DNA from: Okeania sp. KiyG1
GTDB lineage: Bacteria; Cyanobacteriota; Cyanobacteriia; Cyanobacteriales; Microcoleaceae
Assembly: GCF_014132355.1 (NCBI RefSeq)
Contig: NZ_BLZO01000113.1
Coordinates: 1 to 64,000 of the forward strand
Length of the DNA stretch: 64,000 nucleotides
Direction of reading: 5' to 3'
In this document: in pieces, positions 1 through 64,000 of the stretch
Layout: each line of letters begins with the position of its first letter
How positions within the stretch are numbered: the stretch's first letter is position 1
Made by a program: the position numbers and the translations under genes
The notes under the pieces: model-generated
Told to the model about the DNA's origin: nothing
Seen by the model: the letters and a program-made list of their open reading frames with translations, nothing else
The model's database searches: none

Positions 1-374
1 TGGATGCTCCTGGGGTAATTCCTAGTAGGATTAAAAATCCAGAAGATGCGATTAAGTTGGCTATTTGTGAGGATATTGGCGATGCTGCTTATGATAATCA
101 GCGAATTGTTGCTAGTTTGATTGATTTGTTGATGTCTTTAGAGGTTGATAGTAATGGTTTGTTTTCTGCTTCTTGTTTAGAGTCTCGTTATGGGTTAAAA
201 GTTAATAATTATACAGGTGAAGGTTATTTACATGAGGTGGCAAATCAACTTTATCAAGGAGATGTTGAGCGTACTGCTAGACGTATTTTGGATGATTTTC
301 GTAAGGGTTTATTAGGGCAAATATCTTTGGAGTTACCACCAAGGGCAAGTCAAAAGTCAAAAGTTAAAAGTTAA
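1..374 (+). CDS. ylqF: Ribosome biogenesis GTPase YlqF/RbgA, C-terminal part (5' end outside window)
   Basis: The reading frame is open from base 3, so the gene begins before the window and only about 123 residues are seen. The first residues read DAPGVIP, the G3 (DxPG) motif of a circularly permuted YlqF-type GTPase. They are followed by the family's helical C-terminal domain (KLAICEDIGDAAYDNQ and onward). YlqF proteins assist late assembly of the large ribosomal subunit in the cytoplasm; this role comes from the family. The protein ends in a low-complexity QKSKVKS tail whose DNA is an aaaagtcaaaagttaaaag repeat, so the last few residues may be repeat-derived. The TTG at 57 is only an internal codon, not the start. 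Confidence 0.85.
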   Translation, partial: DAPGVIPSRIKNPEDAIKLAICEDIGDAAYDNQRIVASLIDLLMSLEVDSNGLFSASCLESRYGLKVNNYTGEGYLHEVANQLYQGDVERTARRILDDFRKGLLGQISLELPPRASQKSKVKS

Positions 375-837
375 AAGCTACAGAGGCAATATGGGAAAAA
401 GATTGAAAGCAAGCATTCAGCTAGCTCGCTGTCAGCTAGCCTCCTACGGAGGAACTGTGGCCTTCAGCAACAAGACCTTCTTCTTAAGGACAGTGTTTAA
501 ATTAACAACTGACTTTAAGAGCAAGGGAGGCAACTTTTGTAGTCAGACAATTAATAAAGCTTTTATCCTAAATTAAAAGTAATAGCTGATAGCTGATGGC
601 TGACAGCTGAATGCTTACGATTGAAAAATACTCCAGTTTTTCCAATCTACACAATCATATTTTTACTCTAAAGAGGCTAAAATATTTACAGATAAAGGCT
701 TTGAAAGTTAATCAGCAAGTCTTAGATAGGGCTTTAGCCCTACTAGAAACAATATTACCGGAAAATTGGGGTAGGTGCCTCCCCCTTTGAGGGGGACTTT
801 TTAATGTATATATTAGTTGCAGATATGCTGAACTGTG
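375..837. repeat. Intergenic repeats; no convincing gene
   Basis: This spacer holds dispersed sequences seen elsewhere in the window: the gctagcctcctacggagga micro-repeat (about 420-455), agctgatagctgatgg simple repeats, and at about 690-735 one end (ttaatcagcaag) of the AGGGYTTGCTGA MITE family. At 778-804 a CCCCC/GGGGG hairpin is followed by ACTTTTT, which resembles a terminator. A 61-codon frame at 391-576 consists of these repeats and is not called as a gene. Confidence 0.6.
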
Positions 838-858
838 TGCTACATTTTTATCGTAGCA
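838..858 (+). repeat. Candidate left-end hairpin of the first TnpB element
   Basis: TGCTAC and GTAGCA form a 6-bp stem around a 9-nt AT-rich loop, 20 bases before the tnpB start. IS200/IS605 elements carry imperfect subterminal hairpins rather than inverted terminal repeats, so this is a plausible left-end structure. The exact left boundary cannot be fixed from a single copy. Confidence 0.35.
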
Positions 859-878
859 TTAAAAGATAAAACATTTCT

Positions 879-2099
879 ATGCTCATCTATGAAATGAAGT
901 TGCAAGGCACACAAGGCCAGTATAATCAGCTAGACTCAGCCATTAGGACTGGTCGATTTGTGCGCAATAGCATTATCCGAGCATGGATAGACAGAGAAGT
1001 TAAAAGTCGTAACGATGCCTACAAATACTGCACAAAACTAGCACACAATCCTAAATTTCCCTGGGCCAAGCAACTTAACTCCATGGCAAGACAAGCTCAT
1101 GCTGAGAGAGCATGGGCAGCAATAGAAAGATTCTATCAAAACTGTAAAGCTAATGTTGCTGGTAAGAAGGGTTTTCCCAAGTTTAAAAAATACCAAATTA
1201 GAGACTCAGTAGAATACAAAACTAGCGGATGGAAACTATCAGAAGATAGACGCTATTTAACTTTTACTGATGGCTTCAAAGCAGGTACTTTTAAGCTTTG
1301 GGGTAGTCGAAACCTTCATTTCTATCAAATCAATCAAATCAAACGAGTCAGAGTTGTCAGAAGGTATGATGGCTACTATGCTCAATTCTCAATCGACCAT
1401 ACTAGAGAGGAGAAGAAAAATCTTACAGGAACTCAGTTAGGAATAGACTTAGGTTTAAATCATTTCTACACTGACTCAGCTGGTGAAAAAGTAGATAATC
1501 CGAGATTTTTGAGACAAGGTGAACGTAAAATCAAGAAACTACAACGTCGCCTTTCTCGTACTCAAAAGGGTAGTCAAAATAGGAGTAAAGCTAGGAATAG
1601 GTTAGGTAGAGCGCATCTAAAGGTTTCACGCAGACGTAACGACTGGGCAGTTAAATTAGCGCAGCGCGTCATACAATCTAACGATTTGGTAGCGATAGAA
1701 AACCTGAAAGTGCGTAACATGATGAAAAACCATAAGTTAGCGAAGTCCATAGCAGATGCAGCATGGTACAGGTTTAGAGAATGGTTGGAGTATTTTGGCA
1801 GAGTCTATGGTGTGCCTGTAGTAACAGTAGAACCTGCATATACTTCTGTAAATTGTTCAAGTTGCGGTGAGAAAGTTGTGAAGACCCTCAGCACTAGGAC
1901 TCATCAATGTCCACACTGTGGTTATGTTGCCGACAGGGACGAGAATGCAGCTATCAATATACTCCAATCAGCATTAAGAGAATTAGCAACTACCCTGGGG
2001 CACAGGGAAAGTCACGCCTCTGGAGAGAACGACCTCTGCTTGGTTGAGGAAACTCAGGCAAGTAAGCCGACTCGAGGAAAGAGGAAAGTCCCGCAGTGA
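879..2099 (+). CDS. tnpB: TnpB (OrfB) RNA-guided nuclease of an IS200/IS605-type element, apparently intact
   Basis: This 406-residue protein has all TnpB landmarks: an N-terminal WED/REC-like region, RuvC-I with GIDLGL (Asp near 190), RuvC-II with VAIENLKVRNM (Glu near 274), a CxxC...CxxC zinc ribbon (CSSC near 326-329, CPHC near 344-347) and RuvC-III DRDENAAINI (Asp near 352-354). TnpB proteins are RNA-guided DNA endonucleases that promote persistence of their transposon, using an omega-RNA from the 3' end of the element. No TnpA (Y1 transposase) is next to it, so it depends on a transposase elsewhere. It differs in sequence from the TnpB genes at 11 kb and 54 kb, hence a separate lineage. 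Its right end runs into the SnoaL-like gene encoded on the other strand. Confidence 0.9.
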   Translation: MLIYEMKLQGTQGQYNQLDSAIRTGRFVRNSIIRAWIDREVKSRNDAYKYCTKLAHNPKFPWAKQLNSMARQAHAERAWAAIERFYQNCKANVAGKKGFPKFKKYQIRDSVEYKTSGWKLSEDRRYLTFTDGFKAGTFKLWGSRNLHFYQINQIKRVRVVRRYDGYYAQFSIDHTREEKKNLTGTQLGIDLGLNHFYTDSAGEKVDNPRFLRQGERKIKKLQRRLSRTQKGSQNRSKARNRLGRAHLKVSRRRNDWAVKLAQRVIQSNDLVAIENLKVRNMMKNHKLAKSIADAAWYRFREWLEYFGRVYGVPVVTVEPAYTSVNCSSCGEKVVKTLSTRTHQCPHCGYVADRDENAAINILQSALRELATTLGHRESHASGENDLCLVEETQASKPTRGKRKVPQ

Positions 2100-2139
2100 T
2101 GTGGGAATCCACTCGCCTTTAGGCAGGGGAGGATGTCAA
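1960..2139 (+). ncRNA. Predicted omega-RNA and right end of the first TnpB element
   Basis: In TnpB systems the guide RNA scaffold overlaps the 3' end of tnpB and runs to the element end. Here the region carries short complementary stretches (cccgca/tgtggg) and ends in GGAGGATGTCAA, the same terminus seen on the TnpB element ending near 12370 and the remnant ending near 58821. The predicted guide is the flanking DNA after about 2139 (gcataaaagctg...). The 5' limit is approximate and the call rests on family knowledge. Confidence 0.45.
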
Positions 2140-2948
2140 TGCATAAAAGCTGCAAAAGGACAGCGACTTACTGGTGAATTAGAGACTTTTTGATTTTTTT
2201 TCAACGGCAAAAAGTTTTTGATAAAACCCATAAATTTCTGTTGTAAGGGATTAGAAGTTTGTGTTCCTCCAGATGATTTTTGTTGCTTTTCAGCAATAGC
2301 TTTACCACCGGATGTTAGACTATCTAAAAATTTTGTATTGTCATAATAGTGTTCTAATGAAAGAATCTTTAAATCCTCATCAACTTTGACAATACTTATT
2401 CCAATAACTTCAATTGTCTCTCCTGTGGAAACATAATCTTTATAATTTCCTCGAAAATGTCCCCAATGTCTCCATTTAACAACAATTGTTGGTGGTGGAG
2501 AGTAAACTTCTACGACTTCCCATAAAAAACCTTCGGGAAATGCTGTATGAAAGAGATTTGTGGAAGTCTCAAAACTTTCTTCTGAGGCTTTGTAATGTTG
2601 AGTATTACCTATCAATAATTTGTAAGTACCTGAGTTGATTAAATCTTGTAATTGATAATTAGTTCCACCGTTTGTACTCATACGGAATTTATCTTGAACT
2701 ACAGTTAACCAGTCTTGAGGATTTGTTTTGAAATTTGCTTCAATATCGAATGTTCTTACTAAGTTTTGTACAATTGATTCAAGAGAGTTTTCTGGGTGGT
2801 TATATTTACTTTCTTTGGCTAGATTTTTAGTAGAAGTAGTGTAATTTGGTGCTGCTCCATTACGCCATTTTACATTCTGACTGGATTGTAATACTTTCTC
2901 TCTATCTTGAACCCATAATGGTAGATTATCGGTGTTAATTTGAGTCAT
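2136..2948 (-). CDS. SnoaL-like (NTF2-fold) protein, 270 aa; stop codon supplied by the adjoining IS end
   Basis: The central part (about 85-205) resembles the SnoaL-like polyketide cyclase/ester cyclase NTF2 fold: KWRHWGHFRGNY, a GETIEVIGISIVKVDEDLKI strand pair, then LEHYYDNTKFL. These folds bind small hydrophobic ligands or act as cyclases; the substrate here is unknown and no catalytic role can be asserted. A hydrophilic N-terminus and a Lys-rich tail (FLPLKKNQKV) flank it. The start ATG is preceded by cgaggtac on the coding strand. The reading frame terminates in the TGA formed by the TCA of the IS terminus GGAGGATGTCAA, so the natural C-terminus may have been altered when the TnpB element inserted. 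It appears to be monocistronic. Confidence 0.6.
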   Translation of the reverse strand: MTQINTDNLPLWVQDREKVLQSSQNVKWRNGAAPNYTTSTKNLAKESKYNHPENSLESIVQNLVRTFDIEANFKTNPQDWLTVVQDKFRMSTNGGTNYQLQDLINSGTYKLLIGNTQHYKASEESFETSTNLFHTAFPEGFLWEVVEVYSPPPTIVVKWRHWGHFRGNYKDYVSTGETIEVIGISIVKVDEDLKILSLEHYYDNTKFLDSLTSGGKAIAEKQQKSSGGTQTSNPLQQKFMGFIKNFLPLKKNQKVSNSPVSRCPFAAFMH

Positions 2949-3271
2949 TATGTACCTCGTTTCATTAATTGATAATGGATAATGGATAATGAATAATGAA
3001 TAATTGATAATTACCTCTCATTAAAACTGTAACGGAATTGAATATAGGGATTTTTTTCAAATTGATAATGAAAAATATCACGAAAATCTCAATTATTGAT
3101 TAATAAAAGCTATTTCTAATTATCAATTGTAAATTATCAATTTCGCTATTGGTAAAAAGAGGCAATAAAGCTGAATTGATTAATTATCAATTATCTATTG
3201 GTTAACTATTAGTTAATTGGTGTTGGTGAATGATTGTATTATTTTTAGTAGGGTCACGAATTGCCCGTACA
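2949..3271. repeat. AT-rich spacer with direct repeats
   Basis: Upstream of the SnoaL-like gene the sequence is dominated by gataatggataatgaataatga and aattatcaattatc runs, which recur in many intergenic regions of this window next to the dispersed hairpin repeat. No open frame with coding character was seen. Confidence 0.5.
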
Positions 3272-4135
3272 GTAGTTAGTAGTTAATAGTCAGTAGTTAA
3301 AACAGTTTTTTTCCTGACTATTCATCTGATTCTGATAGAAATTTCATACCTGATTTCACCAAGACCAGTTAATACAGAAATAGATTGCCAAAATAATCAT
3401 TAACTGGAAAATATTTTTAGTTGTCAGTAGCTAAAACAGTTTTTCCTGACTATTCATCTGATTCTGATAGAAATTTCATACTTTATGTCACTAATACCAG
3501 TTAATACAGAAATAGATTGGCAAAATAATCATTAACTGGAAAAAATTTTTAGTTGTCAGTAGTCAGTAGTCAGTGGTTAAAACAGTTTTTTTTCCTGACT
3601 ATTCATCTGATTGTGATAGAAATTTCATACTTTATGTCACCAATACCAGTTAATACAGAAATAGATTGGCAAAATAATCATTAACTGGAAAAATTTTTAG
3701 TTGTCAGTAGTCAGTAGTCAGTGGTTAAAACAGTTTTTTTCCTGACTATTCATCTGATTCTGATAGAAATTTAATACCTGATTTCACCAATACCAGTTAA
3801 TACAGAAATAGAAATAGATTGCCAAAATAGTCATTAACTGGAAAAAATTTTTAGTTGTCAGTAGTTAAAACAGTTTTTTTCCTGACTATTCATCTGATTC
3901 TGATAGAAATTTCATACTTTATGTCACCAATACCAGTTAATACAGAAATAGAAATAGATTGCCAAAATAACTATTAACTGGAAAAAATTTTTAGTTTTTA
4001 GTAGTTAATAGTCAGTAGTTAAAACAGTTTTTTCCTGACTATTCATCTGATTCTGATAGAAATTTAATACCTGATTTCACCAATACCAGTTAATACAGAT
4101 AAAGTAGATTGCAAAAATAACTATTAACTGGAAAA
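3272..4135. repeat. Six tandem ~132-153-bp units, each with a CCAGTTAAT...ATTAACTGG inverted repeat
   Basis: The anchor cctgactattcatctgat occurs at about 3313, 3445, 3594, 3741, 3881 and 4034, giving spacings of 132, 149, 147, 140 and 153. Each unit contains aaaacagttttt, the anchor, tgatagaaattt, and then a 9-bp inverted repeat (CCAGTTAAT / ATTAACTGG) enclosing about 26-32 bases around agattg(c/g)caaaa. Length differences come mainly from ttagttgtcagtagtcagt stutters between units and from duplicated agaaat. There is no coding frame. The array lies 660 bp before the NB-ARC/WD40 gene. Function is unknown: a MITE multiplied in place, a protein-binding array, or a chain of structured RNAs are all possible. 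Confidence 0.85.
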
Positions 4136-4793
4136 TTTGCATCTCTTTGTAATTCCATCTGTAAGTATGATTGCATCTGTTAATTATTAACACCAGGGAA
4201 GTTCGGGAAGTTATAAAAATTATTTGTATATTTCAGCATAAAATTTTATGAACCCTAACAATTTAATATTTTTGTGACAAAAGTTTGGTCATTTCAGTTA
4301 GCCTCTTTCAGAGGAACTTTCCTACGGAATGCTACGCAAACGTTAACAGTTATCAGTTATCAGTAGCTCTGGTTTTATACCATTTTGAAAAAAAGTATTA
4401 CAAGTAATAAGCACTATTAAAAGGTTTTATATAAAATTTGTATTTGACAAATAAAGATGATTGAAAATACGAAAAATATATAAAACCTATTTATTTAGAC
4501 TCCTTATTCTTGACCCATGACTTGCTATATTGGGAGGAATTAGGGGTTAATTAATTCCTAATAAGTACCCTAACTATTTGTAGTAAATACTTATCAGATT
4601 GGCATTAGTCGAAGGTTTAAAATACTGAATAGAATTTTTTTTTCACCCTGTTAAAAGGGAAGGCTTGAGACCTCGTTTTTTAGTCAATAAAAAATTCAAT
4701 AAAAATATAAAACTTCCATAAAAATCCATAACTTCCAGATTGACGATCTTTATGATTAGGAAGAATAAGAGGTAAGTAATAGGTAATTCTACT
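4136..4793. other. Long leader region before the NB-ARC/WD40 gene, no gene seen
   Basis: About 660 AT-rich bases. At 4318-4345 there is a copy of the cctacggaatgctacgcaaacg micro-repeat, followed by cagttatcagttatcag simple repeat. The stretch just before the start holds aagaataagaggtaagtaataggtaattctact; an aagaggtaag purine run could serve as a weak ribosome binding site. The promoter cannot be assigned confidently. Confidence 0.4.
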
Positions 4794-7571
4794 ATGGCTG
4801 GACGAAGCAGAGGTAAACGAGGAGTGATTCTGACAAATGAGGGATGGCATAAACTAAATAATGCTCAACAAATTCAAGAAAGTAAAGAAAATTCTGTCAA
4901 ACCTTATACTATTGAAAATTTGAGTGAAATAACTAGACTCGATCCGACGACTATTTCTAAGGTTTTACGTCGAGAAGTTGGTGTTGATAAACGTACTTTA
5001 GAGCGGTTTTTTCGTGGTTTTGCTTTGGAGTTAAATCTTAGTGATTATACAAAATTAGATGTAGTAAATAATAAGGTTGAAAAACCAAGGGATAATAAAC
5101 GAAATAATTATTTTTGTGATGAAGCTCCAGATGTTTCGATTTTTTATGGTCGTTCTGAAGAGTTAAATATACTCAAAGAATGGGTTGTAGATGATGGTTG
5201 TCGTTTGATTACATTAATTGGAATTGGTGGAATTGGGAAAACTACTTTATCCGCGAAAGTTACTCAAAATTTGAGTCAATATTTTGAGTGTTCAATTTGG
5301 TTTTCTTTACGGAATGCACCACCACTTTTAGAAATTATTACTAATTTATTACAGGTTTTATCTAATGGAGAAGAAACAGATTTAGGGAAAGATATTACTC
5401 TGATAATTAATAAGTTAATTGGATATCTGAAAAATCGACGTTGTTTATTAATTTTGGATAATGTTGATGCTATTTTTTCGGAGGGTAATTATGCTGGTAA
5501 TTATCTGGCAGGATATGAGGGTTATGGTGATTTTTTTCAAAAAGTAGGGGAAACAAATCATCAAAGTTGTTTGCTAATTACTTCTAGAGAGAAGCCAAAG
5601 GAAATTGCTGCTATTGAAGGTAAAGAGTTACCTGTTCGTTCATTACAAATTAGCGGTTTGGGTATTTCAGAAATCAAGGAAATTTTTAAAGCTAAAGGAA
5701 TTGTTGATGCTAGAGATTCAGATTTACAAGAGTTGATTAATAATTATGGTGGTAATCCTTTATATATTAAAGTTATCGCAACTACTATATTGGATTTATT
5801 CGATGGTAATGTTGATGATTTTCTGGCTCAAAGTACAACGGTATTTGGTGATATTTGTAATCTTATTAATCGACAATTTCAGCATTTATCACAATTAGAA
5901 AAATCTGTATTATATTGGTTGGCTATCAATAGAGATGCTGTGGCTATAACTGAATTAAAAGATGATTTATTGTTACCTAAGTTTGAACGTAAGAATGAAT
6001 CAACTCTGGAATTAAGATCGATTAATCAATTTAGTTTACTAGAAATATTAGATTCATTACATCGTCGTTCCCTAATTGAAAAAACTAGAGATGATATTCA
6101 CAATAGCTCGAAATTTTCTCTACAACCAGTAGTTATGGAATATGTAACTATAAATTTAATTGAAAGAATATCTCACGAAATTATCTGTGGTGAAATTTTA
6201 CTATTTCAAAGTCATGCTTTGCTCAAAGCTACGGCATCGGATTATATTCAAGAAATACAAAAACGTCTAATTATTACACCAATTATTGAACGTTTAGAAA
6301 TGACTTTAGGTAGTAAGGAGGAAATTGAGAGTTATTTGATGAAAATGCTCGATCGCTTCCGCAAAAAGTCTACATCTTTTACTGGATATGTTGGGGGAAA
6401 TATTCTGAATATACTATCTAATTTATCTGTAAAAATCAGTGACAAAGATTTCTCCTATCTAAGTATTTGCCAAGGAAATTTACAGGGGATAACTTTAAAC
6501 AATGTTAATTTTACGAATAGTAATTTTGCCAAAACAACTTTCACTGATACCTTTGGTATTATTTTTAGTCTGGCTTTTAGTCCGAGTGGAGAATTTTTAG
6601 TTACGGGAAGTATTGATGGTGAGGTTTGTTTGTGGAAATGGCAAGAAAATAGACAAATTTTTAAACATCAAGAACATACAACTATAGTTGATTCTATTAC
6701 TTTTAGTCCCGATAGTCAAAAAATAGCTAGTTCTAGTAGAGATAGAAATATAAAAATCTGGGATGTTGCTACAGGAAAATGTATTTTTACTTTAAATTCA
6801 CCGAACAATCAAATAGTCAAAAATATTGTTTTTAATTTCGATGGAAGTCAGTTATTTGGTTACTCAGAAAAACAAATAATATCTTGGAATTTCGAAACTG
6901 GTAATTCAAATATATTGATTGAATCAGAGAGTCGTATTTCTGCCTTAAGTCTTTCCTCTAAAACAGGTCTTTTAACTTTTGGTTGTGAAAATGGTGTGGT
7001 TTATTTGTGGGATATCAACACAAAAACAGTTACCAATAGTTTTAACACGAACAGTGGCGTAATTTTATCAGTCAAGATTATCGATAATAATCAGATTTTA
7101 GCTTCTAGTTTAGAAAATAAAACTGTAAAAATTTGGGATATACATAATTGTAAATGTTTAAATACATTCAAATCTCAGAGCTATCATATTTCCTTGATTG
7201 ATATTAGTATTAATGGTGAAAATTTGGCGACTGGTAGTGGAGAAAAAATTGTTAAAGTATGGAATATTCAGACAGGTTTATTTTTACAAAGTTTAGAAGG
7301 ACATCTTTCAGAAATTAACGCTATAACTTTTGGTAGTCAAAATATATTAGCCACCGCAAGTGTTGATAGAACAGTAAAAATCTGGGATATAACTACAGGT
7401 AAATGTCTGAAAACTTTACAGGGTCGTGCAGATTTTGTTCATTCAGTTGTATTTACTAATAAAAGTCAAATCATTGTTAGTGGCAGTCAACATACAATTA
7501 AATTTTGGGATGTAAATACTAATCAATTTCTATCTACTTTTTTGAACATAAAGATTGGCTTTCTTCATTAA
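4794..7571 (+). CDS. NB-ARC ATPase with C-terminal WD40 repeats (NLR-like), N-terminal 925 aa before a frameshift
   Basis: An N-terminal helix-turn-helix-like segment (about 35-80, ENLSEITRLDPTTISKVLRR) precedes an NB-ARC NTPase: FYGRSEEL near 116, Walker A GIGGIGKTT near 143-151, Walker B LLILDNVD near 218-225 and a sensor-like LLITSREKP. A helical winged-helix/ARC2 region, a short pentapeptide-like stretch (near 550-590) and WD40 repeats from about 600 follow (repeated SPDSQKIASSSRDRNIKIWD pattern). Such STAND proteins are signal-responsive ATPase switches; several bacterial relatives act in phage defence, but this one's role is unknown. The frame closes at 7571, while more WD40 repeats continue in the -1 frame from 7544, so the intact protein would be about 1,215 residues. 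The shift lies in T6 at 7538-7543. Confidence 0.85.
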   Translation: MAGRSRGKRGVILTNEGWHKLNNAQQIQESKENSVKPYTIENLSEITRLDPTTISKVLRREVGVDKRTLERFFRGFALELNLSDYTKLDVVNNKVEKPRDNKRNNYFCDEAPDVSIFYGRSEELNILKEWVVDDGCRLITLIGIGGIGKTTLSAKVTQNLSQYFECSIWFSLRNAPPLLEIITNLLQVLSNGEETDLGKDITLIINKLIGYLKNRRCLLILDNVDAIFSEGNYAGNYLAGYEGYGDFFQKVGETNHQSCLLITSREKPKEIAAIEGKELPVRSLQISGLGISEIKEIFKAKGIVDARDSDLQELINNYGGNPLYIKVIATTILDLFDGNVDDFLAQSTTVFGDICNLINRQFQHLSQLEKSVLYWLAINRDAVAITELKDDLLLPKFERKNESTLELRSINQFSLLEILDSLHRRSLIEKTRDDIHNSSKFSLQPVVMEYVTINLIERISHEIICGEILLFQSHALLKATASDYIQEIQKRLIITPIIERLEMTLGSKEEIESYLMKMLDRFRKKSTSFTGYVGGNILNILSNLSVKISDKDFSYLSICQGNLQGITLNNVNFTNSNFAKTTFTDTFGIIFSLAFSPSGEFLVTGSIDGEVCLWKWQENRQIFKHQEHTTIVDSITFSPDSQKIASSSRDRNIKIWDVATGKCIFTLNSPNNQIVKNIVFNFDGSQLFGYSEKQIISWNFETGNSNILIESESRISALSLSSKTGLLTFGCENGVVYLWDINTKTVTNSFNTNSGVILSVKIIDNNQILASSLENKTVKIWDIHNCKCLNTFKSQSYHISLIDISINGENLATGSGEKIVKVWNIQTGLFLQSLEGHLSEINAITFGSQNILATASVDRTVKIWDITTGKCLKTLQGRADFVHSVVFTNKSQIIVSGSQHTIKFWDVNTNQFLSTFLNIKIGFLH

Positions 7572-8440
7572 TTATTAGTCCTGATGAAAAATTTATAGCT
7601 TGTGCAAATGTTGGTAATAGAAATAATATTATCCGAGTTTGGCAGATAGATAACTTTACTAAAAATAATATTCAGGAAATTACTAATCATCAAATATCTC
7701 ACAAAATATTACAAGGACATAATGATAGTATCTGGTCGATTGCTTTTAGCCCAGATAGTACAAAAATAGTTAGTGGTAGTAGCGACAGAACTGTAAAAAT
7801 TTGGAGTTCTCAAACAGGAGAATGTTTAAAAACTTTCTACGGTCATTCTCGCCCGATACTTTCTGTTGCTTTTAGTCCTGATGGAAAAACAATTGCAAGT
7901 TGTGGCGGTCATTCAATTATTAAATTTTGGGATATAGTAACTGGGGAATGTCAGAGAACTATACAAGAAAAAGCTTCTTATATTATTAGATTTAATTTTA
8001 ATGGCTTAATTTTAGTTAGTGGGCAAACTACTGGAATAGTTAAACTTTGGGATGTAGTTACTGGAGAATGTATTGAGACTTTAGGCAAATTTGGTAAACC
8101 AATTATTTCTATGGCTTGTAGTTATGATGGTAAATTTATTGCTTATGGTACTTACGATGGAATTGTAAATATTTGGGATGTTAAAAATAGTCAATTAATC
8201 GAAATATTACAAGAAAAATTTTCCTCAATTTGGTCTCTTGCTTTTAGTTCATATTCCAATTTTTTAGTTATAGGTAGAGATAGAGAAAATTTTCAAGTTT
8301 GGGATATTAATGCGGGTAAAATAGTTAATTATTTTCAGGGTGACAGACCTTATGAAAATATTGATATTTCAGGAGTAACAGGTTTGTCAAATTCAACTAT
8401 TACTAATTTAAAAGAATTAGGAGCATATAATTTTCATTAA
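7544..8440 (+). CDS. Continuation of the NB-ARC/WD40 protein in the -1 frame (about 298 aa of WD40 repeats)
   Basis: Reading from GAA at 7544 the frame is open without a stop to 8440 and encodes roughly six more WD40 blades (for example GHNDSIWSIAFSPDSTKIVSGSSDRTVKIW and FSPDGKTIASCGG). The junction EHKDWLSSLIISPDEK completes the blade that is cut off in the upstream frame. An internal ATG at 8111 exists but would give only two or three blades, so independent translation is unlikely. The C-terminus ends with GVTGLSNSTITNLKELGAYNFH, as in intact WD40 STAND proteins that carry a short tail. One missing T in the T-run, or -1 frameshifting at it, would join the two parts. Confidence 0.75.
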   Translation, partial: EHKDWLSSLIISPDEKFIACANVGNRNNIIRVWQIDNFTKNNIQEITNHQISHKILQGHNDSIWSIAFSPDSTKIVSGSSDRTVKIWSSQTGECLKTFYGHSRPILSVAFSPDGKTIASCGGHSIIKFWDIVTGECQRTIQEKASYIIRFNFNGLILVSGQTTGIVKLWDVVTGECIETLGKFGKPIISMACSYDGKFIAYGTYDGIVNIWDVKNSQLIEILQEKFSSIWSLAFSSYSNFLVIGRDRENFQVWDINAGKIVNYFQGDRPYENIDISGVTGLSNSTITNLKELGAYNFH

Positions 8441-8831
8441 TTGATAATGGATAATGGATAATTGATAATTACCTCTGGTTAAAACCTTTCTTGATTGAAT
8501 ATAAGGAATATTTTCTTTTCTCTTGGTCGATTGGATATGGCGAGGAGACCCGCTCTTATCAGAGCCGCTCCGCTTTTAGCGCAGCTTTGCGATAGCAAAC
8601 GCCATCCCATCCTACGGAATGCTGCGCAAACGACCGCTTTTTTCCCTTTAAAAGGGGAGGCTTTAAACCTGAATTATTTAATTATTAATTATTAATTATT
8701 CAGTAAGCAAGTACGTAATTTATCCTGCGTGATTTAGCGGTTTTAGCAGTTTTAATAGATATGTATCAAGCTATAATTTTAATCTTTAGATATACTCAAA
8801 ATATTAGCCATCAAAACTAATACAACTCACA
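8441..8831. repeat. Composite dispersed repeat with terminator-like hairpin
   Basis: The order here is: ttgataatggataattgataattacctc, the ttcttttctcttggtcgattggatatggcgagg hairpin arm, a GC-rich insertion (gctccgcttttagcgcagctttgcgatagcaaacg plus cctacggaatgctgcgcaaacg), gaccgcttttttccctttaaaaggggaggcttt, and ttaattattaattattaatt. The same composite recurs at about 20.5, 34.9, 36.3, 62.7 and 63.1 kb. A 66-codon frame here lies wholly in the repeat and is rejected. Confidence 0.7.
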
Positions 8832-10448
8832 ATGAATCTTATTAAACTTTTACTCAGCTATTCCCCTAAAAATTTTGCTTTGGCAGTATTGTCAGGTATC
8901 CTTAGTGGTGCTAGTGCAACAGGTCTAATTATTTTAATCAACAACGCATTAAGTCAGAGCTATTCATCAACAACTACTCTGGCTTGGCTTTTTGTAAGTC
9001 TCTGTCTCCTTCGAGTTATTACCAATTTTGCCTCTAGATTTTTTTTCATCTCTCTTTTAGAAGATTCTACCTTCCATTTACAAATGGATTTAGTTCGTAA
9101 AATTTTAGCATCTCCCCTACGTCAATTAGAAGAAATAGGAGTACCTCGTCTTTTAGCTACTTTTACTGAAGATATTGAAAAGATCGCCGACACAACTTCT
9201 ATTCTTCCTATTGTCTTGATTGACATTGCCATTTTATTCGGTTGTGGAATCTATGTTATTTGGCTATCTCCTACCGTATTTTTGATTGGTTTATGCCTTT
9301 TTATTTTAGGGTTATGTAGCTATTACTTATTAAAGAAAAAAGCCGAGTCCTGCTTTCAGTTAGCTCGAGAGCAGAAAGATAAACTAATTCGCCACTTCCA
9401 TACCATAATTAAGGGTAATAAAGAACTCAAACTAAATTATCAACGATGTAAATTATTTCTGAAACAGTATTTTGAAACTACTGCTGTATCTTATAAAGAT
9501 TATAATATTCGTGGTGAAAATATCTTTGCTGGTATGATTAGTTGGGGACAGATACTATTCTTTATTGTCATTGGTATCTTTCTATTTGCTCTGCCCAGAT
9601 TAATTAGTATCAATTCTGCTATTATATCTCACTATACTCTAGTTTTTATTTATGTTATGGCCCCTCTAGAACATGTGATTGGCTATCTTCCTAGATTAAG
9701 TAAGACTATAGTTTCTCTAAAAAATATTGATGATTTAGAGTTATCCGAACCAGTTAATTCCCAGCAAGAACACTCTCCCAATTTATTAGAATCAGTGGTT
9801 TCTTGGCAATGTTTAAAATTCATCGGTGTCACCCATGAATATGATAGAAAACTTGAAGAAAAAAAACCTATTATTGGTCCGATTGACTTGACATTTTATC
9901 CAGGGGAACTGGTTTTTATTATTGGCGGTAATGGTAGTGGTAAATCTACCCTCGCTAAATTAATTACCGGACTTTACACTCCTAAAAGTGGGGAAATTTA
10001 TCTAGATAATAATCTTATAGATTCTCAAAATAGAGAGTGGTATTGCCAACAATTTTCTGCTATTTTTTCTGATTTCCATCTATTTTATCCTTTATCGAGT
10101 ATAGAAAAAAAATGTGACTTGGATAACAAAATAAACTTTTATTTAGAAAAACTACAATTAGACGACAAGGTTAAAGTAAAAAACGGTGTTCTATCTAATA
10201 TGGATCTATCAACTGGACAGCGTAAACGCCTTGCTTTATTAGTTGCTTATCTCGAAGACAGACCAATATATTTATTCGATGAATGGGCTTCCGAGCAAGA
10301 TTATAAATTTAAGAAAATTTTCTATACTGAACTGCTACCAGAATTAAAGAGGCGAGGCAAAACTATACTGGTAATTAGCCATGATGATCAATATTTCGCT
10401 CTAGCAGACCGAATTATCAAACTTGAAAAAGGAAAAGTTATTAATTAA
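8832..10448 (+). CDS. Cyclic-peptide-export type ABC transporter (fused permease/ATPase), 538 aa
   Basis: Six predicted membrane helices lie in residues 1-290 (for example 16-38, 50-70, 125-167, 240-285). The ATPase half follows: Walker A GGNGSGKS near 365-372, signature LSTGQRKRL near 459-467, Walker B PIYLFDEW near 478-485 and the switch His in ISHDD near 517. The short ATPase with LSTGQRKRLALL and FDEWASEQD is typical of the SyrD/PvdE-like cyclic peptide exporters, which work as homodimers in the inner membrane and export peptides or siderophores. No synthetase or precursor peptide gene is adjacent; the next gene is an unrecognised protein with a 5' relic copy between them. The start ATG follows tacaactcaca without a strong Shine-Dalgarno. 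Confidence 0.85.
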   Translation: MNLIKLLLSYSPKNFALAVLSGILSGASATGLIILINNALSQSYSSTTTLAWLFVSLCLLRVITNFASRFFFISLLEDSTFHLQMDLVRKILASPLRQLEEIGVPRLLATFTEDIEKIADTTSILPIVLIDIAILFGCGIYVIWLSPTVFLIGLCLFILGLCSYYLLKKKAESCFQLAREQKDKLIRHFHTIIKGNKELKLNYQRCKLFLKQYFETTAVSYKDYNIRGENIFAGMISWGQILFFIVIGIFLFALPRLISINSAIISHYTLVFIYVMAPLEHVIGYLPRLSKTIVSLKNIDDLELSEPVNSQQEHSPNLLESVVSWQCLKFIGVTHEYDRKLEEKKPIIGPIDLTFYPGELVFIIGGNGSGKSTLAKLITGLYTPKSGEIYLDNNLIDSQNREWYCQQFSAIFSDFHLFYPLSSIEKKCDLDNKINFYLEKLQLDDKVKVKNGVLSNMDLSTGQRKRLALLVAYLEDRPIYLFDEWASEQDYKFKKIFYTELLPELKRRGKTILVISHDDQYFALADRIIKLEKGKVIN

Positions 10449-10525
10449 TCATATTTACCTTAAAAAAGACTAAAATTGTGACAGATGAATAAATATCTTT
10501 AAGCAGTTGAATCGAAACTATTATT

Positions 10526-10556
10526 TATAAAAGTTGGATGCTATCCAGCTTTTATA
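10526..10556 (+). terminator. Long hairpin after the ABC transporter gene
   Basis: TATAAAAG-T-TGGAT / ATCCA-G-CTTTTATA form a roughly 14-bp stem (one T-G pair) around gct, 78 bases after the transporter stop. It is not followed by a T-run (aaggtttc), so it may be a processing or stability structure rather than a standard rho-independent terminator. Confidence 0.4.
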
Positions 10557-10664
10557 AAGGTTTCTTGAAGTTGACTTCATAACATTGCAAATGAGGATAG
10601 GAATATCGTCTCCGGAACGAAGATAAATTGTAATGGAGAAAAAATTAACACACACAAATAAATT

Positions 10665-10760
10665 ATGAACAATTCAATTATCACATTAGTAGATGACCTA
10701 CCCAATGGTGGGATTACAGTTTAAGAATTACGCCCTTAGGTGGTAGGTTTTAAAGAGTAT
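10665..10760 (+). pseudogene. Relic of the 5' end of the 12790-13683 gene (19 codons then stop)
   Basis: From about 10597 to 10721 the DNA nearly matches 12722-12847: the same cgtctccggaac...aagataaattg leader, the same ATG, and the same first 19 codons MNNSIITLVDDLPNGGITV. It then runs into TAA, and only scraps (tggtaggtttt) of the remaining gene survive. This indicates that a second copy of the gene once stood here and most of it was deleted. Alternatively the short frame could be translated as a small peptide, but nothing supports that. Confidence 0.75.
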
Positions 10761-10790
10761 TTGTCAAATAAAATTAGAATTTTTAAGTTG

Positions 10791-10951
10791 AATAAAAAGT
10801 CATGCGTAGGTACGAACAACCCCCATTAAATACACAGTATCACAATTTTTTTGAGGATTCAAGGGAAAATCTCCCTGCGCCGCCGATTTTTTTAGTGCTT
10901 AACACAATGACAACTCGGTTGATGATGGTGGCGATCGCGGTGTGATTTGAT
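10791..10951 (+). repeat. First (upstream) copy of the 285-bp repeat family, left part
   Basis: Begins with aataaaaagtcatgcgtagg and continues with tacgaacaacccccattaaatacacagtatcacaa, the dispersed unit found five times in tandem at 13.9-15.3 kb. It carries a GCGATCGC site at 10931 and is interrupted at TTGAT (10947-10951) by the TnpB element; the unit resumes at about 12372 with tcaaagtctctatgg. Confidence 0.8.
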
Positions 10952-12370
10952 CTCAACGTTGGTTGAAGACCCGCGCTCTCCTCGTCGGGAGCGTCGTATG
11001 GGAAAAACAATCAATGTTGATATCTTACGCACAATGTGTTAAACTATGAAAAGTTAATCGGCTAACAGCAGATGGTTGAAAAGGCGTACAAATTCAGGTT
11101 CTATCCTACTCCAGAACAAGAAAGCTTGTTACGGAGGACTTTGGGCTGTGTTCGACTAATCTACAACAAAGCCTTAGCTGCTAGAACTCAAGCTTGGTAT
11201 AAACTCCAAGAGCGAGTAGGATTTGCTCAGACTTCAGCTATGCTTACCTCCTGGAAAAAACAGGATGACCTAGATTTTCTAAAAGAAGTCAGCAGTGTTC
11301 CATTGCAGCAAGGTTTGAGACATTTGCAAACTGCTTTTCCTTCGGAATGCTGCGCAAACACGAACTTTTTTAGTGGACGCGCCAAATACCCCAACTTTAA
11401 GAAAAAACGCAATGGTGGTAGTGCAGAGTTTACAAAATCTGCTTTTAAGTGGAAAGATGGTCAAGTCTACCTAGCTAAGTGTCCAGAGCCATTGCCTATT
11501 AGGTGGAGTAGACAATTGCCTAAGGGTTGTGTGCCAACTACGATAACGGTTAAACTTGACCCTTGTGGTAGGTGGTCTGTATCTTTGAGAGTTAATGACA
11601 CCAGAGATTTAACTCTCAAGCCAGTAACCAAACAAGTAGGTATTGACTTAGGAATCACTAGGCTATTAACTACCAGTGATGGAGAAAAGGTAGAGAACCC
11701 AAAGAATCTTCAGAAGCTACACAAAAAACTGAGATTAGCTCAAAAGTCCCTATCTAGAAAAACTAAGGGTTCTAATAACTATTACAAAGCCAGGCTGAAA
11801 GTAGCTAAGATACACGCCCGAATTAAAGATTCAAGACTTGACTACACCCATAAGCTGACCACTCAACTAATCAGAGAAAATCAAACTGTTGTGGTTGAGG
11901 ATTTAGCAGTAAAAAATATGGTCAAAAACCATAAGTTAGCTAGGGCAATAAGTGATGCTAATTGGTCCGAGTTAGTCAGGCAATTAGATTATAAGGCTAA
12001 ATGGTATGGACGGGAATTAATCAAAATTGATAGATATTTTCCCAGTTCTAAGCGTTGTTCTAATTGTGGTCATGTATTGGAGAAATTACCTCTAAATATT
12101 AGAGAGTGGGAATGCCCAGAATGTGCAGCTCACCATGATCGTGATCTTAACGCTGCAATAAATATTTTGCGGATGGGAACCCGCGTCGGCGTCAGACGCA
12201 AGGGAACGCCCACCAAGAAGGCTGCGGGACTCGCAGTGTCAGTCTGCGGAGCGACTGTAAGACCTGAAGAGATTACTCGGAGGGCGGGTGCTATGAGGCA
12301 GAAAGCCCCTAACAGCAATGCTAGGGAATCCCGCGCTGTCACGCAAGTGCAGCGTCGGGAGGATGTCAAT
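10952..12370 (+). mobile_element. IS200/IS605-type TnpB-only element (lineage B) inserted in a 285-bp repeat unit
   Basis: Comparison with the tandem repeat units shows where foreign DNA begins and ends: the repeat is left after TTGAT at 10951 and resumes near 12372. The left end has a TCAAC/GTTGA hairpin (10952 region) and a second GC-rich hairpin around 10974-11000. The right end terminates in GGAGGATGTCAAT. There is no target duplication, as expected of IS200/IS605 single-strand transposition. Only tnpB is carried, so mobility would need a TnpA in trans. Confidence 0.75.
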
Positions 12371-12421
12371 GCTCAAAGTCTCTATGGCAGAAATCTTTTC
12401 TTTGGATGCTTCATGGAATAA
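11072..12421 (+). CDS. tnpB: TnpB (lineage B) with a 7-residue micro-repeat insertion
   Basis: A 449-residue frame with MVEKAYKFRFYPTPEQ at the start (typical TnpB N-terminus), RuvC-I GIDLGIT, RuvC-II VVVEDLAVKNM, zinc ribbon CSNC/CPEC and Ruv[14 protein letters not shown]. The conserved protein probably ends functionally near residue 370; the last ~80 residues are translated from the omega-RNA region and, beyond about 12370, from flanking repeat DNA. Residues PSECCAN, between TAF and TNFF in the N-terminal domain, are encoded by a copy of the cctncggaatgctgcgcaaac micro-repeat, an in-frame 21-bp insertion. Whether the protein remains active is unknown; the catalytic residues are present. The ATG follows ggctaacagcag. 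Confidence 0.85.
   Translation: MVEKAYKFRFYPTPEQESLLRRTLGCVRLIYNKALAARTQAWYKLQERVGFAQTSAMLTSWKKQDDLDFLKEVSSVPLQQGLRHLQTAFPSECCANTNFFSGRAKYPNFKKKRNGGSAEFTKSAFKWKDGQVYLAKCPEPLPIRWSRQLPKGCVPTTITVKLDPCGRWSVSLRVNDTRDLTLKPVTKQVGIDLGITRLLTTSDGEKVENPKNLQKLHKKLRLAQKSLSRKTKGSNNYYKARLKVAKIHARIKDSRLDYTHKLTTQLIRENQTVVVEDLAVKNMVKNHKLARAISDANWSELVRQLDYKAKWYGRELIKIDRYFPSSKRCSNCGHVLEKLPLNIREWECPECAAHHDRDLNAAINILRMGTRVGVRRKGTPTKKAAGLAVSVCGATVRPEEITRRAGAMRQKAPNSNARESRAVTQVQRREDVNAQSLYGRNLFFGCFME
12180..12370 (+). ncRNA. Predicted omega-RNA of the lineage B TnpB element
   Basis: This segment is nearly identical at nucleotide level to the right end of the remnant at 58821-59030 (cccgcgtcggcgtcagacgc, ctgcgggactcgcagtgtca, ccctaacag...ctaggg, gcagcgtcgggaggatgtca). 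It is rich in complementary pairs, fitting a structured guide scaffold better than protein coding. It ends at GGAGGATGTCAAT; the following host sequence gctcaaagtctctatgg would be the guide. Boundaries at the 5' side are estimated. Confidence 0.55.
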
Positions 12422-12789
12422 TTTTTTTCTAACCTTACTGTATTGTTGGCGATCGCTTTTGAGTCCTTATATATACTTAGCTTGTAAAATGCTGTTTTTG
12501 TGTTGAATAAATAGTCATGCATGGGTACGAAGAACTCCCATTAAATACACAGTATCACAATTTTTTTGAGGATGCAAGGGAAAATCTCCCTGCGCCGCCG
12601 ATTTTTTCTAGTGCTTCACAGAATGATATTTTCCTTTACTTTATAAACTCTTGTAGGAATAGTAAAAGTAGAATTATTGTATTTGAACTACTTATCGGAA
12701 GATTTGCTCAATGCAAATAAGATAGAAATATCGTCTCCGGAACCAAGATAAATTGTAATGGAGAAAAAATTAACACAGACAAATAAATT
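12371..12789 (+). repeat. 285-bp-type repeat unit and leader of the orphan gene
   Basis: The resumed repeat (tcaaagtctctatggcagaaatc, HIP1 site near 12450, ttttgagtccttatatatac) is followed at 12506 by another unit start (aataaatagtcatgcatggg). From about 12720 comes the gene's own leader, cgtctccggaaccaagataaattgtaatggag, repeated at 10.6 kb. The aatggagaaaaa purine stretch before the ATG could be a ribosome binding site. Confidence 0.65.
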
Positions 12790-13683
12790 ATGAACAATTC
12801 AATTATCACATTAGTAGATGACCTACCCAATGGTGGGATTACAGTTTCAGCATTACGCGCTCTAGATTTCATCGTACCTGGAGAATGGAACAATTTAGTA
12901 GGTTTTAGAAATACTGTTCGTAAAGTAACTGGCGAAGAAGACTTAGAAAGGATTCAAAAAATCAGTGAGCGTGCTTTGTGGATATATAATGACGAATCTC
13001 AAGGTTATCAGGGCGCTATCTGGGCCTACCAAACCCTGGATAAAGCTGATGCTGCTATGGGTGCCGCAGCAATGGCCAACAAAATTGGTGAAAAAATCTC
13101 TTTCCTCAGTTTCCTGAATAAATTAACCCCATCAGCAGATAAAACTCAGGCAGTTGATTTAGCGATTAAGGTGGTGGGTGAGTTGGTTGCTTTCTGCAAA
13201 TTAAATGGAATGCCAACTAGAGAAAGTTTAGGAGATTTTTCGGCAGCTTTGGCAGAAGAATATAGTGGACCTTCTTTGATGCGAATGGTTGCTTTGGTGT
13301 GTTTTGATGGGTTGATTCCTTTGGGACCTGATTTTGTCGATCGCGTGGGAGATATTATTGGGGGAATGAGTTCTGCTGGTTTGCAACAAAATCCTTTGTT
13401 TCAGAAGGTAAATAATTTGATTCCTGGTGATAGTACCCAGGGTAAGCTTGATTTTATTGGTAATAGTTTTGATTCGGTTAGGGGTTGGATGAGTAATTTA
13501 GTTTCATCGCAAGGATTAGACCCTCAAATGATTATCGATCATTTACAAGGTTTTGTTGACATTGCTGATGATAAGTTGGATTATTTGGCGGCTTTTCTTG
13601 ATTTGACTACTAATTATTTTGAACATACTGGTACTCAAACTGTTGCTCGTCGTTTGATTTTGCAAGCGGCTGAGGAAGTTTGA
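12790..13683 (+). CDS. Unrecognised 297-aa soluble protein with its own repeat family
   Basis: I do not recognise the family. The protein has no signal peptide or membrane helix. It looks largely alpha-helical, with Ala/Leu-rich amphipathic segments (about 75-125 and 255-297), no clear nucleotide-binding or metal motif and two Cys. The N-terminus MNNSIITLVDDLPNGGITVSALRALDF is followed by VPGEWNNLVGFRNTVRKVTG. A decayed 5' copy lies 2.1 kb upstream, showing past gene duplication. It sits between units of the 285-bp repeat family, with five units directly downstream. Its codon use and openness suggest a real, conserved gene. The upstream ABC exporter may or may not be related in function. Confidence 0.75.
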   Translation: MNNSIITLVDDLPNGGITVSALRALDFIVPGEWNNLVGFRNTVRKVTGEEDLERIQKISERALWIYNDESQGYQGAIWAYQTLDKADAAMGAAAMANKIGEKISFLSFLNKLTPSADKTQAVDLAIKVVGELVAFCKLNGMPTRESLGDFSAALAEEYSGPSLMRMVALVCFDGLIPLGPDFVDRVGDIIGGMSSAGLQQNPLFQKVNNLIPGDSTQGKLDFIGNSFDSVRGWMSNLVSSQGLDPQMIIDHLQGFVDIADDKLDYLAAFLDLTTNYFEHTGTQTVARRLILQAAEEV

Positions 13684-13920
13684 ACAATTAATAATTAATA
13701 ATTAATAATTAATAATTAATAAATACATCTCCTTGAAAAGAAGAGGATTGATGCGGTAGGGAAAATTTTTTCTTCTCTTGGTCGATTGGATATGTGGTCT
13801 CATGGATATGACTCTGAGACCTCGTCATCCCTCGACCACTTTTTTTCTCCTTTAATTGTTGGCGATCGCTTTTGAGTCTCTATATATATGCTTAGTTGAT
13901 AAAATGCTGTTTTGCTGTTG
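13684..13920. repeat. aattaataattaataa tract and dispersed hairpin repeat
   Basis: Directly after the stop comes an aataattaataattaataatt tract, then aagaagaggattga, ttcttctcttggtcgattggatatg, a variant loop (tggtctcatggatatgactctgagacc) and the closing arm ccctcgaccactttttttctcc. The hairpin with following T-run could terminate the orphan gene's transcript. Confidence 0.6.
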
Positions 13921-15300
13921 AATAAAAAGTCATGCGTAGGTACGAGCAACCCCCAATAATTACATACTACTATGATTTTTTTCCCGATGCAAGGTATTTT
14001 TCCTTCCATCGCCGACTTTTTTGTAGCTCCACAAAATGCAGATTTTCTAATTCTTGCATTTGTGGCAAAATTCTTGTCTGTCGTTAATTTTCTTCTTTGG
14101 TGCTTCACAGAATGAAATATATTTAAGCGATCGCGACAGCGGAACGGAGTTCTATCGCTTCTACTAGCTTACAAATCATCCGTACATCTGTGGCAAAATC
14201 TCTATCTTGCTTTTGCGTTGAATAAAAAGTCATGCGTAGGTACGAGCAACCCCCAATAATTACATACTACTATGATTTTTTTCCCGATGCAAGGGGATAT
14301 TACTACGGTTTTGGTGCTTCACAGAATGAGTTATTGGTTTGTGATGGTAGCGATCGCTCTGTGAGTTTATTTATTAAAGTCTCTATGGGAGAAATCTTTT
14401 CTTTTGGTGCTTCACACAATGATTTTGGCTTCTGATGTGATTGTTGGCGTACGCTTTTGAGTCTCTATATATACTTAGTTTATTAAATGCTGTTTTTATG
14501 TTGAATAAAAAGTCATGCGTAGGTACGAGCTAACCCCAATAATTACATACTACTATGATTTTTTTAGGGATGCAAGGGGAATATCCTGCCGTTTTTTTTG
14601 GTGCTTCACAGAATGAATAATTGGTTTGTGATGGCAGCGATCGCTCTGTGAGTTTATTTATCAAAGTCTCTATGGGAGAAATCTTTTCTTTTGGTGCTTC
14701 ACACAATGATTTTGGCTTCTGATGTGATTATCGGCGTACGCTTTTGAGTCTCTATATATACTTAGTTTATTAAATGCTGTTTTTATGTTGAATAAAAAGT
14801 CATGTGTAGGTACGAGCAACCCCCAATAATTACATACTACTATGATTTTTTTAGGGATGCAAGGGGAATATCCTGCCTATTTTTTTGGTGCTTCACAGAA
14901 TGAGTGATTGGTTTGTGATGGTAGCGATCGCTCTGTGAGTTTATTTATCAAAGTCTCTATGGGAGAAATCTTTTCTTTTGGTGCTTCACACAATGATTTT
15001 GGCTTCTGATGTGATTGTTGGCGTACGCTTTTGAGTCTCTATATATACTACTCACTTGTAAAATGCTGTTTTTGCGTTGAATAAAAAGTCATGTGTAGGT
15101 ACGAACGACCCCCAATGATTACATACTACCATGATTTTTTTAGGGATGCAAGGGGAATATCCTGCCGTTTTTTTTGGTGCTTCACAGAATGCAGAATCAG
15201 ATTAATCATCTGTGCATCCGTGGCAAAATCCTTGTCTTGCCCTGACTTCTCCCACTCTAAAAAAAATTTTCCCGCTCCAGGAGAGGGAAAGAAAAAAGAA
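13921..15300 (+). repeat. Five tandem ~285-300-bp repeat units
   Basis: Unit starts (aataaaaagtcatgygtagg) lie at 13921, 14221, 14504, 14791 and 15080, spacings 300, 283, 287 and 289. Each unit contains tacgagc(a/t)acccccaataattac, a tatgatttttt tract, gatgcaagg, two copies of ggtgcttcacaNaatga, a GCGATCGC site in most, caaagtctctatgggag and gagtctctatatatac. Two further units lie at 10791 and 12506. Short frames beginning at the ATG in the unit start (M-x-RYE-x-x-P...) occur in every copy but differ by mostly amino-acid-changing substitutions and end at different places, so protein coding is doubtful. Confidence 0.85.
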
Positions 15301-15381
15301 AAATAGACTAAAGGGGCAAAAGAGGAAAAGAGAAAAGGGCTACAGAGTTATCCCGCCTGAACACACAATACGAAAACCAAT

Positions 15382-15456
15382 ATAGTTGCCGAGGTCGTCG
15401 CGCCTAACGTCGTAGCTGCGATACGCGGAACGGCAGTAATAAGGATAGCTGATCCA
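15382..15456 (-). other. Candidate DGR variable region in the FGE domain
   Basis: Codons after RGGSW are ATC AGC TAT CCT TAT TAC, then TGC CGT TCC GCG, TAT, CGC, AGC TAC GAC GTT, AGG CGC GAC, and GAC CTC GGC AAC TAT before IGFR. The surface positions are all NNY codons, and the fixed positions (P, CRSA, RRD, IGF) spell the usual framework of FGE-type DGR targets. NNY at chosen sites is what A-specific mutagenesis of AAY template codons yields. The stretch is visibly more GC-rich than its surroundings. No template repeat or reverse transcriptase was found in this window, so both would lie elsewhere. Confidence 0.7.
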
Positions 15457-16500
15457 GGAACCGCCCCGCAGCAGAGGATAAGAATCATTTCCATCTAACC
15501 AAACACTTCCATCTGTAGGTGCACCTTCATAGTTATCGTGCCAATCATCAGCACACCATTCCCAGACATTGCCGTGCATATCGTATAAACCAAAACTATT
15601 GGGTGGAAAAATTCCCACATCTGTTGTTTCTTGACGATATTTTCCTTCCGGTTCATCAGCATAAGTATAGTTGCCATTAAAGTTAGCTAACTCAGACGTT
15701 ATAGTTTTGCCAAAATAAAATGGTGTGGAAGTTCTAGCTCGACAAGCATATTCCCACTGACTCTCAGTTGGTAAACTATATTTTTTACCTGTTATTTGCG
15801 AGAGTTTCTGACAAAATTTTGTGGCGTTGTTCCAACTTACTCTTTCTACAGGACGGTTTGTACCTTTAAACCTAGAAGGATTATTTTCATTTCTAGTTCT
15901 CATAATCACCTGCCAAAAATTCTTTTTTCCCATAACTGCTTGCCACTGTGCTTGAGTGACTAGATACTTTCCCATGAAAAATTCTGGTACATCTACATAA
16001 TGTTGTGGACTTTCACTATCCCTTCTCTTTGCTTCTGTCTCTGGAGACCCCATGAGAAATCTACCTGCGGGAATTTTTACCATTTCTAGGGTGACTCCAT
16101 TACCGAGGTTTTCTGTCATTACTTCTGCTTGATGTTGACGGCGACTGATTATTTCTCCTCTGGTATTTACTGTCACAGTCTTAAATTTTTGAATGGAAAT
16201 ATTTTTAGTAGAGGCAGATGCCAATATTGTTTTTGCTGGTTTTGTCATTGGTATGGGTGTGGGTTTTAGTATGGGTAGAGGTTGTTGTTGAGGAGAAGGA
16301 ACTGCTAATACTGTTCCTTCTTGAAAATGGGCAAATAGTTTTGGTATTTGGTCTGAGTCTTTGCCTCGTTTGTATAGGGTTTCTGCTTCTGTTTCAAATA
16401 ATCTTTGGGCAATAGCTAACACTCCTGGGTCTGAGCTTTTGGGTGATAGATGTTTGACTACACATTTTGGTTTGCCTGGTAAGTCTAAATCTTCAGCTAA

Positions 16501-16703
16501 CGGGACTTACACAAAAAAGCAGCAAAAAATAGCCTCAAATATAGACAGCTAGAGGATTTTACGTGGAAAAGATATAATTCCTTTATTGGCAAGGGTTCTA
16601 GCAATTTTTAGGGTTTTGACGTAATTCCCTTGCCTAGACTGACTTTTCCTGGGTCATGCTGCGCAAACAAGCATTTTTCTGTTCTGAAAATGTGTAAGTC
16701 CCA
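16501..16703. mobile_element. 203-bp MITE (family 1, TIR CGGGACTTACACA), copy 1
   Basis: The ends GGGACTTACACA and TGTGTAAGTCCC are perfect 12-bp inverted repeats, flanked by the direct repeat CTAA (16497-16500 and 16704-16707). Removing the element and one CTAA restores the kinase reading frame (DTYL|AEDLD), which proves insertion. The interior includes attcctttattggcaaggg and a micro-repeat (gtcatgctgcgcaaacaagc). Copy 2 is at 45627-45830. The CTAA/TTAG 4-bp duplication resembles the YTAR targets of IS5-group elements; that link is inference. Confidence 0.9.
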
Positions 16704-16788
16704 CTAAGTAGGTATCTCCGAATCCTCGACTTCCTAGAGTGTCTATTATTTTGTATCGTTGTCTCAGAATTTTTCCAGACTGTATCAT

Positions 16789-18207
16789 TACTTTTCAGTT
16801 ATCAGTTGTTCAGTTATTCAGTTATCAAATTTCTTTGTAAACTGCCTAGCTTTGTGTAATTTAAAGAAGTAGTTAGCGGTCAGTTTTCAGTATACTTTTT
16901 GTGGGACACCCTCGTTTATGTAACATTCTGTTAGGAGATAAGAAGCCGGGGATTTTTACCCAGAGCTTTAACTAAGTCAGAAGTTATTTTTGTAACGCAT
17001 TTGAGCAAGCCTCCAAAAATATTTTGCCTTAAAAGGCGGGGTTGTGCGACCCAATTATTTTGATAAAAGCTGATAGCTAGTTAATTTTGCTGTTAAGTTA
17101 GGGAAATATTGTTTTTTTGGCCTAATTTATTTGAGTATATATGAGCGCACCTTTTCCATTATATTTATAATATCATGTCAAGTTTTTTTGTCAACCCCCC
17201 TTTTTTCAGTTATCAGTTATCAGTTATCAGTTATCAGTTATCAGATTTCTTTGTAAACTGCCTAGCTTTGTGTAATTTAAAGAAGCAGTCAGCGGTCAGT
17301 TTTCAGTAGACTTTTTGTGAGGCACCCTCGTTTATGGAACATTCCGTTAGGAAATAAGAAGCCGGGGATTTTCACCAAAACATGAGGTCTAAAGTGTCCC
17401 CTTTTAAGGGGATGAAAGAATATTCAGTTCAGTATTTCAAGCCTCCGTCTTTAGTGGTCGGTACTGATAACTGAAGTCCGCAGTTCCTCCGGAGGAGGCT
17501 AACTGATAGCGTAGCTCCGACCACAGGAGGCTAACTGATAACTGAAATGACCGAGAGCTTTAACGAAGTCAGAAGTTATTTTTGTAACGGGGATTTGAGC
17601 AAGTCTCCAAAAATATTTCGCCTTAAAAGGCGGGGTTGCGCGACCCAATTATTTTGATAAAAGCTGATAGCTAGTTAATTTTGCTGTTAAATTAGGGAAA
17701 TATTGTTTTTTTGGCCTAATTTATTTGAGTATATATGAGCGCACCTTTTCCATTATATTTATAATATCATGTCAAGTTTTTTTGTCAACCCCCCTTTTTT
17801 CAGTTATCAGTTATCAGTTATCAGTATCCAGTTAGTAGTAGGACTTGAGTAATAAAATCAATATTTAATGTGCTAAAGCTCTACTACAGACAAAGGAGAT
17901 TTCAACAATTAGTAAAGCTTTTATCTAAAACTAAAAGCAATAGCTGATAGCTGAATGTTTACTTTCTTCCTTATTCCTTCTTCCTTCTTTCTTCTTCCTT
18001 CTTCAATTGTTACTCTTTACTATAAAGTAGAGATAATAGGATATTTTTTATCAAAATAATATGGGTTTAAAACCCCGTCTTTTAAGGGGAAATATTTTTG
18101 GAGTGGGGTTTAAATCCCCTATTTCCCCTCCTGGGAGGAGTTAGGGGTGGGTTAACTTCTGACTTCTGACTTCTAACTTCTTACTTCGTTAATAGGGGAT
18201 AACAAAG
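16789..18207. repeat. Repeat-filled spacer with an imperfect ~410-bp tandem duplication
   Basis: Copy A (16796-17206) and copy B (17207-17800) share cagttatcag stutters, tttctttgtaaactgcctag, the gaagccggggattt segment, aaggcggggttg(t/c)gcgacccaa, gagtatatatgagcgcacc and tatcatgtcaagttttttt. Copy B has an extra ~180 bp near 17373-17555 made of other repeats (gtccgcagttcctccgga, ggaggctaactgat). A related stretch occurs at 37200-37325. From 17940 simple cttcttcctt runs and tctgacttctgacttc repeats lead to the antiporter gene. No gene is seen. Confidence 0.7.
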
Positions 18208-20286
18208 TTGCTTTCACAAAATCCGATTGTTACATTTACGATTCTTTTATTAGTAATTCTCACTCTTCCACCTCTATTTGAGCGTCTCAGACTTCCAGGA
18301 TTAGTGGGTTTATTAGTGGCAGGAATTGTTTTAGGTGGAGATGGATTAAAATTACTCGATCCCGAAACAGAAACTATGAAGTTATTATCAGATATTGGTA
18401 AGGTTTATCTGATGTTTGTCGCGGGATTAGAAATTGATTTAATAGAATTTAAAAAAAATCAAGACCGCTCTCTTGGTTTTGGCATTGCCACATTTTTATT
18501 CCCACTTATTACTGGTACATTAATTGCCAAAATATTTGGTTTGGGTTGGAATGGTGCAATTTTAACAGGTTCTTTACTGGCTTCTCATACTCTTTTAGGT
18601 TATCCCATTGTTCAGCAGTTGGGTGTAGTGGGAAATCAAGCAATTACTGTTACTATTGGGGCGACTATTTTTACTGATATTGCTGCTTTATTAGTTCTGG
18701 CAATTTGTGTGTCGATTAATGCTGGTAATTTTTCGGTGATTAGTTTGGCAATTCAATTGGGAAGTTTGGCTATTTATGCGGGGATAATTCTTTGGGGTTT
18801 TCAATGGGTGGGTAAGCAATTTTTCCGACGAACTACTAATCAAGAAAGTAATCAATTTTTGTTTGTTTTGTTGGTTGTGTTTATTGCTGCTTTGGGTGCA
18901 ACATTGATTAATGTCGATCAAATTGTTGGTGCTTTTCTGGCAGGTTTAGCGATTAATGATGTGGTGGGTAAAAGTCCGGTTAAGGAAAAAATAGAGTTTG
19001 TTGGGAGTGTTTTATTTATTCCTTGTTTTTTTGTTGATATGGGATTATTGCTGGATATGTCGGCTTTTGTAAATACTTTTTTGACTAGTTTTGAATTAAC
19101 TTTATCTATTATTTTGGGTTTGCTTGGGAGTAAATTTTTGGCTGCGTTTTTGGCAAAAAAGATTTATAAATATAATTGGCATGAAACGATGAGTATGTGG
19201 TCTTTATCTATGCCACAGGTGGCTGCTACTTTGGCTGCTGCATTGGTGGGTTTGCAAGTAGGAATTTTGCCGGAGGTAATATTTAATAGTGTAATTTTTT
19301 TGATGTTAGTGACATCCATTTTAGGTCCGATTTTGACTGCTAGGTTTGCGAGTAAAATTTCTGTGCCCGAGGTGGATTTTTCGTCGGATAATTCTTTGAT
19401 TTGGTGGGAAACTCATCAGCAAGTTCCAGATAGTTTTACGGAGAGGGTTGATGGAATTTTTAATCATAAGTTTGTTGTATTAGTGCCTGTATATTTTTCT
19501 CCAGAACAAACAAAATATTTAATTGAAATGGCAGTAATGTTGGCAAAGCATGAGGGTGGTTTAATGATTCCTTTATCTATAGTAAAAGGTTATCTAAATA
19601 TGGATGCTCCTGAGTTAAATTTGGCTTTACAACAGAGTAGTGAAAGGTTAGATTCTGTTTTAGAAATTAGCCAAAGTTTTGAAGTTGATGCTACTCCAGA
19701 AATCAGAATTTATGATGATTTTGCTAAAGGTGTTAGTCGTACAGCACGGGAAAAAAATTCTAGTTTGATTGTGATGGGTTGGCACGATACTACTGGTATT
19801 AAAGCCCGTTTATTTGGAAGTATAATAGACCGGGTATTTTGGTCTGCTCATTGCCCGGTAGCTGTGGTACGTTTGTTGGAAAAACCGATTAATATTCATC
19901 GGATTTTAGTACCAGTTAAAAATATTACTCCCCAAGCATTAAGAACTGTACGTTTTGCTCAACTTTTTGCTGATGCTAATCAAGCTTCTGTAACTCTACT
20001 TCATGTATGCGATCGCCAGACTTCTAAGGAACAAATTACTAAGTTTCATTCCCAACTTTCTCAGCTTATTTCTCAGGGAAAAAACGAGGTAAAGTCGAGA
20101 ATTAAAATTATTCGTTATGATGATGTTGCTCCTGTAATTAGTAAGGCAGCAAAATCATATCAATTAGTAGTATTACGTTCGATGCGACGACGTACTGCGG
20201 CAGGATTATCTGTTAGTGATGTTACTACTAAAGTTTTGTCAGAAATTACTTGTTCAGTTGTTATATTTGGAGAACCTTATTCTTAG
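18208..20286 (+). CDS. CPA2-type cation/proton antiporter with C-terminal UspA domains (paralogue 1)
   Basis: 692 residues from a TTG start preceded by aggggataacaaag, with GGGG well spaced as ribosome binding site. Residues 1-385 contain about 12 membrane helices of the Na+/H+ exchanger (CPA2, KefB/NhaS-like) fold, including PPLFERLRLPGLVGLLVAG near 20 and GATIFTDIAALLVLAICV, whose TD replaces the usual ND/DD ion-binding pair. Residues about 420-550 and 560-690 are two universal stress protein domains (KFVVLVPVYFSPEQ, SSLIVMGWHDTTG, IHRILVPVKNITPQALRTVRFAQLFADA). The family exchanges Na+ or K+ for protons across the plasma or thylakoid membrane; soluble Usp domains may sense nucleotides. The next gene is a close paralogue, pointing to tandem duplication. 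Confidence 0.85.
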   Translation: MLSQNPIVTFTILLLVILTLPPLFERLRLPGLVGLLVAGIVLGGDGLKLLDPETETMKLLSDIGKVYLMFVAGLEIDLIEFKKNQDRSLGFGIATFLFPLITGTLIAKIFGLGWNGAILTGSLLASHTLLGYPIVQQLGVVGNQAITVTIGATIFTDIAALLVLAICVSINAGNFSVISLAIQLGSLAIYAGIILWGFQWVGKQFFRRTTNQESNQFLFVLLVVFIAALGATLINVDQIVGAFLAGLAINDVVGKSPVKEKIEFVGSVLFIPCFFVDMGLLLDMSAFVNTFLTSFELTLSIILGLLGSKFLAAFLAKKIYKYNWHETMSMWSLSMPQVAATLAAALVGLQVGILPEVIFNSVIFLMLVTSILGPILTARFASKISVPEVDFSSDNSLIWWETHQQVPDSFTERVDGIFNHKFVVLVPVYFSPEQTKYLIEMAVMLAKHEGGLMIPLSIVKGYLNMDAPELNLALQQSSERLDSVLEISQSFEVDATPEIRIYDDFAKGVSRTAREKNSSLIVMGWHDTTGIKARLFGSIIDRVFWSAHCPVAVVRLLEKPINIHRILVPVKNITPQALRTVRFAQLFADANQASVTLLHVCDRQTSKEQITKFHSQLSQLISQGKNEVKSRIKIIRYDDVAPVISKAAKSYQLVVLRSMRRRTAAGLSVSDVTTKVLSEITCSVVIFGEPYS

Positions 20287-21098
20287 TTTTAGGGAATATT
20301 CAAGAATTTAGAATTTAGAATTTAGAATTTAGAATTACCGAATAATTAATAATTAATAATTAAATAATTCTGGTTTAAAGCCTCCCTTTTAAGGGGAAAA
20401 AAGAAATAATATTTCCTTATATTCAATTCCGTAACGGTTTTCACCAGAGGTAATTATCAATTATCCATTATCAATTATCAATTAATGAACTTTCCTTGAA
20501 AAGAAGAGGATTGGGTTAAAAGGAATTTCTTTCTTCTCTTGGTCGATTGGATATGGTGAGGAAACCCATCCATCCCTCAACCGCTTTTTTCTCCATGAAT
20601 GGAGAGGCTTTATACCTTAATTTTTCGGTAAACAATTAATAATTAATAATTATATCATGTCCGGATAATTAGTGATAAAAAAACTTTCTCCTTATTTTCT
20701 TCTTTCTTCCCTCCTGAATTCTGTTTGCGGAGCATTCCGTAGGAAATTCTGAATTCAGAATTCTGAGTAGTTTATTTATAACTGTTCAATCAGACATGAT
20801 ATTACCTCTTCTTTTCAAGGGGAGGATTAACGCGGAGCGTGAATTTTTTTTCCTTTTTCTCCTTTAAAGGAGAGATTTTAAACCTTAATTATTCGGTAAA
20901 AATAAGAGTAATTAGCATTAATTTGCTAATTATTAGTAAAAAGGTAATAATACCAGTGTTAATTACTGAATAACTTAAGTGTTACCTAAGTATAGGATTA
21001 AGAGATGATTTGTAAGCTGAACGGACTAACTTAAATTTTTGTGCAAAATGTAGAACGGTTTGCTAATATAATGAAAATTTTAATCAGAGGTAATTAAG
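20287..21098. repeat. Repeat-filled spacer between the antiporter paralogues
   Basis: Contains tttagaatttagaattt direct repeats, aattaataattaataatt tracts, the dispersed hairpin ctcttggtcgattggatatgg...ccctcaaccgctttttt (20530-20590), a family-2 MITE (20651-20804) with a micro-repeat inside, and a ttcttttcaaggggaggatta fragment. The last 150 bases before the next gene are unique AT-rich DNA that probably hold the promoter. Confidence 0.65.
20651..20804. mobile_element. MITE family 2 (TATATCATGTCCGG), copy a
   Basis: Ends tatatcatgtccggataatt and the inverted aatcagacatgatatta. Inside is a copy of the gtttgcggagcattccgtagg micro-repeat. Related elements are at 36099-36283, 36590-36722, 40055-40185 and 48379-48484. 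Confidence 0.65.
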
Positions 21099-23159
21099 TT
21101 GCTGCCCAATACTCCAATTGTTGCCTTCACTATTCTTCTACTGGTTATTTTAACCATTCCACCAATTTTTGAACGTCTCCGACTACCTGGTTTAGTGGGA
21201 TTATTAGTAGGAGGAGTCGTACTAGGTCCTCATGGTTTACAGCTTCTCAATAGTGAAACAGAAACTATGAAGTTACTATCAGATATTGGCAAAATATATC
21301 TGATGTTTGTCATAGCTTTAGAAATTGATTTAGGACAATTTAATAAAACTAGAAATCGCTCCATTGGTTTTGGCTTTATCACTTTTTTTATCCCTATTAT
21401 TGCAGGTATTTTAGTTGGTAGAATTTTTGGTTTTGGCTGGAATGCTTCGATTTTAATTGGTTCTCTATTTGCACCTCATACTCTTTTAGGTTATCCCATT
21501 GTTAATAGATTAGGTGTAGTTGCTAATGAAGCGGTTACTGTGACTATTGGGGCGACAATATTTACTGATATTGCTGCTTTATTAGTTCTGGCAATTTGTG
21601 TGTCGGTTAATGCGGGAGAATTTTCTGTTGTTAGTCTGATTATTCAGTTAGGAGAATTGGCTATTTATGCAGTAGTTGTTTTATTTGGTTTTAAATGGTT
21701 AGGGGAACAATATTTCCGTCGGACTGGGGACGAAGAGGGAAATCAATTTTTATTCATAATGTTAGTTGTATTTATTGCTAGTGTAGAAGCACAAATAATT
21801 CATGTTGATATTATTGTTGGAGCTTTCCTAGCTGGTATTGCTGTGAATGAAGTTGTGGGAAATGGTCCTGTTAAGGAAAAAGTGGAATTTATTGGCAGTA
21901 CATTGTTTATTCCTTTTTTCTTTGTAGATATGGGATTAATTTTAGATGTTCCGGCTTTTGTTTCAACAATAACTTCCGAATTTGTAATGACTTTAGCTAT
22001 TATTGTTGGAGTAATTATTAGTAAATTTATTGCAGCTTTATTAGCTCAACGATTATACAACTATAATTTTCCAGAAACTTTGACAATGTGGTCTCTAACT
22101 TTGCCTCATGTTGCTGCTACTTTGGTCGAAGCTTTAGTTGGTCTTCAGGAAGGAATATTAACAGAACCATTTTTCAATGGCGTAATTGTTTTAATGTTAG
22201 TAACTTCTATACTCGGACCTTTAACTACAGCCAGATTTGCTCCCTTATTATCCCAACCTTTGAGTCTATTTAATGGTGGTAATAAATCAGGAATTTGGTG
22301 GGAAACTCACGAACAAGAATTGGAGGCAGAAAGTGATGAACATAAGTTTACTGTTTTAGTTTCTATATATAATCCTGTAACTGAAAATTATTTGCTAGAA
22401 ATGGGAGCAATGTTAGCCAAACATGAGTCTGGATTAGTTGTTCCTTTATCAATTGTTAAAGCTAATTTTCATTTGGATGAACCAGTTTTAAGTACAGCAA
22501 TTCACCATAGCGAACGACAGCTAAAACGAACCCAAGAAATTACTCAACAATTTAATGTTGAAGCTCAACCAGAACTACGAATTTATAATGATATTTCTCA
22601 AGGAATAAGCTGCACTGCTAGAGAAAAAAATGCTAGTTTAATTATTCTGGGTTGGAGTCAACAAAGTGGTTTACGGGCACGTTTATTTGGAAGTATTATT
22701 GATAGTGTTTTTTGGTCTTCTCATTGTCCGGTAGCAGTGACAAGATTACTGGATGATCCGATTGATATTCATAAAATTTTAGTACCAGTAAAAAATATTA
22801 CTCCTCAAGCATTACGAACTGTACGTTTTGCGCAACTTTTTGCTGATACTAATCAAGCTTATGTGACTTTATTACATATATGTTCTAGTATTAGTTCTCC
22901 AGAACAAATTGATGAATTTAAGTCTAAACTTTCAGAGATTATTTCTGTTGATGAATCTGAGGTTAAATTGAAAATCAAAGTTATTGCCAATGATAATGTT
23001 GCTCAAGTAATTGTTAGAATGGCTAGGTCTTTTGATTTAGTTATTTTGCGTTCTATGCGTCGCCGTACTGCTGGTGGTTTGGCTGTTAGTGATGTGACTA
23101 ATGAGGTTTTGAAAGAGTTAAATTGTTCTTTAGTGTTGTTTGGTGAACCTCATTCTTAA
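21099..23159 (+). CDS. CPA2-type cation/proton antiporter with C-terminal UspA domains (paralogue 2)
   Basis: 686 residues, also from a TTG start, with atcagaggtaatta just upstream (AGAGG as ribosome binding site). It aligns with the preceding gene almost end to end: LPGLVGLLVGGVVLGPHGLQLL, GATIFTDIAALLVLAICVSVNAG, FFVDMGLILD, then two UspA domains (NASLIILGWSQQSGLRARLFGSIIDSVFWSSHCPVAV is shared in form). In the membrane half it has extra acidic residues where paralogue 1 is neutral (LTLPHVAATLVEALVGLQEG against ATLAAALVGLQVG; VEAQIIHVDIIVGAF), which may change ion selectivity. This is inference. It has its own upstream region, so it is probably separately transcribed. Confidence 0.85.
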   Translation: MLPNTPIVAFTILLLVILTIPPIFERLRLPGLVGLLVGGVVLGPHGLQLLNSETETMKLLSDIGKIYLMFVIALEIDLGQFNKTRNRSIGFGFITFFIPIIAGILVGRIFGFGWNASILIGSLFAPHTLLGYPIVNRLGVVANEAVTVTIGATIFTDIAALLVLAICVSVNAGEFSVVSLIIQLGELAIYAVVVLFGFKWLGEQYFRRTGDEEGNQFLFIMLVVFIASVEAQIIHVDIIVGAFLAGIAVNEVVGNGPVKEKVEFIGSTLFIPFFFVDMGLILDVPAFVSTITSEFVMTLAIIVGVIISKFIAALLAQRLYNYNFPETLTMWSLTLPHVAATLVEALVGLQEGILTEPFFNGVIVLMLVTSILGPLTTARFAPLLSQPLSLFNGGNKSGIWWETHEQELEAESDEHKFTVLVSIYNPVTENYLLEMGAMLAKHESGLVVPLSIVKANFHLDEPVLSTAIHHSERQLKRTQEITQQFNVEAQPELRIYNDISQGISCTAREKNASLIILGWSQQSGLRARLFGSIIDSVFWSSHCPVAVTRLLDDPIDIHKILVPVKNITPQALRTVRFAQLFADTNQAYVTLLHICSSISSPEQIDEFKSKLSEIISVDESEVKLKIKVIANDNVAQVIVRMARSFDLVILRSMRRRTAGGLAVSDVTNEVLKELNCSLVLFGEPHS

Positions 23160-23830
23160 GTTAAGGAAGAAGGAAGAAGGAAGAGGGAAGAAGTACTACC
23201 ATTTCTTAAAAACTTTTCTACAGTAGGGGAGTAGGGAAGTGGGGGAGATTAAACCTACATTCCGCACGACAAAATGCAGCATAAAAATATAAGTCAAAAG
23301 TCAAAAGTCAAAAGTCATGCATTAAGAATTAAGAAGTAAGAATTAAGAAGAAAATTATAGTGGTCAATAGGAGTCAATAATTCAGTAAGTATTTATGCTT
23401 AATATTTAACTGAAAATTTGACTTTTGAGAAGTAATTTATGACGAACTCACAATATTTAGCATTTTAGTCAAAGTTTTTTTTACTCATTTTGTAGGGTAA
23501 TTAGATTGACAAGCATTTGTATTAGCTCAAACTCCCAGATTAATGTGAGTAATATTAATTGCTGGAAGTTTATTCAAGATATTAATACAGTATCTAGCCG
23601 ATTCAGAAAATCAGCTAGATTCCATTACAGTGATATATCAAATAGCTGCAAAAGTAAACCTTATCCTATTTATATGTATTTAGACTTCAAAATTTTAACT
23701 TTATTAAGAATAAATGCTTGAAATATATTAGATTTATTTGTATTAATTTACCATAATGAATTGAGGAAGTAATTACTCTAAGATATGATTTTTAATTTTT
23801 GCTTCAATCACAAATAAACAATACCTCGTT
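23160..23830. other. Intergenic region, simple repeats then unique AT-rich DNA
   Basis: Begins with gaagaaggaagaggg purine runs and aaaagtcaaaagtcaaaagtca, then aattaagaagtaagaattaag and AT-rich unique DNA. A 71-codon frame at 23506-23721 has no recognisable features, and I do not support it. Confidence 0.5.
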
Positions 23831-24271
23831 TTATTGTTCTTGATAAGTAATTTCTTCTCTCTTCACGACCATACCATTGATTGCTAGACTAAAAGAACCA
23901 TCATTCACTCTGAAAGTTTTATTACCATCAATTGCAGCATATCCTCGATCAAATTCTACAGGTAACTCTAAAACTTGATTCGGATTAGATTTTCTACCTG
24001 CAATTAACATTAATTGACCATTTGGTAGACGACAAATGTTAGCAAAATAGTTCTTGGATTCAAAATAATTTACTTCAGACCAGTTGTCTCCACGTTGAAG
24101 ACAAATACGCCGATTATTCCGGGGCAGTTCAGCTAATAATATAGTTCCTTGTTCTGTTTCTAGATTGTTGCTATATGCTAGAACTTTTGCTGAAAATGTA
24201 TATAAAAAGAATGTAGTCATTGTTAACAGTCCTAACTTTAAGAGCTGTTGATTAGTCTTAACAAAATTCAC
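23831..24271 (-). CDS. Small exported protein of unknown function (146 aa)
   Basis: The N-terminus has a signal peptide pattern: Lys near the start, a hydrophobic stretch LLKLGLLTMTTFFLYTFSAKVLA, then a probable cleavage after VLA or AYS. The mature part has a compact repeat-free domain RRICLQRGDNW...YFESKNYFANICRLPNGQLMLIAGRKSNPNQVLELPVEF...GYAAIDGNKTFRVNDGSFSLAINGMVVKREEITYQEQ. The next upstream gene on the same strand encodes the same domain. A periplasmic or envelope location is inferred; no function is known to me. Two Cys could form a disulfide. Confidence 0.7.
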   Translation of the reverse strand: MNFVKTNQQLLKLGLLTMTTFFLYTFSAKVLAYSNNLETEQGTILLAELPRNNRRICLQRGDNWSEVNYFESKNYFANICRLPNGQLMLIAGRKSNPNQVLELPVEFDRGYAAIDGNKTFRVNDGSFSLAINGMVVKREEITYQEQ

Positions 24272-24427
24272 AGTTTAGTCCTCCGATAAATAAATTAATG
24301 GCTTACATGATACAACATAAAAGCAAAATTTAATTATTAAATTTTTCTAATTAAATAAAAAGCATCTCTGGCAAGGGAAGTAAGTTAAACTTTCTGGAAA
24401 TAAAAATCAATAGAGCTACTACCTCTA

Positions 24428-24700
24428 TTAACATACTTTTTCAGAAAATTCACTACACATGTATGTTACTTGTTCTTCATTGATAGTCCTACCATTTTCT
24501 GCAATACTTAAAGTAGCACCTGTTACAAGATAGGTAGTATTTCCGTCTTCAGCAACATATCCAGTTCCCTCTTCAGTTATTACAGGTATCTTAATAGCAT
24601 TTTCAGGACGATTTTTTTGCCCACGAATATAAATTAATTGACCATTTGGCCTTCGGCAGATGTTGACAAAAAAATCAGATGTTTCTACATAAAAAGACAT
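24428..24700 (-). CDS. Paralogue of the neighbouring small exported protein, without signal peptide (90 aa)
   Basis: MSFYVETSDFFVNICRRPNGQLIYIRGQKNRPENAIKIPVITEEGTGYVAEDGNTTYLVTGATLSIAENGRTINEEQVTYMCSEF aligns with residues 60-145 of the 146-aa protein (YFxNICRxPNGQL, GYxAxDGNxTxxV, xINGxxxxxEExTY). The signal peptide and CLQRGD segment are missing and no upstream frame supplies them, so this is either a 5'-truncated copy or a cytosolic version. The two genes are 156 bp apart on the same strand. Confidence 0.6.
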   Translation of the reverse strand: MSFYVETSDFFVNICRRPNGQLIYIRGQKNRPENAIKIPVITEEGTGYVAEDGNTTYLVTGATLSIAENGRTINEEQVTYMCSEFSEKVC

Positions 24701-24836
24701 AATTAAAGACTAATTTTGCTGAGGGCACATCTGCAAATCATCTCGCGATCGCTAAGTTAATAGTAATAGAATTTGTCAAAGGGAACCCTTAACAAAAAAC
24801 ATAAAATCTAAAAGCATCCTAGCTTATATCAGCAAG

Positions 24837-25973
24837 CTAACCAAAAATCACTTTCAGTAAAGAAAAATCATCACTAAAAGCATTACCACAATTCAAATCT
24901 CGCACATAGTTTAAGATCTTATCTAGATGAAAATAACCGTATTTATGGTACTCTAAAATTAGATTGATAAAGTTATCTATACCCCAGATTTCTCCTCCTG
25001 GTTGAGGAATTTCATAAACACCATCACTAAAGATATACAGAGAACTAAACTTCTCAACTACACAAGAATGATCGACATAAGTCACATCTGGAAACATACC
25101 AATAGGCATTCCTGGAGTTTTCAACTTATTCACTTGACTAAGCTGACCATTACCTAAAATTAAAACAGCCGGAGGATGACCAGCACTTGCATATACCAGT
25201 TGATTCTCAGAGCGATTATATACCCCATACCAGATTGTAAAGTATTTATCATTTTGATAAGTCATCTGGTAAGTGTTATTTAAAGCTCTAAGTACATCAC
25301 TAGGTTGATGGTAATCTATATTCGGTATTGCCTTCGATCTTAATAAATTCAAAACTGAAACAGAAGGAAGTGCGGCCCGTAAACCATGTCCTGCTACATC
25401 CAGTAAATACACAGCCAAGTAATTTTCGTCCAACCAATAATAATCAAAGCAGTCTCCTCCTAATTTGCGAGAAGGAATAAACTGTGATTCAACTTTTACT
25501 GGTTCCATTAAAGGTTCTGGCAGAAGGGAGCGCACATAATCAGCAGCTTCAGCTAATTCTGCTTCTAGTAGTTGCTTTTGGGTTTGTAAGTCTTGAGATA
25601 GCTGATGTAATCGCAACCCAGCTCTGACTCTGGCTGTCAATTCACTCATTTCTATTGGTTTAGAAATAAAATCATCAGCACCTGCGTCCAAACCTTTAAC
25701 TTGATCTTGAACCGTTCCTAAAGAAGTTAATAAAATGAAGAAAGTAGTAGATAGCTCAGAATCTGCTTTAACTCGGCTGCATACTTCTATTCCTGTGAGT
25801 ATTGGCATGATCCAGTCACAGATAATCAAAGCAGGTTGTAAATTTTGTGCCTGTTGAAAACCATCTTCACCATTACTTGCTACTGTCACTTCATAACCCT
25901 GTTTCTGGAGAGCTCTTTTGAGCAATTCCTGAATGGCAATATCATCATCAATAACCAAAATTTTATACATCAT
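24837..25973 (-). CDS. Response regulator with PP2C-type (SpoIIE/RsbU-like) phosphatase domain
   Basis: A receiver domain (MYKILVIDDDIAIQELLKRAL, phospho-acceptor Asp in ICDWIMP, Lys in FISKPIE) is followed by a coiled linker (LQTQKQLLEAELAEAADYVRSLLPEP) and an SpoIIE-type PP2C domain with metal ligands in GGDCFDYYWL, DVAGHG and the terminal SDDFSLL. Such proteins dephosphorylate anti-sigma-factor antagonists when their receiver is phosphorylated. The open frame extends to 26015, but ATG-ATG at 25973/25970 places the protein start directly before MYKILVIDDD as in other receivers, so I prefer it. The divergently transcribed neighbour encodes an RsbW-like ATPase, the expected partner type. Confidence 0.88.
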   Translation of the reverse strand: MMYKILVIDDDIAIQELLKRALQKQGYEVTVASNGEDGFQQAQNLQPALIICDWIMPILTGIEVCSRVKADSELSTTFFILLTSLGTVQDQVKGLDAGADDFISKPIEMSELTARVRAGLRLHQLSQDLQTQKQLLEAELAEAADYVRSLLPEPLMEPVKVESQFIPSRKLGGDCFDYYWLDENYLAVYLLDVAGHGLRAALPSVSVLNLLRSKAIPNIDYHQPSDVLRALNNTYQMTYQNDKYFTIWYGVYNRSENQLVYASAGHPPAVLILGNGQLSQVNKLKTPGMPIGMFPDVTYVDHSCVVEKFSSLYIFSDGVYEIPQPGGEIWGIDNFINLILEYHKYGYFHLDKILNYVRDLNCGNAFSDDFSLLKVIFG

Positions 25974-26015
25974 GCACTCAGTTAAACAATTCACTGTTTC
26001 GGCTAAAGCCAACAT

Positions 26016-26321
26016 AAAAGTGAGTAGACCAACAGGAGTTTTTATTTCAACTCGCTTCGTTCAAAAGCAGCAGGAGGAAGGATATAAGTAAAGTGTTAAT
26101 ATTTTTTTCTTTTCTTACTTCCTTCATTTTGCAGATATTGGGTTTAATTCTCCCACGCCTTTTAAAAATTGGTGGTCTTCAATCTTACATTGGGATCGAA
26201 TCCCTTTTTTGATCGACCTTCTTCCTTCTTTTAAATTATTTACATAAATTTTATACATATACTTTACAATATAGCTTAGGATATACCTAAAATATTATGT
26301 AATAAATTTAAGAAAGTAAGT
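26016..26321. promoter_or_regulatory. Divergent intergenic region between the PP2C regulator and the RsbW-like gene
   Basis: About 300 bp serve both divergent genes. It contains polypyrimidine/polypurine runs and a short AT-rich stretch (tttatacatatactttacaatatagcttagg, 26250-26280) that could hold a promoter for the rightward gene. No clear -35/-10 pair can be assigned. Confidence 0.3.
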
Positions 26322-26816
26322 GTGGATAAAGTAAAAAGATCTGATAAATTACCTACGAAACGTAGTGCTTTTTTACAAGTTAGTTCAGACCTTAGAGAAA
26401 ACGACAAAGTTTTGTCATGGTTTGAGCAATTGTATCAACCAACTATTCCGAAAACAGTTTGGCTACAGTGTGAGCTGGCTTTGGCTGAAGGTTTTACTAA
26501 TGCAGCCCGTCATGCCCATAAAGATTTATCTAGAGAAACACTTATAGACATTGAAGTTACAATGTTCAGCGACCACATAGAAATTAGAATTTGGGATTTT
26601 GGTCTGCCTTTTGACTTAGCAGAATGGTTAAAAGCACAACCAGCTCAAACAGATATATTTGCTCCTGGTGGACGGGGTATAAAACTTATGTATGCGATAG
26701 CAGACAATATTAGTTATACCCGGAGTACTTCCGAAAATCGGAATTGTTTGTTAATCAGTAAAAGTTATTGGCCATATCCCAAAGAAAAAAATGAAACTTC
26801 TGATAGTGACAGCTAA
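26322..26816 (+). CDS. RsbW-like anti-sigma factor serine kinase (HATPase), 164 aa
   Basis: A GHKL ATPase: N-box [11 protein letters not shown] near 56-66, G1 IWDFGLPFD near 90-98 and G2 GGRGIKLM near 116-123. Single-domain proteins of this type bind either a sigma factor or a phosphorylatable STAS antagonist, and they phosphorylate the latter. The gene diverges from the receiver-PP2C gene, suggesting a partner-switching module. No STAS or sigma gene is present nearby, so the circuit is incomplete here. The start is GTG at 26322 after aagaaagtaagt. The coding end lies 3-4 bp from a TnpB element's right end, so that element landed just beyond the stop. Confidence 0.82.
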
Positions 26817-26819
26817 ATA

Positions 26820-27165
26820 TGACATACTCCCACACGTTCGTTGGCACTATTATAGTGTGGGCTTCTCGTTTCGTAGCCCTGCCATTGCATCGGGCAAGGG
26901 CGTGCTTTAAGAACGGAATGCCCTACCGCCCTATTCTTTATATTTATTGCCGCGTTAACATCGCGGTCAATCCCAACACCGCAATGTGGGCAAGAATGAG
27001 TTCGTATATTTAATTCTTTATCGACTTTTTCACCACAATTTGAGCAATCTTGGCTAGTATTTTTGGGTTTCACCCTATAGTTTTCACCTCCAGCATTTCC
27101 GGCTTTGACAGTCAAAATAGAAAGGAATTGTCCCCATCCTGCATCTTTTATCAGTACCGCTCTTG
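26820..27165 (-). pseudogene. tnpB: TnpB lineage A remnant, C-terminal part with right end
   Basis: On the minus strand it encodes [21 protein letters not shown], then the zinc ribbon CSNCGEK...CPHCG and [10 protein letters not shown]. It is highly similar to the TnpB at 53970-55226. Everything before RuvC-II is gone. The retained right end (gaagcccacactataatagt...cgtgtgggagtatgtca) includes the terminal hairpin and omega-RNA-like region, so the 3' part could still be an RNA source. Confidence 0.8.
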
Positions 27166-27450
27166 ACAGAGCAGCTCTACTAACGCCATCTCTCGACCGC
27201 TTTTTATCCCCTTAAAAGGGGAGGCTTTATAAACATCTTTCTTAACATAAAATTTGACAAAATAGACAAGTTATGTATAAGTCTTTGAAAGGCTTTTTCT
27301 TGAGAAAAGTGTATGAAAAATACATTTTTTGAGAACTGTAGACAAGATTCTGACTCCCCACACCTCCCACAATCCCTACAGGGTTTTCAGGAGTTCCTGA
27401 TCGGGGAAAGCTTAAAAGGGGAGGCGCATACCCACAATTTTTCGGTAAAG
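27166..27450. repeat. Half copy of the dispersed hairpin repeat and low-complexity DNA
   Basis: Contains gccatctctcgaccgcttttta and ccccttaaaaggggaggctt (27185-27230), the right half of the dispersed repeat, then unique AT-rich sequence and a second cttaaaaggggaggcg fragment near 27410. No gene is seen. Confidence 0.5.
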
Positions 27451-28221
27451 CTATGATATTTGTGCCAATGGGTTCAGCCAAAGCAAAATTTCATGTTTAA
27501 GTTGATTGAGGTCTCGATAAATTTCTTGTTTTAGCCATTGACCGATCGCATCTACAGGAGTATATATTTTTCCGACAGGCCAACTTATATCTTGACCCAA
27601 AGGTGTTAAATGGTTTCCATTTAATCTTTTAACTGTCACCATATCGGGAAAACGTAATCTTAACAAATCACTCAAACGAAGAGTTTGATCTATATCATCG
27701 TCTTTAAATTTAATCAATAAATTACGCCGAATTTGATAACGCTTTTGAATTAGGCGGTTTGTGATCTTAGGAGATGGAGTAAATTCTACTTTCATAACAG
27801 GAGATATCTGCTCCACCAAGGGTATTGCATCACGAGCTGCGGAATTATTAAAGGATATCAAAATATTTCCAGCTCTTTCTAGAGAAAATAAGCTACCTAT
27901 TAGTAAATGTAACTTACATCCCATGCTATGCCCAATGCCATATATAGGTAGACTTTTTTTTCGCAGTATTCTTTGAGCATAAATAAGATTGAGACAGTTA
28001 TCAAAACTGCTAAGAACATTTTTAGCCATTGCTAAATGATCTAAAGTATTGACAAAAGGAGTGGCTATTACTGCATATCCTTGATTTGCTAGCATTTCCA
28101 ATAACCACCGATAAGTTACATTGGGTGCAGTTGCAACAAACGCTCCCCCCAAAAAATGTATGACTGCTTTGGGGCGAGAAGGTATTAGTACCCAATTACC
28201 AGAATTTTCTTGCCATTCCAT
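27451..28221 (-). CDS. DUF1350 alpha/beta-hydrolase-like protein, 256 aa
   Basis: Contains KAVIHFLGGAFVATAPNVTYRWLLEMLANQGYAVIATPF near 18-56 and a nucleophile-elbow-like GHSMG near 97-101, both typical of the DUF1350 family found in cyanobacteria and plastids. The fold is that of alpha/beta hydrolases; the substrate is unknown. A C-terminal NHLTPLG places a His where a catalytic base could be. There is no signal peptide, so it is cytosolic. ATG at 28221 follows tatggaatggcaag-type sequence; no operon partner is visible. Confidence 0.82.
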   Translation of the reverse strand: MEWQENSGNWVLIPSRPKAVIHFLGGAFVATAPNVTYRWLLEMLANQGYAVIATPFVNTLDHLAMAKNVLSSFDNCLNLIYAQRILRKKSLPIYGIGHSMGCKLHLLIGSLFSLERAGNILISFNNSAARDAIPLVEQISPVMKVEFTPSPKITNRLIQKRYQIRRNLLIKFKDDDIDQTLRLSDLLRLRFPDMVTVKRLNGNHLTPLGQDISWPVGKIYTPVDAIGQWLKQEIYRDLNQLKHEILLWLNPLAQIS

Positions 28222-28488
28222 AATTCAAAACTATAAAAGTTTTTTTTCTTGACAATTACAATATTTAGTGATAATAAAGTTGAAGCATTATTTTGTGTTT
28301 AAAAGAAAAAAATTAGAACACAAAAATCTAAAACGGTATTATTTTTTTATAAAATTGTAATAGCCATTAATAAAATTTTAAGGGAAATTGGTAGGATTTG
28401 ACAGGTTTAATTAGTTAATCCGTATATTTATTTTTAATTTTTATTTTTAAATACTCTCAGATAATTGATTTCTGGGAAATTCCTAAGT
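28222..28488. other. AT-rich intergenic DNA upstream of the DUF1350 gene
   Basis: Unique, strongly AT-rich sequence with no open frame and no recognised repeat; presumably holds the promoter of the leftward DUF1350 gene. Confidence 0.4.
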
Positions 28489-28729
28489 AGGGTTTGCTGA
28501 AAAAGTCTTTTGGAAAAGGGAGGAGTCAGGAGTCAGGAGTCAGGAGTCAGAATGAATGGGAATTACAAAAGATGTAGTTGGAAGAATTATCCCTTAATTT
28601 TTCTGCCCAACTCTTGCACAAAATTTTAACTTTTTGAGCTTTCTTGACCGAAAAGCTGGCACTTTTTTGCAATCTAATAAGGCTGAAACCTTTATCTGTC
28701 AATCTTTTGATAGTTAATCAGCAAGCCCT
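28489..28729. mobile_element. MITE family 3 (AGGGYTTGCTGA...CCCT), copy with AAGT duplication
   Basis: Begins AGGGTTTGCTGAAAAAGTC and ends TTAATCAGCAAGCCCT, with AAGT directly repeated on both sides (28485-28488 and 28730-28733). The interior has a ggagtcaggagtcaggag stutter and acctttatctgtcaatc near the right end, shared with other members at 36884-37136 and 45378-45620. Confidence 0.8.
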
Positions 28730-28849
28730 AAGTAAAAACTTCTATTGCGACATTCGCAACAAAACTACCGACTGCTCCATAAAACTGATACAAAGCGTTA
28801 CATAACCTAACAACCCGATAGCGTAGCTCCGACCTAGGAGACTGTTTAC

Positions 28850-29124
28850 TTCCTGCTTCTTGTGAGGCCGTCGGCGGTTACTCATCAACAGGCATTCATG
28901 CACAGGCATTCACGGTCGAGCCGACCGCATTTCTTAAATTTATACTGGCGTTTAAATCTCAATAAGATTGACAACCCACACTTCTTGCAGTCATAAGTTC
29001 TCAGATGCAAGGGCATGTCTTGAACATGACCACAGTTAGAACAAGTCTTTGATGATGGAAAGAATCTATCTACTACTACTAGCTTACAACCGTACCATTG
29101 GCACTTGTATTTACAGCGGTTTTC
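28850..29124 (-). pseudogene. tnpB: 3' part of a TnpB gene split by the IS630 element
   Basis: On the minus strand, starting at the IS630 boundary: ENRCKYKCQWYGCKLVVVDRFFPSSKTCSNCGHV...CKKCGLS, the end of RuvC and the zinc ribbon. The frame is then lost where DRDLNASINL would follow (ttgagatttaaacgccagtataaatt preserves the RDLNAS codons in a shifted frame). The missing middle of the same gene lies at 30118-30507, beyond the IS630 insertion. Confidence 0.75.
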
Positions 29125-30074
29125 ATATGAATAAACCACAATGTTCAAACCAACCCACGGCATCATCTTCAGTTATTTGAGCGATCGCTAAACTAATAAC
29201 TCGATCCAATTGTTCTGAAGTTCGGGCCTCATAAGAACGGAGGAAATTTTTAAATTTTGACCAGCATAATTCTATAGGTGACAAATCTGGAGAGTAAGCT
29301 GGTAAAAATATTAATTTTGCTCCTGCTGAGTTAATTAATTCTTCAATTCTTGGCCCTTTATGAATACTTAAATTATCCATCAATACAATTGCTCCAGGCC
29401 ATAATTGAGGTACTAAAATTTGTTCAATATATACTTCAAATATTTTTTTATTTGTACTGCCAATTACTGTCATTGATGCAATTAAACCATCTATACTTAA
29501 TGCCCCTAATACACTTGTATTGCGACCTCGATTTCTAGGAGTATTTGTGACTACTCTTTCTCCTCTTGTTCCTCTGCCATAAGCACGAGTCATGCCTAAA
29601 TTAACCCCTGATTCATCAACAAATACTAAATTATGTATATCTATTAAATCCAACCATTTTCGATATTCGTAGCGTTTTTGCTTAATATCTTCTCTCTCTT
29701 GTTCCGAAGCACAAATACTTTTTTTTTCTAGTTATATTGAGTTTTTTCACGCGTTCGATACATTGTTGATACACTAACTTTTACTCCTGTCTTACTTTGA
29801 AAATACTGGCATAATTCACAAAGTAAAATATCTGGTTTTTGTTGAATTTTCTGCGCTCATTAAAAAATCAAAATAATTTTCAATTTTAGTCTTGGGTCCT
29901 CCTCCATGTTGTTTTGGATTCACAGTTCCTGTGTTTCGATAATGCCGCTCTGAAATTACGGACAAAAGTCAAACTAACTTGAAATCTTTGTGCTATTTGA
30001 CGTTGAGAACCTTCTTTGTTTTGATAGGCTCTAATCACACGAAGACGTAAATCTGGTGAATATGGTCTGGCCAT
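29123..30074 (-). pseudogene. IS630-family transposase, broken by several frameshifts
   Basis: The N-terminal part (30074 to about 29886) encodes MARPYSPDLRLRVIRAYQNKEGSQRQIAQRF, a helix-turn-helix typical of the family. The C-terminal part (29653-29123, 176 aa) is the DDE domain with VFVDESG (first Asp), IVLMDNLSIHKG (second Asp) and SPDLSPIELCWSKFK (Glu). The link between them (29654-29885) carries at least two frameshifts and stops, so no full-length transposase can be made. Confidence 0.85.
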
Positions 30075-30149
30075 TTTTTCGTTTGGCGATCGCTCTAGAT
30101 AACTATTTTGTCTTTAGTTACATTTTACACTTTTGTGGTTCACTCATCT
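29123..30149 (-). mobile_element. IS630-family element, decayed, inserted in a TnpB gene
   Basis: Imperfect inverted ends ATGAATAAACCACAA (left, near 29127) and ATGAGTGAACCACAA (right, near 30148 reading inward) bracket a broken transposase. The left and right flanks are the two parts of one TnpB gene. IS630 elements duplicate a TA; the present flanks (TA/TC) do not show it cleanly, consistent with decay. Confidence 0.7.
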
Positions 30150-30507
30150 GAAAAGCGCTGTAAGCTGTCTGGTGAAATTCATAAAATCCTTGGTTGGCTA
30201 TTGATTTAGCTAGTTTATGATTAGCTAAAATTCCTCTGACATTCAAATCTTCACCCACCCCTCTAGCTCCCCTCCCGGGAGGGGATGGGGGTGGGTTGTG
30301 GTTCTTGGCTAAATATGTTGTCAGTTTATGAAGTGCGTCTTGACGGATGTTTGCTACTTTTCTATGCAACCTAGCTATCTTAAGTTGTGCTTTTCTCCAA
30401 TTAGCAGAGCCCACCTGTTTATGACGATTTAGGTATTGCAGCCTAGACAACTTGGCTTCAAATTTTTGATACGCTTGTAAGGGAACACCTTCTTGAAAAC
30501 TAGACAA
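30118..30507 (-). pseudogene. tnpB: Middle part of the split TnpB gene, with a repeat inserted at RuvC-II
   Basis: KFEAKLSRLQYLNRHKQVGSANWRKAQLKIARLHRKVANIRQDALHKLTTYLAKNH is the helical region between RuvC-I and RuvC-II, and EDLNVRGILANHKLAKSIANQGFYEF is RuvC-II onward. Between KNH and EDLN lies NPPPSPPGRGARGVG, encoded by a ccacccccatcccctcccggg-type dispersed repeat; it replaces the hydrophobic strand before the catalytic Glu. The 5' part of the gene is missing and the 3' part is on the other side of the IS630. Confidence 0.8.
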
Positions 30508-30509
30508 AG

Positions 30510-32110
30510 CTAGACATTTGCCATCGGTGAGTGCAAATGATTTCGTGGCTCACCCGTTTCAATGTGTACTTGCTGTGAAAGTTGATGTTCCACCCACAAG
30601 CTATGGGTTAGGATACCCTCAAGGGCTTTCCGACCTTGAAAAAGTTGAGTCCGGCGAATACGATGTAGTTTCATAAAACTAGCAACTCGCCTCCAATGAC
30701 TCCAATCATGTTTGTTGACATCCTCCGGTCTCAACAAACACTGCGGGATTTTTTCTGATAACTTTAAGGCTCTACGGCCAATTACTAAAGCTGCAGCAGT
30801 GCCACTATTCAGGCCATATTTAGCCATGTAATTAATCATTCCTATCACGCTAGTAAAAGCAGGGTTAACTTTTATTAATTCAACTCCAAATCTTCTACAA
30901 CGTGACTCTAAAGCTTCTCTAAACATTCCTGTAGACAAGTTGGAAAGCATTGCATTATAAATTTTACTTTCCTCACTCATCTTTGCTTTTTTCTTGGTAA
31001 AATCCAGAGACTCAATAGCAATAGCGCACTCAAAAAAATCTGCTAATTTGACAATAGTCGCGACAATATTCCTCATAGTTGCTTGTCGTTGCCCTGTAGT
31101 TTGATTTTTCCATTTATACGGAATTTCTTCGGGCATATTCAATGTTACCATCCCACTTCACATAAGTAACTGAAATTGAATCAGCATTAAAATCAATACC
31201 AAGACAACCATTTTTTCTTGTATGAACTACTGGTATTTCTGGTACATAAGTTGAAAGATGTACATACCAATTATCCTGTTTGTGTTCTCTACGAAAAATA
31301 GAAATTGTGATTGGTTTTAAACTATTTATGGCATAATCTAAATCTGTTGCTCTATATCTGCCATTTCTATCTGAAACAGAAAATTCTAACTGTATTTTTT
31401 GACCATATTTATCCTGTAATGGTCTCGGTAGTTGAACTTGTAATTGATATAACCCATCCTCTTTTAATGGGAAAACTTTGATCATAGTTCCACCCCCTGG
31501 CTGAGATTTTCCCACACAGAAAAATCTGCCTGACCGTTTCTTACTCCAATCTACACTCCATTCCTCTTGGGTTTCATATCCATTTTCTGCTAAATTATGT
31601 TGAGCGTTAAATAATTTCTGTGAACCAAAACAAATATGTAAACGTTCTGTAGAATTTAACTTCTTTAATTTTCGTTTCAGACTAGCTATTTTCTGAATTT
31701 TACTTTTTAAACCCAGTAATTGATGACAAAATTTCTTTCGAGCTTGTATATGTGGAAAACCTTTTTTTGTTGCTAATTTTAATGTTTTTTCTAGTTTAAT
31801 GATGAGTTTTTTGTCGCAGTTGTTTTAGCTTGGATTTGTAACTCTAATTTAGAATAATGGTTTTTTTAGCTGTTTTTAATTGGTTTAAACATGTTCGTGC
31901 TTCAGTAGCGATTGAGTCAGCCCATGCCCATTGAATGTTAAACTGCTTCATCAGACGCTTTTCTAGTTCTGATTCTGATAATTTCTCAGTTTGCATCCAG
32001 TTAACAGCAGAACGTTTCCAGGATTCATATAATGCTCCGAGTTCCTCAAATGCAGGATGGTATTCAATTTTAGCTTCTATTCCTGTCAAGGAACCGTGAG
32101 ATTTGGCCAT
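30510..32110 (-). pseudogene. TnpB-related (accessory-type) protein gene, frameshifted
   Basis: Three pieces on the minus strand make one gene. 32110-31844 encodes an N-terminal helical part. 31515-31114 holds a beta-rich part and RuvC-I-like CLGIDFNADSISVTYVKWDG. 31151-30510 holds EEIPYKWKNQTTGQRQATM, RuvC-II-like CAIAIESLDFTKKKAKM, VNPAFTSVIGMINYMAKYGL and NSGTAAALVIGRRAL. This matches the family annotated as TnpB-related accessory proteins, which lacks the zinc ribbon and has an altered third RuvC motif. Frameshifts lie near 31130-31150 and between 31516 and 31843, so it is not expressed intact. Confidence 0.75.
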
Positions 32111-32432
32111 TACTCACATTGAATTACTTTACTCAAAGTTAGCACAGCTTGTCTTTTTGTGTCAATAATATTTGCGCTTTGCTTTGACATGAACTCAAGT
32201 TTCGTGTCTGGTTCCTAATTTTTCTACCTATTTGCCATTGTGTAATATCCTAGACATTTTGTAGATGTTTGTCTAGGATAGTCCATATTTTTTGGTGTTA
32301 GCAAGCAACAGTAGGAAAAACATTTTCCTGTCTTAGGGTTTATCAAGGGAAAGAGGGAAGAGGGAGGAGAGCTAAAAAGTCTGAAAAAAACTTAAATTTC
32401 CTCTAGATATTCACCCTTATGACCAAAGATTT
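32111..32432. other. Intergenic region, nothing recognised
   Basis: Unique sequence with an internal agacattttgtagatgtttgtct palindrome-like stretch (32251-32275) and a gagggaagagggagga purine run near 32350. No gene or known element is seen. Confidence 0.4.
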
Positions 32433-33104
32433 TTAATAAGACAATGGATCTTTTAATCCCAACTCCTGGAAAGCAGCTAACCGCAACCGACAAGAATCAC
32501 ATATACCACAAGGTTTTTCTTCACCTGCATAACATGACCAAGTTTTTTCCCAAGGTACTCCTAAACTATTCCCCAGTTGAATAATTTCGGTTTTTTTCAT
32601 ATCAATAAGTGGGGAAACAATAGCGATCGCCTCTCCCTCTCTCCCCTGTCTAGTTCCCAAACGAAAAACTTCTTGCATTGCCTGAATATAGTCTGGACGA
32701 CAGTCAGGATAACCCGAATAGTCTAAAGCATTTACCCCAATATAAACCCGACTCGCATTGACAGCTTCAGCATAAGCGAGGGCAAAACTCAGAAAAATAG
32801 TATTACGCGCTGGAACATAAGTAATAGGGATATTTTGCGACATTTCATCGACAGAGCGATCGCTTGGTAAATCAATTTGATTATCAGTTAATGCGGACCC
32901 TCCCCATAGTCTGAGGTCAAAACTGACAACATGATGTTCTACTACACCCACACTTTCAGCAATTTTTTGGGCTGAGTCTAACTCTCGACGATGGCGTTGT
33001 TGGTAGTCAAAGGAAATAGCATAACATTCACAACCATCTGCTTTTGCTTGGTACAAAACTGTTGAGGAATCTAATCCTCCTGATAATAAAATAACTGCTT
33101 TCAC
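32433..33104 (-). CDS. queC: 7-cyano-7-deazaguanine (preQ0) synthase QueC
   Basis: 223 residues with the PP-loop SGGLDSST at 8-15, SFDYQQRHRREL near 31, YVPARNTIFLSFALAYAEA near 96 and a zinc site formed by Cys 191, 199, 202 and 205 (CYAGEEKPCGICDSC). QueC converts 7-carboxy-7-deazaguanine to preQ0 using ATP and ammonia in queuosine biosynthesis; the enzyme is cytosolic. Length and motifs are full and normal. It lies 35 bp downstream of the DUF2808 gene on the same strand, so co-transcription is likely, although the functions look unrelated. No preQ1 riboswitch is visible in the 35-bp gap. Confidence 0.93.
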   Translation of the reverse strand: MKAVILLSGGLDSSTVLYQAKADGCECYAISFDYQQRHRRELDSAQKIAESVGVVEHHVVSFDLRLWGGSALTDNQIDLPSDRSVDEMSQNIPITYVPARNTIFLSFALAYAEAVNASRVYIGVNALDYSGYPDCRPDYIQAMQEVFRLGTRQGREGEAIAIVSPLIDMKKTEIIQLGNSLGVPWEKTWSCYAGEEKPCGICDSCRLRLAAFQELGLKDPLSY

Positions 33105-33139
33105 TATTCTTCTATATTTTTTGGTAATGGTAATATCTT

Positions 33140-33679
33140 TTAATCATAACTATTAGAACTGTCGTAAAAATGAAGTCTACCATAGCCAAGAAAATGACCA
33201 GATGATTTTTCTCCAACCGGAAAAGCAGTTACTCCAAATAAATATATACCCCCATACTTAGGAGTCCGCACTGGACGCAAACCTATGGTAAAAGTTTTGC
33301 CTGGGGGTACTGGAGGGTCAAAGGTTACTGACACAGTATTAGTTTCCTGATCGACTGCCACTTCCCCAACTGCCAGTTGCTGTCCTTTCTGGCGATGGGT
33401 TCCTTCAAAGGCAATAATTTTCTTTGGGTTATATCGGATATTGCCAGATCCTTCAGTTTCGGTAATTGTTACTCGTTCTAGTGGCACACCAGCATCAGGC
33501 AATAAACTGAGAGTAAAGTAATAGGTTGCACTCCAAACATAGGTTTCACTGCGGGTAGTGACTGCTTTAAGTAAGCGAGGTGGTTGAGCAAAATAAACTG
33601 TACCATCTTTTGTCTGAATTGCTAAAGTAGGAGTCACCAAGAAGTAACAAAGAACAAAGAAGAAGGAGACAATTTTCAA
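33140..33679 (-). CDS. DUF2808 exported protein (about 179 aa from a TTG start)
   Basis: The frame is open to 33907, but the first 76 codons are encoded by GC-rich dispersed repeats (33690-33880). A TTG at 33679 gives KIVSFFFVLCYFLVTPTLAIQ, a good signal peptide, so I place the start there. The mature part TYYFTLSLLPDAGVPLERVTITETEGSGNIRYNPKKIIAFEG...VSVTFDPPVPPGKTFTIGLRPVRTPKYGGIYLFGVTAFPVG is the DUF2808 domain found in cyanobacterial exported proteins of unknown function. It was probably transcribed with queC. Repeat invasion may have displaced the original promoter or start codon. Confidence 0.75.
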   Translation of the reverse strand: MKIVSFFFVLCYFLVTPTLAIQTKDGTVYFAQPPRLLKAVTTRSETYVWSATYYFTLSLLPDAGVPLERVTITETEGSGNIRYNPKKIIAFEGTHRQKGQQLAVGEVAVDQETNTVSVTFDPPVPPGKTFTIGLRPVRTPKYGGIYLFGVTAFPVGEKSSGHFLGYGRLHFYDSSNSYD

Positions 33680-33689
33680 TTTATACCAG

Positions 33690-33880
33690 GGAACAGTGAA
33701 CAGGGAACAGCGGTGCGACCCCGCGTCGGTGTCAGACGCAAGCGGTCGGAACCCGCGACGACGCCAGCTCGCTTGCGGAACGCCGACCAAGAGAGGGAAC
33801 GCCGACCAAGAGAGGGAACGCGCACTAAGAGAGGGAACAGGAGGAAAAATATTTCCCTGTCTGAGGTTCATCATCAGCAT
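33690..33880. repeat. GC-rich micro-repeat cluster
   Basis: Contains accccgcgtcggtgtcagac, nearly the same as part of the lineage B TnpB right end (12179-12198 and 59005-59025), followed by gcgacgacgccagctcgctt and three copies of ccgaccaagagagggaac or close variants. The composition contrasts sharply with the AT-rich surroundings. Confidence 0.7.
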
Positions 33881-34263
33881 AAGTCCTATTAATAATTGAA
33901 GTGTCACCTAAGTTAAGCACTCTTTTTTATAAATTATCAATTATTTCCTCCTATTGCCTATTACTTATTCCTTCTTTTATGAAAATGTCTATTGCCTGTT
34001 ATACATTATCTGTTTTACCAAAAAATGAGGCGTTGCACAGTGACGAATGATTCTAGATTTTGGATGCCTGAATTTGGAATTGGTGAATTACTAAAATGAT
34101 TAGTTAATAGTTTTTAGTCAAAGTCCAAGCCAATTTTTTGCAGCATTATTCCATAATGTGCAACCCCAAAAATGACTTCTAAAGCCTCCCCTTTTAAGGG
34201 AATGAAAAAATATTCAATTCAGTATTTAAAGCCTCCAGCTTTAGTCGGAGGTACTGATAACTG
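33881..34263. other. Intergenic region with repeat fragments
   Basis: Mostly AT-rich unique DNA; from about 34165 it contains the aaagcctccccttttaaggg and agcctccagctttagtcgga fragments and ctgataactgttaactgataactg stutter. No gene is seen. Confidence 0.45.
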
Positions 34264-34854
34264 TTAACTGATAACTGAAATGACGCCATTTTCTGTACAA
34301 ACGGCAGTTAGAGGTCTATCCCAAGGATCTATTGGTAATTGTTGTAAGTAAGCAAATTCAAATACAATTCCTATAGTAGGTTTTGATGCCCATTCTTCAG
34401 AACTTAACATCCGGTCATAAAAACCACCACCATAGCCTAAACGATAACCATTTAGGTCACAAGCAACAGCAGGAATTAAAATTAAATCTACTTCTGATGA
34501 ATGTAATAATGGTGCATTTGATTCTGGTTCTAAAATACCATACTTGCCTTTTTGTAAAGAACTTTCAGGTTGCCAAATATGCCAAAATAAATCTTTTTTT
34601 ACACACCTTGGAAGTCCCCAAATTTTATTAGAAACTGTTGAATTTTCTCGATTATTTGTAAATAATAAACTAAGGTCTACTTCTTGACGAAAACTAAAGT
34701 AAGCTAAAACAGTTTGAGCTTTTTGAAATAGGGAGTAATTTTGTAAGTGATGGCAAAGGCGATCGCTCTTTTCTCTCCATTCAGTTTCTGACATAGACTG
34801 ACGTTTTTTCAACAGCGAGCTTCTTAGTTCTTTTTTGAGCATTAATCTATTCAA
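34264..34854 (-). CDS. 5-formyltetrahydrofolate cyclo-ligase family protein
   Basis: 196 residues. It starts with LKKELRSSLLKKRQSMSETEWREKSDRLCHHL, has QTVLAYFSFRQEVDLSLL near 46, and the family signature GYRLGYGGGFYDRML near 136-150 that binds ATP and folate. The enzyme converts 5-formyl-THF to 5,10-methenyl-THF using ATP in the cytosol. ATG at 34854 or at 34842 (MLKKELR) could be the start. The C-terminus (DRPLTAVCTENGVISV) is complete. It stands alone, with repeats on both sides. Confidence 0.88.
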   Translation of the reverse strand: MNRLMLKKELRSSLLKKRQSMSETEWREKSDRLCHHLQNYSLFQKAQTVLAYFSFRQEVDLSLLFTNNRENSTVSNKIWGLPRCVKKDLFWHIWQPESSLQKGKYGILEPESNAPLLHSSEVDLILIPAVACDLNGYRLGYGGGFYDRMLSSEEWASKPTIGIVFEFAYLQQLPIDPWDRPLTAVCTENGVISVIS

Positions 34855-35334
34855 GAATTTAGAATTTAGAATTTAGAATTTAGAATTTAGAATTATCTCT
34901 TGTTATAAATAAGAGTATTGGATCAAAGGATTTTTTTTCTTCTCTTGGTCTCATGGATATGGCGCAGGTTTCCTCGCTATCCCACCCTAACGGGAAGCTC
35001 CGCTTTTTCCTAGGTCATGCTGCGCAAACATGTCGCGTAGCGTTAACGTAGTTATGCGAAGCAAAACGACCGCTGTCTTGGTCGATTGGATATGGCGAGG
35101 TCCCCTCGCCATCCCTCGACCGCTTTTTTCTCCATGAATGGAGAGGCTTTATACCTGAATTTTTTGGTTAAATTAAATTTAAAATCTTCAAGTGGATAAA
35201 TATTAATTAGGACTTACGGAACGTTATTGGTAGTAGACTGACACAGCTAAAACTGTGCAATAAATTTTTATTTCTAGGTGTCTTTATCTCCCCTACTCCC
35301 CTACTCCCTACTCCCCTACTCCCCTACTCCCTAT
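34855..35334. repeat. Composite dispersed repeat with nested micro-repeats
   Basis: Starts with tttagaatttagaattt repeats, then ttcttctcttggtctcatggatatggcg, a GC-rich insert (ggaagctccgctttttcc, taggtcatgctgcgcaaaca, cgcgtagcgttaacg), a second tcttggtcgattggatatggcgagg...ccctcgaccgctttttt hairpin (35070-35130) and ctccatgaatggagagg. It ends with a ctactcccctactccctac run before the next gene's stop. Confidence 0.7.
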
Positions 35335-35982
35335 TTAGAGCATCCAAGGGGGAGCTGGTTCCAATTCCATTTCTATTTGAGCCTCATCTCGAGTTTCATC
35401 AATATTAAGTATGACTAACTCGTTATCTGGGGTGCGGATTTTTATATTTAGCGATCTTAAACCTATGGTTGAATTAATATAACCTTCGTATTTAGAGCCT
35501 ATAGGTAATTGTGATAAAATTTCGTCAATTTTTTCTATTAATTTTTCAGAATTACGATAATACTTTGTTGCGTCTGCAACTATTTTATTCACCTTTTCCT
35601 GACTAATTTTTAGAGTACTGGCTAACCCTATCACAAAACTATTTTCTTCTTCTGTTACTTTATCATCTGCTATGGCTATTTTTACTGCTAAATCAAAAGC
35701 ATTTTCTATTTCTTTTTCATCTTGAAGTGCTTGTTTAGCGGCAGAAAATAATGCTTCGTTTTTTTCTGTACGAATAATTCTTAAAACTTTTTCTCTAGCT
35801 GCATCTACTTCTTTAGCATTGAATCCTTTTCTTAGTAAAAAACCTTCTAAAATTTCTACTTCATTCATATCAATATCACCATCAACTGCCATGACCATTA
35901 AACCAATAGCAAAGATGGCTTCATTAGGGGTTAATTCCTCTGAACATTTTACTTTACTGTTAAAAATATGTTCATACGACAT
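35335..35982 (-). CDS. TerB-like domain protein, 215 aa
   Basis: Residues about 17-145 show two helical TerB-type half domains with the acidic metal-binding pattern: LTPNEAIFAIGLMVMAVDGDIDMNEVEILEGFLLRKG, and DLAVKIAIADDKVTEEENSFVIGLASTLKIS. TerB domains are small acidic helical modules; beyond that, no function is assigned. The remaining C-terminal part (IGSKYEGYINSTIGLRSLNIKIRTPDNELVILNIDETRDEAQIEMELEPAPPWML) is a short beta-rich tail. There is no signal peptide. ATG at 35982 is preceded by tctcaaaaaatct without an obvious ribosome binding site. Confidence 0.75.
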   Translation of the reverse strand: MSYEHIFNSKVKCSEELTPNEAIFAIGLMVMAVDGDIDMNEVEILEGFLLRKGFNAKEVDAAREKVLRIIRTEKNEALFSAAKQALQDEKEIENAFDLAVKIAIADDKVTEEENSFVIGLASTLKISQEKVNKIVADATKYYRNSEKLIEKIDEILSQLPIGSKYEGYINSTIGLRSLNIKIRTPDNELVILNIDETRDEAQIEMELEPAPPWML

Positions 35983-36098
35983 AGATTTTTTGAGAATATC
36001 AAATTTTAATTATATATGGATATATTCAACAATTAATAATTAATAATTAATAATTAATAATTAATAATTACCTCTTCTTTTAAAGGAGAGAATCGACT

Positions 36099-36283
36099 TA
36101 TATCGTGTCCGCTTAAACAGTGATAAATAAATAACTACGGAGTCCTCAGGAGTCAACCCACTCCCTAACCCCTCCGGTGGAGGGGAGGGGAAGTCAGGAG
36201 TCAGAAGGAAAGAGGGAAGAAAGAAGAACAACAGGAGAAGAAGGAAAAAGTTTTTTTATAACTAATTATCCGGACATGATATT
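36099..36283. mobile_element. MITE family 2, copy b
   Basis: Ends tatatcgtgtccgcttaa and aattatccggacatgatatt. The interior contains the gaggggaggggaagtcaggag repeat and purine runs, and ttataacta before the right end as in the other copies. Confidence 0.65.
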
Positions 36284-36589
36284 AAAGGAAAATTTTTTCT
36301 TCTCTTGGTCTGATGGATATGACTCCGATACCTGAAGAGTGACATAGCTGCTTTCCTTACGGAATGCTACCGCAAACGCTTTATATGTTGCGGAGCAAAA
36401 CGCCATTCCATCCTTCGGGAAGCTACGAAGATAGAACTCCGTTCCGCTGACGCGAAACGCGACAGCGTTGCGTTGCGCCAGCTTTGCGTTGCGCCAGCTT
36501 TGCGTTGCGCCAGCTTTGCGAAGCAAAAGCAAAAGCAAAAGCAAACGACCGCTTGTTTCTCCTTTAAATGAGGGGCTTTAAACCTTAAT

Positions 36590-36722
36590 TATATCATGTC
36601 CGGTTGAATACTTACACTTTGGAGAAGGTAAGGCAGCTATGCTGGAGGCTGGAGGCAGAAAGAAAGAAAAGATTAGAAGGGAAAAGGTTTTTTATAACTG
36701 ATTATCCGGACATGATATTATT
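36590..36722. mobile_element. MITE family 2, copy c
   Basis: Ends atatcatgtccggttgaat and gattatccggacatgatat form about 13-bp perfect inverted repeats. The interior acactttggagaaggtaagg is shared with the copy at 40055-40185 and with the sequence at the duplicated 59211/60004 junctions. Confidence 0.75.
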
Positions 36723-36883
36723 CGGTTATCAGTACAGAATCTGTCATTTCAGTTATCAGTACCGACCACTAAAGCCAGAGGTTTAAAATACTGAAGTTTA
36801 CTTTTTTCATAGCCTGGAAAGGAGAGGCTTGAGACCATCTTTTTGGTCAAAAATTTAAAATTATAGATAACTAATAACTAATT

Positions 36884-37136
36884 AGGGTTTGCGCTCAAAA
36901 GTCTTTTTAAGGAGTAGGGGACCCACCCCTCGCCCCTCCCAGGAGGGGAAAAGGGGAGTAGGGGAGTAGGGTAGGGACGTTGCATAAGGGCGTCCGTACG
37001 GGAGAATTTTTTGCCCTACTCTCGCCCAAAATACGCTCTTTCTTTGAGCATGAAGGGCTGAAAACCAAGGTATTTCAGACCTAAAAAGTCTAAAACCTTT
37101 ACGTGTAAATGCTTTTAAATTTATTCAGCAAGCCCT
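36884..37136. mobile_element. MITE family 3, copy with AATT duplication
   Basis: Begins AGGGTTTGCGCTCAAAAGTC and ends TTATTCAGCAAGCCCT, with AATT repeated on each side (36880-36883 and 37137-37140). Inside is the cccacccctcgcccctccca repeat also found within the split TnpB at 30.2 kb. Confidence 0.8.
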
Positions 37137-37346
37137 AATTAAAGTCTAAAAATATTAGCACTTTTCCCTACTTCAGTGTTTGTTAATTCCAAAACATTTT
37201 CTACACAACCTAAATAGACTGCTTTAACGAAGTCAGAAATCAGAAGTTGTTTTTGTAACGGTTATTTTGAGCAACCCTCCAAAAATATTTCGTCTTAAAA
37301 AGTGGGGTTTTAGACCCAATCCTGTTTGATAAATAAAATAAATAGA

Positions 37347-38531
37347 CTAACTTTTAGATAAACGTTCCACTGGCTTTCCTCCTAATAGTTGATGAGCATC
37401 TTGAAGAATATCTGGAATTTTTTCGGCATGGGGACTATTGGCAAGACATTTACTCAGGTCATATTTTTCTAATTGTTCAGCATTTGCACCAGGAAACCAG
37501 TGGCTACCATTACCTAGTAAGTTATAGCGCATTTTACTGTATTCGAGCATATCGTAGGCGATCGCTAGATTGCTTAACCATAAAATCACAGGGATATTGA
37601 TATTTCCAGGAGTCTCTTCTACAGAGGGCAAACCAATGTCCCAAGTATTAAACCAATTTTCTCCTAGTTGAGCGATCGCTTCTTGCTCTAGTCTTGCCAA
37701 TATTGATGGTAATATTTCATCAGCTCGATCTAACAATTCGATTGTTTTGAGATGTTCGTCAAAATCTTTTGGTTGTGATGCACCTAAACTCAATGTATGC
37801 ACTTGAGGATGACTCAAACAAAATAGATCGTTAAACACCATCGGGCTGAGTGGATAGCATAAATCGACTAATTTCTGTGGTGGTTGATACAATTTACCTC
37901 CTTTATCAGAGGGGCTAATAATAAATACTCCCATATCAAAACGATTAGCGGCCTCTATTGCTGGCCAATTATTTTGATTAATGTAGTACCAGTGTAAGTT
38001 AACATAATCAAATTCATTTGTTTCTATAGTTTTAACTATGACATCAGTAGGCCCGTGAGTGGAAAAACCAACAAATCTGACTTGGCCTTTCCTTTGTAAT
38101 TTTCTCGCTACATCCAGACAACCTCCTGGCCTAATTGACTGATGGAGTATTTCTAACGTGTTAATCCCATGTATGCCTAGCAAATCTATATATTCTAGTT
38201 GTAAAAATTCGAGGGACTGCTGAAACTTACTTTGGAATTCTTGAGGATCGGCGCTTGGGCTAACTTTTGTCTGGACAATCAGTTTTTCCCTTGGTAGCTT
38301 GGGTAAAATTTCTCCGAGCTGCATCTCGGATGTACCATAACCACGGGCAGTTTCTATGTGGTTAATTCCGCATTCTAGGGAGCGGCGAATTGTATTTTCT
38401 AAGTTTTGTTGATTATTTGGTGGGATTTGATTTTTGGGAACATCTTGCCATTTATATTGATACCTCATTCCACCGCAGGAAAATACTGGCATTGGTAATT
38501 CTGTTCGCCCAAAGCGTCGATACTGCATCAT
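37347..38531 (-). CDS. Aldo/keto reductase, 394 aa
   Basis: MQYRRFGRTELPMPVFSCGGMR is the usual AKR opening, followed by HIETARGYGTSEMQLGEIL near 60 (Asp/Tyr region), KLIVQTKVSPS near 86 (catalytic Lys), YIDLLGIHGIN near 114 (His) and VRFVGFSTHGP near 152. The family reduces carbonyls with NADPH in the cytosol; the substrate is not known. The C-terminal third (about 290-394) is an added helical domain of the kind that in some relatives carries a CxxCxxxC iron-sulfur motif, but no such Cys cluster is present here. The start is ATG-ATG at 38531. The HNH-AP2 gene ends only 18 bp upstream, so they may share a transcript. Confidence 0.85.
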   Translation of the reverse strand: MMQYRRFGRTELPMPVFSCGGMRYQYKWQDVPKNQIPPNNQQNLENTIRRSLECGINHIETARGYGTSEMQLGEILPKLPREKLIVQTKVSPSADPQEFQSKFQQSLEFLQLEYIDLLGIHGINTLEILHQSIRPGGCLDVARKLQRKGQVRFVGFSTHGPTDVIVKTIETNEFDYVNLHWYYINQNNWPAIEAANRFDMGVFIISPSDKGGKLYQPPQKLVDLCYPLSPMVFNDLFCLSHPQVHTLSLGASQPKDFDEHLKTIELLDRADEILPSILARLEQEAIAQLGENWFNTWDIGLPSVEETPGNINIPVILWLSNLAIAYDMLEYSKMRYNLLGNGSHWFPGANAEQLEKYDLSKCLANSPHAEKIPDILQDAHQLLGGKPVERLSKS

Positions 38532-38549
38532 TAATTAATCTTTCTGAAC

Positions 38550-39050
38550 TTACATTGAGGGGTCTTCTACTACTTCTACATTATTCATAGTAAAATTAGT
38601 TCTGGCTAGGGACCCGTAATATTTTCTTGCTGCTTCGTCATAAGCAACAGCAGCATCTTTTTCTACATCAAAGCGGCCTAAACGTATTTGTTTTTTGTAC
38701 ACTTTGATTTCAGCAATCCATTTTCGTTTATCCTTACACCAGTATACTCCCCGATATTTAGATGAATGTTTGACGCTTGGTCTCCTGTGCATTCGCGCAC
38801 TTCCTTTGACTAGGCGTAAGTTCTCTCGTCGATTATCTAGCTTGTTGTGGTTAATATGATAGACAGATACCCCTATGGGAGCATCCATAATCACTCTGTG
38901 CATATAAACTGTGGTTCTTTTGCCATCTTTTTTAATTGTTCTGGCAGCAAACCCGTCTATCAAGTACCACTTATGTTTTGATAATTCCTCATAGTCTTGT
39001 TCATCAACTATTACTATCTGCCCTCTAGTAATCAAGATTTCTTTTGACAT
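38550..39050 (-). CDS. HNH endonuclease with AP2 DNA-binding domain, 166 aa
   Basis: An N-terminal strand-rich segment (QIVIVDEQDYEELSKHKWYLIDGFAAR) and YMHRVIMDAP lead to the HNH core VYHINHNKLDNRRENLRLV near 63-81. An AP2/ERF-like domain follows (SSKYRGVYWCKDKRKWIAEIKVYKKQIRLGRFDVEKDAAVAYDEAARKYYG, near 95-147). This is the architecture of free-standing HNH homing endonucleases found in phages and cyanobacteria. The usual VDH of the motif is VYH here. No intron or intein is adjacent, so it acts as a solo mobile gene if active. Confidence 0.82.
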   Translation of the reverse strand: MSKEILITRGQIVIVDEQDYEELSKHKWYLIDGFAARTIKKDGKRTTVYMHRVIMDAPIGVSVYHINHNKLDNRRENLRLVKGSARMHRRPSVKHSSKYRGVYWCKDKRKWIAEIKVYKKQIRLGRFDVEKDAAVAYDEAARKYYGSLARTNFTMNNVEVVEDPSM

Positions 39051-40054
39051 TTTTGTGGCCTTCTTATTACTTCAATTTAAAGTTATAATTCTCCCTTGTT
39101 TTTTTAGATCAGAGAGTAGAATGCAAAACATTTGAGGCCAGTACACAGTATGCATGTTTTTTTAGAACGTTTTATTTGACTTTTTGTCTTCCTAGCTACA
39201 GCTGTCTTACTGCACCCCATTTGTTATTAATAAATCAATTTGTGTTGATTTATTTTTTTCATTGCCTATGGCTATAAGTCGATAAGTTAAGTTATGACTT
39301 TTATGGTGAATTTTTTTGCCTACTGAATCTTGGTTTATCGATCCTTTAGTAGGTATAGTTTGATTTTCTTTATTCATCACCCCCCGAATTATAGCTCCTT
39401 TTAAACTATCTATAATTTTGTGCTACTAATCAAGACTTCATCTATAAATTAATGATAATCTCACCTTAATTTTTTTGCCACTTTCTAGATATAAATTAAG
39501 TAAATTAGCGGACTCATAGAATTATATTTCATAAAAGTAGAAATATCCTAACTTCTGTTAATAGTCCTTATCACCTTTCTATATTGATGTCAAATCAATA
39601 GAAGTTTACAGTTGGCTACTGTCCATCAGGCTGCATAAATTATTCTTCAGATACTATAGCACAGATAAGAAGGATGAAACGTAGTTAAGCCTATTACTTT
39701 ATGGTTAACTAAACCATCTATAACCCATTTTTCCTGAAGTTTTTGACTGTAAAATTAACTTGTTATTTTTTTAAAAAATGAAAAAATATGAATTTTGAAA
39801 TTTATGAGATTAAGTACTTTTGCTCAATATGAACCTTAACTTCATACTCGATCTCCTGAAAAATATTGAGTTTAATATATATGGTAGGTTGAGTAATCAA
39901 TAATCTCATAATTATATATTGTTTGATATGTCATAATTTATTTAATATTTTTGGTAAGCATTTCCTGCGGAATGCGGAGCTTGCCAGCCGTCAGCTAGCC
40001 TCCTGTGGTCGGAACTGCGGACTTCAGGCATGAGCTTGTTTATATCCAGGAAGT
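39051..40054. other. About 1 kb without a recognised gene
   Basis: AT-rich unique sequence with no credible frame on either strand. It includes a terminator-like hairpin at 39230-39260 on the plus strand, and at 39960-40035 a cluster of micro-repeats (catttcctgcggaatgcggag, gctagcctcctgtggtcgga). Confidence 0.5.
39230..39260 (+). terminator. Rho-independent-like terminator with no gene upstream on its strand
   Basis: ATAAATCAA (39230-39238), a 6-nt loop, TTGATTTAT (39245-39253) and a T-run to 39259 make a textbook intrinsic terminator pointing right. The genes to the left are on the minus strand, so it may mark a small plus-strand RNA that ends here. Confidence 0.5.
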
Positions 40055-40185
40055 TATATCATGTTCAGTTGAATACTTACACTTTGTAGGAAGGAAGGCA
40101 GCTATGCTGGAGGCAGATGGCAGAAGGGAAGAAAAGGTTAAAAGGGATAAATTTTTTTGATCACTGATTATCCGAACATGATATT
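40055..40185. mobile_element. MITE family 2, copy d
   Basis: Ends tatatcatgttcagttgaat and actgattatccgaacatgatatta. The interior is acactttgtaggaaggaaggcagctatgctgg, like copy c. Confidence 0.7.
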
Positions 40186-40194
40186 AGATTGAAA

Positions 40195-40360
40195 TACTAA
40201 AATTCGGCGTTGGTGAAGCGCGTGTATGATATTAACCTTAATTATTAAGGAGTCAGTAGAGAAGACAGAAGAAGAAAGAGTAGTAGAAGGAGAGAGTTTT
40301 TTGTTCGCGCTCTTATCCGGACAAGATATCATACCTCTTTTCACCAACGCCTAAAATTCT
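40195..40360. repeat. Inverted repeat element with ggcgttggtgaa arms
   Basis: aaattcggcgttggtgaagc near 40198-40217 is inverted in ttcaccaacgcctaaaattc near 40340-40360, with tatgatatt / gatatcata as inner arms. The centre again holds purine-rich gagaagacagaagaagaaag and ttatccggacaagatatc, so it is probably a family-2 MITE nested in another inverted repeat. Confidence 0.55.
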
Positions 40361-41255
40361 TACTTCAGTATGGTTGAAATAGCACTCAGCACTCAGCACT
40401 TAGCATTAGGACTTTTTTTGACGTTGAGGAGGAGATGAGCAACCCCGACTCAACTAGCAGGCGCTTGGGGTTGCCGGGGTATAAAGCCAAGGTCAAAAAG
40501 CAAAAAGCTCAAATGCTGAAGCACCGATCGCTAGTTAAAGCAAATATAAAAACCTTAATTATCCATAATAAATGTGTTTAATTCCTTCACAAAAAAAGCT
40601 GATTTCTGAGTGCTAATAGCTGTTTGCGCAGCATTCCACAGGAAATGCTTACTATTTTTGTTTGACCAGATGATATAGCAATCAATATTGATTAGTTGAT
40701 GAAAAAGAAAATTGTGAAAAATACGCAAATTTAGCAATTATTATAATTTAATAAAAAATAAACTTGATTAACCCTATCAAAAAGTAAGCATTCAGCAGTC
40801 AGCCATCAGCTAGCCTCCTATGGTCGGAACTGCGGACTTCAGCTATTGCTTTTAGTTTAGGATCAAAGCAATATTTAATTATCTTACTACAAAAATTACT
40901 TCCCTTGCCCTTAAAGTCAGTTGTTAATTTAAACACTGTCCTTAAGGAGAAAATTTTGTTGCTGATAGCTGACAGCTAATAGCTGTTTGCGCAGCAGTCC
41001 GCAGGAAATGCTTACATCAAAAATACAGAATAATAGTAAAATACAGCAAATTTGTCACATGATTTTGATATTTTTGTGTTACTCAATAAATAATGTCTGA
41101 TATTTATTTCGGTTAAATTTGTTATCTAGTAAGTAAAATAAATAATGAGCCAAGTCAGGTAAATTTAGAGATGATTTTTTTGTAGCTGTGGTAGCTGCTA
41201 AAAGGTATTAGATAAGAAGAATTAAAGTTATTAATTTGAAAAAATTTCAAGTTAT
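40361..41255. repeat. Intergenic repeats
   Basis: Includes cagcactcagcactcagc, three copies of the gtttgcgcagcattcc micro-repeat or close variants (40620, 40985), gctagcctcctatggtcgga at 40812, and cttaaagtcagttgttaattt, which is the inverted form of sequence at 500-530. A short frame at 40555-40737 is not supported. Confidence 0.55.
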
Positions 41256-41423
41256 ATGAAAAAGCAGAGTACAAATAAATATTCTCAAAAACAGGAACTG
41301 TCAAAACCCATAGGACAGTTATTACAACAAGCTGGTTTAATCACAGGAAACCAAGTAGAATAAATTTTGCAATATCAACGTAGTAACTTTCATCTACGAT
41401 TTGGAGAAATTGCTGTCAGTTAA
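41256..41423 (+). pseudogene. Decayed short gene (MKKQSTNKYSQKQELSKPIGQLLQQAGLI...)
   Basis: ATG at 41256 opens 35 codons reading SKPIGQLLQQAGLITGNQVE, a TAA follows, and the same frame continues ILQYQRSNFHLRFGEIAVS to a second stop at 41423. The pattern IGQLLxxAGLI...ILxxQ...FGEI resembles an N-terminal module of some cyanobacterial regulatory or pilus-associated proteins, but the match is from memory and weak. Simple repeats follow directly, where the gene body would have been. Confidence 0.4.
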
Positions 41424-41761
41424 AAGTAAGAAGTTAAAAGTAAGAAGTAAGAAGTAAGAAATAAGAAATAAGAAATAATACCAATTCTCAAAAGCAATGC
41501 TATACTTCAGTTCTACTTCAACAGTCAAATATTTGCCAAGATTCAAAGTCTTTTTTTGACAATTATTAATCGGTTAGTATAGATTTTTCCTACTTTTAAC
41601 CCCTCCCCCACCTCCCACACTTCCCACACTTCCCCTCCAGCGGAGGAGGGGCGAGGGGTGGGTCCCCACCCCATCATACATAGCATTCTTTTTGAGAAAT
41701 GGTATAAGAAATAAGAAATAAGAAGAAAATTATAGCGATCAATAGGAGTCAAGGATTCAGT
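41424..41761. repeat. Simple repeats
   Basis: aaaagtaagaagtaagaag and aataagaaataagaaat stutters, a ctcccccacctcccacacttcc run and gcgaggggtgggtccccacc. A 69-codon frame on the minus strand (41543-41752) is made of this material and is rejected. Confidence 0.55.
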
Positions 41762-42623
41762 AAGTATTTATGCTGCCATAAGTAATCTGAGAATTTGACT
41801 CCCGATCTAGGTAAATGAAGATAATTTATATAGTATAAATACCTACCAAGCTACGTATTTTTATACTACTTTTGATGTTGCAAATTGAAGTACGAAATGT
41901 GGGTTTTAAGTACCTAAAATATAACTTTTAACTTTTAACTTTTGACTTTTGACTTTTAACTTTTGACTTTTAACTTTAAGTATTTATGCTGCCATAAGTA
42001 ATCTGAGAATTTGACTCCCGATCTAGGTAAATGAAGATAATTTATATAGTATAAATACCTACCAAGCTACGTATTTTTATACTACTTTTGATGTTGCAAA
42101 TTGAAGTACGAAATGTGGGTTTTAAGTACCTAAAATATAACTTTTAACTTTTAACTTTTGACTTTTGACTTTTAACTTTTGACTTTTAACTTTAAGTATT
42201 TATGCTGCCATAAGTAATCTGAGAATTTGACTCCCGATCTAGGTAAATGAAGATAATTTATATAGTATAAATACCTACCAAGCTACGTATTTTTATACTA
42301 CTTTTGATGTTGCAAATTGAAGTACGAAATGTGGGTTTTAAGTACCTAAAATATAACTTTTAACTTTTAACTTTTAACTTTTGACTTTTAACTTTTGACT
42401 TTTAACTTTAAGTATTTATGCTGCCATAAGTAATCTGAGCATTTGACTCCCGATCTAGGTAAATGAAGATAATTTATATAGTATAAATACCTACCAAACT
42501 ACGTATTTTTATACTACTTTTGATGTTGCAAATTGAAGTACGGAATGTGGATTTTAAGTACCTAAAATATAACTTTTAACTTTTAACTTTTGACTTTTAA
42601 CTTTTGACTTTTGACTTTTGACT
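41762..42623. repeat. Four tandem copies of a 216-bp unit abutting tldD
   Basis: The unit start aagtatttatgctgccataa is at 41762, 41978, 42194 and 42410, exactly 216 bp apart each time. Copies 1-3 are practically identical; copy 4 has a few substitutions (gagcatttgac, ccaaactacg, tacggaatgtggat). Each unit contains gactcccgatctaggtaaat, tatatagtataaatacctac, tgatgttgcaaattgaagta and a run of (ttttaac/ttttgac) heptamers. The last copy runs into the 3' end of tldD at its stop codon. Each unit is 72 codons long, but no open frame crosses units. Confidence 0.95.
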
Positions 42624-44019
42624 AATGTCCTCCAACTACTACATTTTTAATCATCAAGTGAGGACTGCCAATACTTACAGGCAAAGGTGCTTGACCTGCT
42701 TTACCACAACTACCACTACTGTAAGTAAAATCATTACCGATCGCTTCAATATCTTTGAGAGTTTGAAATACATTCCCTGTCAAAGTAACATTACTGACAG
42801 CTTCTGCAATTTTTCCATTACGAATCATATAACCTTCTGCCGCAGCAAATGTAAACATTTCTCCGTTGGTTTGGCCACCTAGACTTCCTATGGCATAAAC
42901 CCCTCGATCGATATCTTTAATCATTTCCTCAACAGGGCGATCGCCTGTTTCAATAGCTGTATTGGTCATTCTGACAATAGGTGGATACATTGCATTTATA
43001 GCTCTAGCATTTCCTGTAGGTGCTTCTCTCATTTTTCCAGAAGTTTCTCGATTATGCAGATGAGTTGTTAATACTCCATTTTTAATTAAATATTTGCGCT
43101 GTCCAGGAACACCTTCATCATCATATTTGATAGAACCACTTAAACCATCAATAGTGGCATCATCTATTACATTCAACTTTTCTGTACCTATTGGTTTACC
43201 TAATTTCAGTAACTCTTCCATCTGGGAGTTCTCATAAATAGAGTCTGCCTCAGAAAGATGGCCAAAAGCTTCGTGAATAAATACACCTGCCAGATGAGGG
43301 TCTAACAAAACAGTATATTGTCCACCTTTAACGGGTTTTGCCTCTAGTTGACGGATGGCCTGTTCTGCTGCTCTGATAACTTGTTTGTCAATGTGGCAGA
43401 GAGTGTTATAATCTGTACGAGAACTGATAGATTTGATGCCCTGTTTAACTAAACTGCCTTCTCCACAAGTCATGGCTCTAAATTTGCCATTGACATCTAG
43501 GCGTTCTTGTGCTATGTAACTGCCGATAGAATTCACAAAATAAGTAATGGCAAAGCGATCGCGATAATTGACATTTGTGGCCTGAATTCGAGGGTCGAAA
43601 TCTAGCAATAACTGATTGTAGGTTTCAATTAATTGTCGTTTTTCTGCTAAAGATATGCCACGGGGGTCGTGGCCAAATTTGACTGCTACATAATCTTGAA
43701 TAGGTTCAATGGGAGATAATTGAGTAGTTTTTTTTCCTACTAAATAAGCGTGAGAAATTGCTTCTTCGATTCTATTTGATAGTTCTGAAATATTGTTGAA
43801 AGTAACGAAGCTCCATCCTCCTTTGTGGCAAGCGCGAATACCTCCGGCAAGGGAAAAATGAGAGTTAATTGTATTTAATTGTAGGCCATAAAATGAAATA
43901 GTAGTTGATTCACTTTGTTCTAGGCGAATTTCTAGATAATCGACATGGTTATGGTAATTATAAATTTTATTTTGTAATTGCTCTAGAAGAGAATTATTTT
44001 TTGTGAGTTTTATAGCCAT
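42622..44019 (-). CDS. tldD: TldD-family metalloprotease component
   Basis: 465 residues with the TldD zinc motif HEAFGH near 249-254, preceded by GGQYTVLLDPHLAGVF, and later conserved segments DDEGVPGQRKYLIKNG, TGNARAINAMYPPIVRMTNT and SSGSCGKAGQAPLPVSIGSPHLMIKNVVVGG. TldD acts with TldE (PmbA) as a heterodimeric protease that degrades unfolded peptides and matures some ribosomal peptides. No tldE gene is adjacent. The protein is of normal length. Its stop codon (TAG... on the minus strand, bases 42622-42624) lies at the junction with the 216-bp repeat array, so transcription past the gene enters the repeats. Confidence 0.92.
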   Translation of the reverse strand: MAIKLTKNNSLLEQLQNKIYNYHNHVDYLEIRLEQSESTTISFYGLQLNTINSHFSLAGGIRACHKGGWSFVTFNNISELSNRIEEAISHAYLVGKKTTQLSPIEPIQDYVAVKFGHDPRGISLAEKRQLIETYNQLLLDFDPRIQATNVNYRDRFAITYFVNSIGSYIAQERLDVNGKFRAMTCGEGSLVKQGIKSISSRTDYNTLCHIDKQVIRAAEQAIRQLEAKPVKGGQYTVLLDPHLAGVFIHEAFGHLSEADSIYENSQMEELLKLGKPIGTEKLNVIDDATIDGLSGSIKYDDEGVPGQRKYLIKNGVLTTHLHNRETSGKMREAPTGNARAINAMYPPIVRMTNTAIETGDRPVEEMIKDIDRGVYAIGSLGGQTNGEMFTFAAAEGYMIRNGKIAEAVSNVTLTGNVFQTLKDIEAIGNDFTYSSGSCGKAGQAPLPVSIGSPHLMIKNVVVGGH

Positions 44020-44492
44020 TATCTATTGTTATGCTGATATTAGTTTAAGCATTTCCTGCGGAATGCTGCGCAAACAGCGGTCAGCTATCAGCTATTCCTA
44101 GGTCATGCTGCGCAAACAGCTTTATTACCTTTAGTGGACAATTTAAGCTCGTTATTCTTTTGCTTCAATTCTTTGTTTAAAAATGTAGTAGTAGAAGTTA
44201 AGCAAGTGCTTGCTTCATTCATTTTTATTGCGCTCGAGCTGACTGCTAATAGCTGAATGCTTATATATTAGTTGTTATTGAATCAAATAAATTTGATGAA
44301 AATTTGTAGTTATTATTCACTTTCTTACTTGAAAATGTTACTTCTGGCTTATAGTAGCTCGTTCGGCGATTATTTATAATAATAAATGTTTGTATAGAAC
44401 ACCAATGGAACCTAATTATAGAATATCTTAAAATCTTAATTTCATCTTAGTTAGGATTGTAGAATGCTTGTATATACATTTTTGAGTTATAA
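44020..44492. repeat. Intergenic region with micro-repeats
   Basis: Two micro-repeat copies (catttcctgcggaatgctgc at 44049 and ttcctaggtcatgctgcgca at 44094) and agctgaatgctta sequences, then unique AT-rich DNA that presumably holds the promoter of the DUF1361 gene. Confidence 0.5.
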
Positions 44493-45320
44493 ATGAAAGC
44501 TGAAATAATCAATTTAATAAACACAGCTTGGCTATTTCTAGAAGGTAATAGCAGATTCATGTCTTGGAATTTATTTTTAGCTTTATTTCCTTTGGCCATG
44601 AGTTTTTGGTTGTTTTCTAAACCTCGCTCCATTTTTATACGATGGGGAGTGTTATTACTACTGGGCGCTAGTTTATTGCCAAATATAAACAGAGTTATGG
44701 CCTATGGCAGTAAATTGAATATTGAGGCGGCGATCGCTATTACTTTAGTATTAATAGTTTTAGGTATATATTTATTACGTCGTTCCCAGCATTCTTCTTT
44801 ATTGTGGTGGTTTGGTTTATTAATTTTTATCGCTTTTTTACCTAATGCTCCTTATGTATTAACTGATATTATTCATCTCTATCAAGATATTCGTCAAAGT
44901 AATTCTGTATGGGTTTTGACTTTAGCAGTAGTTCCCCAATATTTGTTATTTATGTTTATTGGGTTTGAAGCTTATGTTCTTTCTTTAATTAATTTGGGCT
45001 ACTATTTACAGCGACAAGGTTGGAGTAATTTTATTCTGGGAATAGAGTTAATTATTCATTGTCTTTCTGCTATTGGTATTTATTTGGGAAGGTTCAAACG
45101 TTTTAATAGTTGGGATATAGTTACTAACCCTGATGCTTTGGTAAAAAGTGTTTATAATGACCTGTTCGACCGACGTCCTATTTTAGTAATATTGATTACT
45201 TTTATAGTTATTTTGAGTTTATATTGGCTAATGAAATTAGTAACTTTAGCTCTACTGCAACAATATCAAATAAATCAAGAAGAGTCAGAAAAAATTTCTA
45301 GAGCTTCACCAAAATTTTAG
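44493..45320 (+). CDS. DUF1361 multi-pass membrane protein, 275 aa
   Basis: Seven or so membrane helices (about 25-42, 50-63, 78-94, 101-118, 138-165, 178-198, 230-258). The loop YLGRFKRFNSWDIVTNPDAL near 197-216 and FLPNAPYVLTDIIHL near 115-129 are hallmarks of DUF1361. The family is predicted integral-membrane and has no assigned activity. A plasma membrane location is inferred. ATG at 44493 follows tttttgagttataa; there is no clear ribosome binding site. The C-terminal tail (QEESEKISRASPKF) is cytoplasmic-like and polar. Confidence 0.85.
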   Translation: MKAEIINLINTAWLFLEGNSRFMSWNLFLALFPLAMSFWLFSKPRSIFIRWGVLLLLGASLLPNINRVMAYGSKLNIEAAIAITLVLIVLGIYLLRRSQHSSLLWWFGLLIFIAFLPNAPYVLTDIIHLYQDIRQSNSVWVLTLAVVPQYLLFMFIGFEAYVLSLINLGYYLQRQGWSNFILGIELIIHCLSAIGIYLGRFKRFNSWDIVTNPDALVKSVYNDLFDRRPILVILITFIVILSLYWLMKLVTLALLQQYQINQEESEKISRASPKF

Positions 45321-45377
45321 TGAGATATTTCAACAATTAATAATTAATAATTAATAATTAATAATTAATAATTAATT

Positions 45378-45620
45378 AGGGCGTGACCGATCAAATCTCA
45401 AGGCATTGACATATAAAGGTATTAGCCTTTTTTAGCTGGAAATACCTGGTTTTGATCCCTTCACGCTCATGAATGGAGCCCATATTTCAAGCCTCTTACT
45501 TTCCTCCGGAATGCTGCACAAACAGGCAGAGGTACTGATAACTGATAACTGAAATGACTCTTAACTACTCCCTACTCCCTACTCCCTACCTCAACAAAAA
45601 GACTTTATTCAGCAAACTCT
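45378..45620. mobile_element. MITE family 3, copy with AATT duplication
   Basis: Begins AGGGCGTGACCGATCAAATC and ends TTATTCAGCAAACTCT, with AATT at 45374-45377 and 45621-45624. The left half carries ggcattgacatataaaggt, equivalent to the right half of the copy at 28489-28729, so it lies in opposite orientation. A micro-repeat (cctccggaatgctgcacaaac) sits inside at about 45505. Confidence 0.75.
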
Positions 45621-45626
45621 AATTAG

Positions 45627-45830
45627 CGGGACTTACACAAAAAAGCAGCAAAAAATAGGCTCAAATATAGATAGCCAGAGGCTTTTACGTCGAAAAGGTA
45701 TAATTCCTTTATTACCAAGGGTTTTAGCCATTTTTAGGGCTTTGACGTAATTCCCTTGCCTTAGAGTGACTTTTCCTGCGGAATGCTGTGCAAACAAGCA
45801 TTTTTCTGCCCAGAAAATGTGTAAGTCCCA
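45627..45830. mobile_element. MITE family 1 (TIR CGGGACTTACACA), copy 2
   Basis: 204 bp with ends CGGGACTTACACA and TGTGTAAGTCCCA, flanked by TTAG (45623-45626 and 45831-45834). It is about 90 percent identical by eye to the copy that interrupts the kinase-FGE gene, in the same orientation; the micro-repeat inside is here cctgcggaatgctgtgcaaa. Confidence 0.9.
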
Positions 45831-46139
45831 TTAGTAAATTTTGGGCACTATGTATCAGATTGTAAATTAGTTCAAAAGTTTATATTAATTGCCTTTAGGT
45901 TGTTTTTTTGATTAAAAAAACAACGTCTTTTTTTGAGCTTGCCCTACTTAAAAATATCGATCTGCTTTTAGGAAACTTCATTACTTATTTAGTAAATATC
46001 AGTAGCTTGAATTAGCTATAGATGGACATAGTTAAAATTATCGATCATCATGTTTTTTTATATGCATAATTACCGTATATTTACAGATGAAAAATCATAG
46101 GTTATGATTGATATTAGTTGACCTTTAGAAAATTCAAGA

Positions 46140-48125
46140 ATGAATAAATTTAACAGTAAACTTTGGAATAGTTTTTTGCAGATTGCTCAACCATATTTTT
46201 ACCCGTTAGAACCGGGAGGAAGCAAAGTATTTTTAGGATTATTATTTCTACTTTTGATATTTTTATTTGCTGCTGTTTTTTTAGTTGTTAGTTTGATTTG
46301 CATAGTTAGTGCAGCTATATTTGGCGAGTCATTTAATAATATTGCTCCTGGTTTAGTCAATATAATTCAAAATATTATTAATTCGCACTGGATATTTGTT
46401 ATTGCTTTAATGATTGTAGTTCCTGCCATTGGTTTTTGGTACTATAAAAGACAACTTATCCCACGTTGGCAACCTTGGGCATTATTAAGTTTGTTATTAT
46501 TATTATCTCTATCAGTTAGTGGTTTAAATGTAATTATTAGCTATGTAGGCAACTTTTTTACAACTGCATTATCTGAAAAAGACCAGCCTACATTTTGGCG
46601 GTTTTTATTTGTTTATGCCGGGGTTTTTATTATTGGTACTCCTATAGTTGTTATTTACGCATATACAAGGCAAAAATTAGGACTGTACTGGCGAGAGTGG
46701 ATGACAAATAAGTTTCTAGATAACTACTTAAAAAATAGGTCATATTATGAAATAGACTCAAAAGGTGCAATCGATAATCCAGACCAAAGAATTGCAGAGG
46801 ATATTAAATCTTTCACTAACCAAAGTTTATTTTTTCTTCTCACAATTCTCAATTCAATAATTGACGTTATTTCCTTCACAGGAATTTTATGGTCAATATC
46901 AATACCACTCTCAATATTTCTCATTATTTATGCTGTAGCGGGAACATTAGTAGCAGTAATTTTTGGCAGAAAATTAATTCCTTTAAATTTCTACCAACTC
47001 AAACGAGAAGCAGATTTTCGTTATGGATTAGTTCATATCCGCGACCATGCTGAATCAATTGCTTTTTACCGAGGAGAAGAGCAAGAATTATCTCAAATTA
47101 GGCAAAGATTTACTCAGGTTTTTAATAACTTTAATTTACTGATTGGCTGGCAAAGAAATGTAGATTACTTTACCACAGGTTATCGATATGCAGTAATTAT
47201 TTTGCCTTCTTTAATTATGGCTCCTATTTACTTTGCAGGTGAGATTAAATTTGGAGATATTAGTCAGGCAGGTTTTGCTTTTAGTCAAGTTTTAGGAGCT
47301 TTTTCTTTAGTAGTTAGTCAAATTGACAACTTAACTAATTTTGCGGCTGGTATTAACCGTTTGGATAAATTTAGAGAAACATTAGAAGAGACCACAAAAG
47401 TATCAGAAGAAGGAAATAGGGAAATTGACATCACAGAAAGTTCTAGATTAGCCTTAGAAAAGATTACTTTAAATACTCCTCTAAACCACGAAGAAATTAA
47501 TGAAAGTCAAAAGACTTTGGTAGAAAATTTATCAGTAGTAGTAAATTCAGGTCAAGGATTATTAATTGTTGGAAAAAGTGGAGCAGGAAAAAGTTCTTTA
47601 TTAAGAGCAATAGCAGGTCTATGGACATCGGGTACGGGTCGTTTAGTACGCCCTAATTTGGAGAAAATGTTATTTCTACCTCAGCGCCCTTATATGATTT
47701 TAGGAAGTTTACGAGAACAGTTGTTATACCCTCAAGTTAACCAAGATTTTGATGAGTATGAATTAAGAAAAATTTTGAAACTGGTTAACTTAGAAGATTT
47801 ACCAGATAGATTAGATGGTTTTGATGTGGAGTTACCATGGGAAAATGTTTTATCTTTGGGGGAACAACAACGTTTAGCTTTTGCAAGACTATTATTAATT
47901 AAGCCTAATTATGCAATTTTAGATGAAGCTACCAGCGCTTTAGACCTACAAAATGAAGCGGAACTTTATCAAAAATTACAAGCAACTCAAACAACATTTG
48001 TAAGTGTAGGACATCGTTTAAGTTTGTTGAAATATCATCAACAAGTTTTAGAATTAACAGGTAATGCTAATTGGCGAGTATTATCAGCAGAAGATTATCA
48101 AGCAGAAGCTAGTTCTTATAATTAA
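46140..48125 (+). CDS. SbmA/BacA-like ABC transporter (fused permease/ATPase), 661 aa
   Basis: The N-terminal half has about six to eight membrane helices (33-60, 84-103, 113-135, 155-175, 232-275, 345-365), with TNKFLDNYLKNRSYYEID and NPDQRIAED near 213-221, the hallmark of the ABC_membrane_2 (ABCD/YddA) permease family. The ATPase has Walker A GKSGAGKSS near 478-486, LSLGEQQRLAFAR near 571 and Walker B YAILDEATSALD near 591-602. Relatives move peptides, cobalamin or acyl-CoA across membranes; which applies here is not known. ATG at 46140 follows agaaaattcaaga, a poor ribosome binding site. Length is normal for the family. Confidence 0.87.
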   Translation: MNKFNSKLWNSFLQIAQPYFYPLEPGGSKVFLGLLFLLLIFLFAAVFLVVSLICIVSAAIFGESFNNIAPGLVNIIQNIINSHWIFVIALMIVVPAIGFWYYKRQLIPRWQPWALLSLLLLLSLSVSGLNVIISYVGNFFTTALSEKDQPTFWRFLFVYAGVFIIGTPIVVIYAYTRQKLGLYWREWMTNKFLDNYLKNRSYYEIDSKGAIDNPDQRIAEDIKSFTNQSLFFLLTILNSIIDVISFTGILWSISIPLSIFLIIYAVAGTLVAVIFGRKLIPLNFYQLKREADFRYGLVHIRDHAESIAFYRGEEQELSQIRQRFTQVFNNFNLLIGWQRNVDYFTTGYRYAVIILPSLIMAPIYFAGEIKFGDISQAGFAFSQVLGAFSLVVSQIDNLTNFAAGINRLDKFRETLEETTKVSEEGNREIDITESSRLALEKITLNTPLNHEEINESQKTLVENLSVVVNSGQGLLIVGKSGAGKSSLLRAIAGLWTSGTGRLVRPNLEKMLFLPQRPYMILGSLREQLLYPQVNQDFDEYELRKILKLVNLEDLPDRLDGFDVELPWENVLSLGEQQRLAFARLLLIKPNYAILDEATSALDLQNEAELYQKLQATQTTFVSVGHRLSLLKYHQQVLELTGNANWRVLSAEDYQAEASSYN

Positions 48126-48378
48126 TAATTAATAATTAATAATTAATAATTAGGGCTTGCTGATTAACTATCAAAGCATTGACAGATAAAGGTTATAGGG
48201 AACAGGAAGGAGGAATAATGGATAATAATTGATTTACAGCACTTTTTAGGAAGGGTGAGGTACAGTTTATTAATTCTCTGTTGCCTGTTGCTTTCCGGAG
48301 CTGTTGCCTAAAGTCCTAAAATTTTGTACCTCACTAACTCCGAAACTGCTGTAATTTTTGATTTTTGGAGATAGTTAT

Positions 48379-48484
48379 TATATCATGTTCGGATAATCAG
48401 TTATAAAAAACCTTCTGCCTTCTGCCCTCTGCCTTCTGCCTTCGGTCCGCAGATATTATAAGTATTCAACCGAACATGATATTA
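48379..48484. mobile_element. MITE family 2, copy e
   Basis: Ends tatatcatgttcggataatc and tattcaaccgaacatgatatta; the short 106-bp interior is a ttctgccctctgccttctgc pyrimidine run. Confidence 0.75.
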
Positions 48485-48581
48485 GACTTCTCCGAAAATA
48501 GTCAAACAAATACTATAACTATCTTTTAAGGAGCGATCGCTATTCTACCAAGATGGTTAATTTCTACAGTCTCATAGATAT

Positions 48582-48716
48582 TAGACATCTCCAAAAATCA
48601 AAAATAAAATCAATTATACTACAGAAATTATCAATTATTTCCCCCTCCATACCTATTCCCTATTCCCTCCATACCTATTCCCTCCATACCTATTCCCTCT
48701 TTTCTGGAGATGTCTA
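48582..48716. mobile_element. MITE family 4 (TAGACATCTCCA...TGGAGATGTCTA)
   Basis: Perfect 12-bp inverted ends enclose aaaataaaatcaattat, a cattatttccc-type segment and three copies of cctattccctcca. A second, degenerate member lies at about 51444-51548 (agacatctccaatcatt ... ttttctggagaga). Confidence 0.7.
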
Positions 48717-49027
48717 TTAGAGATAGTTAGTATTAATATTTAGAGATAGTTAGTATTAATATATAGCAATCAGGAATCAGTTGTGAGAATTGAGGTGTTC
48801 CTTAAAAGTATAGAATATAGCAATTATTATATTCATATGATGCGTTTTTTTATTCTTCTCTGTTCCCTGTTCCCTATTCCCTAAAAGTTTTCAATATCTC
48901 ACAACTCAAATCATATTGCTATATAGTCCTTTTTATTTAAATCAGGGGAATAAGGAGGCTAACTGAAATGACTATTCCCTCCATACATTTTTCATGCCAC
49001 TTGGTCTCCACATCCCAGGTAAAAACG

Positions 49028-50377
49028 CTATATATTATTTTGAATAACTTGCCGATATTCACTCTTACGCTTCACTCCTTTCAACTGTTCGACCAAACCC
49101 TTATTCTTAAAAAACTGAATCGTTGGTGTAGACATTACCCCTGCATTCTGAGCAATTTCGGGATCTTGCTCAATATCAATCTCTACATAATGAATTTTTC
49201 CCTCAAACTCTTGTAGAACCTTCTCCAAAATAGGCTTCAAAGTATGACATGGAGCACAGGTAGGAGCAGAATACTTAACTATAATTAGGCGATCGCTCTG
49301 GTGGTAGAGTTTCCGCAAAGCATAACCGCCAAGATGGTGAGTAGAATTCTGGTCAAAACTCTCAACAGTATCAACAACTATCTCCTCATCCGACTTCTTA
49401 GTTGCTTTTTCCTGAGCAAACTCCTGTACCAAACCTTTTTCCGACAACCATTTCTCTACCAACATTGCCCCCATACAACCACTACCAGCAGCAGTTATTG
49501 CCTGACGAAACTCACTATCTTGGACATCACCTACAGCATAGACACCTTCAACGCTAGTTTTCACCATATCTCGAGTAAGCACATAACCCTTCTCATCCAA
49601 CTCCAACTGTCCTTGAAAAATTTGAGTATTTGGGGTATGACCAATAGCATAAAACAAACCTTCCACTGGTAAGTCCTGCTGTGTACCAGTCTGATTATTT
49701 CTCAGTTTCACACCTTCCAACACACCATTACCATATACATCTATAACTTCAGTTTGCCAATGAACAGTAATTTTCGGATTTTCTAACACTCTCTGCTGCA
49801 TAGTCTTACTCGCCCGCATCCGGTCTCGACGTACCAATAAATGAATATGAGAACCATACTTAGTTAAATAAAGAGACTCCTCCGCTGCAGTATCCCCACC
49901 ACCAATAACTGCTAATTCCACTCCCTTAAAAGCTGGGTTGGCTCCATCGCAGACAGCACAAGCAGAAATACCACTATTCCAAAATTTTTCTTCACTAGGT
50001 AGTTTGAGTTTCTTGGCAGTCGCCCCAGTAGCAATGATGATGCTATAAGTTTTAATTTCTCGTTCCTCTGACTTAATAGTAAATGGGTACTGAGTTAGGT
50101 CTACAAAAGTAACATCTTCTGTGTATAGTTCTGTCCCCCAGCGAACTGCTTGATTTTTCATTCGTTCCATTAATTGCGGTCCAGTAATACCTTCGGGAAA
50201 ACCAGGAAAGTTCTCTACTTCAGTCGTTGTCATTAATTGACCCCCTGGTATACCTCCTATTTGATAACCTTCAAAGACTACTGGTTTGAGGTTAGCACGT
50301 CCTGCATAGATCGCCGCAGTATAGCCTGCTGGTCCTGAACCTATAATTACTAAGTTTTCTATTCTTTGTTTTGTCAT
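49028..50377 (-). CDS. ntrC: NADPH thioredoxin reductase-thioredoxin fusion (NTRC)
   Basis: 449 residues. FAD-binding GSGPAG at 13-18, redox-active CAVC (Cys 140 and 143), NADPH-binding GGGDTAAEE near 159, and the second FAD motif [10 protein letters not shown] near 278-287 make a complete thioredoxin reductase. A linker is followed by a thioredoxin domain with CAPC (Cys 374 and 377) and cis-Pro in STPTIQF near 418. NTRC uses NADPH to reduce 2-Cys peroxiredoxin and other targets, and it is found in oxygenic phototrophs, which supports the cyanobacterial assignment. The symbol is used in the sense of NADPH-thioredoxin reductase C, not the nitrogen regulator. The gene is complete and stands alone. 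Confidence 0.93.
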
Positions 50378-50590
50378 AATATTAAGATTTCGTGGTAGAT
50401 AGTAACGTTTTTGTACTGTACTTTCTTCCAGTTAAAAGTTCCTGATTTTTTGTAGACATTGTTTGCTTGTTCAATCGTACTAAAGCTTGGTTAAAATTTC
50501 TCTCTTTGCATAAGCATTCAGCAGTCAGCTATTAGCTATTACTTTTAGTTTAGGATAAAAGCTTTATTTAATCGTCTTACTACAAAATTT

Positions 50591-51435
50591 GGGCGTTGCT
50601 GAATTAAGGTATGATTTGGAAAAAGAGCGATCGCGCTCACTATAAAATAATTTATATTATTTGAATAAGGAGTTGGCACATCTCTAAATTTTAGAAGCGT
50701 GAATTAATAATTGAATAGAATATTTGAGCATTTCTTCAGACTTAGAATAGCAAAGAGTTTGACGATGTAACCTTGCTAAATCATGTCTTAATAAGCGTAT
50801 TTTCACCAACAAAATCGAACCATGTATGTTTTACTAATAATTTGATCTCCATCACTGTTTAAAATTTGGGTAAACTTTCCATCCATCTGTCACATAAAAA
50901 TAACATTTCCATTTACTAATAACTTCCCACCCTGGGAGCAAAAGTTTTGGCACTATGGTCTCCTAAAACCCATCCCAAAATACCCTGTTTAAAGTGGTCT
51001 ACTGCAGCTCCTGTGCCAAATTTTGTTTTTTTTGAGCATACCATAGTTTCTAATTCATCTAATTCTCCTACTTCAGGAGTTTCCAGTGGATCATAACAAT
51101 CAGGTAAGAGTTTCCCTACTTGTTTGACCCAATTAATAATTGTGGTATGATGCACTTTCTTAACTCTTTCAATACCTCGCTCATCCCATACCATTGACAT
51201 ACATTTTTAGACATTCTTGTTTAAGAGCTTGAGAGTAACCTCTACCAGGTTCATAACATTCTATGAATTGTCGGCCACAATGGACACAAATATAGTTTTG
51301 CTTTCCTTTTTTATGACCATTTTTATTGATATGATCTGATTTACATTCAGGACATTGCATAATTTTGAATTCTAATAAGTTGACTTTTTTGGCGATCGCT
51401 CTTTTCCCAAATCATACCCTAATTCAGCAACGCCC
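50591..51435 (-). mobile_element. IS1-family element, decayed
   Basis: Near-perfect ~28-bp inverted ends (GGGCGTTGCTGAATTA...) at 50591 and 51435 enclose a broken IS1-type transposase. On the minus strand from 51359 it reads MQCPECKSDHINKNGHKKGKQNYICVHCGRQFIECYEPGRGY (InsA-like zinc finger), then a frameshift near 51195, HHTTIINWVKQVGKLLPDCY, ELDELETMV, and after a further frameshift KWKCYFYVTDGWKVYPNFK and YSKSEEMLKY-like codons. No clear target duplication was found beyond TTT. Confidence 0.85.
50650..51359 (-). pseudogene. IS1-type transposase (InsAB-like), multiple frameshifts
   Basis: The longest surviving frame (51200-50916) covers the HTH and the start of the catalytic domain, ending VLGDHSAKTFAP before the frame is lost. 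The rest of the DDE region (VTDGWKVYP, DGDQIISKTYM, LRH-like, RLHRQTLCYSKSEEMLKYS) can be read by switching frames. Three or more lesions make it inactive. Confidence 0.8.
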
Positions 51436-51655
51436 TTTATCCTCAAAAGACATCTCCAATCATTAAAAATAAAATCAATTATCCTAGAGCGTGTCATCAA
51501 TTATTTCCCTCTACTCCCTACTCCCTACTCCCTCTTTTCTGGAGAGAGCTAAAAGATACGATCAGGGGTTCTATATGATTATATCTATGTAGAACTTTTG
51601 CTATACTTGCTCATGAAGTTATACCAAATTTACGCAAAGCTACTTACATCTTAAT

Positions 51656-52250
51656 CTATAGCAGATACATCAAGCCCGGCAATTCCCGGCAAAAGTCGGG
51701 AAAACTGTTCATAGCAACGTGACGGCAGAACCATCGACATTGGCGGTATCGCGCTAACGCGCCGCAACGCTTACGCAATGCTTTGAGAAAAATGCCCAAA
51801 GCGCCATTCCAATCTCTCGGCATTGAATGACCGCAATGCGGACATTTAAAATGCTTTGACCCTCCTAAGTTTTGATGAACATTACCGCAATGAGTACAAG
51901 TTTTGGAAGTATATTCCTCAGTTACATCTATTACGGTTGCCCCTCGTTTTAAAGCCTGAAACTTAAGAGTTTGTTTGAAACGGTAATGTGCCCAATTTAA
52001 CATTTGGCGAACTGACGCACGAGTTAAGTTTGCGTTTCTTTTTCCCTGACTAGGCAACCATTTGGGATGACTCAAAAGTAGGGAGAAAGATGACACGATA
52101 CTCAGTTGTTAACCATTTTGCTACTTTTTTATGGACTTCATCTATGAGGTTTTTTATCCTAATCAACAAGCTATTAATTTTTTTGTTTAACCTCTGTCTT
52201 TTGTACTTATTTTGACGACCAGCGTAAAGTGCTATATGTTTTCTGGTTTA
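51656..52250 (-). pseudogene. tnpB: TnpB/OrfB remnant (separate lineage), 5' part degraded
   Basis: 51656-52096 encodes LTRASVRQMLNWAHYRFKQTLKFQALKRGATVIDVTEEYTSKTCTHCGNV...FKCPHCGHSMPRDWNGALGIFLKAL, the end of RuvC, a zinc ribbon and RuvC-III. Upstream (to about 52250) codons for HIALYAGRQNKYKRQRLNKKINSLL and ATFLWTSSMR-like helices remain in other frames with a stop between. The N-terminal domains and RuvC-I are missing. Confidence 0.7.
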
Positions 52251-52639
52251 CGTTTAATTTTGCCGACTTACTGTTGTTTATATTATTAAAACAAATATTT
52301 ATGAAGAGATAATTTTAAAATTGTCATGTTAAGTAAATTATGAATAAATGTAAAATTTGGCATTTATTGACATTATTCTCAATTATTTGACGAATTTACT
52401 TAATTTGCAGTCCATGATATGATTTTTAAAGTCACAGGATTGGTGTAATTAATTTGTAAAAACTCTGGAAACTATATTGAAATCGTATTATGTTAAGTAA
52501 TTTTAATTTTCATTTGTTGGAGGAAAAAACAATTTTTCTAGAGACAGCTTAACAATAAAAGCCGAAAATTTGACAAAAAACTAGATTTGTGTATTTTCGT
52601 TTTGGTTATTGGTAGAAATTTCAATGAAACAGAAAAATT
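52251..52639. other. AT-rich intergenic region upstream of the methyltransferase
   Basis: Unique sequence without recognised repeats; ttcatttgttggaggaaaaaac near 52510-52530 is purine-rich but 110 bp from the start. Nothing else is supported. Confidence 0.4.
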
Positions 52640-53305
52640 ATGGAAAGAATATTAGAACCAGAAGTCATGGACACATGGGAAGAAGCAGAAGAATATGACT
52701 CAATGGACTTTTTGGAAGTCAATCAAGCCTTTGCAGAAAGTTCTATAGAAATCGGCCCAAAAAAAGGATTGGTTCTTGATGTTGGTACTGGTACTGCCAG
52801 AATACCGATATTAATATGTCAGCAACAACCAGAATGGCAAATAATTGGTATTGATTTATCAAAAAATATGCTGACTATTGGAGAGAGAAATATTGAAAAA
52901 GCACAATTACAATCCCAGGTCAAATTAGAGTTAGTAGATGCCAAAAAATTACCCTATTCAGAACATAGTTTTGAGATGGTAATTTCTAACAGTATTGTTC
53001 ACCATTTATCAGAGCCATTACTATTATTTCAAGAAGTTAAAAGAGTTTTGCAGCCTCAAGGTGGAATATTTATACGAGACTTACTTCGTCCAGAAACTCC
53101 AGAATTAAAAGAGGAACTTGTAGACAAATACGCTAGAGATTGTAATCAACATCAACAGAAATTATTTAGAGATTCTTTGCAAGCTGCTCTGACTATTGTT
53201 GAAGTAGAGAAAATAGTTAAAGATGCTGGTATTAAAGAAGTAAAAATATATCAATCATCAGATAGGCATTGGACTGCAGAAAGAAAATGGTCAAAAACAG
53301 AATAG
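52640..53305 (+). CDS. Class I SAM-dependent methyltransferase, 221 aa
   Basis: Motif I VLDVGTGTARIPI near 45-57, IIGIDLSKNML near 68-78 (acidic residue binding the SAM ribose), LVDAKKLPYSEHSFEMVISNSIVHHL near 97-122 and LQPQGGIFIRDLL near 137-149 define a Methyltransf_11/25-type fold. The substrate is unknown. The polar N-terminal segment (EPEVMDTWEEAEEYDSMDF) is typical of cyanobacterial members. ATG at 52640 follows aacagaaaaatt without a strong ribosome binding site. It is monocistronic, with no pathway context. Confidence 0.85.
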   Translation: MERILEPEVMDTWEEAEEYDSMDFLEVNQAFAESSIEIGPKKGLVLDVGTGTARIPILICQQQPEWQIIGIDLSKNMLTIGERNIEKAQLQSQVKLELVDAKKLPYSEHSFEMVISNSIVHHLSEPLLLFQEVKRVLQPQGGIFIRDLLRPETPELKEELVDKYARDCNQHQQKLFRDSLQAALTIVEVEKIVKDAGIKEVKIYQSSDRHWTAERKWSKTE

Positions 53306-53812
53306 ATATCTCCTTCAAGAATTTAGAATTTAGAATGCGCGAATTTAGAATTATCTCTCCTTGAAAATAAGAGGATTAGGTTAGTTTAATAGCTGATTAA
53401 TTCCTATATTTAATAACCTTGAATTTAATACTCTAAAATAACTCAGAACATTACCTATAAATAGATAGATGTTTTTATAAATCAAAAAATATTGAAAAAT
53501 TGTATCTTTGATTACTTTGATTTCTGACGAATAATCTTGAGATATCTATTAGCTGGATTCGGTCAAAAAGACATCGCTTCTATATGCAGGATATGATGTC
53601 ATTATTGAGGCATTATCTGTAGTCGAAGTTTAGGAAATTGGTATAAAAAAGCAAAGCCACAGTATGTAGTAGATTTTCTGGAAAAATTAAGATACATGAT
53701 TTTCATTAAAAATTTTCTGTCATAACACTATACAGAATTGAAAAGTGATCATAAGCTGTTAATAGAAGGTTAAAAAAATCATAAGGAAGGAATTTAGCTA
53801 AACCGTCGATAA
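53306..53812. other. Intergenic region, little recognised
   Basis: Short tttagaatttagaat and ttgaaaataagaggatta repeat pieces at the left, then unique AT-rich DNA up to the left end of the next TnpB element. Confidence 0.45.
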
Positions 53813-53969
53813 GCCTCACACCATAATTTTAAATTTGGTGTGAGATGAATTCGTGGCCAATTGAATAGGTTCGATGCCAATTCAATTTGCATGCCATCCC
53901 AGCAGAAGCTTTCGCCCTAGTTGAAAAACTTGTATTATTATCTTGCAATAACCCCGGAAATTTTCCACC

Positions 53970-55226
53970 ATGCGGACTGCCTACCAATATAAATTAAGGC
54001 CAAATAAAGAACAGTTAGCCACAATAGAAATGTGGTTAGAATTGTTGCGTCGGCAGTACAACTATAGGTTAGGCGAGCGGTTCTCGTGGTGGTCAGAAAA
54101 CAGTTGTCCAGTTAACGCCTGCCCCTTGGTGATGCCCATTCCTCAACTAAGAGATAATCCAGATTATTACTCTCAAAAACGAGATTTGGTCAATACCAAA
54201 GACAAGTTTCCTGACTACAAGCTAATTCATTCTCAAGTATTACAAGATTGCATAAAACGGGTAAAACTTGCCTTTGATAGGTGGTTTAAGGCAGACAAAA
54301 ATGGACATAAATTAGGGAAACCAAGATTTAAAGGAATTGGACGTTATCGCAGTTTTACTTATCCTCAAATCAAGCAAAACTGCATGGAAGGAAACAAGAT
54401 CAACTTGCCAAAAATAGGCAATATCAAGTTAATTAAACATCGACCATTACCGGATGATTTTCAAGTAAAAACTATTACGATTAGTCGTAAAGCAGATGGT
54501 TATTATGTGACTTTATCCCTAGAAGACAGATCGGTTCCAGCTTTAACAACTAAAGTGGAACCTACATTAAAAAATACTCTGGGAATTGACATGGGGTTGA
54601 AGGAATTCTTAGTAACAAGTGAAGGAGAATCTATTCCCATCCCTCAATACTATCGAAAATCTCAGCAGCGATTAAAGATTCTACAGAAACGTTTATCTCG
54701 TAAAAAGAAAGGAAGTAAAAGGTGGCTCAAAGCTCTTTTAGCTGTAGCGAAACAACATAAAAAAGTAGCCGATAAACGTAAAGATTTTCATTTCAAAACA
54801 GCCAATGAATTGTTATCAAAAGCCGAAGTTATTGCCCATGTAGACGCGGAGCGCGGCGTGCCGGAGGCAAACTTAAATATAAAAGGGCTAGCAAAGACTC
54901 ATTTGAGTAAATCAATTAACGATGCAGGATGGGGACAATTTCTGTCTATTTTAACTGTCAAAGCCGGAAATGCTGGACAGAAAACTATAGCAGTGAACCC
55001 CAAAAATACCAGCCAAAATTGCTCAAACTGTGGGGAAAAAGTTCCCAAAAAATTAAACATACGAACTCATTCTTGTCCGCATTGCGGTATTGTGATAGAC
55101 CGCGACTTGAATGCAGCGATAAATATAAAAAATAGGGCGGCAGGGCATTCCGTTCTTAAAGCTCGTGGAGCCCGACGGAATACCGGGGCTACGAAACGAG
55201 AAGCCCACAGTATAGCGCCAGCTTAG
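53970..55226 (+). CDS. tnpB: TnpB lineage A, with an 8-codon repeat insertion at RuvC-II
   Basis: 418 residues: RuvC-I LGIDMGLKEFLVTSEGE, helical linker, zinc ribbon CSNCGEK...CPHCG and Ruv[16 protein letters not shown]. At RuvC-II the usual VIxxEDLNIKG reads [20 protein letters not shown]: a GC-rich ~24-bp repeat (gcggagcgcggcgtgccgga) has entered in frame and appears to replace or separate the catalytic acidic pair, so nuclease activity is doubtful. The reading frame stays open through the omega-RNA region and ends in SIAPA. The start ATG at 53970 is preceded by the 155-bp left end. Confidence 0.85.
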   Translation: MRTAYQYKLRPNKEQLATIEMWLELLRRQYNYRLGERFSWWSENSCPVNACPLVMPIPQLRDNPDYYSQKRDLVNTKDKFPDYKLIHSQVLQDCIKRVKLAFDRWFKADKNGHKLGKPRFKGIGRYRSFTYPQIKQNCMEGNKINLPKIGNIKLIKHRPLPDDFQVKTITISRKADGYYVTLSLEDRSVPALTTKVEPTLKNTLGIDMGLKEFLVTSEGESIPIPQYYRKSQQRLKILQKRLSRKKKGSKRWLKALLAVAKQHKKVADKRKDFHFKTANELLSKAEVIAHVDAERGVPEANLNIKGLAKTHLSKSINDAGWGQFLSILTVKAGNAGQKTIAVNPKNTSQNCSNCGEKVPKKLNIRTHSCPHCGIVIDRDLNAAINIKNRAAGHSVLKARGARRNTGATKREAHSIAPA

Positions 55227-55241
55227 TGTGGGAGTATGTCA
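55110..55241 (+). ncRNA. Predicted omega-RNA of TnpB lineage A
   Basis: The stretch agggcggcagggcattccgt ... agtgtgggagtatgtca is conserved at nucleotide level in four places: here, 57311-57430, 26820-26940, and the miniature element at 55430-55530, where no protein is encoded. Conservation without coding indicates an RNA or transposition function. Predicted guide: cgacagaagttggaaat after 55241. Confidence 0.55.
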
Positions 55242-55279
55242 CGACAGAAGTTGGAAATATTTAGCTGAATCGCCTCAAA

Positions 55280-55530
55280 GCCTCACGCCATAATCTTTGA
55301 TTTGGCGATCAGATGAATCGGCAGCAAATTGAATTGGTTCGATGCCCATTCAATAAAGGGCTAGCAAAGACCAGTTTGAGTAAATCAATTAACGATGCGA
55401 TTTGGGGGTCAATATAAAAAATAGGGCGACAGCCCAGACATCCTTAAAGCAAGCGCTTGCCCGATGCAATGGCAAGGCTATGAAATGAGAAGCCCACACC
55501 ATAGCACCAGCTTAGTGTGGGAGTATGTTA
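55280..55530 (+). mobile_element. Miniature (non-autonomous) derivative of the lineage A TnpB element
   Basis: 251 bp. The left end GCCTCACGCCATAATCTTTG through cgatgcccattcaat is joined to short internal pieces (gggctagcaaagaccagtttgag, cgatttggggg) and then to the whole right end (gagaagcccacaccatagc ... agtgtgggagtatgtta). Almost all of tnpB is deleted. It sits 38 bp after the full copy in the same orientation. Confidence 0.8.
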
Positions 55531-55592
55531 CTCAACCTTCTTCCTTTTTCCTTATTCCTTCAAGTTTATTTTTTCCACAGGAGCAATAGATT

Positions 55593-56996
55593 ATGACCAC
55601 AACTACAAGGTTTAATTCTTATCTGATGGGCAACTTCGCCCCAGTGAGTGAAGAAATTACCTCTGATAACTTAGAAATCAAAGGCGAACTTCCTAGAGAT
55701 TTGTCAGGAATGTATGTTCGTAATGGCCCTAACCCTCAATTTACCCCTCTAGGTAAATATGACTGGATGGATGGTGATGGAATGCTGCATGGAGTGAGAA
55801 TTAGTGGTGGTAAGGCAGAATATAGAAATCGTTATGTGCGGACAGGAGGTTTTGAAGTTGAACGAGATTTGGGTCATGCGGTCTGGAGTGGAAGATTAGA
55901 ACCGCCTCAAGTTTGTAATCCTTACGGGCCGTATAAAAATGTATCTAACAGTAGTGTAAGTTATCACAATGGCAAATTATTAGCTTTTTGGGAAGCAGGG
56001 TTGCCTTACGCAGTTGAAGTTCCTAGTTTAGAAACAATTGGTCCATATTTGTGCGATGGTTACTTGGATTCTACTTTCACTTCTCATCCGAAAGTCGATC
56101 CTATGACTGGAGAATTAATATTTTTTGGTTACGCTCTTGATGCGCCTCCTTATTTAAAGTATGGGGTGATTTCTAGTAATGGTGAGTTGCTACAAATAGT
56201 ACCTATTAATATACCCGTGGCCAGCGGGCCACATGACTTTGCCATTACAAAAAATTATACTATTTTGATAGATTTACCATTGAGATTCCGTCCAGAACGA
56301 GTAGAGCAAGGTTTACCTGGTTGGATTTTTGAGAAGGGAGTGCCAAGTCGGTTTGGTATTTTGCCTCGGTATGGAAATAATGAAGATATTCAATGGTTTG
56401 AAGCTCTTCCTTGCTATATCAATCATGTTTTGAATGCTTATGAAGATGGGGATGAGGTAATACTGTATGGTTGTCGGATGAGTTCAACTCATTCCTATGC
56501 TAGTAACTTTAGAGGTAGAGACCCTGATGAGAATATTCCTCGAATGTATGGTTGGGCATTTAATCTCAAGACTGGTGCTGTGAGAGAGGGAATGTTAGAT
56601 AAAAGACCATCGGAGTTTCCTTCTATTAATCATCGTTTTGTCGGACGAGAGATGCGTTATGGTTACACTTCTAGGATGGCTTCACTGCAACCCTTGTTTG
56701 ATGGGATTATTAAGTATGATTTTTATACTGGTAGGTCAATAACCCATGATTTTCAGGAACAACGTTACGGGGGTGCTGTAACATTTGCGCCGAGAATAGG
56801 TGCTATTGATGAGGATGATGGTTGGTTACTAACGTTTGTGTATGATGAGAAAGATAAACGTTCTGAGTTATTGGTAATAGATGCTCAGAATATGAGAGAA
56901 GATCCTGTGGCACGAGTTATGTTACCTCAGAGAGTTCCTTATGGTTTTCATGGCACTTGGATATCTGAGATGCAATTGATAAATAGGGCTTGTTGA
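55593..56996 (+). CDS. Carotenoid oxygenase (RPE65/CCD family), 467 aa
   Basis: Four iron-binding His are visible: TSHPKVD (His 165), GPHDFAIT (His 214), INHVLNAYEDG (His 278) and YGFHGTW (His 453), with YVRNGPNPQF near 41 and DGDGMLHGV near 60, both typical. The family cleaves carotenoids or apocarotenoids with non-heme Fe(II) and O2 to give apocarotenals; the exact substrate cannot be told. ATG at 55593 follows cacaggagcaatagatt, with AGGAG as a good ribosome binding site. The last residues INRAC and the stop are encoded by the AGGGCTTGTTGA end of MITE family 3, so the natural C-terminal few residues were probably replaced. Confidence 0.9.
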   Translation: MTTTTRFNSYLMGNFAPVSEEITSDNLEIKGELPRDLSGMYVRNGPNPQFTPLGKYDWMDGDGMLHGVRISGGKAEYRNRYVRTGGFEVERDLGHAVWSGRLEPPQVCNPYGPYKNVSNSSVSYHNGKLLAFWEAGLPYAVEVPSLETIGPYLCDGYLDSTFTSHPKVDPMTGELIFFGYALDAPPYLKYGVISSNGELLQIVPINIPVASGPHDFAITKNYTILIDLPLRFRPERVEQGLPGWIFEKGVPSRFGILPRYGNNEDIQWFEALPCYINHVLNAYEDGDEVILYGCRMSSTHSYASNFRGRDPDENIPRMYGWAFNLKTGAVREGMLDKRPSEFPSINHRFVGREMRYGYTSRMASLQPLFDGIIKYDFYTGRSITHDFQEQRYGGAVTFAPRIGAIDEDDGWLLTFVYDEKDKRSELLVIDAQNMREDPVARVMLPQRVPYGFHGTWISEMQLINRAC

Positions 56997-57310
56997 AAAA
57001 GTTTTTTTAAGGAGTAGGGGAGTTAGGGGAGTGAGGGAGTAGGGGAGTGGGGTCAATTTATCGTCAAGGGAGAAAAATTGTATCCTTTGAAATTTTGAAA
57101 TTTCGTACATCTTGCTAGAGTTAGTTAACCAAAAAGATAGAGTTTTAAATATTTTCTGGCGACAATGAATTAGCCCTGCTCTACAAAAGTGACTCCTAAA
57201 TTCAGCAATTCTGACTTCTGGCTACTGACTCCTAATTTGAGGCAGACAAGAGCCAAAAAATCACTCTGACAATTCTTCCTACCACCTACTCTATAATTCT
57301 CCGTCCTTCG
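56997..57310. repeat. Spacer beginning with a MITE family 3 end
   Basis: From 56986 the agggcttgttgaaaaagt end overlaps the carotenoid oxygenase stop, followed by aggagtaggggagttagggg runs and unique DNA up to the TnpB element. The opposite MITE end was not found, so the element is truncated. Confidence 0.55.
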
Positions 57311-58739
57311 TGACATACTCCCACACTAAGCTGACGCTATAGTGTGGGCTTCTCGTTTCGTAGCCCCGGTATCCCGTCGGGCTCCACGAGCTTTAAGGAC
57401 GGAATGCCCTACCGCCCTATTTTTTATATTTATTGCTGCATTTAAGTCGCGGTCTATGACAATACCGCAGTGTGGGCAAGAATGAGTTCGTATGTTTAAT
57501 TCTTTCGGGACTTTTCCACCGCAATTCGAGCAATCTTGGCTGGTATTTTGAGGATTCACTGCTATAGTTTTCACCTCCAGCATTTTCGGCTTTGACAGTT
57601 AAAATAGTTAGAAATTGTCCCCAGCCAGCATCATTAATTGATTTACTCAAACGAGTCTTTGCTAGCCCTTTAATGTTTAAATTTGCCTCCGGCACGCCGC
57701 TCCGCGTCTACATAGGCGATAACTTCGGCTTTTGATAATAATTCATTAGCTTTTTTGAAATGAAAGTCTTTACGTTTATCGGCTACCTTTTTGTGTTGTT
57801 TCGCTACAGATAGAAGAGCTTTTAACCATCTTTTGCTACCTTTCTTTTTACGAGATAAACGTTTCTGTAGAGTCTTTAATCGCTGCTGAGATTTTCGGTA
57901 GTATTGAGGAATCGGGACTGATTCTCCTTCACTTGTTACTAAGAATTCCTTCAACCCCATATCAATTCCCAGAGTATTTTTTAATGTAGGTTCCACTTTA
58001 GTTGTTAAAGCTGGAACCGATCTGTCTTCTAGGGATAAAGTTACATAATAACCATCTGCTTTACGACTAATTGTTACTGTTTTAATTTGAAAACCATCAG
58101 GTAACTGTCGATGTTTAATCAACTTAATGTTGCCTATTTTTGGCAAATTAATTTGATTTCCTTCAATACAGTTTTGTTTGATTTGAGGATAAGTAAAACT
58201 ACGATAACGTCCTTTTCCTTTAAACCTTGGTTTTCCTAATTTCTGCCCATTTTTGTCTGCTGTCAACCATCTATCAAAGGCAAGTTTAACCCGTTTTATG
58301 CAATCTTGACATACCTGAGAGTGAATTAGTTTGTACTCAGGAAACTTGTCTTTGGTATTGACCAAATCTCGTTTTTGAGAGTAATAATTTGGATTATCTC
58401 TTAGTTGAGGAATTGGCATCACTAAAGGGCAAGCGTTAACTGGACAACGGTTTTCTGACCACCATGAAAACCTTTCACCCAACCGATAGTTGTACTGCCG
58501 ACGCAACGATTCCAACCACAATTCTATTGTGGCTATTTGTTCTTTGTTGGGCCTTAATTTATATTGGTAGGCAGTGCGCATGGTGGAAATTTTCTGGGGT
58601 TATTGCAATATCATAATACAAGTTTTTCAACTAGGGCGAAGGTTTTTGCTGAGATATCATGCAAATTGAATCGGCATCGAACCCATTCAATTGGCCGCCG
58701 ATTCATCTGGTCGCCAAATCACAGATTATGGCGTGAGGC
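57311..58739 (-). mobile_element. IS200/IS605-type TnpB-only element, lineage A, copy 2 (inverted)
   Basis: Full-length copy of the element at 53813-55241 in opposite orientation. The left end is at 58739 (GCCTCACGCCATAATCTGTG) and the right end at 57311 (agtatgtca). The two copies, 2 kb apart and inverted, flank the carotenoid oxygenase gene. Confidence 0.82.
57326..58581 (-). pseudogene. tnpB: TnpB lineage A, copy 2, two frameshifts
   Basis: The first frame runs from ATG 58581 to about 57700 and ends [12 protein letters not shown] because the RuvC-II repeat insertion is 2 bp shorter than in copy 1 (gcggagcggcgtgccgga). A second frame carries [40 protein letters not shown] third, from about 57583 to 57326, carries [23 protein letters not shown] and [10 protein letters not shown]. 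Both lesions would have to be corrected for a full protein. Confidence 0.85.
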
Positions 58740-58820
58740 TCAAGGGCGATCTAGCTAACTCCTGAGGACTGACTCCTAATTATTTAGTCCAACGATTTTG
58801 ACTTTGTTCTAGATGTTCTA

Positions 58821-59212
58821 TTGACATCCTCCCGACGCTGCACTTGCGTGACAGCGCGGGATTCCCTAGCATCACTGTTAGGGGCTTTCTGCTTCAATGC
58901 ACCCGTATATGCGAGATTTACTCTCAGAAGGTCTTACGGTCGCTCCACAGACTGACACTGCGAGTCCCGCAGCCTTCTTGGTGGGCGTTCCCTTGCGTCT
59001 GACGCCGACGCGGGTTCCCATCCGCAAAATATTTATACTTGCGTTGATATCCCGGTCATGGTGAGTAGCACATTCAGGACAATCCCACTCTCTAATATTG
59101 AGAGGCAATTTTTCTACTACATGACCACAATTAGAACAGCGCTTGGAACTAGGGAAGTATCGGTCAATTTTGACTAACTTCCGTCCATACCAATCAGCCT
59201 TGTATTCTAACA
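58821..59212 (-). pseudogene. tnpB: TnpB lineage B remnant with omega-RNA/right end
   Basis: Encodes LEYKADWYGRKLVKIDRYFPSSKRCSNCGHVVEKLPLNIREWDCPECATHHDRDINASINILRMGTR, nearly the same as the C-terminus of the TnpB at 11072-12421. The cut is at 59211, where the duplicated actttggaaaaagtaagg block begins. The right end (gggaggatgtcaa, minus strand) is intact, with guide tagaacatctagaac. Confidence 0.85.
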
Positions 59213-60003
59213 CTTTGGAAAAAGTAAGGCAGAAGGCAGGAGGCAGCTATGCTGTTTGCACAGCATTCCGTAGGAAAGGCAGAAGGAAAGAAAAGGTTAG
59301 AAGAGAGAAAGTTTTTTGATTGCGCTTTCCATTCAATGCAGGCATAAAATTCTGGAATATCCCCAGATAATTCCCACTTTCTTCCTACTGACTCCTGACT
59401 CCTAACTCCTAAATTATTTAGTCCAACGATTTTGACTTTGCTCTAAATGTTCTAATAATTCTTGTTTATTCAAAGAAGGTTTTTACAAATCAAGCCTTGG
59501 CAAACTAACCCTACAGAATTTTTGGGTAAATCTGTTTCAACTTTATAAATAGTAGTAGGAAAATACTGAGTAATTAAACTAGATATTTCTGCTTCAGAGG
59601 TTCTAACTAAGGTTTGATTTCTATACCAGTCAAGGGCAATAAATAAACTTGGGCAAGCTTGAGGAGATTGTTTCATTATGCTGCTAAAAGCTGTTAAAGC
59701 TGACTCAGCTCGGTCGAGATAATATAATTCTTCGGTTAGCAAAGATAGACGTACTAAATTAGCAACTGCTATGCCATTTGCTGCGGGAATTGCATTGTCT
59801 ATATAGTTCCGTTCTCGTAATATTAATTCTCCACTAACGTCGCTCGGTGAATTGTAATAACCTGCTGCTTCTAAACTCCATAAAAATTTATCAAATTCAT
59901 CTTGTAATTTTACGGCTGTTTCTAGCCAATAATTAGTATTTGATGAAGTAATAGAAGCCTGTTGTAAGTCTAGCAAAGCTTTTATAAATAAAGCACAGTC
60001 TTC
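59211..60003. repeat. Segmental tandem duplication, first copy (about 790 bp)
   Basis: The block starting cactttggaaaaagtaaggc at 59211 recurs at 60004. It comprises a purine-rich segment (agaaagttttttgattgcgctttcc) and the last ~600 bp of the DUF255 gene. The first copy has an extra micro-repeat (gtttgcacagcattccgtagg) and a run of clustered differences near 59780-59815. Confidence 0.88.
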
Positions 60004-60006
60004 CAC
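59404..60006 (-). pseudogene. Duplicated 3' fragment of the DUF255/YyaL gene
   Basis: Corresponds to residues about 330-528 of the neighbouring gene ([23 protein letters not shown] ... [12 protein letters not shown]), but a T-run one base shorter shifts the frame so it ends KNLL at 59470, and the remaining codons ([17 protein letters not shown]) are out of frame to about 59404. It has no promoter or 5' part and so is a relic. Confidence 0.85.
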
Positions 60007-60176
60007 TTTGGAAAAAGTAAGGCAGAAGACAGAAGGAAAGAAAAGGTTAGAAGGGAGAAAGTTTTTTGATTGCGCTTTCCATTCAATGCAGCCATAAAAT
60101 GCTGGAATATCCCCTGATAATTCCTACTTTCTTCCTACTGACTCCCAACTTCTGACTCCTGAGGGCTGACTCGTAA

Positions 60177-61789
60177 TTATTTAGTCCAACGATTTTGACT
60201 TTGCTCTAAATGTTCTAATAATTCTTGTTTATTCAAAGAAGGTTTTTTACAAATCAAGCCTTGGCAAACTAACCCTACAGAATTTTTGGGTAAATCTGTT
60301 TCAACTTTATAAATAGTAGTAGGAAAATACTGAGTAATTAAACTAGATATTTCTGCTTCAGAGGTTCTAACTAAGGTTTGATTTCTATACCAGTCAAGGG
60401 CAATAAATAAACTTGGGCAAGCTTGAGGAGATTGTTTCATTATGCTGCTAAAAGCTGTTAAAGCTGACTCAGCTCGGTCGAGATAATATAATTCTTCGGT
60501 TAGCAAAGATAGACGTACTAAATTAGCAACTGCTATGCCATTTGCTGCGGGAGTTGCATTATCAATGTAATTACGTTCTCGTAATATTAATTCTCCACTA
60601 ACGTCGCTCGGTGAATTGTAATAACCTGATGCTTCTAAACTCCATAAAAATTTATCAAATTCATCTTGTAATTTTACTGCTGTTTCTAGCCAATAATTAG
60701 TATTTGATGAAGTAATAGAAGCCTGTTGTAAGTCTAGCAAAGCTTTTATAAATAAAGCATAGTCTTCTGACTGTGCCATTACTGCCACTTTACCTTCATA
60801 ATTTAATCGATGAAAACGTTGGTCAACCCACTGATTTTTGATGATGAAATTAGCAGCATTAACGGCTAATTCTAGATATTCTGAATTGTTAAATACTGTG
60901 GCTGATCGTGCTAACCCAGAAATCATTAAACTATTCCAAGCAACAATCATTTTAGTGTCTGTTACTGCCGGAATTCTACCAGGCCAATTATTATTTTTTG
61001 CTTCTTGATTATTGGTTGCTGGTTGGAAAGTTTCTACAGAAAAAGGTTTGGCTCCATACCGTAATTCAAACAGTTTAGATAGGGAATTTTCTAGAGTTTC
61101 ACTTAACTCTCCTACTTGCTTTCTTTGTAAGACAATTTTTCCCTCGAAATTTCCTGTAGATGTTATGAAAAATTGTTCTGATAGTTCAGATAATTCTTCT
61201 GAGGTTAATAATTTTTCTAATTCTTGATAATTCCAAATATAGAATGCACCTTCTTCCGGTTCAGCTTCATCTGGAGTGGTAAAACTATCAGCATCTTGAG
61301 CAGCATAAAAAAATCCGTCTGGTGCAGTCATTTCTCGTTTTAGCCAATTTATTGTGCCAATAATTCCTCGTTTAAAAGCTGGTTCTTGATGTCCTGCACT
61401 CCATAAATTAGCTAAATATTCAACAATTTGACCGTTATCGTAGAGCATTTTTTCAAAGTGGGGAACTGTCCAAGTTGCATCTACTGTATAACGATGAAAA
61501 CCTCCGGCAACATGGTCATAAATTCCTCCTAATGACAGATGTAATCCTCGTTGTAAACAAATTTGATTACCATCATATTGAGATTCAAAATTAAACTTTG
61601 TTCCTTGTAATGCTGCTTGTCCATAAGGTATCATGGGAAAGCTTTGTTGAGAGTAGCGATCGCTGATAATTGCGGTACTAACTTCTAAACCTTTTTGCAG
61701 TATTTCTTGGCTTAAATCTTCTGCTTCTGGTAATAAAACTGATTTTCTTAATCCCTCTAACATTTCGGATTTTAAGTCGTTAAGTTTAT
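60177..61789 (-). CDS. DUF255/YyaL thioredoxin-domain protein, C-terminal part after a frameshift
   Basis: 528 residues from [11 protein letters not shown]. They cover the six-hairpin glycosidase-like part of the YyaL/SPATA20 family: [91 protein letters not shown] and [16 protein letters not shown]. The function of the family is unclear. Codons before the ATG ([11 protein letters not shown]) continue the upstream gene in this frame, so it is the second part of one ~685-residue protein. The C-terminus is complete (NRWTK). Confidence 0.87.
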
Positions 61790-62239
61790 TTTTTCAATGT
61801 CATAAAATCCCCTAATTTTTTGCAAAACTTCTAAAAATCCTGGTCGTCCATAACGAGGTTCAACAGGGAAATAAGTTCCACCAACAAAAGGTGTTAAATC
61901 ATCAGGAGTTAAGAATATATTTAACGGCCAACCACCCTGTCCTGTTAACATTTGTAATGCTTGCATATAGATACTATCTACATCAGGTCGTTCTTCTCGA
62001 TCTACTTTTATTGGTAAAAATTTTTCATTCAAATATTGGGCGATTTTTTCATCAGAAAAAGCTTCTCCTTCCATAACGGTACACCAATGACAACTTGAAT
62101 AACCAATTGATAGAAAAATTGGTTTATCTTCTCGCCGTGCAGTTTCTAAAGCTTCTTCACTCCACGGCCACCAATCTACAGGATTTTCTGCGTGTTTGCG
62201 GAGATAAAGACTTTGAGATTTAGCTAAACGATTGGTCAT
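61772..62239 (-). CDS. DUF255/YyaL thioredoxin-domain protein, N-terminal part
   Basis: 155 residues: [61 protein letters not shown], with the CHWC redox-like motif at 50-53 in a thioredoxin fold, and [19 protein letters not shown] and [14 protein letters not shown] as conserved segments. The frame fails at A6 (gaaaaaataaac on the minus strand, about 61790-61798): with seven A residues it would continue [15 protein letters not shown] into the next frame. It is a frameshift mutation, a sequencing error, or A-run slippage. Confidence 0.87.
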
Positions 62240-64000
62240 TTTTTCTTACTCCCTAGTTATTGTTAATACTGTCAATTATTCTGGTACTTTGAAAAGTAGA
62301 TGATTAACATTTCCGCAGATTATAACGTATTTATGATTTTTGGGGCTTGATTTGGATAAAGTATTATGATTAAATTTCAATATTCATTCTTTATTTACTA
62401 AACAAAATTCTTTGAATTAATTGATATTTCATTCTTTTTTATTGTCGCTTGAAAAGGTGGATGAAAAAGAATTGATTCACATTTTTTATTTTATTCAATA
62501 ATTAATTATGAATGTTCAATTGTCACTTATACCTAAAAGGAAGAGGATTATTATAATCAAATAAATTGTTGATTTTTTGTTTGAAAAACAATATTAATTA
62601 CCGAATAATTAATCATTAATCATTATTAATTAAATAATTAGGGTTAAAAGCCTCCCCTTTCAAGGGGAAAATAAAGAAATAATATTTCCTTATGTTCAAT
62701 TCCGTACGGAATTAAATAAAAGGAAATATCCTAGCACTTTTCTCTTGGTCGATTGGATATGGCGAGGAGACCTCGCCATCCCTCGACCGCTTTTTTCCCT
62801 TAAAAGGGAGGCTTCAAGGCGCGAATTATTTAATTATTAATTATTAATTATTCGGTAATTTGAGTTATCAGTTATCCGTTGTAATCCAGGAACTATACCC
62901 TTTTGACGTAACAGCCTCTTTCTATCTATATTTTAGTAATCGTAATTTATCTTTCTATTTACTCTCAAAAATTATCAATATTTCATTAATTGATAATTGA
63001 TAATAGATAATTGATAATTACCTCGGGTTTTAACCGCTACGGAATTGAATAAAAGGAAATATCCTAGCACTTTTCTCTTGGTCGATTGGATATGGCGAGG
63101 AGACCTCGCCATCCCTCGACCGCTTTTTTCCCTTAAAGGGGAGGCTTCAAGGCGCGAATTATTTAATTATTAATTATTAATTATTCGGTAATTTGAGTTA
63201 TCAGTTATCCGTTGTAATCCAGGAACTATACCCTTTTGACGTAACAGCCTCTTTCTATCTATATTTAAGGGTATTTTTTGCTGCTGTTTTGTCTAAGTCC
63301 TGATAAGATAAATCAAATCTTAACTATATATTAGTAATCGTAATTTATCTTTCTATTTACTCTCAAAAATCATCAATATTTCATTAATTGATAATTGATA
63401 ATGGATAATTGATAATTACCTCTGGTTAAAACCGCTACGGAATTGAAAATAAGGAGATATTATTTCTTTATTTTCCTCTTAAAAGGGTCGGCTTTAAACC
63501 AGAATTATTTAATGATTAATAATTAATAATTCGGTAATGCCAATGACCAAAAGCAATGCGATACTTGTGAAACACTTCAATTATTAAGTAAATGATGCAA
63601 GAAAAATCATTTTTGTAATTATTATTAGCTAGTTAGCATTGATTATTATGATGTTAACTTCTCCCTGTAAGGACGTTGTATGCAACGTCACTACCTACTT
63701 ATCCTTCTGGAAGTCTACCCTTTTAAGGAGATAAAAAAAGAGGGTGCATCTCATATTTACAAAAATACTTTTTCCTATATATTCTCTGTTGTCTTTCGGA
63801 GCTGTTGCCTGTTGCCTAAAAGCGATAAATTTTTGGCTTTATTCAGAATTGAGATGCACCTAAACAAAGATAATTTCGTATTTTCTTGCCTCCTTATTGC
63901 AGAGGTACTGTTAACTGATAACTGAAATGACTTCCAATTTTTTCCTTCCTCAATAATTTATGAATTACTCAAGAAGAAACTTCCATAAAATTGCTATCCA
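62240..64000. repeat. 1.7 kb of dispersed repeats, no supported gene
   Basis: Two consecutive copies of a ~340-bp block (62690-63022 and 63035-63420). Each consists of ggaattgaataaaaggaaat, the hairpin tcgattggatatggcgagg...cctcgccatccctcgaccgctttttt, ttaattattaattattaatt, ttatcagttatccgttgtaa and taatcgtaatttatctttc. The second copy has an extra ~65 bp (63267-63330) holding one end of MITE family 1 (ttttttgctgctgttttgtc-taagtcc). A third, partial unit starts near 63400. An 81-codon frame at 63680-63925 overlaps repeat text and is not supported. Confidence 0.7.

What the first reader, a model, noticed from the sequence alone, without database searches (positions are those of the whole stretch)
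15340..15560. DGR-type variable region in a kinase/FGE gene with no local reverse transcriptase or template
The C-terminal FGE segment has all NNY codons at the positions that vary in FGE-type DGR targets, between fixed GC-rich framework codons (TGC CGT TCC GCG; AGG CGC GAC; ATT GGT TTT CGT). This suggests targeting in trans by a retroelement elsewhere in the genome. If so, the window holds a distant recipient gene, and the region next to it (repeat array and orphan gene) may be part of a remote target locus.
Basis: partly seen in the sequence, partly recalled or inferred. Interest (0 to 1): 0.8.

Follow-up and report, generated by a model that had tools for sequence, protein, structure and literature searches.

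The report
Remote retroelement-diversified gene lacking its template
A short stretch at the end of this probably cyanobacterial gene carries the marks of targeted rewriting by a diversity-generating retroelement, but neither the matching template nor an intact enzyme was found in the assembled genome; distant targets of this sort are already known, so it is a well-documented new example of a known kind.

Summary
The 3' end of an FGE-domain ORF (minus strand, variable region about 15345-15465) has 17 NNY codons out of 17 scored variable positions, against 46% NNY upstream. Nine FGE genes of this genome share its framework. A template predicted from them was not found in the own genome, but a pattern built from it found five loci in other cyanobacteria, each beside a DGR-type reverse transcriptase and an Avd-like ORF. 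Against three of these templates, and one on a Nostoc plasmid, the window differs at about half the template-A sites but at only 3-4 of 63-68 other sites. Against a homologue in a congener it differs at 19/32 A sites and 0/61 others. It is a DGR variable region.

'Targeted from elsewhere in the genome' is only half right. The one DGR cassette found here (contig C43) has another template framework (18/59 non-A mismatches with the best gap) and its RT is split by an insertion. So this is a remote target without a visible donor. Its kinase half is wrecked. The neighbouring repeat array is a dispersed repeat. New member of a known kind.

The parts
15345..15465 (-). DGR-type variable region (VR), 3' end of the FGE domain; NNY codons in a fixed framework
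   Evidence: Aligned to positions 22-142 of the Crocosphaera template query. 17/33 template-A sites and 4/66 other sites differ from that template. 17 of 17 scored variable codons NNY.
15340..16422 (-). ORF of 360 aa (GTG start as listed; true start unknown) holding the FGE-sulfatase domain; the frame is open up to 16503
   Evidence: PF03781 E 6.4e-59, residues 140-380 of P0001.
16312..16500 (-). Kinase remnant, residues 27-89 of the homologous C124 kinase; the catalytic core (about residues 90-278) is absent
   Evidence: tblastn, 76% identity, E 6.5e-28
16502..16702 (.). MITE-like insert between terminal inverted repeats GGGACTTACAC/GTGTAAGTCCC, splitting the kinase start
   Evidence: Both repeats located; a second pair lies at 45628 and 45819
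16690..16785 (-). Kinase remnant, first residues including the glycine-rich loop (match runs to 16642 but the part below about 16700 lies in the insert)
   Evidence: tblastn, 51% identity, E 4e-8

Best explanation
The window holds a remote DGR target. A retroelement of the cyanobacterial DGR clade made mutagenised cDNA from a template RNA (framework like TGG AAC AAC AAT CCT AAT AAC TGC CGT TCC GCG TAT CGC AAC AAC AAC AAT AGG CGC...) and wrote it over the 3' end of this FGE gene, changing template adenines only (mechanism inferred from known DGRs; the A-specific footprint is shown). The same template class stamped at least eight other FGE genes in this genome and genes in all five congeners searched. 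Neither that template nor an intact DGR RT was found in this assembly, so the gene now looks like a donor-less target: either the donor was lost, or it sits in the missing part of the genome or on a mobile replicon. The kinase that once preceded the FGE domain is broken; what the FGE module binds is unknown. It is presumably a ligand-binding module (inference from the family).
For: NNY excess. Nine own VRs share one framework. The pattern built from the predicted template found five loci, five of five with RT, Avd-like ORF and a second VR-like copy nearby; for one (Crocosphaera) Pfam confirms RVT_1 and bAvd. Window against templates: Westiellopsis 15/31 A and 3/68 other, Nostoc desertorum 14/31 and 3/68, Crocosphaera 17/33 and 4/66, Nostoc plasmid pn2 17/32 and 3/63, although the FGE gene itself is only 65% identical to the N. 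desertorum gene and 62% to the Crocosphaera one. Between congeners 19/32 A and 0/61 other sites (G005:C503, Fisher 1.2e-11). Over 276 pairs of 24 VRs the means are 19.1/32 and 6.6/61. Own cassette C43: TR/VR differ at 14/38 A and 4/113 other sites, RT split.
Against: No matching template in the genome, so the test against the gene's own template is impossible. Two sister targets are nearly frozen between species (C85 0/32, C144 2/32). Other templates fit less well: Hyella 9/65 and Nostoc CHAB 5836 9/70 non-A mismatches, Microcystis plasmids 8/67 and 9/63. Some sister VRs have drifted (10-15 of 66 non-A mismatches to the Crocosphaera template for C66a, C46, C144, C82; C82's count is inflated by one extra codon). 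The genome is 92.4% complete, so absence is not proof. The foreign templates were found with a pattern that demands AAY at several positions.
Confidence: 0.87

Rival explanations
1. The donor is present but unassembled: a type-1 DGR (template of the window framework plus intact RT and Avd) sits in a contig gap, a repeat collapse or a plasmid of this strain, and still rewrites the window gene in trans.
For: Genome 92.4% complete in 198 contigs. Six cyanobacterial plasmids among the listed hits carry such RTs and templates, one (Nostoc pn2) with 3/63 non-A mismatches to the window VR.
Against: No template of this framework in any of the six genomes of the genus (no match over 86% identity), five of them 96-99% complete; an RT of this clade in only 2 of 6, the second (G002) with templates of the other framework.
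Confidence: 0.35
2. Retired target: the donor was lost after past activity and the VR is now an ordinary, selected sequence.
For: Own RT split by an insertion. Two sister VRs frozen between species. Kinase half destroyed. NG86 dN/dS of the FGE part 0.39-0.55 in the seven window comparisons within the genus.
Against: The window VR keeps the template framework very closely (3-4 of 66-68 non-A mismatches to three foreign templates) and 0/61 to G005:C503, which suggests that rewriting was recent relative to the divergence of the gene.
Confidence: 0.45
3. No retroelement: the VR differences come from strong diversifying selection or gene conversion between FGE paralogues.
For: Many paralogues (31 PF03781 matches in the genome); the binding face of such proteins could be under positive selection.
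Against: Selection on residues does not predict a third base of only C or T in 17 of 17 codons, nor differences at template-A sites with none of 61 others changed. Apart from the two orthologue-like pairs, no pair of 276 differs at fewer than 10 of 32 A sites, so no recent exchange between the sampled VRs is seen.
Confidence: 0.03

Closest known systems
Cyanobacterial DGR remote variable proteins (kinase plus C-terminal CLec), Vallota-Eastman et al. 2020, PMC7517822 (abstract and sections 5, 6, 7 read)
   Same: C-terminal CLec/FGE module with the VR at the 3' end, kinase-type N-terminus in the ancestor, many dispersed paralogues, targets far from the RT, transposons nearby, RT and Avd of the same kind. 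They report 76 remote targets in 21 genomes and one PCC 7120 gene (all3226) with remnant TR-VR homology and no proximal RT.
   Different: Here the kinase is broken and no template of matching framework was found in the assembly; their remote targets were tied to a DGR of the same genome.
Trichodesmium erythraeum IMS101 DGRs with dispersed targets (passages of PMC8867640 seen; Pfreundt et al. 2014 not held, known here only through that citation)
   Same: Two DGR-RTs and TR/VR homology at 18 loci, including remote targets, in a filamentous cyanobacterium.
   Different: There the RT and templates are present; here RT and template for this VR were not found.
Thiohalocapsa PB-PSB1 DGR loci, Dore et al. 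2024, PMC10907252 (abstract, sections 7 and 18 read)
   Same: CLec targets; transposons and MITE-like repeats breaking RT genes and templates.
   Different: Different phylum; loci mostly keep their own cassettes.
TvpA, Treponema denticola variable protein (PDB 2y3c)
   Same: Sequence relative of the window FGE domain (E 1.1e-17), a DGR variable protein by its name in the PDB.
   Different: The closest solved chain is PvdO (5hha, E 1.7e-42); TvpA is a more distant match.

Membership tests
DGR variable-protein target | VR at the 3' end of a C-type-lectin/FGE-fold domain | tested here: met
   PF03781 E 6.4e-59; VR 15345-15465 ends close to the stop codon
DGR variable-protein target | Variable codons derived from AAY (NNY in the VR) | tested here: met
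   17/17 scored codons NNY against 46% upstream, P 1.7e-6
DGR variable-protein target | Differences from a template confined to template adenines | tested here: met
   Only against templates of other genera: 15/31 A and 3/68 other, 14/31 and 3/68, 17/33 and 4/66, 17/32 and 3/63. Looser against Hyella 19/34 and 9/65, Nostoc CHAB 5836 15/29 and 9/70.
DGR variable-protein target | Cognate template in the same genome | tested here: not met
   Predicted template not found in the 92.4% complete assembly; the C43 template has 18/59 non-A mismatches with the best gap
DGR variable-protein target | Intact DGR reverse transcriptase and Avd in the same genome | tested here: not met
   One DGR-type RT, on C43, split into two pieces by an insertion; the next best match to it scores only E 6.6e-9. 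Seven of the 36 RVT_1 matches were not motif-checked.
DGR variable-protein target | Hypervariability between related genomes | tested here: met
   Window against four length-comparable homologues: A sites 19, 19, 19, 15 of 32; other sites 0, 4, 6, 6 of 61. Not met for sister targets C85/G003 and C144/G005.
DGR variable-protein target | IMH and a stem-loop marking the target | not tested
   No fold or IMH analysis was run
DGR variable-protein target | Active mutagenic retrohoming | not testable with these tools
   Needs reads or cultures
Cyanobacterial kinase-CLec remote variable proteins | Intact N-terminal Ser/Thr kinase (the commonest architecture, not an obligatory one) | tested here: not met
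   Insert after about residue 26 and jump from residue 89 to 279; Pfam finds only FGE-sulfatase in P0001

The most novel reading that the evidence does not exclude
In this genus the diversifying machinery is a visitor: a mobile DGR (for example plasmid-borne) with the type-1 template enters, stamps and diversifies dozens of chromosomal FGE receptors in trans, and is lost again, so that targets outlive donors. Template framework shared across orders would then spread by the donor, not with the target genes.
Probability: 0.25. Interest if true: 0.65.

Novelty: new member of a known kind. Interest (0 to 1): 0.38.

Why it matters
It shows that a DGR template can be predicted from orphan targets alone and then recognised in other genera, and that targets with fresh template framework can exist in genomes with no visible donor. 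If confirmed with closed genomes, it would make it testable whether DGR diversification is done by resident or by visiting elements.

Tried and rejected
Own-genome cassette C43 as donor: rejected on framework and on the broken RT. My first comparison of the C43 template with the window VR (27/55 non-A mismatches) was ungapped although that template is one codon shorter; it overstated the difference and is replaced (18/59). The ungapped figures for Fischerella, Anabaena, Acaryochloris and the G002 templates suffer from the same fault and are not used. One search's row for the second G002 template is not used either, because I had added its last six bases by assumption and the string was not found in the loci.

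Repeat array as part of a target locus: rejected (104 matches genome-wide). Group II intron RTs as donors: the other RTs that showed both motifs carry G-x-x-x-S-P, not S-Q. Template tail search in the genus: besides C43 and G002 it gave two one-mismatch hits (G003:C228, own C162) with no template-like match nearby. Phage collection: 75 records, all under 60% RT identity. Viral contigs: 0 matches to the template pattern. Rfam on 10000-19000: no match. En bloc switching of VR type between target groups: flanks and VR type are discordant, but the evidence is only suggestive. Family search: in many genomes only 13 candidates were scored, so absence of templates beyond the genus is not established.

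Rows dropped before counts: the 276 pairs use 24 of 29 type-1 VRs; five were left out for another length (C82, G002:C223b, G005:C456, G005:C223, G003:C228).

Full report
What is there. The window is bases 1-64000 of contig C113 of an unnamed 10.98 Mb genome in 198 contigs, 92.4% complete. That it is a cyanobacterium is my inference: the five template loci found later are all cyanobacterial. The ORF 15340-16422 (-) holds one Pfam domain, FGE-sulfatase.

Sister targets. The genome has 31 FGE-sulfatase matches. Searching with the window's 3' end gives eight further places with E of 3.5e-18 or better, all in FGE genes: C91 (two), C66 (two), C82, C46, C85 and C144. Their codon alignment shows fixed codons alternating with NNY codons. 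From it I wrote down a predicted template. It was not found in the own genome: the best matches (86%) are the VRs themselves, and the C43 template follows at 77%. In the genus (six genomes including the own) no match exceeds 86%.

The prediction tested. A relaxed pattern of the predicted template, scanned over 84,980 species, gave five stretches: Westiellopsis prolifica, Nostoc desertorum, Hyella patelloides, a Crocosphaera MAG and Nostoc sp. CHAB 5836. Each of the five lies just downstream of an RT ORF with GNLTSQ and YVDD motifs and an Avd-like ORF, with a second VR-like copy (81-89% identical) nearby. Pfam confirms RVT_1 and bAvd for the Crocosphaera locus, the only one scanned. Window VR against the templates: 15/31 A and 3/68 other sites (Westiellopsis), 14/31 and 3/68 (N. 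desertorum), 19/34 and 9/65 (Hyella), 17/33 and 4/66 (Crocosphaera), 15/29 and 9/70 (CHAB 5836). The rest of the FGE domain is only 65% (N. desertorum) and 62% (Crocosphaera) identical, with third positions at 52% and 46%. So the VR framework follows the template, not the gene. Caution: the pattern itself asks for AAY codons; the RT, Avd and second copies are the independent evidence.

Between species. Window against length-comparable homologues in congeners: G005:C503 19/32 A and 0/61 other sites, G002:C179 19/32 and 4/61, G005:C163 19/32 and 6/61, G003:C168 15/32 and 6/61. C503 is the cleanest of these, not the closest by every measure: its FGE part is 90% identical over 534 bp by BLAST but 86% in a codon alignment of 195 codons, against 89% for C179 and C163. 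Orthology is not established. For C85, flanks 94% identical go with 19/32 and 18/32 A-site differences (G004:C33, G005:C219). Against this, C85 and G003:C244 (97%) have 0/32, and C144 and G005:C49 (99%) have 2/32. Over 276 pairs of 24 VRs the means are 19.1/32 and 6.6/61; three pairs have 0/61.

The donor. The own genome has one DGR-type RT, on C43, beside a template and a VR that differ at 14/38 A and 4/113 other sites. Its RT is split: residues 1-129 at L041 7694-7308 and 121-349 at 5605-4919, with a DDE-transposase ORF between. The second best match to that RT in the genome scores E 6.6e-9, whereas RTs of this kind from other genera are 66-68% identical to it. Of the 36 RVT_1 matches, seven were outside the loci I motif-checked. 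The C43 template differs from the window VR at 18/59 non-A sites with the best one-codon gap. In the genus an RT of this kind is found in 2 of 6 genomes; the one in G002 is uninterrupted and lies between two templates of the C43-like framework.

Plasmids. Among the 20 listed of 30 plasmid records with an RT match, six are cyanobacterial. All six carry a template-like copy and four have an annotated avd gene. The Nostoc pn2 template has 3/63 non-A mismatches to the window VR; the two Microcystis plasmid templates have 8/67 and 9/63. This makes a visiting, plasmid-borne donor possible; it is not shown.

The kinase. Against the 405-aa C124 kinase-FGE fragment, the window keeps the start, is interrupted by a MITE-like insert (16502-16702), resumes at residues 27-89, and jumps to 279. 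G005:C503 also lacks a stretch, jumping from residue 153 to 373, while G002:C179, G005:C163, G004:C33b and G003:C168 run through without such a jump as far as the loci reach. NG86 dN/dS of the FGE part is 0.39-0.55 in seven comparisons within the genus, which suggests but does not prove that the FGE module is still under constraint.

Known or new. Remote FGE/CLec targets with kinase N-termini are described for cyanobacteria (PMC7517822, abstract and sections 5-7 read), as are dispersed targets in Trichodesmium (passages of PMC8867640) and transposon-broken DGR loci (PMC10907252, abstract and sections 7 and 18). So this is a new member of a known kind. The less usual part is the absence of a matching donor in six genomes of a genus whose targets keep a fresh template framework. 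I did not find this stated in the papers I saw (searches, of which only the three papers named were opened), but the search was narrow.

Noticed in passing
14217-15191: Tandem array with a 287-bp period beside the FGE gene; its unit has 104 matches in the genome, often in arrays (C114, C116, C133, C187, C69, C42 and others), and also lies beside FGE genes in congeners. A dispersed repeat of unknown nature.
   Followed up: partly
15240-15342 (downstream of the VR on the minus strand): Pyrimidine-rich tract just after the stop codon. Of 37 target loci, 15 have a run of 15 or more pyrimidines within 110 bases, against 1.6% of 5000 random window stretches. Paralogues share flanks, so the loci are not independent; it may be a cis element or simple duplication.
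   Followed up: partly
16502-16702 and 45628-45829: Two MITE-like elements with GGGACTTACAC terminal repeats; the first breaks the kinase.
   Followed up: no
L041 7651-8076: The Avd-like ORF of the C43 cassette carries an in-frame insert of eight residues (within PTPNPSQEG) that the homologues lack.
   Followed up: no
L117 3427-8632: Another kinase-FGE gene (C124) is in pieces, with group II intron-type RT ORFs and transposase-like ORFs between them.
   Followed up: no
L182 (G060:C15): A template-tail-like sequence without a template body, about 0.9 kb from a VR, in another genus of the family.
   Followed up: partly
11072-12421: IS605-type TnpB ORF about 3 kb from the FGE gene; IS200/IS605 is the transposase family reported as most widespread near such targets (PMC7517822, section 6).
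   Followed up: no
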